A program made the translations under genes and the position numbers. Under the pieces are notes generated by a model, which did not search any database, had not been told where the DNA came from, and worked only from the letters and a program-made list of their open reading frames with translations. Shown here in pieces: positions 1-32,124 of a stretch of DNA of 32,124 nucleotides (position 1 is the first letter of the stretch; each line of letters opens with the position of its first letter). The stretch is from an uncultured Merdimonas sp. (GTDB taxonomy: Bacteria > Bacillota > Clostridia > Lachnospirales > Lachnospiraceae): contig CALWGE010000031.1 of the NCBI GenBank assembly GCA_944378225.1, positions 1-32,124 of the forward strand, in the 5' to 3' direction.

Positions 1-4
1 AAAT

Positions 5-75
5 AGGGGATTGGTCAAATGGCATGACAGGGGTCTCCAAAACCCTTAGTGGGAGTTCGATTCTCTCATCCCCTG
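5..75 (+). tRNA. tRNA-Trp (anticodon CCA)
   Basis: A full cloverleaf can be folded. The 7-bp acceptor stem is 5-11 with 68-74, the D stem 14-17 with 25-28, the anticodon stem 30-34 with 42-46, and the T stem 51-55 with 63-67 around loop TTCGATT. The anticodon loop 35-41 is CTCCAAA, which puts U at position 33 and reads CCA at 37-39, the Trp anticodon. The discriminator base is G75 and the 3' CCA is not encoded. Acceptor and loop sequence resemble Bacillus tRNA-Trp as I remember it. Confidence 0.93.
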
Positions 76-83
76 CTGAACAG

Positions 84-114
84 AAAACCGAGGCATATTG
101 CCTCGGTTTTTTTT
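84..114 (+). terminator. Rho-independent terminator of the tRNA gene
   Basis: An 11-bp perfect stem (84-94 with 100-110, arm AAAACCGAGGC) closes a 5-base loop and runs into a T tract ending at 114. It directly follows the tRNA and separates it from the PadR promoter. Confidence 0.92.
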
Positions 115-165
115 ATGCTCTGAAAAAGTATATTGCAACCTCTAGTATTTAATAATTTTTAGTAC

Positions 166-192
166 TTGACAATACATAGTAGTTGGTATAAT
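166..192 (+). promoter_or_regulatory. Promoter of the PadR operon with possible operator elements
   Basis: TTGACA (166-171) and TATAAT (187-192) are both consensus. The spacer is short (15 bases) and is offset by an extended -10 TGG at 184-186. A perfect 10-bp palindrome CTGATATCAG sits at 193-202, around the expected transcription start. AGTA-containing motifs recur just upstream and through the -35 region. This fits an autoregulated PadR promoter, but the actual operator is inferred. Confidence 0.75.
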
Positions 193-245
193 CTGATATC
201 AGGAAAAAGAAAGAGACGGTATGGGGGAATTTTGGGAGGGATTGT

Positions 246-569
246 ATGAACCCACAGTTTAAAAAAGGAGTTCTGGAGCTCATCGTACTGGAATGTGTGC
301 GGCGCAGGGACAGATATGGTTATGAGCTGGTAGAGCAGGTTTCCAGAGTGATAGATGTAAATGAGGGAACGATTTATCCGCTTTTGAAGCGGCTGACAAA
401 CGAACATTATTTTGAGACCTATCTGCGGGAGTCATCGGAAGGACCGCCAAGAAAGTATTATCATCTGACAGCGGCAGGGATTCTGTACAGGGATTCTCTT
501 GCGGCAGAGTGGGAAGAGTTTCAGCAGCAGGTAAGCAGCTTTTTAGAGGAGGACAGAAAGGATGAATAA
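246..569 (+). CDS. PadR-family transcriptional regulator
   Basis: 107-residue winged-helix DNA-binding protein, the usual length for the short PadR subfamily. The family signature GTIYPLLKRL is at residues 41-50, and the wing carries GPPRKYYHLTAAG at 66-78, the classic PadR beta-hairpin. The ATG follows GGGAGGG at 233-240 at good spacing. It overlaps the next gene by 8 bases, so the two are translationally coupled. PadR proteins of this type usually repress their own operon together with a HAAS/DUF1700 membrane protein, which is exactly the downstream gene. The inducing signal cannot be read from the sequence. Confidence 0.93.
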   Translation: MNPQFKKGVLELIVLECVRRRDRYGYELVEQVSRVIDVNEGTIYPLLKRLTNEHYFETYLRESSEGPPRKYYHLTAAGILYRDSLAAEWEEFQQQVSSFLEEDRKDE

Positions 570-1308
570 AGAAATGTTTCTGAAGGATCTGCAGAAGCAT
601 CTGGAGATTCTGGAGGACCGGGAACAGCAGGATATCCTGGAAGAATACGCGCAGCATATTGATATCAAAATGCAGAATGGACAGAGTGAGGAAGACGCTA
701 TCCGGGATTTTGGTCCGGTGACGGAGCTGGCAGGAGAGATTCTGGAGGCCTATCATGTGAAGCCGGAGTTCGGAGAGAGCAGAAAAAAGAAAGGACTTCC
801 GGGAATTCCGGAGATGAATCTGAAAGAGGAGGCCAGAAAGCTTACCAATTTTGGGGACGGCTTCAAACAGGGATGGGAAGCTCTGGGCAGAGGAGCAGGA
901 AAAACTTTTCACAGCATAGGCCAGGCAGTAAAGAAATTTTTCTGCTGGATTTCAGGTCCGTTCCGGAGAGAAAAGAGAACAGAGAAGCGAAGCGGTGGTA
1001 TCTTCAGAAAAATTCTGCGGGGATTGTCCGGACTGATTTGCTGGTGTCTGTGGCTGTGCTGGAATCTGTTCTGGATGACTCTGACCCTGGGGGCGGGACT
1101 GCTTGCGCTGGTGCTTCTGTTCACCCTTGGAGCCCTGCTGATTCTGATGTTTCAGGAATATCCTCTCGGAGGTGTGTCCCTGATTTCCTTTGGCGGATTT
1201 CTTGCAGCGGGAAGTATATCCGGGTTGTGTTTCAGTCTGGTACACCGGAAAGAAAAAAAGGAGTGTCATGATGAGCCGGAACAGGACCGGCAGGAGGTGG
1301 AAGCATGA
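562..1308 (+). CDS. HAAS/DUF1700-type membrane protein
   Basis: 248 residues. The first 65 residues form the charged helical HAAS signaling domain, with the typical LEEYAQHID segment and the pattern DAIRDFGP around 46-52. A basic amphipathic linker (about 75-150) follows, then two or three hydrophobic helices at about 153-173, 174-197 and 203-227, and a short charged tail. This architecture is the standard partner of small PadR regulators in Firmicutes, where the HAAS region is proposed to pass a membrane signal. Start ATG is preceded by AGGAGGA inside the padR 3' end. It overlaps the following gene by 4 bases (ATGA). The specific role is unknown. Confidence 0.85.
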   Translation: MNKEMFLKDLQKHLEILEDREQQDILEEYAQHIDIKMQNGQSEEDAIRDFGPVTELAGEILEAYHVKPEFGESRKKKGLPGIPEMNLKEEARKLTNFGDGFKQGWEALGRGAGKTFHSIGQAVKKFFCWISGPFRREKRTEKRSGGIFRKILRGLSGLICWCLWLCWNLFWMTLTLGAGLLALVLLFTLGALLILMFQEYPLGGVSLISFGGFLAAGSISGLCFSLVHRKEKKECHDEPEQDRQEVEA

Positions 1309-1859
1309 GAAACTGTCATAAAATACTGCTGGGAATACTCTGCGGAGGCGTGCTGCTTATAGGAATCGGAACGGGAATTGCCTTTGGAGAATTTTCTTCC
1401 CTGGAATATGCCGGCGAGCGGACTCTGGGGGAGGTTCAGATGGAAACCATGGAATTGGAGGAAGAGATTGATCCGGAAAAGGGAATCTGGCATATTAATA
1501 TCCCCTGTCCCGGAAATTATGAACCGGAGATTAAGAAGGATGAAACGATACCGGAAAATACCGTGCGTTTTATCGTCAGCTATAATGAGGAGCGCGTTAC
1601 CCCCAGGCTTCACGCGTTTGTGGATTCTTATACCTATTGGGGAGAGGACGGAGAATATACCCAGGAGCAGAATCCGATTCTGGAACTGTACTGCAGCTGG
1701 AAAGAGCAGGATGAAATGAAGCTCTTCATGGAACTGAAGGATGATTTCCTTGCAAATCTGAAGGAAGGAAAAATAGCATCTTATCAGGACCCCTCTTACG
1801 TGGAAACGGTGGAGATCTGGATCAATCCTGCCAATGAGGATGATATTTTTCTGTACTGA
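1305..1859 (+). CDS. Small exported or membrane-anchored protein of the PadR operon, unknown function
   Basis: 184 residues. A signal-anchor or signal peptide is visible: basic MRNCHK, then a hydrophobic stretch at about residues 7-27, followed by a short-side-chain region that could be cleaved near GIAFGEFS. The rest is acidic and soluble with no further helix, so it is probably extracytoplasmic. It ends in an aromatic tail DDIFLY. The gene overlaps the HAAS gene by 4 bases, so it belongs to the PadR operon. I do not recognise a family with certainty; adhesin-like DUF4097 proteins often sit in this position, but this protein is short for that. Confidence 0.7.
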   Translation: MRNCHKILLGILCGGVLLIGIGTGIAFGEFSSLEYAGERTLGEVQMETMELEEEIDPEKGIWHINIPCPGNYEPEIKKDETIPENTVRFIVSYNEERVTPRLHAFVDSYTYWGEDGEYTQEQNPILELYCSWKEQDEMKLFMELKDDFLANLKEGKIASYQDPSYVETVEIWINPANEDDIFLY

Positions 1860-1889
1860 CGCAGAAAGGCCGGGAGCAGAACAAGGTAC

Positions 1890-1934
1890 AAATCTGTAAG
1901 AAATCTGTAAGAAAACCCGCAGAGCTTTTGTAAG
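1890..1934 (+). promoter_or_regulatory. Tandem 11-bp direct repeats, possible response-regulator binding site
   Basis: AAATCTGTAAG occurs twice back to back at 1890-1900 and 1901-1911. A related half, GCTTTTGTAAG, lies at 1924-1934. OmpR-family regulators bind direct repeats spaced about one helical turn apart, and the regulator gene starts 75 bases downstream, so autoregulation is likely. No convincing -35/-10 pair is visible in this gap, consistent with an activator-dependent promoter. Confidence 0.5.
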
Positions 1935-2009
1935 GAATGTGTTTTACTCTGAGACTGTACCTGAGGACAAAGCAGGTACGGAGACTTGAAGTAAGGAGAC
2001 GGGAACGAA

Positions 2010-2720
2010 ATGAACGAATGTGTGCTGGTGGTGGATGACGATCGGGAAATCGTAAAAAGTATTGCCATTCTGCTGGAAAAGGAAGGATACCGGGTGCTGA
2101 AGGCCTATGACGGGATGGAAGCGCTTGCGCTTGCCGCGGAGCAGTCTGTCAGTCTGATTATTATGGATGTGATGATGCCGCGTCTGGACGGTCTGTCGGC
2201 GGTCATGAAAATCCGGGAGCGGAAGAATATTCCCATCATCGTCTTAAGCGCCAAGAGTGAGGAGACGGATAAGATTCTCGGTCTGTCCATGGGAGCCGAT
2301 GACTATGTGGCAAAGCCGTTTTCTCCGCAGGAGCTGGCTGCCAGGGTGAAGAGTCATCTGCGCCGCTATACTCTGCTGGGAGATATTCATGCGGAAACCA
2401 GGGAAGACGGGATACGCAATGGCCGCCTATGCTACCGGCCTTCAGAACGGACACTTTACGCAGACGGGGAACCGGTGAAGCTGACTGCCACGGAGACAAA
2501 AATTGTAGAGCTTCTGATGCGGAATCCGGGCAGAGTTTTTCCGGCGGAGGAAATTTACCGCCGCGTCTGGGAAGAGGAGGCTTTTCAGGCAGAGAACACG
2601 GTCATGGTCCATATCCGCCGCATTCGGGAAAAAATCGAACTCAATCCGAAAAAACCAGAATATTTGAAGGTGGTGTGGGGCATTGGTTACAAGATGGAAA
2701 AAATGGAAACTTACCGTTAG
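2010..2720 (+). CDS. OmpR/PhoB-family response regulator
   Basis: 236 residues. The receiver domain (about 1-120) has the acidic pocket at D9-D11, the phospho-acceptor D53 in the context IIMDVMMPR, and the conserved lysine K102 in VAKPF. A winged-helix C-terminal domain (about 135-235) has the recognition region VMVHIRRIREKIE and the wing WGIGYKME. It closely resembles VanR-type regulators. The ATG follows AAGGAGA at about 1993. It overlaps the histidine kinase gene by 38 bases and is surely its partner. It probably controls its own operon through the repeats at 1890-1934; target genes beyond that are unknown. Confidence 0.95.
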   Translation: MNECVLVVDDDREIVKSIAILLEKEGYRVLKAYDGMEALALAAEQSVSLIIMDVMMPRLDGLSAVMKIRERKNIPIIVLSAKSEETDKILGLSMGADDYVAKPFSPQELAARVKSHLRRYTLLGDIHAETREDGIRNGRLCYRPSERTLYADGEPVKLTATETKIVELLMRNPGRVFPAEEIYRRVWEEEAFQAENTVMVHIRRIREKIELNPKKPEYLKVVWGIGYKMEKMETYR

Positions 2721-4944
2721 CTTTGCGGCTTTTTTTGTGGGAATGACACTCCTGCTTGTGAACTTCTTTAATATGCTGAATCTGCTTGCCAGGACAGATT
2801 TCCAGGCGGGAAGAGATTATCAGAAGACAGAGGAGTTTGCGGATTACATTTCAGAAAGACTGGAAACACTTGTCAGCGCTGCTGTGGGAGGTGAAGACTG
2901 GAACGGAGAAATGGAGGGGTATGGTACGGCGTATGAGAATGTCTACGTATACGAAGACACCCTTTATTCCGGAAACTTTGAAACTTCGAATCTGTTTGGA
3001 GGAGGAAATCAGACAGAAGCAGGCGGAGAGCTGGGAATAGCAGTAGAGATTCCGGGTGAGACGGAACAGGAAAAAGGGCAGTCTTACCGGGATGCTTATA
3101 TGGAGGAACTGACGGCAGACAAAAACCTTCTTTTTGCGGTGATGTATCAGGGAAAGCTTCTGTACACAAATCTGGACGGTCTTTCCGAACAGATGGAGAA
3201 GGAGTCCGGCGTTCCGGATTTTTCATCTTTTGTTTCAGCAAAAGATTATAATTTTTCTCTCTGTTATAATAAAAATGGGGACGGAAAGACAGAAATTGTC
3301 AAGGATGGACGTACAGTAGATGTCTACGGAGACGGAATCTATGACTCAGACAGCAGGTGGTATGTGCCCGGGTATCAGAATTTTGAAGTCGAAGGCGAGG
3401 CAGAAGATGTAGTGGTATTCCTGGCTGCGGCAAAGGAACCCAGACTGTATCTGGGAGATTACGGTCAGGGAAGCGTTCAGAGAGGCGGAGCGCTGTATTC
3501 CATGCAGAGGGGTCTCCTGTATCATGAGCGGATGCTTTGTACAGAACTCATCTGCGTGGGAGCGGCTCTCCTTCTTTTGCTGGCAGCGTTCCGCATGCGC
3601 AGAGAACTTCACGAATCCCGGCAGTGGATGGGCAGACAGCTTGGAAAGGTATGGATTGAGATAAAGGCGGTTGTTTTCTGGGGAATCCCGGTTTTTGCGC
3701 TGCTTTTTTGTCTGCTCACAGGAATGCTTTGGGGATTGTTTCAGCAGCAGACAGGAATTGCGGTGTATTTCTGGCTCCTTTATTTTGGATTTCTGGACAG
3801 AAGGTATAATAAGGGAAGTCAGAAAAGTATGCTGAAACCTGTCCGGGACAGCCTGCGGACGCGGGATTTGAGCCGGCCTGTTCAGAAAAGGCTGGTGCGC
3901 AGGCAGTGGCTCTTTTTTGTACCTGTTCTTGGAATTCTGCTTCTGCTGCTGTTCATCCTTCTGATATTGTGGGATATTATGTACTGGAATGGTGTGTTTG
4001 TGCTGTTTCTGGCAGCTCTGTGCGGGATCCTGTTTTTGGCAGCCGGCATTCTGATTTATATGAAGAAGAACAGGAGACTTGCGGAAGATATCGGAGCTCT
4101 GGCAGATCGAATTGAAGCAGTCTGCGCAGGGAGTCTGACCGGAGAACTGAAACTTCCGGAGGATTCTGATTTGAGAAAGGCAGCTGAAAATCTGGATACA
4201 GTTTCTCAGGGGCTGGAAAGGGCACTGGATGAGAGGACGAAAAGTGAGAGGATGAAAGTGGAGCTGATAGCAAATGTCTCCCACGACCTGAAGACTCCGC
4301 TGACTTCTGTTGTAAGTTATATTGAGCTTTTGAAGCAGGAAGAGGAACTTCCGGAACATGTGCGTGATTATATCCGGATTCTGGATGAAAAAGCTGAGAG
4401 ACTTGGAAATATGGTTCAGGATGTATTTGAAGTGAGTAAAGCGGCTTCCGGGCAGCTTCCTGTGCATATGGAAAGGCTGGATTTGGCAAAGCTTCTGCGG
4501 CAGACCCTGGCAGATATGGACGGACAGATAGAAAAGAGCGGTCTGGTTCTTCGGGCAGAGATTCCAAAGGAGGCTGTGATGATACAGGCTGACGGACAGA
4601 GACTGTACCGGGTATTTCAGAATCTGCTGCAGAATGCCCTGCAGTATTCGCTCAAAGGCTCCAGGATATATCTGACCCTGATTACAGATCAGGGCAAAGC
4701 AAGAGCGTCGGTGAAAAATACTTCTGCCACAGAACTTGAAGCTGCCACAGACTTTACAGAACGTTTTGTGCGGGGAGATAAAAGCCGTACGGACGGGGGA
4801 AGCGGTCTTGGCCTTTCGATAGCAAAAAGTTTTACGCAAGCCTGCGGGGGTGAGCTCCTGATCAGGACAGACGCGGATCTCTTCGTTGTGACTGTGGTCT
4901 TTCCGTTTGAAGATACACCAGAGCTTTCTCAGAATGAATCATAA
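2683..4944 (+). CDS. Membrane sensor histidine kinase
   Basis: 753 residues if it begins at the TTG at 2683, the only usable start before an in-frame stop at 2665; ATG 2743 would cut into the first helix, so TTG is preferred. One helix lies at about 8-30, then an extracellular sensor of roughly 250 residues. Five more helices follow at about 286-306, 328-350, 354-370, 409-434 and 436-459, with a HAMP-like linker after the last. The catalytic core shows the H box (NVSHDLKTPL, phosphorylated H534), the N box NLLQNALQYS and the G box GSGLGLSIAKS. The start lies inside the response-regulator gene, so the two are coupled. The signal is unknown. Confidence 0.93.
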   Translation: MVTRWKKWKLTVSFAAFFVGMTLLLVNFFNMLNLLARTDFQAGRDYQKTEEFADYISERLETLVSAAVGGEDWNGEMEGYGTAYENVYVYEDTLYSGNFETSNLFGGGNQTEAGGELGIAVEIPGETEQEKGQSYRDAYMEELTADKNLLFAVMYQGKLLYTNLDGLSEQMEKESGVPDFSSFVSAKDYNFSLCYNKNGDGKTEIVKDGRTVDVYGDGIYDSDSRWYVPGYQNFEVEGEAEDVVVFLAAAKEPRLYLGDYGQGSVQRGGALYSMQRGLLYHERMLCTELICVGAALLLLLAAFRMRRELHESRQWMGRQLGKVWIEIKAVVFWGIPVFALLFCLLTGMLWGLFQQQTGIAVYFWLLYFGFLDRRYNKGSQKSMLKPVRDSLRTRDLSRPVQKRLVRRQWLFFVPVLGILLLLLFILLILWDIMYWNGVFVLFLAALCGILFLAAGILIYMKKNRRLAEDIGALADRIEAVCAGSLTGELKLPEDSDLRKAAENLDTVSQGLERALDERTKSERMKVELIANVSHDLKTPLTSVVSYIELLKQEEELPEHVRDYIRILDEKAERLGNMVQDVFEVSKAASGQLPVHMERLDLAKLLRQTLADMDGQIEKSGLVLRAEIPKEAVMIQADGQRLYRVFQNLLQNALQYSLKGSRIYLTLITDQGKARASVKNTSATELEAATDFTERFVRGDKSRTDGGSGLGLSIAKSFTQACGGELLIRTDADLFVVTVVFPFEDTPELSQNES

Positions 4945-5009
4945 AAACAAGGTTTATTGTAATAGAATAAGAGACAGAATGGAAAACCAGAAAATAAGGA
5001 GTTGTAAAG

Positions 5010-6035
5010 ATGGAGCAGATTTTTCTGGACTGGGCAAGACAGATACATAAGGAACACCCGGTTGTGGATGCACATTTTGATCTGGCAGCGGAGGTGTATG
5101 AAAGGCGTCTTGCAGGGGAGAGGAATGTGGTGGAGAAGCGCTATCTTCCCTGTTTTCGTCAGGCTGGCCTGAATGTTCTGGTTTCTTCGATCTATGTATC
5201 CGATCGGGATTTGCCGGAGCAGGGGCTCAGGCGGGCGCTGGGGCAGATTGCAGCCCTTCATGAGGATCTGGAGCCGGTGAAAGACCAGATTTGTGTTGTA
5301 ACCAGTAAGAAAGGGCTGGAGCAGGCACTGTGGGAGAAGAAAATTGCCGTACTCCTGTCTCTGGAAGGACTGGATCCTCTGGGCAGTGATCTGATGCTGC
5401 TTCGCATTTTCTACGATCTGGGTGTACGGGGAGCCGGGCTTACCTGGAGCCGGAGAAATGCGTTTGCCACAGGCTGCTGTAAAGCCGGGGAGTTCCGGGA
5501 AATTCCGGGAGGAATTACAGAGCTGGGCCGGGAGGCAGTCCGGCAGATGGAGGCGCTTGGCATGTGGGTGGATGTCAGTCATTTGAATCTGGATGGTTTC
5601 AAAGACCTGTGCGCCTGCGCAGAAAAACCTTTTATTGCCAGTCATTCCAATGCATGGGAGATTCATCCGAATTACCGGAATCTGAAAGATGATCAGATAG
5701 AGGCTGTCGCGGCCCGGGGCGGCGTGATTGGTGTGAATGCCTGTACACTGCTGGCAGGTCCGGATCTGGAACAGTTATGCCGTCATGCAGAGTACCTGGC
5801 TGCCAGGGCGGGGGAAAATTGTGTGGGAATAGGCCTTGATCTTTGCAGAGGGCTGTATGAGACTACACCGCGTATTCATTTTGAGACTGAAAATGATGAT
5901 CTTCTGGCGCATCACGGAGAAATGGAACAATTTACTGCCATGCTCCTTGCGTGCGGCATGAGAGAAGAGGCGATTATCGGCCTGCTTGGGGAAAATTTTC
6001 TTCGCTTTTTCCGGCAGGTTCTTCCTGAAACTTAG
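5010..6035 (+). CDS. Membrane-dipeptidase family (peptidase M19) zinc hydrolase
   Basis: 341 residues, normal for M19 enzymes, which are TIM-barrel dipeptidases with a binuclear zinc site. Expected ligands are visible: H22 and D24 in DAHFD, E119 in SLEGLDPLG, H191 in DVSHLN and H212 in ASHSNAW. Other family landmarks are NYRNLKDDQI and GIGLDLCRG near the C-terminus. There is no signal peptide, so it is likely cytoplasmic. The ATG is preceded by AAGGAG at about 4996. It lies 65 bases after the kinase without an obvious terminator, so it may be partly co-transcribed. The role is probably dipeptide turnover; D-amino-acid-containing dipeptides are also possible substrates in this family. Confidence 0.9.
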   Translation: MEQIFLDWARQIHKEHPVVDAHFDLAAEVYERRLAGERNVVEKRYLPCFRQAGLNVLVSSIYVSDRDLPEQGLRRALGQIAALHEDLEPVKDQICVVTSKKGLEQALWEKKIAVLLSLEGLDPLGSDLMLLRIFYDLGVRGAGLTWSRRNAFATGCCKAGEFREIPGGITELGREAVRQMEALGMWVDVSHLNLDGFKDLCACAEKPFIASHSNAWEIHPNYRNLKDDQIEAVAARGGVIGVNACTLLAGPDLEQLCRHAEYLAARAGENCVGIGLDLCRGLYETTPRIHFETENDDLLAHHGEMEQFTAMLLACGMREEAIIGLLGENFLRFFRQVLPET

Positions 6036-6068
6036 TATCGGTGGGGCTGAAAAGCCCCACCGGTATTT
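6036..6068. terminator. Bidirectional terminator hairpin between convergent genes
   Basis: A 13-bp stem (6036-6048 with 6053-6065, one G-U pair) closes a GAAA tetraloop. It begins right after the dipeptidase stop and lies downstream of the convergent C26 gene. The T tract on the plus strand is short (TATTT), so efficiency is uncertain. Confidence 0.7.
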
Positions 6069-6120
6069 GCGCGGAATGATTTCTGCGCGGAACAATTTTT
6101 CTGCAGAGAGAATACAGGAT

Positions 6121-6816
6121 TCAGAACAGAGAGAGAAAGTATTGCAGCAGCCGGGTGCCGTCTTCGGTATCCCGTCGGGCATGGGAGAAGCACATGCGTT
6201 CCGGGTGCCATTGCACTGCGAAAACAGGGGAATGTTTATGGTACAGAGCTTCAACAACAAAATCTTCTGCGTACTGGGCTACATACAAATCGCTGCCTAC
6301 TGCCTCGACAGCCTGATGATGCGCACTGTTTACAATAGGGCGGGATCCGTAAAGATGAAAGGGAAAGGTACCGGCTGCAGCTTTGGTGATATGGATCCGA
6401 TCCCGGTCAGCCCAGGTATGGACAGACTGTGATTGGGGATTCAGATCCTGAATCAGTGTTCCGCCGAAACTGATATTGATTAACTGAAGGCCCTTGCAGA
6501 TGCCCAGGACAGGCTTCCCGGCAGACAGAAAAGTCTGCAGAAGCGTAAGCTGGATGCGATCCAAAGACTCGTTGATATTTCGGGATCCGGCGTTTTCCTG
6601 ACCGAACAGACCGGGGGCGATATCTCCGCCGCCCGGGAGTACGAGGCCATCATACAGATGAGCAAACAAAGCCGCATTCCGGCTGTGTTCCGGGACGGAG
6701 GAAGAAAGCAAAGGGGCTTCTTCACGGATGGAATAGGTATCTGCTCCCAGCATGGAAAAGGCTTTTCTGTAATTGTACGTCTGGGATTCATAACCTGCGA
6801 TTAAGATCTTTTTCAT
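6121..6816 (-). CDS. Gamma-glutamyl-gamma-aminobutyrate hydrolase family protein (peptidase C26, class I glutamine amidotransferase-like)
   Basis: 231 residues, the usual size of the PuuD-like C26 family. Visible motifs are LVLPGGGDIAP at about 58-68, the nucleophile elbow GICKG with Cys107, SAHHQAV at about 164-170, and the catalytic pair His204/Glu206 in QWHPER. Such enzymes cleave gamma-glutamyl bonds, for example gamma-glutamyl-GABA or folate poly-glutamate. The gene stands alone on the minus strand, convergent with the M19 dipeptidase, and the two could together degrade gamma-glutamyl peptides (inference). The start is supported by MKKILIAGYE, but no strong Shine-Dalgarno is visible upstream. 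Confidence 0.9.
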   Translation of the reverse strand: MKKILIAGYESQTYNYRKAFSMLGADTYSIREEAPLLSSSVPEHSRNAALFAHLYDGLVLPGGGDIAPGLFGQENAGSRNINESLDRIQLTLLQTFLSAGKPVLGICKGLQLINISFGGTLIQDLNPQSQSVHTWADRDRIHITKAAAGTFPFHLYGSRPIVNSAHHQAVEAVGSDLYVAQYAEDFVVEALYHKHSPVFAVQWHPERMCFSHARRDTEDGTRLLQYFLSLF

Positions 6817-6933
6817 ATTTAAGAAGGCTTTTTTTATAAAATATATGGAAAAATTGAAGAAAAAGACTTTAAGGTTTCGTTATGAAACTGGAAGCATAAA
6901 TTTTTAAAAATTTTTTAAGATTTTGGAAAACAC

Positions 6934-6961
6934 TTGAACAAAAAAAAGAATGTGATATTGT
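6934..6961 (+). promoter_or_regulatory. Probable promoter of the MacAB-like efflux operon
   Basis: TTGAAC (6934-6939) and TATTGT (6956-6961) are separated by 16 bases in a very A+T-rich stretch. The -10 overlaps a 26-bp palindrome, as expected of a repressed promoter. The matches are moderate, so this is a likely rather than certain promoter. Confidence 0.55.
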
Positions 6962-6981
6962 ATTATTTGAATAATACAATA
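6956..6981. promoter_or_regulatory. 26-bp near-perfect palindrome, probable repressor operator
   Basis: Two 12-base arms are exact reverse complements (6956-6967, TATTGTATTATT, and 6970-6981) with a 2-base centre. The site covers the putative -10 and the expected start of transcription, 35 bases before the ABC ATPase ATG. Length and symmetry suit a TetR- or MarR-type dimer. No regulator gene is adjacent, so the cognate protein is encoded elsewhere. Confidence 0.65.
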
Positions 6982-7015
6982 AACGGAAAACCGGAAAGCA
7001 AGAGGTGAACAACAT

Positions 7016-7714
7016 ATGAGCGCACTGGTGGAGGTGAAGGACATCTGCAAAGTCTATAATCCCGGAGAAAACGAAGTCCGGGCATTGGATCATGTGAGCC
7101 TTTCCATAGAAAAAGGGGAGTTTGTGGCCATTATCGGTCAGTCGGGTTCCGGAAAATCCACACTGATGAATATGCTGGGCTGTCTGGATGTGCCTACATC
7201 CGGGAAATATTATCTGAACGGACAGGACGTGTCTGCGCTGACAGATGATGAACAGTCAGATATCAGGAACCGGGAGATAGGATTTATTTTTCAGGGGTTT
7301 AATCTGATCAGTAATCTTACGGCACAGGAAAATGTGGAGCTTCCTCTGATCTATCGGGGGGTACCCAAAAAGGAAAGGGAGCGTCTGGCTGTGGAAGCTC
7401 TGAAAATTGTAGGACTGGCACACCGGATGGATCACAAGCCAAACGAAATGTCCGGCGGACAACAGCAGAGAGTGGCGATTGCCAGAGCGATTGCCGCAAA
7501 GCCACCGGTTATTCTGGCTGATGAGCCTACAGGAAATCTGGATTCTGCGTCCAGCAGGGAAATTCTTCAGATCCTGAAAGAGCTTTATAAGGGAGGACGA
7601 ACAGTCATTCTGATTACTCATGACAATGGCATTGCAGCTCAGGCGAAGCGCGTAATTCGCATTCTGGACGGAAAAATTGAGTCGGATATGATTAATGCGG
7701 ATGTAATCTTATGA
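7016..7714 (+). CDS. ABC transporter ATP-binding protein (MacB/LolD-like)
   Basis: 232 residues. Walker [10 protein letters not shown] is at 41-49, the signature MSGGQQQR begins at 145, Walker [10 protein letters not shown] carries D169/E170, and the H-loop is in ILITHD. This is the typical soluble nucleotide-binding subunit of MacAB/LolCDE-type (type VII) ABC systems. The ATG is preceded by an AGAGGTGA-like site near 7001. It is followed by an adaptor and an FtsX-like permease, which together make a complete tripartite-like exporter. In Gram-positive bacteria such systems export peptides or antimicrobials or act in cell-envelope stress; the substrate here is unknown. Confidence 0.95.
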
Positions 7715-7741
7715 GAGAGTATGATAATACAAGGAGAATAA

Positions 7742-9553
7742 GTGATGTTTGGAAAAAAGAAAAAACTTGAGAAACCGGGTACGGAAGAGTTTTCTCTGAA
7801 AACCGGAGAGGCAGAGGAAGATGCAGAGATACTTTCTGGCACAATTTCTGAAAAAAGCCTGATGGATGAATGGGAGGAAGATGAAGAGAAGCTGGGCGGA
7901 ACAGAAAAAAAGAAAGGGCTTTTTGCAAAACGGAAAAAGAAGATGCAGGAAGCAAAGCCTGTGAAAGAAAAGGTTCCTCTTACTCCCGCACAGAGGAAAA
8001 AACGCAGAAAGCGTATTATTTTAGGTACTGTTGCAGTGATCCTGGCAGCATTGCTTGTACTTCCCAGGCTGTTTGCTCCTGAAATTCTTCCCGTAGTAAC
8101 GGTAGCGGAGGCGTCTCTGGGAACTGTGCAGCAGGTGGTGGAAGGAAGCGGAACTGTTCAGTCAGAAGAGGCCAAGACATATTTTTCACCGGTTTCCGCC
8201 ACAGTGGAAGATTTTGATCTGCAGGTGGGAGATACTGTGGAGGCGGGAGAAACGCTGCTGACCTACGACGCTTCAGAACTGGATGAGCTTTACAGACAGG
8301 CAGAGCTGACCGGCAGCGCAGCAAACTACGGCTATCAGGATTCCATTGCAAAGGATAATGAAAATGTAGCGGAATATAACCGTTCTACGGCAGCCCTGGA
8401 AATCATCAACCGGCAGCTGGATGAGGAGGATGATAATCTGGATCATCTGAATGATCGGATACGGGAATATACCGGATACCAGGGGGATTCTTCCAATAAA
8501 CTGACTGCGCTGAAGGAACAGCAGGCGCAGGCACAGGCGGCTGTGGCAGATCTTGAGGAAAAACAGGCGGTCCTTGATGCGGCGAATACCGCATTAAGTT
8601 CTTCTACTCTGGATCCGGATTCTCAGGACTATAAAAAGCTTCAGGACGCGGTGACAGTGGCGCAGGCAGCAGTGGATGCGGCTTCACCTGCCGCTTCGGA
8701 AGCTCAGGCAAAGCTTCCGGAACTGGAAAAGAGCATACAGGAGGAGCAGAATCATTACAATGAAATTGTCATAAAGCTGGATGAATATCAGGGACGCCTG
8801 AAGGATTCTCAGGAAAATAAGCAGAAACTGGAGAGCAGCAAGGCAGAGGAGGAAGGAATTCAGACTTCCACAGATGCATCGATTCTGTCCTCGGCAGCCA
8901 GAAATGAGCTGGCGGCCAATAAAAATCTGAGTAATCTGAATGCGCAGATGACAAAAGATGATATCACGGAAGGAAAGGAAGGTATCAAAGCTGAGTTTTC
9001 CGGCGTAGTTACAAAGGTATCTGCAGTTTCCGGAGGACCGGCAGCGAAAGGTGGAGAACTTTTTACAGTCGCCAGCAGTGAAGATGTGGTGGTGGAAATG
9101 AGCATTACCAAATACGATCTGGAGAAGATGGAGGAAGGACAGACGGCGGCGATTACGCTGGCAGGACATGAGTACACCGGAACGGTTACATCCTTAAGCC
9201 GTATTGCGGAGACAAATGCAAAAGGAACACCTGTTATTACGGCACAGATCAAAATTGACAATCCGGATGAGAATATTTATCTGGGACTTGAGGCAACCGT
9301 GTCTGTGAACGGACAGAAAGCGGAGGATGTGCTGGTGGTGCCTACAGAATGTATCAATTCCGGTCAGGACGGAAACTTCTGCTATGTAGTACAGGAGGAC
9401 GGCGTACTGGTAAGAAAAAACGTGGAAACGGGACTGGAATCTGATGATTATACAGAAATCAGGTCTGGCCTGGAATTTGGCGATCGGGTTGTGTCCGGCG
9501 GTATTACAGCTGCCACGCAGGAAGGAACACGTGTGACAGCGGTGGAGGGATAA
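7742..9553 (+). CDS. HlyD/MacA-like membrane-fusion adaptor with long cytoplasmic N-terminus
   Basis: 603 residues, long for the family. Residues 1-90 are strongly charged and rich in Lys and Glu, ending in KKRRKR before a single membrane helix at about 92-110. After the helix come a lipoyl/barrel-sandwich half near 120-175, a coiled-coil rich in Ala, Gln and Glu at about 185-395, the second lipoyl half near 415, and beta-barrel domains to the end (EGTRVTAVEG). The adaptor bridges the permease on the outer face. AAGGAG at 7731 supports the ATG. The 90-residue charged cytoplasmic extension is unusual compared with typical MacA. Confidence 0.9.
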   Translation: MMFGKKKKLEKPGTEEFSLKTGEAEEDAEILSGTISEKSLMDEWEEDEEKLGGTEKKKGLFAKRKKKMQEAKPVKEKVPLTPAQRKKRRKRIILGTVAVILAALLVLPRLFAPEILPVVTVAEASLGTVQQVVEGSGTVQSEEAKTYFSPVSATVEDFDLQVGDTVEAGETLLTYDASELDELYRQAELTGSAANYGYQDSIAKDNENVAEYNRSTAALEIINRQLDEEDDNLDHLNDRIREYTGYQGDSSNKLTALKEQQAQAQAAVADLEEKQAVLDAANTALSSSTLDPDSQDYKKLQDAVTVAQAAVDAASPAASEAQAKLPELEKSIQEEQNHYNEIVIKLDEYQGRLKDSQENKQKLESSKAEEEGIQTSTDASILSSAARNELAANKNLSNLNAQMTKDDITEGKEGIKAEFSGVVTKVSAVSGGPAAKGGELFTVASSEDVVVEMSITKYDLEKMEEGQTAAITLAGHEYTGTVTSLSRIAETNAKGTPVITAQIKIDNPDENIYLGLEATVSVNGQKAEDVLVVPTECINSGQDGNFCYVVQEDGVLVRKNVETGLESDDYTEIRSGLEFGDRVVSGGITAATQEGTRVTAVEG

Positions 9554-9556
9554 AGG

Positions 9557-10786
9557 ATGGCACAGCTGTATGAATATGTAAAGATGGCCATTGACAATAT
9601 CCGGGCCAACAAAGGACGCTCCTTTCTGACTATGCTGGGCATTATCATAGGAATTTCGTCGGTTATTATGATTATGTCAGTAGGCGGCGGCGCAAAGACG
9701 GAGATGAGCGATGCGCTGAGCGCCATTGCCGGCGGACAGCTTTATATTTCCGTTAATGACAGCGGGGACGGAACTGCCGAGTATATTACTCCGCAGGATA
9801 TGGCGGCGATCAAGGAAAAGGTTCCGCATGTGAAAGGAGTTACACCTTCTGACAGTATGGTGGGTACTCTGCTGGCGCCCAAGGGGAATTTTGATGTGAT
9901 TGCTTCTACAGGTACCGCAGATCTGGAATATACCCATAATCCGGAGATGAAATACGGCCATTATTTCACAGACGCGGATGTGGAGGCCATGAATCTGGTG
10001 GCTGTCATTGGGCAGTCAGATGCCGTAAAGCTGTTTGGAACGGATGATGTGGTGGGCATGTCTGTGGAGGCGACTGTTTATAATATCACACATGATATTA
10101 CCATCTGCGGCGTCATTGCGGAAGAACAGTCGGACAGCGCCATGATGGACGCGATGCTTTATGGATCCAGTTATGTGAATCTGTACATGCCCTATACGGC
10201 GAATTATGCTTTTGGCTATGAGCTGGATGAGTTTTACTCTATTTATATTATTTCTGAGGGAAGCGAATATTCTCAGGCGGTAGGGAATGAATCCATGCGT
10301 CTGCTGGAAAACCGGCACCATGCACAGGGGAAGGACGCTTATTTTCTCCAGGATGCAGATGCGCAGATTGCGCAGATTACAAGTGTGCTTGATATGATTA
10401 CGGCCTTTATCGCCCTGGTGGCGGCTATTGCCCTGCTGGTAGGCGGAATCGGCGTTATGAACATTATGCTGGTTTCCGTTACTGAGCGGACCAGAGAGAT
10501 TGGAATCCGGAAAGCGCTCGGAGCCAGAACAGGCTCCATCATGATGCAGTTCCTGGCAGAATCAGCGATTATTACCTGTATTGGAGGCGTCATTGGCATT
10601 ATTCTGGGGCTTCTGGGAGCCTATGGTATCTGTTCTTTGCCCATGCTGGGCATCTCTCCGGATATCAGCATAGGAACGATTATCATAGCCACGCTGTTTT
10701 CTTCGGGAGTGGGTATTTTCTTTGGAATTTATCCGGCAAAAAAAGCAGCCAAGCTTAGTCCGATTGAGGCGCTGCGCAGGAACTGA
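9557..10786 (+). CDS. MacB-like ABC transporter permease (FtsX domain)
   Basis: 409 residues. One helix near 21-43 (LGIIIGISSVIMIM) is followed by an extracytoplasmic MacB periplasmic-core-like domain to about 270. Three C-terminal helices at about 279-305, 330-355 and 370-392 form the FtsX module. The coupling segment TERTREIGIRKALGA and the terminal AKLSPIEALRRN are hallmark MacB sequences. Its start lies 3 bases after the adaptor stop, with GGAGGG overlapping that gene's end. It completes the ATPase-adaptor-permease operon, which terminates at 10814-10850. The ATPase is encoded separately, unlike Gram-negative MacB. Confidence 0.94.
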   Translation: MAQLYEYVKMAIDNIRANKGRSFLTMLGIIIGISSVIMIMSVGGGAKTEMSDALSAIAGGQLYISVNDSGDGTAEYITPQDMAAIKEKVPHVKGVTPSDSMVGTLLAPKGNFDVIASTGTADLEYTHNPEMKYGHYFTDADVEAMNLVAVIGQSDAVKLFGTDDVVGMSVEATVYNITHDITICGVIAEEQSDSAMMDAMLYGSSYVNLYMPYTANYAFGYELDEFYSIYIISEGSEYSQAVGNESMRLLENRHHAQGKDAYFLQDADAQIAQITSVLDMITAFIALVAAIALLVGGIGVMNIMLVSVTERTREIGIRKALGARTGSIMMQFLAESAIITCIGGVIGIILGLLGAYGICSLPMLGISPDISIGTIIIATLFSSGVGIFFGIYPAKKAAKLSPIEALRRN

Positions 10787-10813
10787 CAGGATAACAGAAT
10801 GAAAAACAGCAAA

Positions 10814-10852
10814 AAAAGCCGTATATCCGGAAAACGGGTATATGGCTTTTTA
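10814..10852 (+). terminator. Terminator of the efflux operon
   Basis: A 16-bp stem with two G-U pairs (10814-10829 with 10835-10850) closes loop GAAAA. Its A-rich 5' base and T-rich 3' base are typical of an intrinsic terminator. It lies 28 bases after the permease stop. Confidence 0.85.
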
Positions 10853-10927
10853 TATTGGTAATGATTTTGCGGAGAAACCAAAAGAAAGGAAGAAATTGTT
10901 AAAAAAATCTAAAATTCAGAATTTGCG

Positions 10928-10966
10928 TTGTAATCCACAGAGAATTGTAGTACAGTAATTTTACTG
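10928..10966 (+). promoter_or_regulatory. Possible promoter and inverted repeat upstream of the kinase operon
   Basis: The 337-base gap 10787-11123 holds the terminator above and this site. TTGTAA (10928-10933) and TACAGT (10951-10956) are spaced by 17 bases. A perfect inverted repeat CAGTAA-TT-TTACTG at 10953-10966 overlaps the -10. The resulting leader would be about 160 bases long; I see no RNA element or reading frame with a good ribosome site in it. Confidence 0.4.
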
Positions 10967-11123
10967 ATTCATCCGGCAGTCCTGTCGGAAGACATTATCC
11001 TCAGGCGGATTCTCCGCCGAAATTACCCCATGCAGTACAGGTACAAAAGAAAACAGAAGTAACAGGGTATCCAGGAAAAGTACGGAAAACAGCAGACACG
11101 AATGAGCGGAAGAAGGGAAACAG

Positions 11124-12812
11124 ATGCTGAAAATCGGGACAGTTCTGGAAGGAAAGTACAGGATTTTGGATGTCATAGGAAGAGGCGGTATGAGCATTGT
11201 CTATCTGGCCGTGAATGAAAGAGCGAACAAATTCTGGGCTGTCAAGGAGATTGCGAAGGCAGATTACGGCAGTTTTGCTCCTGACAGAAAAGAACTGGAG
11301 CTCATGAAGGGATTCAGGCACCCGAGTATTCCCGGTATCGCAGACGTAATAGATGACGGTGACAGGCTTCTGATTGTGATGGATTATGTAGAGGGCAGAT
11401 CGCTGGATATCCGACTGGCGGAGCAGGGGGCCCAGTCTGAGGAAAAGGTTCTGGAATGGGCGAAGCAGCTGTGCGCAGCTCTTATTTATCTGCATAACAG
11501 AAATCCGCCTGTTATCTATCGGGATTTAAAGCCTGCCAATGTAATTGTGAAGCCGGATGGAATGGTGTCTCTTATTGATTTTGGAGCAGCCAGGGAATAC
11601 AGGCCTCAGAGGATGAAGGATACGGTTTCACTGGGAACGAGAGGATATGCAGCCCCGGAGCAGTATGAAGAGAACGGACTGAGTGATGTCAGAACAGATA
11701 TCTACTGCCTGGGCGTCATGCTGTTTCAGCTTCTTACCGGGGAAAGCCCGCACAGCCTTCGTCCTATACGGCAATGTAATTCCGCTTTTTCAGCGGGTCT
11801 GGAAGAAATTATCCGAAAATGTACGCAGGTTCGAAAGGAGGAAAGATATCAGTCCTGCGCAGAGCTTCTTTATGCATTGGAGCACTTTCAGGAACAGGAC
11901 AGAAAATACCGGGAAATACAGAAACGGAAAATCAGACAGTATGCGTTCTGTCTGGGCGGAATTCTGTTGTTTCTTGGTCTGTCCGGAATCTTTCTCGCAT
12001 TTGAAACAGGAATACGGAAGAACAGTTATGAGGCCTGTCTGGTTTCTGCCCGAAATTCGGTGAATCAGCAGGAAGAGAAGGAAAACTATGAGAAAGCTCT
12101 GTATCTGGATCCCTTTCGGGAAGAAGCCTGGCTTCTGCTTCTTCAGGAATGTTTTCTGGAAGATCAGAGGCTGACATCCGAAGAAAGTGCGCAGCTTCGG
12201 GAGCTGTTGATTCAGTACACGCAAGACGGGCAGACTCTGGAAACTGTATTTCAGAAAAATAAGGAAGGTTACGCCCGGTTTTCTTATGAGGCGGGACTTG
12301 CCTATTTTTATAAATTTGAGGATACGGGCAGCAAAAAAACTGCCAGAGGGTATTTTGAAACGGCGGCTGCTTCCGGGACGCTGGAGGATCCAAAACGGAA
12401 ACGGGCTGAAAGGCTTGCTTTGATTTCAGGATACTATGCGCAGATAGGACAAATGGATGCTGCCGGGGACAGGTTTGTCAGTTTTCAGGACTACTGGCAG
12501 GATCTTACGGAACTTTCGGCAGGAAATCTGGTGGAAGAGGACAATGAAAGGACTGCTCTGGTTATGTACCAGGAGCTGGTGAATCAGATAATATCCAGGG
12601 CCGCTGAATTTCGGGATGCAGGCGTGGAAGAGAAGGAGATGACAGATACACTTGTGCAGCTGGAATTCCATCTGGAAAATGATTTTCGGGAAACAGGAAA
12701 AGAAATGTGGGAGGAGATTCGGGAAGAAATTCAGGAGCTGCTGGAAGAAATCAGACAGGCACGCCGTGTTGTATCTTCAGCATTCGAAAAGGAGAGAGTA
12801 AAGGATGGATGA
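11124..12812 (+). CDS. Membrane-anchored Hanks-type Ser/Thr protein kinase
   Basis: 562 residues. The cytoplasmic kinase domain (about 10-255) has the glycine loop IGRGGMSIVY, catalytic Lys41 in WAVKEIAK, catalytic Asp134 in YRDLKPAN, Asp152 in IDFGAAR, and the activation-loop end GTRGYAAPEQ. The HRD histidine is replaced by Tyr (YRD), a known bacterial variant. A basic linker precedes one membrane helix at about 273-295. The outer region (296-562) is helical and TPR-like (EEKENYEKALYLDPFREEAW); there are no PASTA repeats, unlike PrkC/PknB. GAAGGGAA precedes the ATG. No phosphatase gene is adjacent. It overlaps the next gene by 8 bases. Confidence 0.92.
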   Translation: MLKIGTVLEGKYRILDVIGRGGMSIVYLAVNERANKFWAVKEIAKADYGSFAPDRKELELMKGFRHPSIPGIADVIDDGDRLLIVMDYVEGRSLDIRLAEQGAQSEEKVLEWAKQLCAALIYLHNRNPPVIYRDLKPANVIVKPDGMVSLIDFGAAREYRPQRMKDTVSLGTRGYAAPEQYEENGLSDVRTDIYCLGVMLFQLLTGESPHSLRPIRQCNSAFSAGLEEIIRKCTQVRKEERYQSCAELLYALEHFQEQDRKYREIQKRKIRQYAFCLGGILLFLGLSGIFLAFETGIRKNSYEACLVSARNSVNQQEEKENYEKALYLDPFREEAWLLLLQECFLEDQRLTSEESAQLRELLIQYTQDGQTLETVFQKNKEGYARFSYEAGLAYFYKFEDTGSKKTARGYFETAAASGTLEDPKRKRAERLALISGYYAQIGQMDAAGDRFVSFQDYWQDLTELSAGNLVEEDNERTALVMYQELVNQIISRAAEFRDAGVEEKEMTDTLVQLEFHLENDFRETGKEMWEEIREEIQELLEEIRQARRVVSSAFEKERVKDG

Positions 12813-13131
12813 GATTTTATCAAGAATCGACATTTATCACAGGTTGTCACAGTTTTGCTTTGGGGGAGCCCTGGTTTTTCTGATAGTTTCTGTGATTCTG
12901 TTTTTCCGTCTGGATATCCGGACTGCAGCAGGATATCTTTCCGGAAGAAAGGCACGGAGAGAGATTAAGAGACTGGAAGAAGAAAAAGCTTTTCAGGAAA
13001 ACAGAGAGGTGCAGTTATCTGTTGAAACAGACTGCGGGGAAGAGGCAACAGAAATTCTTCCCTTGAACAGGGAAACCGGTTATGAGCAGGGCAAAAGGGC
13101 TGGGTATAAGCCGGAAGGGAGAAAAATTTGA
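12805..13131 (+). CDS. Small single-helix membrane protein of the kinase operon, unknown function
   Basis: 108 residues. A short N-terminal segment precedes one hydrophobic helix at about 18-36 (GGALVFLIVSVILFF), followed by a basic coiled-coil-like stretch (GRKARREIKRLEEEK) and a polar tail with EEATEILPLNRET. The positive-inside rule places the tail in the cytoplasm, where the neighbouring kinase domain acts, so its Thr residues could be substrates (inference). It overlaps both neighbours, by 8 and 4 bases, which argues strongly that it is a real gene. I do not recognise a named family. Confidence 0.8.
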   Translation: MDEILSRIDIYHRLSQFCFGGALVFLIVSVILFFRLDIRTAAGYLSGRKARREIKRLEEEKAFQENREVQLSVETDCGEEATEILPLNRETGYEQGKRAGYKPEGRKI

Positions 13132-16100
13132 AAAAAGGAATCCTGTTATGTCTGTTTCTGCTGGCTTTGCCGGCAGATTTGAAGGAAACTACAGAGCTGA
13201 GAAGTTATGCACATCCTGTACAGGAACAGGAAGATACCGGAACAACAGATGAAAAAGAAGAGGGGATTCCAATCAAGGATGAGATCGCCCCTGTAGTGCA
13301 TACAGAATGTCCGGCGGCTGACTGGGAGAAAGAAGGCAGAAAATATTATGGAGGAAATGATGGGGAGACAGAGCAGCTGACCCTTGTTTTTACAGAAGAA
13401 ACTTATACGGAAATAACGGAAAAGCCGGAGTTGACAATTCTGAAAGATGGACAGAGGATGGAACAGGAGACGACAGGGGACTGGATTTACTGGGATCAGG
13501 AGGCAGGCGGCCGGGTTTCTGCCCATGTTATGCTTCCCTATGAAGACGGCAGGGAAATCTGTTATCAGGTGGAGGCTGTCTGGCAGGATGATGCAGGAAA
13601 TCCTCTGACAGCGGCAGAGGGAAGTTTTGGGAAAATAGAGGAAAAAGACAAGGGCGTTTTTGTGACGGGCAATATGATTCTGGACGCCAGATCCCCGGAA
13701 CTTCTGGATTTTGCGGTGGAGGGAAACTGTGTGCAGACGGCAGAGTGGGGAGGGGAAAGGATTCCTCTTTTCAATGACGAGGAAAAGGAAGATATCAGGT
13801 TTACCTTTATTATAGATGACGGAGAAGAGGAATGGAATGGAGAAGAACTGAGACTTCAGATCATCAGTCTGACAGATGGGGATGTGATAACAGAACTCCG
13901 GGGAGACAGTGAAGCTGTTATATGGCGGCATGAAGACAGGAGCCATCAGGCAGAGTTTGTATTTGACGGAGAAGAGGGGACAGAGGATGTGTATCAGCTT
14001 CAGCTCAGCTATTGTGACAGAACGGGTCATGTTTTGCGTGATGGAAGGACAGAAACAGAGGAGGATATGATTTCTGCCGCTGTGCGGGAAGACATCGGAC
14101 TCTGTGTTACAAGTCCTTTTGCGCTTGATCATGCTGCTCCCACCATTCAGATTGACTGGCCGGAAGCTGTCAGGGTTGTAAAAGACGGAAAAGACTGTGA
14201 TTCTGCAGAGGGATATACGGTGGATGATATCTTTTATTATAACAGCGATGTTATGGCAGAAATTGTACTTTGTGACACCTCTGTGTTTGACTCTGCATCT
14301 CAAGAAGGAAAGGAGCTCTCTGTACCCCGGAATTTCTGTCTGTGGATTTTAAAGAAATCGGAAAAAGAAGAAGGAGAGGGGACAGACGGAAGTTTTCAGA
14401 TGAAGGATGTGTCGGGACAGATTCGGTGGAGCCGGACAGGCGATGGGGAATGGAGAGGCGTTTTTCCGGTGTCGGAAGAAGGAACCTACAGACTGCAGGC
14501 TGCTTATCAGGATCCGGCAGGCAATCAGGCAGGTCCGGATGAAAGAGGGGTGATTCCGCTGTATGACGGCAGCGGGGACGGAAGACTGGAAAGTCCTTTA
14601 TTTGTTCTGGACAGGACCGCACCGGCAGTCAGTCTGTCTTATACAGAAGAACCGGTACAGGTGTACAGGGAAAGAAAGTATTTTAATACGGCTGTTAAGC
14701 TTTGTATTGTTGTAAAAGAAAAGAATTTCTGTGTACAGGAATTTAAGAAAACGCTGCAGAAATTTTCTGCTTCAGACAGTACAGGAAAGGACGAAAAGGA
14801 GAATACAGAACTGGTCTTCTTTCTGGATACGATGGAGATGAATGAGATAAGCCCGGATGTGTGGAAAGTGGAACTTCCCCTGAGTACAGACGCAAATTAC
14901 AGCATACCTGTTTTATTTGAGGATTTGGCCGGGAATCAGTCCAGAGCAGATACGGGAACCGCGGTATCTCTTACAGTAGACAGACAGGCGCCTTCTGAAC
15001 TCATGTTTACATATTCGGAAAGTCTGTCGGCGCCATATCTGCCCTCAGGATGGATTTTTGCCCGTGAAAAGCTGGAACTTCGGGCGGCTGTCAGAGATGG
15101 AACATCCGGGATCAGGAAAATTCGTTTTATTATGGAGGACGAGAACGGAGAAGAATTTATCAGGGAACAGAGTTTTGAACCGTGTGACGCACAGACGGCA
15201 GAGCTGTCGCTTCCTTTGGAAAAGGCTGATTTTAAGGGCAGTCTGCGGACAGAAGTATATGACTGGGCAGGGAACTGCCGGACAGAGAGCAGAAACTATG
15301 CAGTAGAAAGTCAGAAACAGCATAAAAATTCCGTAACCGGTCAGATTGTTACTCTGACAGAGCCTTCCCGAACGGTAAACGGTATCAGTTATTATAATAC
15401 AGATATCATGTTCCGGATAGCGGTGGAAGATAATTATTCCGGAATTCGTGAAGTGAGATATTCGGGTGGAAATACATTGTCCGGAGCATACAGTTATGCG
15501 GAGGAGGCAGACAGGAAAGAAAATACAGAGGAGGGGCAGGAGATTGAAAGAGAATTTTCCAAAGAGCTGATCCTGGATGCGGAAGAAAATAATGAAAATA
15601 ATATCCCGGTGCGGGTTTCTTTTACGGATAATGCCGGTTATATGGAGGAGCTTCAGGAGATTTATCACATTGACAGAACAGTGCCGGAAATTTCGGTAAA
15701 GTATGATGTGAATCAGCCTGTGAACGGACATTATTTTCATCAGCCGCGTACAGCCGTTGTTACGATACGCGAAAGAAATTTTGATGAAAAGGATGTAAGA
15801 TTTCATATTACGAATTCAGAAGGGACCATGCCCGAAATCAGCGGATGGAGTTCTACAGGAAGCGGAGATGATACGCTTCATGTGTGTACGGTATCGTTTA
15901 AGGCCGACGGTGACTACAGCTTCACTGTGGAATTTCAGGATCTGGCAGGAAATCAGGCTGCGTATGATCGGACAGATGAATTCACTATAGATCAGACAAG
16001 TCCGGAACTGAATGTTACCTGGGATCCCGCAGAGGGAAAAAATGACATATACTATGCTGAAAGCCGGACGGCAGTAATCGAGGTACTGGAACACAATTTT

Positions 16101-17405
16101 GATGAAGAAAAAATCGATGTGACAGTCAGGAAGCAAAATGGAAATAAAGAAACAGTGGGAGAAAAGGGCAGTGTTCCGGTGTTTCTTTCAGAGTGGAAAC
16201 AGGAGGGAGACCGTCATACGGCCAGATTAACTTTTTCAGAGGACGGGATTTACGCATTGGAGGTGACGGGAGAAGATCTGGCGGGAAACAGGATGAACCA
16301 TTACGAATCAGAACCCTTTGTCATTGACCGGACGCCGCCGGAAATCAGCATTTCTGATCTTGAAAACCGGTCTGCGAACAATAAGGAGGTGAGTCCCCGT
16401 ATCTGCTATACAGATGCAAACTGTGACATGGACAGCGAGGTGATTTCCCTGACGGGATACCGGAACGGGGAGACAGTATGGGAGGGGGAACGGACGAGGA
16501 TTCCGGAAGGAATGGAGCTGAAATTCAATGATTTAGCGTATACACAGGAGATGGATGATATGTATATGCTGAAGGTTTCAGTTCAGGATCTGGCTGGCAA
16601 CAGAAGTACGGCACAGATCAGCTTTTCTGTAAACCGTTTCGGTTCTGTCTATACCTTTGATGAAAGTACAGAAAGACTGGCAGGAGAAAACGGAACGTAT
16701 TTTACAAAAGAAGCGCAGCAGCTGGTTATCAGGGAAACAAATGTGGATTCGCTGGAATTTCAGAAGATTCTCTGCAGTCATGACGGAAGAATTCGGACTC
16801 TGAGAGAGGGGAAGGATTATACAGTAAAAGAAAGCGGAGGGTTCCCCGGGTGGAAACAGTATACTTATACAGTATCCAAAGAAAATTTTGAAAAAGAAGG
16901 AGCTTATGTTCTTACAGTTTATTCAGAAGACCGGGCCGGGAATGCTTCCGATACAGGAGTGAAGGAGAAAAGAATAGAGTTTGCCGTAGACAGAACAGCT
17001 CCCGTTGTTCTGATTTCCGGAGCAGAGCAGGGAGGAAGATACAGGGAACATACCAGAGAGCTGACGCTGGATATCCAGGATAATCTGTGTCTGGAAACGG
17101 TGACAGTGATTCTGAATGGGGAAACAACCGAATACAGTGCACAGGAGATAGAAGACAGGAAAGGGAGGATTACACTCCGGATACAGGGAAAAAATTACTG
17201 GCAGGAACTTTCCGTAACTGCCTGTGATGCGGCTGGAAATGCAGCAGAAGAAATAAAGCTGCGGCTGCTTGTGACTCCAAATCTGCTGGTTCAGCTTGTA
17301 ACAGACAGAACTTTATGCTATAGTATAGCGGCAGGTCTGATGCTTCTGACTGCGGGAATCATAGGAGTTTTGCAGGCCGGTGAAAGATGGAAAAAAGATT
17401 CTTAA
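13128..17405 (+). CDS. Giant cell-surface protein with tandem Ig-like repeats and C-terminal membrane anchor
   Basis: 1425 residues, starting at a TTG that overlaps the preceding stop (TTGA) after GGAAGGGAG at about 13112. A short signal peptide (KKGILLCLFLLALPA) leads into a long acidic ectodomain. Repeat landmarks occur across the chain: strand-edge motifs such as DRTAPAVSLSY, DRTVPEISV, DQTSPELNV, DRTPPEISI and DRTAPVVLI, and about nine D-x-AGN motifs (for example QDLAGNQ, EDRAGNA). They mark a string of beta-sandwich Ig-like domains of roughly 90-110 residues. A single helix at about 1395-1417 and a basic tail (ERWKKDS) anchor it with the repeats outside. There is no LPXTG motif. A role in adhesion or as an envelope ruler or sensor is possible. 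Confidence 0.88.
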   Translation: MKKGILLCLFLLALPADLKETTELRSYAHPVQEQEDTGTTDEKEEGIPIKDEIAPVVHTECPAADWEKEGRKYYGGNDGETEQLTLVFTEETYTEITEKPELTILKDGQRMEQETTGDWIYWDQEAGGRVSAHVMLPYEDGREICYQVEAVWQDDAGNPLTAAEGSFGKIEEKDKGVFVTGNMILDARSPELLDFAVEGNCVQTAEWGGERIPLFNDEEKEDIRFTFIIDDGEEEWNGEELRLQIISLTDGDVITELRGDSEAVIWRHEDRSHQAEFVFDGEEGTEDVYQLQLSYCDRTGHVLRDGRTETEEDMISAAVREDIGLCVTSPFALDHAAPTIQIDWPEAVRVVKDGKDCDSAEGYTVDDIFYYNSDVMAEIVLCDTSVFDSASQEGKELSVPRNFCLWILKKSEKEEGEGTDGSFQMKDVSGQIRWSRTGDGEWRGVFPVSEEGTYRLQAAYQDPAGNQAGPDERGVIPLYDGSGDGRLESPLFVLDRTAPAVSLSYTEEPVQVYRERKYFNTAVKLCIVVKEKNFCVQEFKKTLQKFSASDSTGKDEKENTELVFFLDTMEMNEISPDVWKVELPLSTDANYSIPVLFEDLAGNQSRADTGTAVSLTVDRQAPSELMFTYSESLSAPYLPSGWIFAREKLELRAAVRDGTSGIRKIRFIMEDENGEEFIREQSFEPCDAQTAELSLPLEKADFKGSLRTEVYDWAGNCRTESRNYAVESQKQHKNSVTGQIVTLTEPSRTVNGISYYNTDIMFRIAVEDNYSGIREVRYSGGNTLSGAYSYAEEADRKENTEEGQEIEREFSKELILDAEENNENNIPVRVSFTDNAGYMEELQEIYHIDRTVPEISVKYDVNQPVNGHYFHQPRTAVVTIRERNFDEKDVRFHITNSEGTMPEISGWSSTGSGDDTLHVCTVSFKADGDYSFTVEFQDLAGNQAAYDRTDEFTIDQTSPELNVTWDPAEGKNDIYYAESRTAVIEVLEHNFDEEKIDVTVRKQNGNKETVGEKGSVPVFLSEWKQEGDRHTARLTFSEDGIYALEVTGEDLAGNRMNHYESEPFVIDRTPPEISISDLENRSANNKEVSPRICYTDANCDMDSEVISLTGYRNGETVWEGERTRIPEGMELKFNDLAYTQEMDDMYMLKVSVQDLAGNRSTAQISFSVNRFGSVYTFDESTERLAGENGTYFTKEAQQLVIRETNVDSLEFQKILCSHDGRIRTLREGKDYTVKESGGFPGWKQYTYTVSKENFEKEGAYVLTVYSEDRAGNASDTGVKEKRIEFAVDRTAPVVLISGAEQGGRYREHTRELTLDIQDNLCLETVTVILNGETTEYSAQEIEDRKGRITLRIQGKNYWQELSVTACDAAGNAAEEIKLRLLVTPNLLVQLVTDRTLCYSIAAGLMLLTAGIIGVLQAGERWKKDS

Positions 17406-17412
17406 AAACTGG

Positions 17413-17441
17413 TTGACACATAGAGAGTGATATGGTATGAT
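17413..17441 (+). promoter_or_regulatory. Promoter of infC-rpmI-rplT
   Basis: TTGACA (17413-17418) and TATGAT (17436-17441) are spaced exactly 17 bases apart. Transcription would start near 17448, giving a leader of about 157 bases before infC. The promoter sits 7 bases after the stop codon of the surface-protein gene. Confidence 0.88.
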
Positions 17442-17447
17442 ACTTGG

Positions 17448-17580
17448 GTGACAGAAAGCAGAGTATCCACTCTCACCTTAGCGCAGAAGGCGTCTCGGGT
17501 TTATAATTATCGGTATGACGGGTATGGAATATGCCCTGCATTTTGATATTTAAGTGGATAGTCTGACTATCCACTTTTTC
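17448..17580 (+). ncRNA. L20-type autoregulatory leader with terminator/antiterminator switch
   Basis: The leader precedes infC-rpmI-rplT, the position of the Firmicute L20 leader, in which excess L20 promotes premature termination. The terminator stem is 17552-17561 with 17567-17576 (arm AAGTGGATAG), followed by TTTTCTTTCTT. The 5' segment 17464-17471 (TATCCACT) is complementary to 17553-17560, so it can open the terminator by forming an alternative helix. A further stem is GGGTAT with ATGCCC near 17520-17536. Exact family membership needs a covariance-model check. Confidence 0.72.
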
Positions 17581-17604
17581 TTTCTTAATAAGGAGGGTAC
17601 TACA

Positions 17605-18114
17605 ATTAGCGATTTAATGATTAACGAACAGATCCGGGATAAAGAGGTCCGTCTTATTGGAGCAAACGGAGAACAGCTGGGAATTATGTCTGCAAGAGAC
17701 GCAATGCGGATCGCCCGGGAAGCAGAGCTTGATCTGGTAAAGATAGCACCGACGGCCAAGCCGCCTGTATGCAAGATCATCGACTATGGAAAGTTCAAGT
17801 ATGAGCAGGCCAGAAAAGAGAAGGAAGCCCGTAAGAAGCAGAAGATAATCGAAATTAAGGAAGTTCGTCTGTCACCGAATATCGAGGAGAATGACCTGAA
17901 CACGAAAGTAGGAGCAGCCAGAAAGTTTATCCAGAAGGGTGACAAGGTTAAGGTGACCTTACGTTTCCGCGGAAGAGAGATGGCGCATGTGCAGAAGACA
18001 AAACAGATTCTGGATGTGTTTGCTGAGAAACTGTCGGATATTGCGGTCGTGGAGAAGGCTCCGAAGCTGGAAGGCCGGCAGATGATGATGTTTCTTACAG
18101 AGAAGCGTCAGTAA
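17605..18114 (+). CDS. infC: Translation initiation factor IF-3
   Basis: 169 residues when started at the ATT at 17605. AGGAGGG (17591-17597) is correctly spaced for that ATT and too far from the in-frame ATG at 17617; an in-frame GTG at 17554 lies inside the attenuator terminator and is not credible. Rare AUU starts are a known IF-3 feature because the factor discriminates against them and so represses its own synthesis. The protein begins MSDLMINEQIRDKEVRL, has the family segments YGKFKYEQ and KEVRLSPNI, and the C-terminal domain KGDKVKVTLRFRGREM. It is first in the infC-rpmI-rplT operon. Confidence 0.96.
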   Translation: MSDLMINEQIRDKEVRLIGANGEQLGIMSARDAMRIAREAELDLVKIAPTAKPPVCKIIDYGKFKYEQARKEKEARKKQKIIEIKEVRLSPNIEENDLNTKVGAARKFIQKGDKVKVTLRFRGREMAHVQKTKQILDVFAEKLSDIAVVEKAPKLEGRQMMMFLTEKRQ

Positions 18115-18193
18115 GTTCAGAGAATCAGCCACAGAGGTGGAATGATTTTAATAGAAATTGGAAAAGCAGACTAGGATAGGAGGAGTATATAAA

Positions 18194-18391
18194 ATGCCTA
18201 AAATTAAGACAAGCAGAGCTGCTGCAAAGCGTTTCAAAGTGACAGGAACCGGCAAACTCAAGAGAATGAAAGCTTATAAGAGCCATATCTTAACCAAGAA
18301 ATCTCAGAAGAGAAAGAGAAATCTCAGAAAAGCGACGATTACGGATGCTACCAACGTAAAGAGCATGAAGAAGATTCTTCCGTATCTGTAA
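18194..18391 (+). CDS. rpmI: 50S ribosomal protein L35
   Basis: 65 residues, the normal L35 length, starting [18 protein letters not shown] and rich in Lys/Arg. AGGAGG at about 18179 lies just ahead of this ATG; an ATG 12 codons upstream (18158) would add residues not found in L35 and lacks a good ribosome site. Characteristic segments are [18 protein letters not shown] and the C-terminal MKKILPYL. It lies between infC and rplT in the conserved order. Confidence 0.97.
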
Positions 18392-18447
18392 GCTGTATTA
18401 TTCCAGGGATATCGTAGAATCGGGAAATTTCAAGGAGGAAAAGAGAA

Positions 18448-18804
18448 ATGGCAAGAATTAAAGGCGGTTTAGGCGCTAAGAAGAGACATAACAGAGTATT
18501 GAAGCTCGCAAAGGGCTATAGAGGAGCAAGAAGCAAACAGTATCGCGTGGCTAAGCAGTCCGTAATGAGAGCACTGGCTACTTCCTACGCAGGAAGAAAA
18601 GAGAGAAAGCGTCAGTTCCGTCAGCTGTGGATCGCACGTATCAATGCTGCAGCTCGTCTGAACGGACTGTCCTACAGCAAGTTCATGTACGGCCTGAAGC
18701 TGGCTGAGGTTCAGCTGAACCGTAAGGTACTGGCTGACATGGCAGTAAATGATCCGGCTGGATTCGCTACTCTGGCTGAGGTTGCCAAGAGCAAGATCGC
18801 ATAA
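18448..18804 (+). CDS. rplT: 50S ribosomal protein L20
   Basis: 118 residues, the usual length. It starts [20 protein letters not shown] and contains [20 protein letters not shown] and [16 protein letters not shown], diagnostic of L20. CAAGGAGG precedes the ATG. L20 assembles early on 23S rRNA and is the expected repressor acting on the leader at 17448-17580. The gene is last in the operon and is followed by a strong terminator. Confidence 0.97.
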
Positions 18805-18828
18805 TTTAAGGTAGAAAAATGCAGAAAG

Positions 18829-18871
18829 CCATTGTAAAACGGGGGATACACCGTTTTGCAGTGGTTTTTTT
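18829..18871 (+). terminator. Terminator of the infC operon
   Basis: A 14-bp stem with two G-U pairs (18829-18842 with 18851-18864) closes an 8-base loop and runs into an uninterrupted T tract at 18865-18871. It lies 25 bases after the rplT stop. Confidence 0.92.
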
Positions 18872-18913
18872 CATGTGTAAGTCTGTATGCCTGGCGGATT
18901 TACAGGGGCTGGT

Positions 18914-18941
18914 TTGACAAATGAAAGAAGAGTGCTATAAT
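18914..18941 (+). promoter_or_regulatory. Strong promoter of the G3E GTPase pair
   Basis: Consensus TTGACA (18914-18919) and TATAAT (18936-18941) are spaced by 16 bases, with an extended -10 TGC at 18933-18935. The leader is about 50-80 bases depending on the start codon used. No clear Zur- or Fur-type palindrome is seen over it. Confidence 0.88.
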
Positions 18942-18998
18942 TGGCAGTGTGCAAGAACGAGTGCTAAAAGAAAATTGTTATGCAGAAGGTGAAAGCCT

Positions 18999-20141
18999 AT
19001 GCAAACGGGAAAGAAGGAAGAAAATATGACAGAGATTACGATTATCTCCGGCTTTCTGGGAGCCGGAAAGACAACTTTGATAAAAAAACTCCTGGAAGAG
19101 GCTTTTCAGGGAGAAAAGATTGTGCTGATTGAAAATGAGTTTGGTGAGATCGGTATTGACGGTGGATTTCTGAAGGATGCGGGTATTCAGGTAAACGAAA
19201 TGAATTCCGGCTGTATCTGCTGCTCTCTTGTGGGAGACTTTGGAACAGCATTGAAGGAAGTTCTGGATACTTATGCGCCGGACAGGATCCTGATTGAGCC
19301 CTCCGGCGTAGGCAAGCTGTCCGATGTGGTGAAGGCTGTGGAAAATGTAGCCGGTTCCATGGATGTTCACATTGACAGCTCCATTGTGGTTGTAGACGGG
19401 AAAAAATGCAAGATGTATATGAAGAACTTTGGCGAGTTTTTCAATAATCAGGTTGAACATGCAGGAACGATTGTACTTAGCCGTACACAGAGCATGACAG
19501 AAGAAAAACTTCAGGAAACAGCAGCTCTGCTGCGTGAGCATAATCCTAAGGCAACCATGATTACAACACCCTGGGATGATTTGAATGGAAAGCAGATTCT
19601 GGATGCCATGCATCATGCAGAACTGGATATGGAGGAGCATCATCACGAGCATCACAGCTGTGAAGAACATGAACACGAGCATGATCACCATCACCACGAG
19701 CACGAACATGAGCACGAGCATGGAGAAGACTGCACCTGCGGCTGTCATGATCACCACCATGAACATGAGCATGAACACGAACATGAGCACGAGCATGGAG
19801 AAGACTGCACCTGTGGCTGCCACGATCATCATCACCATCATGATCATGAAGGACATCACCATGCCGACGAGGTCTTTGTAAGCTGGGGAGTAGAGACACC
19901 GCGGCGTTTCAGTACAGAAGAGCTTCAGCAGAAACTGGAAAAGCTCAGCTCTTCGGAAGAATATGGAATTATTCTGAGAGCCAAAGGAATTCTGCAGAAT
20001 ACAGATGGAAGCTGGATGCAGTTTGATTTTGTGCCGGAAGAGTATGAAGTAAGGGGTGGAAGCCCTGAGTATACAGGACGTCTCTGTGTGATCGGCTCCG
20101 GCCTGAATGAAGATGGTCTGAAGGCGTTGTTTGAGGTTTAA
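18999..20141 (+). CDS. CobW/ZNG1-type G3E GTPase with His-rich metal-binding insert
   Basis: 380 residues from ATG 18999; the ATG at 19026 (MTEITIISGF) is equally plausible because both have purine-rich ribosome sites, and would give 371 residues. The P-loop GFLGAGKTT is close to the N-terminus, followed by ENEFGEIGIDG, the metal-binding motif NSGCICCSL, and IEPSGVGKLSD. Residues about 207-290 are an extreme His/Glu/Asp insert with two CTCGC clusters encoded by tandem 75-bp repeats. A CobW C-terminal domain follows. Such GTPases deliver metal, often zinc, to client enzymes; the insert would store or buffer metal. The metal identity is not visible from sequence. Confidence 0.92.
   Translation: MQTGKKEENMTEITIISGFLGAGKTTLIKKLLEEAFQGEKIVLIENEFGEIGIDGGFLKDAGIQVNEMNSGCICCSLVGDFGTALKEVLDTYAPDRILIEPSGVGKLSDVVKAVENVAGSMDVHIDSSIVVVDGKKCKMYMKNFGEFFNNQVEHAGTIVLSRTQSMTEEKLQETAALLREHNPKATMITTPWDDLNGKQILDAMHHAELDMEEHHHEHHSCEEHEHEHDHHHHEHEHEHEHGEDCTCGCHDHHHEHEHEHEHEHEHGEDCTCGCHDHHHHHDHEGHHHADEVFVSWGVETPRRFSTEELQQKLEKLSSSEEYGIILRAKGILQNTDGSWMQFDFVPEEYEVRGGSPEYTGRLCVIGSGLNEDGLKALFEV
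19701..19850 (+). repeat. Two tandem 75-bp coding repeats (His/Cys-rich)
   Basis: Copies at 19701-19775 and 19776-19850 are identical over their first 38 bases and diverge mainly in the second half. Each encodes 25 residues with several His-Glu pairs, GEDCTCGCHD and a further His run. The difference is in-frame, so copy number can vary without breaking the gene. Confidence 0.9.
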
Positions 20142-20154
20142 GGAGAGGTAGGAC

Positions 20155-21105
20155 ATGAGTTTGGGTAATAAAGTACCTGTATATCTTGTGAACGGTTTCC
20201 TGGAAAGCGGGAAAACGTCATTTATTCAGGAAACGTTGTCAGATCCCTATTTTTCTGATGGAGGGAAAACGCTTCTCATCGCCTGTGAAGAAGGGGAAGA
20301 GGAATACGATCTGCATATTCTGGAATCCTATGATACAGAGCTGATTCAGGTAGAAGACAAGGCAGAGTTTACGCCGGAGTTCCTTGAGGAATGCCGGAAA
20401 AAATACAAGCCGACCCAGGTTATGATTGAATATAACGGCATGTGGGGAATGCAGCTGTTTCGGGAAATGCAGTTCCCCAGAGGATGGTTTCCTGCGCAGG
20501 GGATTACCCTCGTAGATGCGTCTACGTTTGATCTGTATATGCAGAATATGAAATCCCTTTTTATGGACATGGCGCAGGATTCGGATCTGGTGATTTTTAA
20601 CCGCTGCCAGGAAGGAACAAAGGCAGCTTCCTATAAACGTAATATCCGTGCTGTGAATCCCCGGGCTCAGGTTGAGTTTGAAAAAGAAGGCGGAGAACTG
20701 TTTGAATATGAAGATGAGCTGCCTTTTGATTTGAATGCGGAAATCATAGATATAGCAGATATTGACTATGGTATCTGGTATGTGGACGCCATGGATCATC
20801 CGGAACACTATGACGGAAAAACAATTCGTTTCAAAGGGAGAGTCATGAAGCCAAGAGGAATTACTCCGGGATATTTTGTGCCGGGGCGAAGAGCTATGAC
20901 CTGCTGTGCGGATGATACCATGTTTCTGGGCTTTCTCTGCAGAAGTCAGAATGTAGACAAACTGAAGAACGGCATGTGGCTGACGGTGACTGCCAAAGTG
21001 GCTGTACAGAAACGGGAGGAATACTCCGGGGAGGAAGGGCCCGTGCTCTATACAAAGGCTCTGAAAACGGCAGAGCCTCCGGAGGAAGAGCTGGTATATT
21101 TCTGA
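20155..21105 (+). CDS. Second G3E-family GTPase-like protein with probable YcgQ/TIGR03943-like C-terminal domain
   Basis: 316 residues. The P-loop GFLESGKTSF is near residues 14-23 and the fold runs VMIEYNGMWG and LVIFNRCQEG, in place of the usual EPSG and NKxD motifs. The metal-binding CxCC motif is absent. From about residue 220 the sequence FKGRVMKPRG, TCCADDTMFLGFLC and LTVTAKVAV resembles the C-terminal domain of YcgQ-like (TIGR03943) proteins, partners of a putative permease. It starts 13 bases after the first GTPase with AGGAGAGG before the ATG, so the two form one operon. I infer a related metal-trafficking or regulatory role; no permease gene is present nearby. Confidence 0.78.
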   Translation: MSLGNKVPVYLVNGFLESGKTSFIQETLSDPYFSDGGKTLLIACEEGEEEYDLHILESYDTELIQVEDKAEFTPEFLEECRKKYKPTQVMIEYNGMWGMQLFREMQFPRGWFPAQGITLVDASTFDLYMQNMKSLFMDMAQDSDLVIFNRCQEGTKAASYKRNIRAVNPRAQVEFEKEGGELFEYEDELPFDLNAEIIDIADIDYGIWYVDAMDHPEHYDGKTIRFKGRVMKPRGITPGYFVPGRRAMTCCADDTMFLGFLCRSQNVDKLKNGMWLTVTAKVAVQKREEYSGEEGPVLYTKALKTAEPPEEELVYF

Positions 21106-21133
21106 CAGCAGTCGTTCCTGCCTGCGGGCGTTA

Positions 21134-22036
21134 TCAGGCTGTAAAAGCAGGAATTTCCGGTTTTCTCCATCTGCTCAGCAATTCTTTCAGAGTCAGAATG
21201 GAGTCAGAGAGAAATTTGTCTTTATGGTAAACGAGTTTAAAGGTGCGATCCCATATGTTTTCAGGGTCCTGAAGCATATGGATCGTGCCTTTTCTGATTT
21301 CATCTTCTATCAGACGTACGGAAATAACTGCCAGACAGTTATTGAAAATAACCGCATGCTTCATCGCTTCCGGGAAAGGAGCTTCAATACTGCAGTGAAT
21401 GGAGATATGATTTTGCCTAAGATATTCTTCAAATAAAGCACGGGTTCCGCTTCCGTATTCGCGCATTACAAAATCCAGACCTTCCAGGTCGGAAGGAGAA
21501 AAGGTGTTTTTGCCGGAAAAAGGATGTGTACTGTTGCAGGCAAGAACAAGATAATCTTCTACCAGCGGCAGACTGATAAGATCCGGACTTTTGATAATAC
21601 CTTCCACAATCCCTACATCCAGTTCGGAACGAAGGAGCTTTTCTTCTACCGCCTGGGTATTTCCGATATAGGAAAACAGATCTGTATTGGGTTTCGATAT
21701 CCTGAAATCCTCCAGAAGAGTCGGAAGCATACAGGAACCGATGGTGACAGTGGTGCCGATACGTAAATGTTCGGTTTTTGTTTCTGTCTGCATCTGACGT
21801 TCCAGTTCATCAAAGGAGTGGACTGTCGCTTTCGCCATTTGCAGAAGATGCCGGCCTGAATCTGTAATATAGAGCCGTTTGGAAAGACGATCGAAAAGAC
21901 GGGTGTCGTAATGTTCTTCCAGCTCGCGGATGGCCTGGCTGACAGTTGGCTGCGTCAGATAGAGCTGCTGTGCGGCAAGACTCATTTTTCCTGTTTCGGC
22001 CACAGCAATAAAGATTTTCAGATGTCGGATAGTCAT
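21134..22036 (-). CDS. LysR-family transcriptional regulator (CysL/YeiE-like by context)
   Basis: 300 residues beginning MTIRHLKIFIAVAETG at 22036, which has AGGAGGAAC just before it; an upstream in-frame ATG (22126) would add 30 residues lacking LysR character. The N-terminal helix-turn-helix shows AAQQLYLTQPTVSQAIREL at about 24-42, then a linker helix and a periplasmic-binding-protein-like effector domain to about 290. It is divergent from the sulfur operon and probably controls it. CysL in Bacillus activates sulfite-reductase genes and YeiE in Escherichia coli controls yeiH, which suits the target genes here. The effector is not known; sulfite or a sulfur metabolite is likely. Confidence 0.92.
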   Translation of the reverse strand: MTIRHLKIFIAVAETGKMSLAAQQLYLTQPTVSQAIRELEEHYDTRLFDRLSKRLYITDSGRHLLQMAKATVHSFDELERQMQTETKTEHLRIGTTVTIGSCMLPTLLEDFRISKPNTDLFSYIGNTQAVEEKLLRSELDVGIVEGIIKSPDLISLPLVEDYLVLACNSTHPFSGKNTFSPSDLEGLDFVMREYGSGTRALFEEYLRQNHISIHCSIEAPFPEAMKHAVIFNNCLAVISVRLIEDEIRKGTIHMLQDPENIWDRTFKLVYHKDKFLSDSILTLKELLSRWRKPEIPAFTA

Positions 22037-22123
22037 GGCTGTTCCTCCTGTTTCCCGGACAGACTGCCGGAAAAATTGTATGAGATTCAAGCTCAAAGTA
22101 CAGATTGCATAGTTGTATATATT

Positions 22124-22140
22124 CATAGGTTTTTTCTATG
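22124..22140. promoter_or_regulatory. Candidate LysR box (T-N11-A)
   Basis: The inverted repeat CATAG-N7-CTATG (22124-22128 with 22136-22140) contains T22126 and A22138 at exactly N11, the LysR recognition pattern. It lies about 90 bases upstream of the LysR start and about 45-60 bases before the sulfur-operon -10. A second inverted repeat, TGATA-N6-TATCA (22145-22149, 22156-22160), follows and could be the activation half-site. Confidence 0.6.
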
Positions 22141-22181
22141 ATTTTGATAAAATAATATCATTATCCTTATTGAAGTTCAAG

Positions 22182-22190
22182 TGCTATAAT
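22182..22190 (+). promoter_or_regulatory. Extended -10 promoter of the sulfur operon
   Basis: TGC TATAAT at 22182-22190 is an extended -10. The -35 region is poor (TTATCC at 22161-22166, spacing 18), which fits dependence on a bound activator such as the divergent LysR protein. The leader would be about 93 bases. Confidence 0.7.
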
Positions 22191-22224
22191 AAACAACAAG
22201 GGTGCCACTGAAGTGGACAAAAAA

Positions 22225-22242
22225 TTGTTAACAAATTAACGA
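22225..22242. promoter_or_regulatory. Candidate Rex (NADH/NAD+ sensor) operator
   Basis: TTGTTAA (22225-22231), N4, TTAACGA (22236-22242) matches the clostridial Rex site TTGTTAANNNNTTAACAA at every fixed base but one. It lies about 30-45 bases downstream of the expected transcription start, so binding would act as a roadblock. The motif is A+T-rich, so some chance matches are expected. Confidence 0.55.
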
Positions 22243-22290
22243 TACACCGGACAGGAAGAAAAGGGTAGAGAAAAGAAAGGAGATACACCG

Positions 22291-23919
22291 ATGAAAGTAT
22301 TGATTATCGGAGGAGTAGCAGCCGGAACAAAAGTTGCGGCCAAGCTTAAGAGAGAAGACCGCAGTTGTGACGTTCTGATTCTGACCAAGGGAAAAGATAT
22401 TTCCTATGCAGGTTGCGGACTTCCGTATTATGTGGGTGGTCTGATCCCCACAAGAGAGCAGCTGATTGTAAATACTCCGGAATCTTTTTCCAAGCTGACA
22501 GGCGCGGAGGTTCAGACAGAGACAGAAGTGACAGCTGTGGATACAGCAGCAAAAACTGTAACAGCTGTATATAAAGGAGAGACAAAGACATATTCTTATG
22601 ACAAACTTGTCATTGCATCAGGAGCCTCCCCGTTCCGTCCTCAGATAGAGGGTATTGATCTGGAGAATGTGTTCTTTATGAGAACCCCGGATGATGCGAT
22701 TGCTCTTCGCGCGGCAGTGGAAGCCGGCGGAATCAAGCGCGCTGTAGTTGCCGGAGGCGGCTTTATCGGTCTTGAGGTGGCTGAGAATCTGGCGGAAAAG
22801 GGTGTACGTGTAAATGTAATTGATTTTGCGCCGCATGTACTTCCGAATTTCCTGGATCCGGAGATGAGCGAGTATGTAGAGAATAAGATGGCAGAGGCTG
22901 GCGTGAATCCCATGACCGGTGTGGCTCTGGAAGCTATCCTGGGTGACGGCAAGGTAGAAAAGGTACAGACCAGCAAGCGTGCCGTAAAGGCAGATGCCGT
23001 GGTTATTGCCATTGGTATCCGTCCGAATACCGCATTCCTGGAGGGAACCGGTATCGAGATGCTCAAGGGAACTATCCTTACAGATAAGTATATGCGTACT
23101 AATATAGAAGATGTGTATGCAGTTGGTGACTGTGCAATGGTTGCCAACCGTGAGACAGGGCAGGCTGCCTGGTCTCCGATGGGATCTACAGCCAATATTG
23201 CAGGCCGTGTGCTGGCAGCAGACATCTGCGGAAAGAACAAAGAATATGCAGGTGTACTGGGAACCGGCGTTGCCAAGCTTCCGGGCGGTATTAATACCGG
23301 ACGTACAGGTCTTACTGAGACAGCGGCGAAAGAAGCAGGATATGACGTAATTACAGCGCTTTCTGTAGTGGATGACAAAGCGCACTACTATCCGGGTGCA
23401 GGAAACTTCATCATTAAGATGGTAGCAGACAAGACTACACGTAAATTCCTGGGACTTCAGGTGCTGGGAACCGGAGCGGTAGACAAGGTGACCGATATTG
23501 CGGTAACGGCTATTTCTCTGGGGGCTACGGTGGATCAGCTGGAGAACCTCGACTTTGCATATGCACCGCCTTTCTCCACAGCGATTCATCCGTTTGCACA
23601 TGCGCTGAATGTTCTGCTGAATAAGATGAGCGGAGAATTTGAGACATTTACGCCGGCAGAGTACGAGGCAGGAGAGGCAGAGGGATATCGCATTGTTGAT
23701 TCTTCCCTGCAGCCGTCTATTGAAGGAGCTCCGTATCTGGATCTGACAAAGATTAACGGAGAAGTGGAAGGATTTGGAAAAGACGAAAAGCTTCTGCTTG
23801 TCTGTGCAAAGGGAAAACGTGCTTACATGACTCAGAACCGTCTGAAGTTCTACGGATATACCAATACAAAAGTACTGGAAGGCGGTACGACTTTCAATGA
23901 AGTCGGAGAAGAGGACTGA
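22291..23919 (+). CDS. FAD-dependent CoA-disulfide/persulfide reductase with C-terminal rhodanese-like domain
   Basis: 542 residues. FAD motif GGVAAGTKVAAKLK is at the N-terminus, and the redox cysteine Cys42 lies in YAGCGLPYY, the CoA-disulfide-reductase position. The NAD-binding GGGFIGLEVAE is near 155-165 and FAD motif VYAVGDC near 275. After about residue 455 comes a rhodanese-like domain with Cys505 in LLLVCAKGKRAY. This CoADR-RHD architecture is known in Bacillus anthracis and in the Shewanella NADH-dependent persulfide reductase, which cleave S-S bonds of CoA persulfides or disulfides. GAAAGGAGA precedes the ATG. It is first in the sulfur operon and could feed or relieve persulfide. 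Confidence 0.88.
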   Translation: MKVLIIGGVAAGTKVAAKLKREDRSCDVLILTKGKDISYAGCGLPYYVGGLIPTREQLIVNTPESFSKLTGAEVQTETEVTAVDTAAKTVTAVYKGETKTYSYDKLVIASGASPFRPQIEGIDLENVFFMRTPDDAIALRAAVEAGGIKRAVVAGGGFIGLEVAENLAEKGVRVNVIDFAPHVLPNFLDPEMSEYVENKMAEAGVNPMTGVALEAILGDGKVEKVQTSKRAVKADAVVIAIGIRPNTAFLEGTGIEMLKGTILTDKYMRTNIEDVYAVGDCAMVANRETGQAAWSPMGSTANIAGRVLAADICGKNKEYAGVLGTGVAKLPGGINTGRTGLTETAAKEAGYDVITALSVVDDKAHYYPGAGNFIIKMVADKTTRKFLGLQVLGTGAVDKVTDIAVTAISLGATVDQLENLDFAYAPPFSTAIHPFAHALNVLLNKMSGEFETFTPAEYEAGEAEGYRIVDSSLQPSIEGAPYLDLTKINGEVEGFGKDEKLLLVCAKGKRAYMTQNRLKFYGYTNTKVLEGGTTFNEVGEED

Positions 23920-23956
23920 TATACAGGAAATAATTCCTGAAACAGTGGACAGGTAT

Positions 23957-23997
23957 CAGGGAACAGAGCAGTCGGACAAAACGATGCTCCGTTCCTG
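23957..23997 (+). other. Intercistronic stem-loop upstream of sulfite reductase
   Basis: GAACAGAGCA (23961-23970) pairs with 23985-23994 with one mismatch; three outer pairs and a bulged G extend it to 23957-23997. It lies between the reductase and sulfite-reductase genes and is not followed by a T tract, so it is more likely an RNA processing or stability element than a terminator. Confidence 0.4.
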
Positions 23998-24046
23998 CGA
24001 TATGGATAAGAAAGAAGAAGGATAAAAACAAGGAGGACATGAAGTT

Positions 24047-25000
24047 ATGGCAACACTGACCATCAGCGCGGCAGACGAGAAGAAGGTAAAGGCACGCGGA
24101 TTTTTGAGCAACAAAGGAACAGATAATTTTTCCGGTCGTATCATTACGATAAACGGAAAGGTGACAGCAGAGCAGCAGAGAACAATTGCAGAGGCTGCTG
24201 AGAAGTTTGGAAACGGAACTGTAACCTATACAACCCGTCTGACTGTTGAGGTGCCGGGAATTCCTTATGAAAAGATTGATGAATTCTGTGAGTTTATCGG
24301 AAAAGCCGGTCTGGTAACAGGAGGAACAGGTTCCAAGGTACGTCCGGTTGTAGCCTGCAAGGGAACTACCTGCCAGTACGGACTGCTGGATTCCTTCGGC
24401 CTGTCTGAGGAAATCCATCACAGATTCTATGAGGGATACCGTCAGGTGCTGCTTCCTCATAAGTTCAAAATTGCAGTAGGCGGCTGCCCCAATAACTGTG
24501 TTAAGCCGGATCTGAATGACCTGGGTATCATTGGCCAGAGAATTCCGAACTATGATGAAGATGAGTGCAACGGATGTAAGAAGTGTGCAGTAGAGAAGGC
24601 ATGTCCTGTTCACGCAGCAAAGCTTGTGGATGGTGTGATGGAGATTGATCATGACATCTGCAATAACTGCGGACGCTGCATCGGAAGCTGCCCCTTCGAC
24701 TGCATCGAGGATGGAACATACGGTTACAAGATTTATATCGGCGGACGCTGGGGTAAGAGCATTGCCCATGGCAAAGCCCTTTCCAAGGTGTTTACAGATA
24801 AGGAAGAGGCACTTTCAGTAATTGAGAAAGCAATTCTGCTGTTCCGTGAGCAGGGACATACGGGAGAGCGTTTCGCTACCACTATCGAGAGAATCGGATT
24901 TGAGAATGTAGAGGCTCAGCTTCTGTCTGACGATATTCTGGCAAGAAAGCAGGAGATTCTGGATGCACAGCTGCATCTTGTAGGAGGAGCTACCTGCTAA
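24047..25000 (+). CDS. Single-subunit siroheme/4Fe-4S sulfite (or nitrite) reductase with ferredoxin domain
   Basis: 317 residues. A ferredoxin-like N-terminal half (1-90) is followed by cysteines expected to bind the siroheme-coupled cluster: C104-x4-C109 in ACKGTTCQYG and C147-x3-C151 in GGCPNNCVKP. Two 4Fe-4S ferredoxin motifs follow: C174, C177, C180, C186 and C205, C208, C211, C215. The overall form is like AsrC or the small DsrAB-related reductases, not the larger CysI. No asrA, asrB or flavoprotein partner is adjacent. An AGGAGG site precedes the ATG at about 24030. Neighbours indicate sulfite rather than nitrite as substrate, but nitrite cannot be excluded. Confidence 0.85.
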   Translation: MATLTISAADEKKVKARGFLSNKGTDNFSGRIITINGKVTAEQQRTIAEAAEKFGNGTVTYTTRLTVEVPGIPYEKIDEFCEFIGKAGLVTGGTGSKVRPVVACKGTTCQYGLLDSFGLSEEIHHRFYEGYRQVLLPHKFKIAVGGCPNNCVKPDLNDLGIIGQRIPNYDEDECNGCKKCAVEKACPVHAAKLVDGVMEIDHDICNNCGRCIGSCPFDCIEDGTYGYKIYIGGRWGKSIAHGKALSKVFTDKEEALSVIEKAILLFREQGHTGERFATTIERIGFENVEAQLLSDDILARKQEILDAQLHLVGGATC

Positions 25001-25018
25001 TATCTGGTGGATTGCGGG

Positions 25019-25052
25019 CGTCCGGAGCACGGCAGAGGCTGTGTTCCGGACG
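25019..25052 (+). other. 15-bp stem-loop between sulfite reductase and exporter
   Basis: Arms 25019-25033 and 25038-25052 (CGTCCGGAGCACGGC with two G-U pairs) close loop AGAG. No mismatch is present. It is 47 bases before the YeiH gene and followed by AACCTTTCTTCC, not a clean T tract, so it may be a partial terminator or an mRNA-stability element that lowers exporter expression. Confidence 0.65.
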
Positions 25053-25098
25053 AACCTTTCTTCCGGAAAAAAGAAATCATTGAGGGAGAGTAATACGA

Positions 25099-26142
25099 AT
25101 GAATAATAAGAAAACAGGCGCCATTATTCTTTGTCTGGTTATTGGATGGCTGGCGACCTTATCCACAGACTGGCAGTCTCAGCTTCTTGGGCGTACGGTT
25201 ATGGGAGGCCCCATGGTAGCCCTTCTTGTTTCCATGATTGCCTGCAATCTGCTGCCGGGACTCCATAAAGACTTCAAGGCCGGAACAACATTTGCCAGCA
25301 AGAAATTTCTGAACTGGGGTATCATTCTGACCGGTGCCACCTTAAGCTTTGCAGACATTCTGGGAACCGGCGTGAAAGCACTGCCGCTGATTCTGTTTAA
25401 TATCTGTCTGTCATTCGCAGTAGCCTTGCTGGTGGGAAAGAAAATCGGCGTTACGAAAAATACTTCCATTCTGGTAGGCGGCGGAACCTGTATCTGCGGC
25501 GGAACTGCAATTGCCACTCTGTCTCAGATTATCAAGGCTCTGGAGGAAGAAATTGCTTTTGCCATGGCAGCAATCTTTCTTTTTGACACACTGGCGGCTT
25601 TTACCTATCCGTATCTGGCAGGCGCAATGGGGCTGACTACCAATCAGTTTGCGTTTCTGGCCGGAACAGCGATTAATGATACCTCATCCGTGGCAGGAGC
25701 TCAGGCAACCTATGTGGCTATGAATGCCCTGGACGGATGGAATGGTGCGCTGAATGTAAAGCTTGTGCGTACTACGATGCTGATTTTTGTGGCTCTTTTC
25801 TGGACTATTATGATGGCTAAGAGCGAGAAAAACGCTTCTGCCGCGTCCAATGAGTCTCTGTTCAGCGTAGTCAAGAAAACCTTCCCCATGTTTATTCTGT
25901 GGTTCGTGATTATGGCCGGTCTGAATACATACGGCGTATTTACTGCGGAGGGAATCAGCCTTTTCGGTAAACTGTCCAAGTTCCTGTTTGCTTCTGCTCT
26001 GGCAGGCGTAGGCTTCAAAATCAAATTTGTGGATGTGTTCTCTAAAGGGGCAAAGCCGATTGCTCTGGGCGGAATTACCTGGCTGTGCGTAGCGGCATCT
26101 TCAGTAGCTTTTGTATTTCTGTTTGCAGGATATATTGGGTAA
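25099..26142 (+). CDS. YeiH/PSE-family putative sulfate/sulfite exporter
   Basis: 347 residues, strongly hydrophobic, about ten membrane helices. It has the family segments RTVMGGPMVALL, LLPGLHKDF, GGGTCICGGTAIATLSQII, FLAGTAINDTSSVAGAQA and the C-terminal GLNTYGVFT, all typical of the YeiH family. Members are annotated as sulfate exporters, and yeiH in Escherichia coli is under the LysR regulator YeiE, associated with sulfite stress. GGGAGAG precedes the ATG. As third gene of the sulfur operon it probably removes sulfite or another sulfonate-like anion. Transport direction and substrate are inferred. Confidence 0.88.
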   Translation: MNNKKTGAIILCLVIGWLATLSTDWQSQLLGRTVMGGPMVALLVSMIACNLLPGLHKDFKAGTTFASKKFLNWGIILTGATLSFADILGTGVKALPLILFNICLSFAVALLVGKKIGVTKNTSILVGGGTCICGGTAIATLSQIIKALEEEIAFAMAAIFLFDTLAAFTYPYLAGAMGLTTNQFAFLAGTAINDTSSVAGAQATYVAMNALDGWNGALNVKLVRTTMLIFVALFWTIMMAKSEKNASAASNESLFSVVKKTFPMFILWFVIMAGLNTYGVFTAEGISLFGKLSKFLFASALAGVGFKIKFVDVFSKGAKPIALGGITWLCVAASSVAFVFLFAGYIG

Positions 26143-26201
26143 AACAGAAAAACTGTCCGGCCAAAAGTTTTAAATTGGAAAAATTTCATGAAATTTTATT
26201 C

Positions 26202-26230
26202 TGGACAAAAAAAATTTTATCTGCTATGAT
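26202..26230 (+). promoter_or_regulatory. Promoter of the Lrp/AsnC gene
   Basis: TGGACA (26202-26207) and TATGAT (26225-26230) are spaced 17 bases, with extended -10 TGC at 26222-26224. Transcription would begin near 26237, leaving a leader of about 118 bases that starts almost at once with a hairpin. Confidence 0.75.
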
Positions 26231-26246
26231 ACTTCTTGAAGTAGAC

Positions 26247-26284
26247 AAAGGCAGTTTGCGAAAGCAGGCTGCCTTTCGCATTTT
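26247..26284 (+). other. Leader hairpin (possible attenuator or terminator) before the Lrp gene
   Basis: A 13-bp stem with two G-U pairs (26247-26259 with 26264-26276) closes a GAAA tetraloop. It is followed by CGCATTTTC. It sits about ten bases after the predicted transcription start. It could stop transcription reading from the exporter gene, or act as a 5' stabilising hairpin or attenuator of the lrp transcript. Confidence 0.55.
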
Positions 26285-26354
26285 CTGAAAAAAAACCGGT
26301 CGGCAGATTCGTGTTTCTGCACAGGAGCGGCAGAAAACTGGGAGGTATCAAGGT

Positions 26355-26810
26355 ATGGACTGTATTGATTTGAGCATTCTGAAGTGCCTGAAGGAAAATT
26401 CGAGACAGACGGCTTCGATGATTAGTCAGACTATCAATCTGTCTGTGTCAGCCGTCATTGAGCGGATACGAAAACTGGAATCAAAAGGGTTGATCCGCCA
26501 GTATACGGTGGTGCTGGATGAAAAACAGCTGGGAAACGATCTGACCGTTTTTGTATCGGTACGCCTGGAAAATCCAAGGTTTGGCGAAGAATTTGCGAAA
26601 GCGGCGTCAGCGCATCCCAATATTGCTGAGTGTTATTACATTGCAGGAGATGTGGATTATCTATTGAAAGTCGTGACGGATTCTTCACGCAGTCTGGAAC
26701 GGATTCATGAAGATATCAAGGAGCTGGAAGGTGTTTGCTGGACAAAAACGCTGTATGTGTTGTCTACGATAAAAAATGATGTATCCGTACTGCCCAGAGA
26801 GACTGCTTAA
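26355..26810 (+). CDS. Lrp/AsnC-family transcriptional regulator
   Basis: 151 residues, the standard length. The N-terminal helix-turn-helix is at about 5-50 (MISQTINLSVSAVIERIRKLESKGLI). The RAM/AsnC ligand-binding domain spans about 65-145, with VSVRLENPRFG, ECYYIAGDVDYLLKVV and TKTLYVLSTIK. GGGAGG at about 26340 precedes the ATG. It has its own promoter and no obvious operon with the exporter. Usual effectors are amino acids; whether it controls the AI-2E-type gene next door is not visible. Confidence 0.93.
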   Translation: MDCIDLSILKCLKENSRQTASMISQTINLSVSAVIERIRKLESKGLIRQYTVVLDEKQLGNDLTVFVSVRLENPRFGEEFAKAASAHPNIAECYYIAGDVDYLLKVVTDSSRSLERIHEDIKELEGVCWTKTLYVLSTIKNDVSVLPRETA

Positions 26811-26857
26811 ATTTTTTGACGGAACCTTTGAACGGCCATAATTTTTGCGGCAGATAC

Positions 26858-26886
26858 TTGACACTTTCAGGAAGGTGGATTATGCT
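26858..26886 (+). promoter_or_regulatory. Possible promoter of the permease/DUF1653 pair
   Basis: TTGACA (26858-26863) and TATGCT (26881-26886) are spaced 17 bases. The -10 includes the ATG of the small ORF at 26882, so if this promoter is used its transcript cannot carry that ORF. Confidence 0.6.
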
Positions 26887-26953
26887 CACTAGAGAGTATA
26901 TATGCAATGCCGTAAGTGACAGAAATCTGGATCCGGCGGTTGTGAAGGAGTAG
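26882..26953 (+). CDS. Possible 23-residue small ORF upstream of the AI-2E-type permease
   Basis: ATG 26882 to TAG 26951-26953 encodes MLTREYICNAVSDRNLDPAV and three more residues (VKE). It has a good ribosome site, GGAAGGTGG, about 5-6 bases before the ATG. Its last codons GTG AAG GAG form the Shine-Dalgarno of the next gene, which starts 8 bases after the stop, as in a coupled leader peptide. No hydrophobic segment or amino-acid run is present. It conflicts with the promoter predicted at 26858-26886; both cannot be active on the same transcript. Confidence 0.35.
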   Translation: MLTREYICNAVSDRNLDPAVVKE

Positions 26954-26960
26954 TAAGCCT

Positions 26961-28106
26961 ATGAATCTGGATCGGGAAAATATGAAAAAGCTGATGTTTC
27001 TGATCACATTTACAGTCATCCTTCTGGTTGGAGTTCAACGCCTGGATGTGGTGCTTGGCACGCTGGATGTGGTGGCTGAGATATTTTTCCCGTTTATGCT
27101 GGGAGGAGCCATTGCTTTTTTTCTCAATGTTCCCATGTCTTTTCTGGAACGAATTCTTTTTGGAACGGATCGGGATAAAAAATGGAAAAAGAGTCTGGCC
27201 CGTCCCCTAAGCCTGTTGCTGACGATTATACTTGTGCTGGCTGTGATTGTGCTGGTGATTTTTGTTGTGGTCCCCAAACTGAGTTCTACGGTTGCAGGAA
27301 TTGCGGTACAAATTGAAATGGCGATTCCCAGAGCGCAGGAATGGCTGGAGGATATTTTCAGGAATAATAAGCAGATGACCGACTGGCTGAACAGCCAGGA
27401 GGTAAACTGGGAGACGATGGCGCAGACAGCCCTGAATATGATTCAGAACGGGGCAGAAGGTGTAGTGGCCTCTATGGTGGTAGCCGCCAAAGGTATTATC
27501 AGCGCTGTCTATACTTTTGTGATAGCTATGGTTTTTTCCTGTTATATCCTGGTTCAGAAGGAGAAACTGCAGGTACAGGCACGAAAGCTTCTGTGTGCTT
27601 TGCTGCCTGCGATACATGCAGAACGGGTGCTGTATATTTTTTCTCTGAGTTATCGGACATTTACAAACTTTATCACAGGTCAGTGTCTGGAAGCAGTAAT
27701 TCTTGGGAGTATGTTTTTTGTAGTTATGAGCATCATGGGATTCCCCTATGCGCTGCTGGTAGGAATTCTGATTGCTGTCACAGCACTCATTCCCATTTTT
27801 GGAGCTTTTATTGGCTGCGCCATCGGAGCTTTTCTGATTCTTGTAGTGAATCCGACGCAGGCTCTGGCGTTTATTATCCTCTTTCTGGTGCTTCAGCAGA
27901 TAGAAGGCAATCTGATTTATCCTCATGTGGTAGGAAATTCTGTAGGCCTTCCTTCTATCTGGGTGCTGGTGGCTGTGACTGTAGGAGGAAGCCTTATGGG
28001 AATCGCAGGCATGCTGATTTTTATTCCTTTCGTTTCCGTTCTGTATACACTGCTTCGGGAATGGGTATACCGGAGACTGGAGGAAAAAAAGATTAAGAAG
28101 GTATGA
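26961..28106 (+). CDS. AI-2E-family (TqsA/YdiK-like) membrane transporter
   Basis: 381 residues. About eight helices are visible: two N-terminal, one at about 80-105, an amphipathic loop from 110 to 190 with few hydrophobic stretches, then five more helices to about 370. Signature segments are GGAIAFFLNVPMS, IPIFGAFIGCAIGAFLI, LQQIEGNLIYPHVVGNSVGL and LLREW. The family includes putative AI-2 exporters and Na+/H+ antiporter-like proteins, so the substrate is uncertain. GAAGGAG overlapping the small ORF serves as its ribosome site. It overlaps the next gene by 4 bases (ATGA). Confidence 0.92.
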   Translation: MNLDRENMKKLMFLITFTVILLVGVQRLDVVLGTLDVVAEIFFPFMLGGAIAFFLNVPMSFLERILFGTDRDKKWKKSLARPLSLLLTIILVLAVIVLVIFVVVPKLSSTVAGIAVQIEMAIPRAQEWLEDIFRNNKQMTDWLNSQEVNWETMAQTALNMIQNGAEGVVASMVVAAKGIISAVYTFVIAMVFSCYILVQKEKLQVQARKLLCALLPAIHAERVLYIFSLSYRTFTNFITGQCLEAVILGSMFFVVMSIMGFPYALLVGILIAVTALIPIFGAFIGCAIGAFLILVVNPTQALAFIILFLVLQQIEGNLIYPHVVGNSVGLPSIWVLVAVTVGGSLMGIAGMLIFIPFVSVLYTLLREWVYRRLEEKKIKKV

Positions 28107-28564
28107 AGATGAGAGAAATTAAGACAGGAGAGTATTACCGCCATGTGGAAGGCGGTCTTTATCATGTGACAGGGGTTGCGAAAGATGCAGATACAGGAAG
28201 ACAGATGATAGTTTACCAGGAACTGGATGGAAATGAGGAGCTTTGGGTTCGAAGCTGTGAGGATTTTTCCGCTGAAGTGGACCGGCGCAAATATCCGGAT
28301 GCAGAACAGCAGTATCTTTTTGAAAAGGTGGAGGAACCGAAAGAGACAAATCCGCTGCTTCTGCGTTTCCTGGACACCGAGACCTATGCGGATAAACTGG
28401 AACTTTTTCAGTCCTGGGAAGCCTATGCAGATGAACAGCTGCTGGAAAGTATTGCAGTATCGCTGGACATTGTACTTGGAAAGGGAACTACAAAAGAAAA
28501 ATACAGACAGATTTTGAACTGTCTGAAAACCATGGAACATTTTGAGACAAATCGTTTTCGATAA
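28103..28564 (+). CDS. DUF1653-domain protein with uncharacterised C-terminal half
   Basis: 153 residues. The N-terminal 75 residues (MREIKTGEYYRHVEGGLYHV, then YQELDGNEELWVRSCEDF) match the DUF1653 beta-fold, a small domain of unknown role. Residues 80-153 are helical and acidic (LEKVEEPKETNPLLLRFLDT, WEAYADEQLLESIAVSLDI) and unrelated to anything I recognise. It overlaps the permease gene by 4 bases and so is translationally coupled. Cytoplasmic, with no membrane segment. Confidence 0.82.
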   Translation: MKMREIKTGEYYRHVEGGLYHVTGVAKDADTGRQMIVYQELDGNEELWVRSCEDFSAEVDRRKYPDAEQQYLFEKVEEPKETNPLLLRFLDTETYADKLELFQSWEAYADEQLLESIAVSLDIVLGKGTTKEKYRQILNCLKTMEHFETNRFR

Positions 28565-28696
28565 GAGACAGAGAATGTAAAAAGATTTTATAGTGGAGAA
28601 AGCGATTCTGAGAAAGCCAGTCTGCGGATTTATTTCTGCAGTAATAAAGCTGTAAAAGAATAAAACAATAAAATAAAAGAGATGAGGTAAGAAAAC

Positions 28697-29521
28697 ATGA
28701 GTGAACGAGAATGCAGCAATACCGGCTGTGATAAGGCGAGCTGTGAGGGATGCCCCAGCAGAGAGAAGAAGCCGGCCAGTTTTCAGGTGGAGGCCAATGA
28801 ATACAGTTGTATCCGCCATGTGATTGGTGTAGTCAGCGGCAAGGGTGGTGTAGGCAAGTCTATGGTGACAGCGTCCATTGCCAATGAACTGGCAGCAAAG
28901 GGGTATCAGGTGGGAATCCTGGACGCAGACATTACCGGTCCTTCTATCCCGCGTATGTATGGAATTCATGGACCGGCCGAGGCCAGTGACATGGGAATTG
29001 AGCCTTGTGTGACAGAAAATGGAATTAAACTGATGTCCATGAATCTGCTTCTTCCGGCAGAAGATACGCCTGTTATCTGGCGTGGACCGATTATCGCCAA
29101 TATTGTAAAGCAGTTCTGGACTGACGTAATGTGGGGAGAATTGGATTATCTGCTGGTAGATATGCCGCCCGGAACCGGTGATGTGCCTCTTACAGTATTC
29201 CAGTCTCTTCCGGTAAATGAGATTGTGGTTGTAACTTCTCCTCAGGATCTGGTTCAGATGATTGTAAAGAAGGCTCTGAGCATGGCGGAACAGATGAAGA
29301 TTCCGGTTAAAGGTGTGGTAGAGAATTATTCCTATCTTCAGTGCCCGGACTGTGGAAAGAAACTGTATCCCTTCGGACAGAGTCATCTGGAAGAAGTTGC
29401 GGAGAAGGAAAACCTGAAAATACTGGGACACATTCCCATGGATCCGGCATATGCCCAGGCTGCGGATGCAGGTGAGTTTGCGAAAGTAAGAAATCCCTGG
29501 ATAGAAGCGGATTTTGAATAA
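28697..29521 (+). CDS. Mrp/NBP35-family P-loop ATPase, Fe-S cluster carrier
   Basis: 274 residues. The N-terminus has four cysteines (C6, C11, C16, C19) spaced as an Fe-S motif. The deviant Walker A GKGGVGKS is at about 48-55, with LDADITGPSIPRMYG and DMPPGTGD as family hallmarks. Cys216 and Cys219 (QCPDCGKKLYPFG) are the conserved CxxC that binds the bridging 4Fe-4S cluster of the dimer. GATGAGGTAAG precedes the ATG. In this genome it could supply clusters to the sulfite reductase and radical-SAM protein (inference). Its gene is monocistronic and is followed by a terminator. Confidence 0.93.
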   Translation: MSERECSNTGCDKASCEGCPSREKKPASFQVEANEYSCIRHVIGVVSGKGGVGKSMVTASIANELAAKGYQVGILDADITGPSIPRMYGIHGPAEASDMGIEPCVTENGIKLMSMNLLLPAEDTPVIWRGPIIANIVKQFWTDVMWGELDYLLVDMPPGTGDVPLTVFQSLPVNEIVVVTSPQDLVQMIVKKALSMAEQMKIPVKGVVENYSYLQCPDCGKKLYPFGQSHLEEVAEKENLKILGHIPMDPAYAQAADAGEFAKVRNPWIEADFE

Positions 29522-29527
29522 GAAAGA

Positions 29528-29584
29528 AAAACAGAGGTTATGCCCAGTCATAGAATGACTTGAGGGATCTCCTCTGTTTTGTTT
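29528..29584 (+). terminator. Terminator of the mrp-like gene
   Basis: Outer stem 29528-29537 with 29571-29580 (AAAACAGAGG) encloses an inner hairpin AGTCAT-AGA-ATGACT (29546-29560). A T-rich tail (TTTTGTTTT) follows. It starts a few bases after the stop codon. Confidence 0.85.
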
Positions 29585-29647
29585 TATTACGGACATTTCT
29601 TTTTGAAAGCGTTTCCGGATGAATGGAGTGAACGGAAAATTTATGTC

Positions 29648-29676
29648 TTGCGCTCCCCGAGAAAGTGTGCTAAAAT
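29648..29676 (+). promoter_or_regulatory. Promoter of the radical-SAM/DUF4130 pair
   Basis: TTGCGC (29648-29653) and TAAAAT (29671-29676) are spaced 17 bases, with an extended -10 TGC at 29668-29670. Transcription would begin near 29683, inside the LexA box. Confidence 0.75.
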
Positions 29677-29681
29677 TAAAT

Positions 29682-29695
29682 CGAACAAATGTTCG
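29682..29695. promoter_or_regulatory. Consensus LexA/DinR SOS box
   Basis: CGAACAAATGTTCG is an exact match to the Firmicute LexA box CGAAC-N4-GTTCG, and its flanks T and A extend the palindrome to 16 bases (29681-29696). It covers the predicted transcription start, so LexA would block initiation. It is the only such box I found in the window. Confidence 0.88.
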
Positions 29696-29729
29696 AATAA
29701 ATCGGCATAGAAAGGGGAGGTGAAGTATT

Positions 29730-31076
29730 ATGCTGCGTACAAGAATTCCGGAACAGCTTCCGGTGATGGAGAAGCTGAAGATTCTGTCGGATGCAGCCAA
29801 ATACGATGTAGCCTGCACTTCCAGCGGCACTTCACGGGGAAATAACGGAAAAGGGATAGGAAACTGTACGGATGCCGGTATTTGTCACAGCTTTGCCGCT
29901 GACGGAAGATGTATTTCTCTTTTGAAAATTCTTTTTACCAATGAATGCATATTTAACTGTCGATACTGTCTGAATCGATCTTCCAATGATATCCCGCGTG
30001 CGACTTTTACTCCGGATGAAATATGCAGCCTGGTGATGGGGTTTTACCGCAGAAATTATATAGAGGGGCTGTTTCTGAGCTCCGGAATTCTGAATACCCC
30101 GGATTATACGATGGAACTTATGTATCAGACTCTTTATAAACTGAGAACACAGTATCATTTCGGGGGCTATGTTCATGTCAAGGCAATTCCCGGAGCGGAT
30201 CCGGTTCTGATAGAAAAAACAGGGTATCTGGCTGACAGAATGAGCGTAAATCTTGAACTGCCTACAGCAGAGGGGCTTCGCAGGCTGGCTCCGGCCAAAA
30301 CCAGAGAGAAGATTCTCATGCCTATGCGCCAGGTGCAGAATCGGATGGAAGAGAATCGGGAAGAATTGATTCTTTATCGGAATGCTCCCAGATTTGTTCC
30401 GGCAGGGCAGTCTACGCAGATGATTATTGGTGCTACACCGGACAGCGATTTTCAGATTTTGTCGGTGGCGGAATCTCTGTATAAAAAATTTGAGCTGAAG
30501 AGAGTGTTTTATTCTGCTTTTGTAAATGTGAATGAAGACAGTGAACTTCCTGCGCTGCCGGGAGGGCCGCCTCTTCTGAGAGAGCACAGGCTGTATCAGG
30601 CGGACTGGCTGCTGCGTTTTTACGGGTTCTCGGCAGAAGAACTCCTTTCAGAAGACAGGCCTAATTTTAACATGATTTTTGACCCGAAATGTGACTGGGC
30701 TCTGCGTCATCTGGAATATTTTCCAGTGGAGATTAACAGTGCTCCTTACGAGATGATATTGCGTGTGCCTGGGATTGGGGTAAAATCAGCCCGGAGGATA
30801 ATAAAGGCGAGGCGCCAGGGCAGTCTGGATTTTACGGATTTGAAAAAAATGGGAGTTGTGCTGAAGCGGGCTCTTTATTTTATTACCTGCAGAGGCAGAA
30901 GTATGTATCCGATTCGGATAGAAGAAGATTACATTGCAAGAAACCTGCTGTACACAAAGGAAAACCTGCCCCCTCAGCTGCAGAGCGGAGCGACTTACAG
31001 ACAACTTTCACTTTTTGATGACGGGATGCTCCTGTCTGCAGGGGAACAGCCACAGGCGTTTCCGGTGGATGTCTGA
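29730..31076 (+). CDS. Putative DNA modification/repair radical-SAM protein (TIGR03916-like)
   Basis: 448 residues. The radical-SAM cluster motif CxxxCxxC is C73, C77, C80 in FTNECIFNCRYCLNR, which binds the 4Fe-4S cluster and SAM. The C-terminal part has a helix-hairpin-helix DNA-binding element around residues 340-370 (ILRVPGIGVKSARRIIKARR). The first 60 residues (KYDVACTSSGTSRGN, CTDAGICHSFAADGRC) are family-typical. It resembles the family annotated as putative DNA modification/repair protein, always paired with the DUF4130 protein that follows. The ATG lies after GGGGAGGTGAAG. The chemistry is not established. Confidence 0.9.
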   Translation: MLRTRIPEQLPVMEKLKILSDAAKYDVACTSSGTSRGNNGKGIGNCTDAGICHSFAADGRCISLLKILFTNECIFNCRYCLNRSSNDIPRATFTPDEICSLVMGFYRRNYIEGLFLSSGILNTPDYTMELMYQTLYKLRTQYHFGGYVHVKAIPGADPVLIEKTGYLADRMSVNLELPTAEGLRRLAPAKTREKILMPMRQVQNRMEENREELILYRNAPRFVPAGQSTQMIIGATPDSDFQILSVAESLYKKFELKRVFYSAFVNVNEDSELPALPGGPPLLREHRLYQADWLLRFYGFSAEELLSEDRPNFNMIFDPKCDWALRHLEYFPVEINSAPYEMILRVPGIGVKSARRIIKARRQGSLDFTDLKKMGVVLKRALYFITCRGRSMYPIRIEEDYIARNLLYTKENLPPQLQSGATYRQLSLFDDGMLLSAGEQPQAFPVDV

Positions 31077-31126
31077 CAGGTTGTTTCTGGAGCGCCGGTA
31101 ATAGAATGAGCCGGAAGGAGATTTTT

Positions 31127-31894
31127 ATGACAACTGTATTTTTATGCGAAGACAGTCTGGACGGAATTCTCACGGGCGTATATGATGCGTGGGACAGTCG
31201 TCTGGGACATGAATGCGTAAAGCTTCAGCTGCAGATTGATGGGAATATAGAACTGTTCTGTGAATACAGAACTGTCTGTACGGATCTGCAAAAGGCGGAG
31301 AAAGTGCTGCGCACGGTCCGGAAACGAATGGGCAGAAATGCGGAAGAGGCTGTATGTTACGCAGCGGCATGTACAGATGACAGAAAAGCAGATGCAATTT
31401 ACAGGCTGATCGTATTGGGACTCACCATGCCGGATGGGAAAAAGGCAGTGCACTGTCTTCAGAATACATCGGTCCTGCTTGTGGAGAAACTGCGCTGTAA
31501 GTCCTGGCGCGAAGCAGAGAAAATGCTGGGGTTTTTGCGGTTTGAAGAACTGGAAAACGGAGTTCTGTATGCCTGTATGAAGCCTTTGTGCGCAGTTCTT
31601 CCTCTGATTGCACCGCATTTTGCAGAGCGGTTTATGCAGGAGAACTGGATTATTCATGATGTCGGGCGGAGACAGGCTGCTGTTCACCGGATGGGCGGAG
31701 GATGGTATCTCACTGACTCATATCTTCTGGAAAAAGTGAATCAAAAAGGACGTTCCGGCTCAGAGGAGGAATTTCAGGATTTATGGAAAATATTCTGCAG
31801 ATATATTTCCATAGAAGAAAGAAAAAATCCGGGATGCCAGCAGAACCTGCTTCCACTTCGTTTCCGGCCGTATATGACGGAATTTATGGACTGA
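31127..31894 (+). CDS. DUF4130/TIGR03915-family DNA metabolism protein
   Basis: 255 residues from ATG 31127 (MTTVFLCEDSLDGILTGVYD), which has AAGGAG just before it; an ATG 7 codons upstream is less well placed. Typical features are the N-terminal FLCEDSLDGIL, KALHC-like HCLQNTSVLL, the region PHFAERFMQENWIIHDVGRRQAAVHR, and the terminal ISIEERKNPGCQQNLLPLRF. The C-terminal uracil-DNA-glycosylase domain that some homologues carry is absent. It starts 50 bases after the radical-SAM gene and shares its SOS-controlled transcript. It is thought to cooperate with the radical-SAM protein in DNA repair, but no activity is established. Confidence 0.85.
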   Translation: MTTVFLCEDSLDGILTGVYDAWDSRLGHECVKLQLQIDGNIELFCEYRTVCTDLQKAEKVLRTVRKRMGRNAEEAVCYAAACTDDRKADAIYRLIVLGLTMPDGKKAVHCLQNTSVLLVEKLRCKSWREAEKMLGFLRFEELENGVLYACMKPLCAVLPLIAPHFAERFMQENWIIHDVGRRQAAVHRMGGGWYLTDSYLLEKVNQKGRSGSEEEFQDLWKIFCRYISIEERKNPGCQQNLLPLRFRPYMTEFMD

Positions 31895-31907
31895 TTCCCG
31901 TCTTTAT

Positions 31908-31936
31908 TTGACAGTATTAAGAAATCATAGTACACT
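31908..31936 (+). promoter_or_regulatory. Promoter of the homoserine dehydrogenase gene
   Basis: TTGACA (31908-31913) and TACACT (31931-31936) are spaced 17 bases. The leader would be about 85 bases; I see no T-box or riboswitch structure in it. Confidence 0.7.
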
Positions 31937-32027
31937 GAAAATAAGGTGCGGACGGAGAAATGTATCCACATGCTTTGTGTTCTGCAGAGAAGAGACAAAA
32001 AGAAAAAGGCAGACAGGAGAGACGAAA

Positions 32028-32124
32028 ATGAGTGAAATTCCGGTGATAAAGGCTGCGCTGTTGGGCGCAGGAACAGTAGGGAGCGGAGTCTTGCAGATTC
32101 TGGAATGGCAGAATGAAGAAATGC
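32028..32124 (+). CDS. hom: Homoserine dehydrogenase, N-terminal part (cut by window end)
   Basis: Only the first 32 codons are present. The sequence KAALLGAGTVGSGVLQIL is the NAD(P)-binding Rossmann start typical of homoserine dehydrogenase, which makes homoserine for threonine and methionine. AGGAGA at about 32015 precedes the ATG. The call rests on this one motif region. Confidence 0.75.
   Translation, partial: MSEIPVIKAALLGAGTVGSGVLQILEWQNEEM

Follow-up and report, generated by a model that had tools for sequence, protein, structure and literature searches.

A predicted LexA-controlled operon of a TIGR03916 radical SAM protein and its DUF4130 partner in an uncultured Merdimonas sp.: a candidate two-protein DNA-repair system

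In a contig of 32,124 nucleotides from an uncultured Merdimonas sp. (the whole of this stretch is referred to as the window), a gene for a radical SAM protein is followed by a gene for a DUF4130 protein, and a perfect match to the LexA box of Bacillota lies before them. We consider it likely, with some reserve, that this is a LexA-repressed two-gene operon which most likely encodes an inducible two-protein system that uses radical chemistry on a DNA lesion which blocks replication. The gene pair, the operator and its conservation, the pairing of the two families and the motifs of the proteins are read from the sequence. The source genome has a size of 2.85 Mb in 138 contigs. Since it combines a small operon, one predicted start and one perfect operator, the locus is directly testable.

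The features of the locus and their coordinates are presented in Table 1. The order from 5' to 3' is the Mrp gene, the terminator-like hairpin, the promoter, the operator, the radical SAM gene and the DUF4130 gene; the last two are on the same strand with a gap of 29 nt. Both proteins score far above the cut-offs of their families, and the gene identities given in a preliminary description of this DNA are thereby supported. The real start of the DUF4130 gene may be an internal ATG at 31127, which has its own AAGGAG. A scanner reports a shorter hairpin with a T tail at 29562-29574, within the terminator-like region. Among the best 80 of 593 named loci, those with the closest radical SAM proteins are Lachnospiraceae, and in a tree of 68 chosen rows the window protein falls within the clade of its own family. 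A functional tie to the upstream Mrp iron-sulphur carrier was considered and rejected, as Mrp adjoins the pair in only two of the 80 named loci.

Table 1. Predicted features of the locus (positions in the window)
Feature	Position	Strand	Evidence
Terminator-like hairpin AACAGAGG ... CCTCTGTT, then T-rich	29530..29588	+	Sequence inspection; 3' of the Mrp gene, 5' of the pair
-35-like hexamer TTGCGC	29648..29653	+	Sequence; TTGnnn with 17-nt spacer in 13/16 genus loci
Extended -10 TGCTAAAAT	29668..29676	+	Sequence and genus comparison
LexA operator (predicted) CGAACAAATGTTCG	29682..29695	.	0 mismatches; over predicted transcription start; conserved
Ribosome-binding site AAGGGGAGGT	29712..29721	+	Sequence inspection
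Radical SAM protein, TIGR03916 / rSAM_link_UDG, 448 aa	29730..31076	+	694.7 bits vs cut-off 343.5, full length
Codons of further invariant cysteines C29, C52, C61	29814..29912	+	62/62 aligned; N-terminal to the SAM-cluster motif
CX3CX2C radical SAM motif C73/C77/C80	29946..29969	+	Invariant in 62/62 aligned sequences
Helix-hairpin-helix (HhH) region, aa 333-373	30726..30848	+	PF12836 25.5 bits vs cut-off 27, sub-threshold
TIGR03915 / DUF4130 partner	31106..31894	+	TIGR03915 223.4 bits vs 112.25; PF13566 151.2 vs 27

The spacer between the TTGCGC hexamer and the -10 element is 17 nt, and the predicted transcription start at about 29683 lies within the operator. The same form of promoter (TTGnnn-17-TAnnnT preceded by TGn, no more than 20 nt before the box) is kept in 13 of 16 genus loci (the window and 15 others); the placing of an exact box over the start, which the preliminary description had noted, is therefore backed by conservation and not by eye alone. 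A consensus promoter scanner omits this promoter, whose 3/6 and 5/6 matches are under its thresholds. The exact pattern CGAACN4GTTCG is found once in the source genome, as the box of the pair, and the same pattern read backwards is found three times; with one mismatch allowed, the genome has 18 box sites versus 47 for the backwards pattern. The window contains seven matches at up to two mismatches, which is not above chance (mean 9.3). As the counts are at chance level or below those of the backwards pattern, the count alone is uninformative, and it is the position and the conservation of the box that are informative. A weak box with three mismatches is also present at 29736, 54 nt further on and in the coding start; we do not claim it as an operator.

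The conservation of the site was followed in 150 genomes from 150 genera of the same family, each of the 87 genomes over the cut-off contributing one locus (window included). The search covered -250 to +40 around the gene start, and 29 palindromes with permuted half-sites and the gene interiors served as controls; the recount for family and phylum together leaves out L101, where the contig ends inside the gene, and L146. The search upstream of the pair that the preliminary description had proposed finds the site in 85 of the 86 family loci at up to two mismatches and in 59 at up to one (window included). The permuted palindromes give a mean of 6.5 and a maximum of 19 at up to two mismatches (0.17 and 2 at up to one), and the gene interiors give 3 and 0, respectively. 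The lone miss (L080) has a two-mismatch site just beyond the search span, at -291. The preliminary description would have counted LexA control as refuted if close relatives lacked the box. They do not: 14 of the 15 other genus members keep the site at up to two mismatches. Two or more sites are present in 69 of the 86 family loci, and where there are exactly two (65 loci) their spacing is 19-38 nt in 31 and 46-61 nt in 30. The window carries a single perfect site, whereas two boxes are common in the family.

In the phylum sample 91 genomes are over the cut-off, and 89 loci were taken, from all but the source genome and G294. The site is found at up to two mismatches in 61 of 88 loci in the rest of the phylum, with a maximum of 14 for the permuted palindromes. 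Twenty of the other 27 have a three-mismatch site; at three mismatches the total is 81/88, but the gene interiors already reach 44/89. Among the 80 named loci, which are the best 80 of 593 and may overlap the sampled genomes, 65 have a site at up to two mismatches.

Concerning the regulator, the source genome encodes a full-length LexA (240.9 bits in a profile search), and a one-mismatch box starts 48 nt before the start of recA (L008; recA was recognised by eye). A second informative place is the region before a LysM gene, recognised by eye, which resembles a division inhibitor and is preceded by two sites (L006 and L007). On the other side of the balance, the 1.4 kb before the lexA gene of the source genome (L132) contain no site at up to two mismatches. 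Taken with the conserved box over the predicted start, the full-length LexA and the recA box make the SOS control suggested in the preliminary description very likely.

Some loci lack the site. A two-mismatch site is missing from 15 of the named loci, and five of these (L257, L258, L263, L270 and L278) have none at three mismatches either; their record titles name Ruthenibacterium, Faecalibacterium and Gemmiger. The LexA profile matches of these five genomes are confined to positions 75-201, and the best match of each genome (66-115 bits) spans no more than positions 79-198; one of them (G551), at 115.3 bits, is nevertheless above the LexA cut-off. Full-length LexA is found in all eight other genomes tested (at least 234.7 bits). 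The test covered six of the 15 named loci, namely the five site-less ones and L246, which has a three-mismatch site and a full LexA, and the 13 genomes of the comparison were selected after the boxes were known. The operator seems to follow the presence of its regulator, because the site-less loci belong to genomes that lack a full-length match to LexA; at least three of these five genomes are MAGs, and the absence of LexA there may be an assembly gap.

Across lineages the sequence of the putative operator shifts, yet the operator appears to persist. Eleven alphaproteobacterial plasmid loci, hand-picked for taxon spread among the matches listed, all contain an exact GAACN7GAAC, which we take to be the alphaproteobacterial LexA repeat, 16-36 nt before the projected start. 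The Bacillota box has no good match in these loci (the best has two mismatches, in 1/11). The single betaproteobacterial locus carries CTGTATAAACATACAG at -20, presumably also a LexA box. In the Bacteroidota locus (L195) and the Gemmatimonadota locus (L325) none of the tested boxes is close to the start. What gives the pair its interest is that it appears consistently SOS-linked, with a LexA-type site in the lineage's own sequence. The distribution also bears on the suggestion in the preliminary description of a repair that needs no oxygen. The pair is common in the family of the window (87/150 genomes over the cut-off), as would be expected if the repair were peculiar to anaerobes; however, it is also present, with the different LexA-type repeat, in Phaeobacter, Paracoccus, Azospirillum and Methylobacterium, which are aerobic, and the family search matches Caulobacter too. 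Specificity to anaerobes is refuted as a general statement, and we give it next to no weight.

The radical SAM protein contains, apart from the CX3CX2C motif, three extra cysteines with the spacing C-x22-C-x8-C. Because these invariant cysteines precede the motif, a second iron-sulphur cluster is probable. The Pfam radical SAM match is sub-threshold (26.6 vs a cut-off of 29.5 bits), and NCBIfam at E values up to 0.001 gives TIGR03916 only, with no match to an SplB or LipA family; we assume that NCBIfam includes an SplB model. The HhH region has profile matches to ComEA-type and RuvA HhH in the PDB, and in sequence and profile searches of solved structures only HhH or SAM-motif pieces match the protein. 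In fold comparison the predicted structure comes closest to lipoyl synthase and HydE; C52 sits in a loop of this model with a pLDDT below 50. The identity of the window protein to LipA/LIAS and HydE is 13-18%. Lipoyl synthase has a CX4CX5C auxiliary motif, instead of which the window protein has the C-x22-C-x8-C cysteines and a C-terminal HhH.

A radical SAM motif together with an HhH would also suit a narrower form of the main explanation, in which the enzyme, like SplB, would directly revert a photoproduct or a related pyrimidine lesion and DUF4130 would find the lesion. We regard this form as unlikely: the only NCBIfam match is TIGR03916, a different family from that of SplB, lipoyl synthase and HydE lead the fold matches, and to our knowledge SplB has neither the three extra invariant cysteines nor a partner protein. 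Moreover, gut anaerobes, which would be expected to meet little ultraviolet light, retain the operon. SplB is absent among the 50 fold matches listed, which excludes nothing.

TIGR03916 matches are found in 91 of the 150 same-family genomes, of which 87 are over the cut-off, and the genomes with DUF4130 over the cut-off are exactly the same 87. Below the cut-off, unpaired matches are seen for the radical SAM protein in G025, G072, G074 and G142 and for DUF4130 in G073 and G136. Looking at single loci, the partner is on the same strand in 157 of 176 by tblastn. Of the others (19 loci), three run into a contig edge, a profile search recovers the partner in nine, and L182 and L183 show a downstream frame resembling the one in L181. 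The last five loci are without an adjacent partner, and in all five of their genomes DUF4130 is located elsewhere. As far as tested, the pair appears obligate. Strict pairing would equally suit a maturase and its target, that is, a radical SAM protein which modifies DUF4130, the modified DUF4130 being the active agent, and the invariant DUF4130 residues (R145, R175, R239 and N241) are in line with such a role. However, the HhH sits on the radical SAM protein and none is found on DUF4130 with Pfam; we think this arrangement highly improbable.

TIGR03915 and DUF4130 are the only matches of the window partner, and no UDG domain is found in it. Its predicted fold may resemble RecJ/Cdc45-type DHH proteins; solved structures give no sequence match. 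RecJ homology by sequence was rejected, since in hhalign a RecJ alignment (20 rows) matches DUF4130 no better than the same alignment reversed. In contrast to the RecJ/Cdc45/PAP phosphatase (DHH) proteins, the window DUF4130 has no DHH motif and no profile similarity to them, and in the motif-I-like loop 50 of 65 sequences have Ser/Thr where the second Asp would be. Concerning its genomic context, DUF4130 is directly 3' of QueC in four genomes, all from one family (the QueC profile was run on three). Such a neighbour would fit DNA modification and not repair, with the pair making or removing a modified base, e.g. of the 7-deazaguanine type, induced by damage for protection. A search over 269 loci matches QueC only in those four and in one more distant case (L195), and SOS control across phyla suits repair better, so that we see DNA modification as improbable.

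In proteobacteria the partner is extended. In the three alphaproteobacterial loci profiled it is DUF4130 fused to a UDG domain named UdgX by NCBIfam, and by tblastn the other eight alphaproteobacterial partners and the betaproteobacterial one resemble this fusion. The fused partners keep the UdgX motifs GEQPG (11/12) and R-x-H (12/12, three of these by a looser pattern without the surrounding motif), whereas the window partner is without the domain. The nine UdgX-fused rows form one clade in the tree of 68 chosen rows (100/100). In the available text of one report, the histidine which ends the R-x-H loop of UdgX bonds covalently with the abasic sugar, and the physiological role of UdgX is described as largely unknown (PMC10359453). 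UdgX is over the cut-off in none of 41 genomes of the window's relatives, source genome included; the latter yields a single UDG-type match, which at 135 bits stays below the cut-off. UdgX-type capture was thus rejected as the core function in the window's lineage, and UdgX is best read as a lineage-specific addition to the radical SAM and DUF4130 core. The fusion points to uracil/abasic-type or similarly processed lesions.

According to the explanation that we prefer, DNA damage would lead to RecA-activated cleavage of LexA, the operator over the transcription start would be freed and both proteins would be made. The radical SAM enzyme, with its HhH DNA-binding region and probable second iron-sulphur cluster, would most likely direct a 5'-deoxyadenosyl radical at DNA and convert or open the replication-blocking lesion, and DUF4130, its obligate partner, would most likely bind and present the DNA. 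In proteobacteria the partner also carries the fused UdgX domain; domains of this type remove uracil and then attach covalently to the abasic site. LexA binding, induction, the DNA substrate, the radical chemistry and the role of each subunit are what we infer here from the observed features. Should the pair indeed repair DNA by radical chemistry, it would take its place among radical SAM repair enzymes alongside spore photoproduct lyase, and the fusion would provide UdgX with a partner and a pathway. More tentatively, and as a possibility that we would not yet favour, the pair may represent an unrecognised class of inducible DNA repair, common to aerobes and anaerobes, which is neither photolyase, glycosylase nor nuclease. 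In such a class the radical SAM enzyme, LipA/HydE-like and with a second iron-sulphur cluster, would convert the blocking lesion by radical chemistry, an inactive RecJ/Cdc45-like protein in obligate complex with it would thread or hold the damaged DNA, and the proteobacterial UdgX would tether the complex covalently to abasic sites.

For comparison with known systems, we take CAC3344 of Clostridium acetobutylicum to be the DUF4130 partner and COG4277 to be the TIGR03916 radical SAM family. CAC3343-CAC3344 then comprises the same two families (TIGR03916 and TIGR03915), and we see no functional difference from the window pair. Putative LexA control of CAC3343-CAC3344 was predicted in 2013, according to the accessible part of the report (PMC3828012). 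In the accessible part of another, COG1573-COG4277 is a LexA-controlled putative base excision repair operon in Bacteroidetes, reports of LexA control in Verrucomicrobia and Alphaproteobacteria are cited, and SplB is given as a radical SAM DNA-repair enzyme that is SOS regulated in several species (PMC8565304). COG1573-COG4277 differs in its partner, which is a uracil-DNA glycosylase protein; in the three profiled alphaproteobacterial loci the partner is DUF4130 with UdgX, and the window partner has no such domain. The pair is of a known kind, then, and as far as the parts consulted of these sources go, its LexA regulation was predicted earlier (PMC3828012, PMC8565304) and is not new. The remark in the preliminary description that the chemistry is not established agrees with our literature search, which left most subscription papers and bioRxiv outside its scope and found no biochemistry of the pair; the function may be published elsewhere. 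Within the same scope, the search found nothing on TIGR03916 and a single paper on DUF4130, the available text of which calls it a predicted mutagenesis-related enzyme (PMC3765255). The words 'radical' and 'glycosylase' are absent from the main text of a C. difficile LexA study (PMC4234289), and the Streptomyces LexA regulon includes, in the portion available, a radical SAM protein of unspecified family (PMC9380542). The new leads are the three invariant cysteines, the lipoyl-synthase/HydE-like barrel, the possibly RecJ-like predicted fold of DUF4130, which sequence profiles do not confirm, and the proteobacterial UdgX fusion with its retained cross-linking histidine motif.

Other origins and roles were also considered for the locus. 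PADLOC matches neither protein to any defence family, and a role as a defence system was rejected. An Rfam scan of 29400-32124 gives no RNA element. An origin from a mobile element or phage was rejected on a viral-contig scan, which detects close relatives only and gives none. A phage collection gives ten records, of which eight are 'Bacteriophage sp.' from human faecal samples and two are Acinetobacter phage.

LexA-type sites (matches to CGAACN4GTTCG, mismatches counted) often occur more than once upstream of the radical SAM gene: at least two are present in 69 of the 86 Lachnospiraceae loci of the family, the window included, searched from -250 to +40. The multiple sites of these loci fall into two spacing classes, 19-38 nt and 46-61 nt. 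Among the 15 other members of the genus, one (locus L312) lacks a site at two mismatches in the upstream region, although both genes are kept.

Four genomes, all belonging to family f60 (loci L280, L281, L282 and L283), have the two genes at separate locations: a QueC gene lies directly 5' of the DUF4130 gene, and the radical SAM gene is solitary, with no LexA box at two mismatches. The radical SAM gene is also retained at L257, L258, L263, L270 and L278, in relatives of Faecalibacterium, Gemmiger and Ruthenibacterium (genomes G547-G551); full-length LexA was not found in these five genomes.

In the window's own genome, the 1.4 kb upstream of lexA contain no LexA-type box. Two boxes with one mismatch each (L006 and L007) are located 5' of a small LysM gene, about 3.4 kb before lexA. 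Recognised by eye, this gene resembles the division inhibitor YneA.

The phage family phrog_6306 (function label: unknown) matches residues 9-108 of the DUF4130 protein (E 4.5e-17), so a relative of its N-terminal part is present in some phages. Other genes of the window are included in the table.

Coordinates of the features in the window and on contig C12 of its genome (G000)
Feature	Position	Relation
Protein kinase gene	window 11124-12812	near gene of 1425-aa Ig-like-domain protein
1425-aa protein, bacterial Ig-like domains	window 13128-17405	near protein kinase gene
CobW-type GTPase gene	window 18999-20141	overlaps tandem repeat
Tandem repeat, 75-bp unit, two copies	window 19701-19850	overlaps CobW-type GTPase gene
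DUF4130 gene	window 31106-31894	
LexA-type boxes L006 and L007	G000:C12:7500-7548
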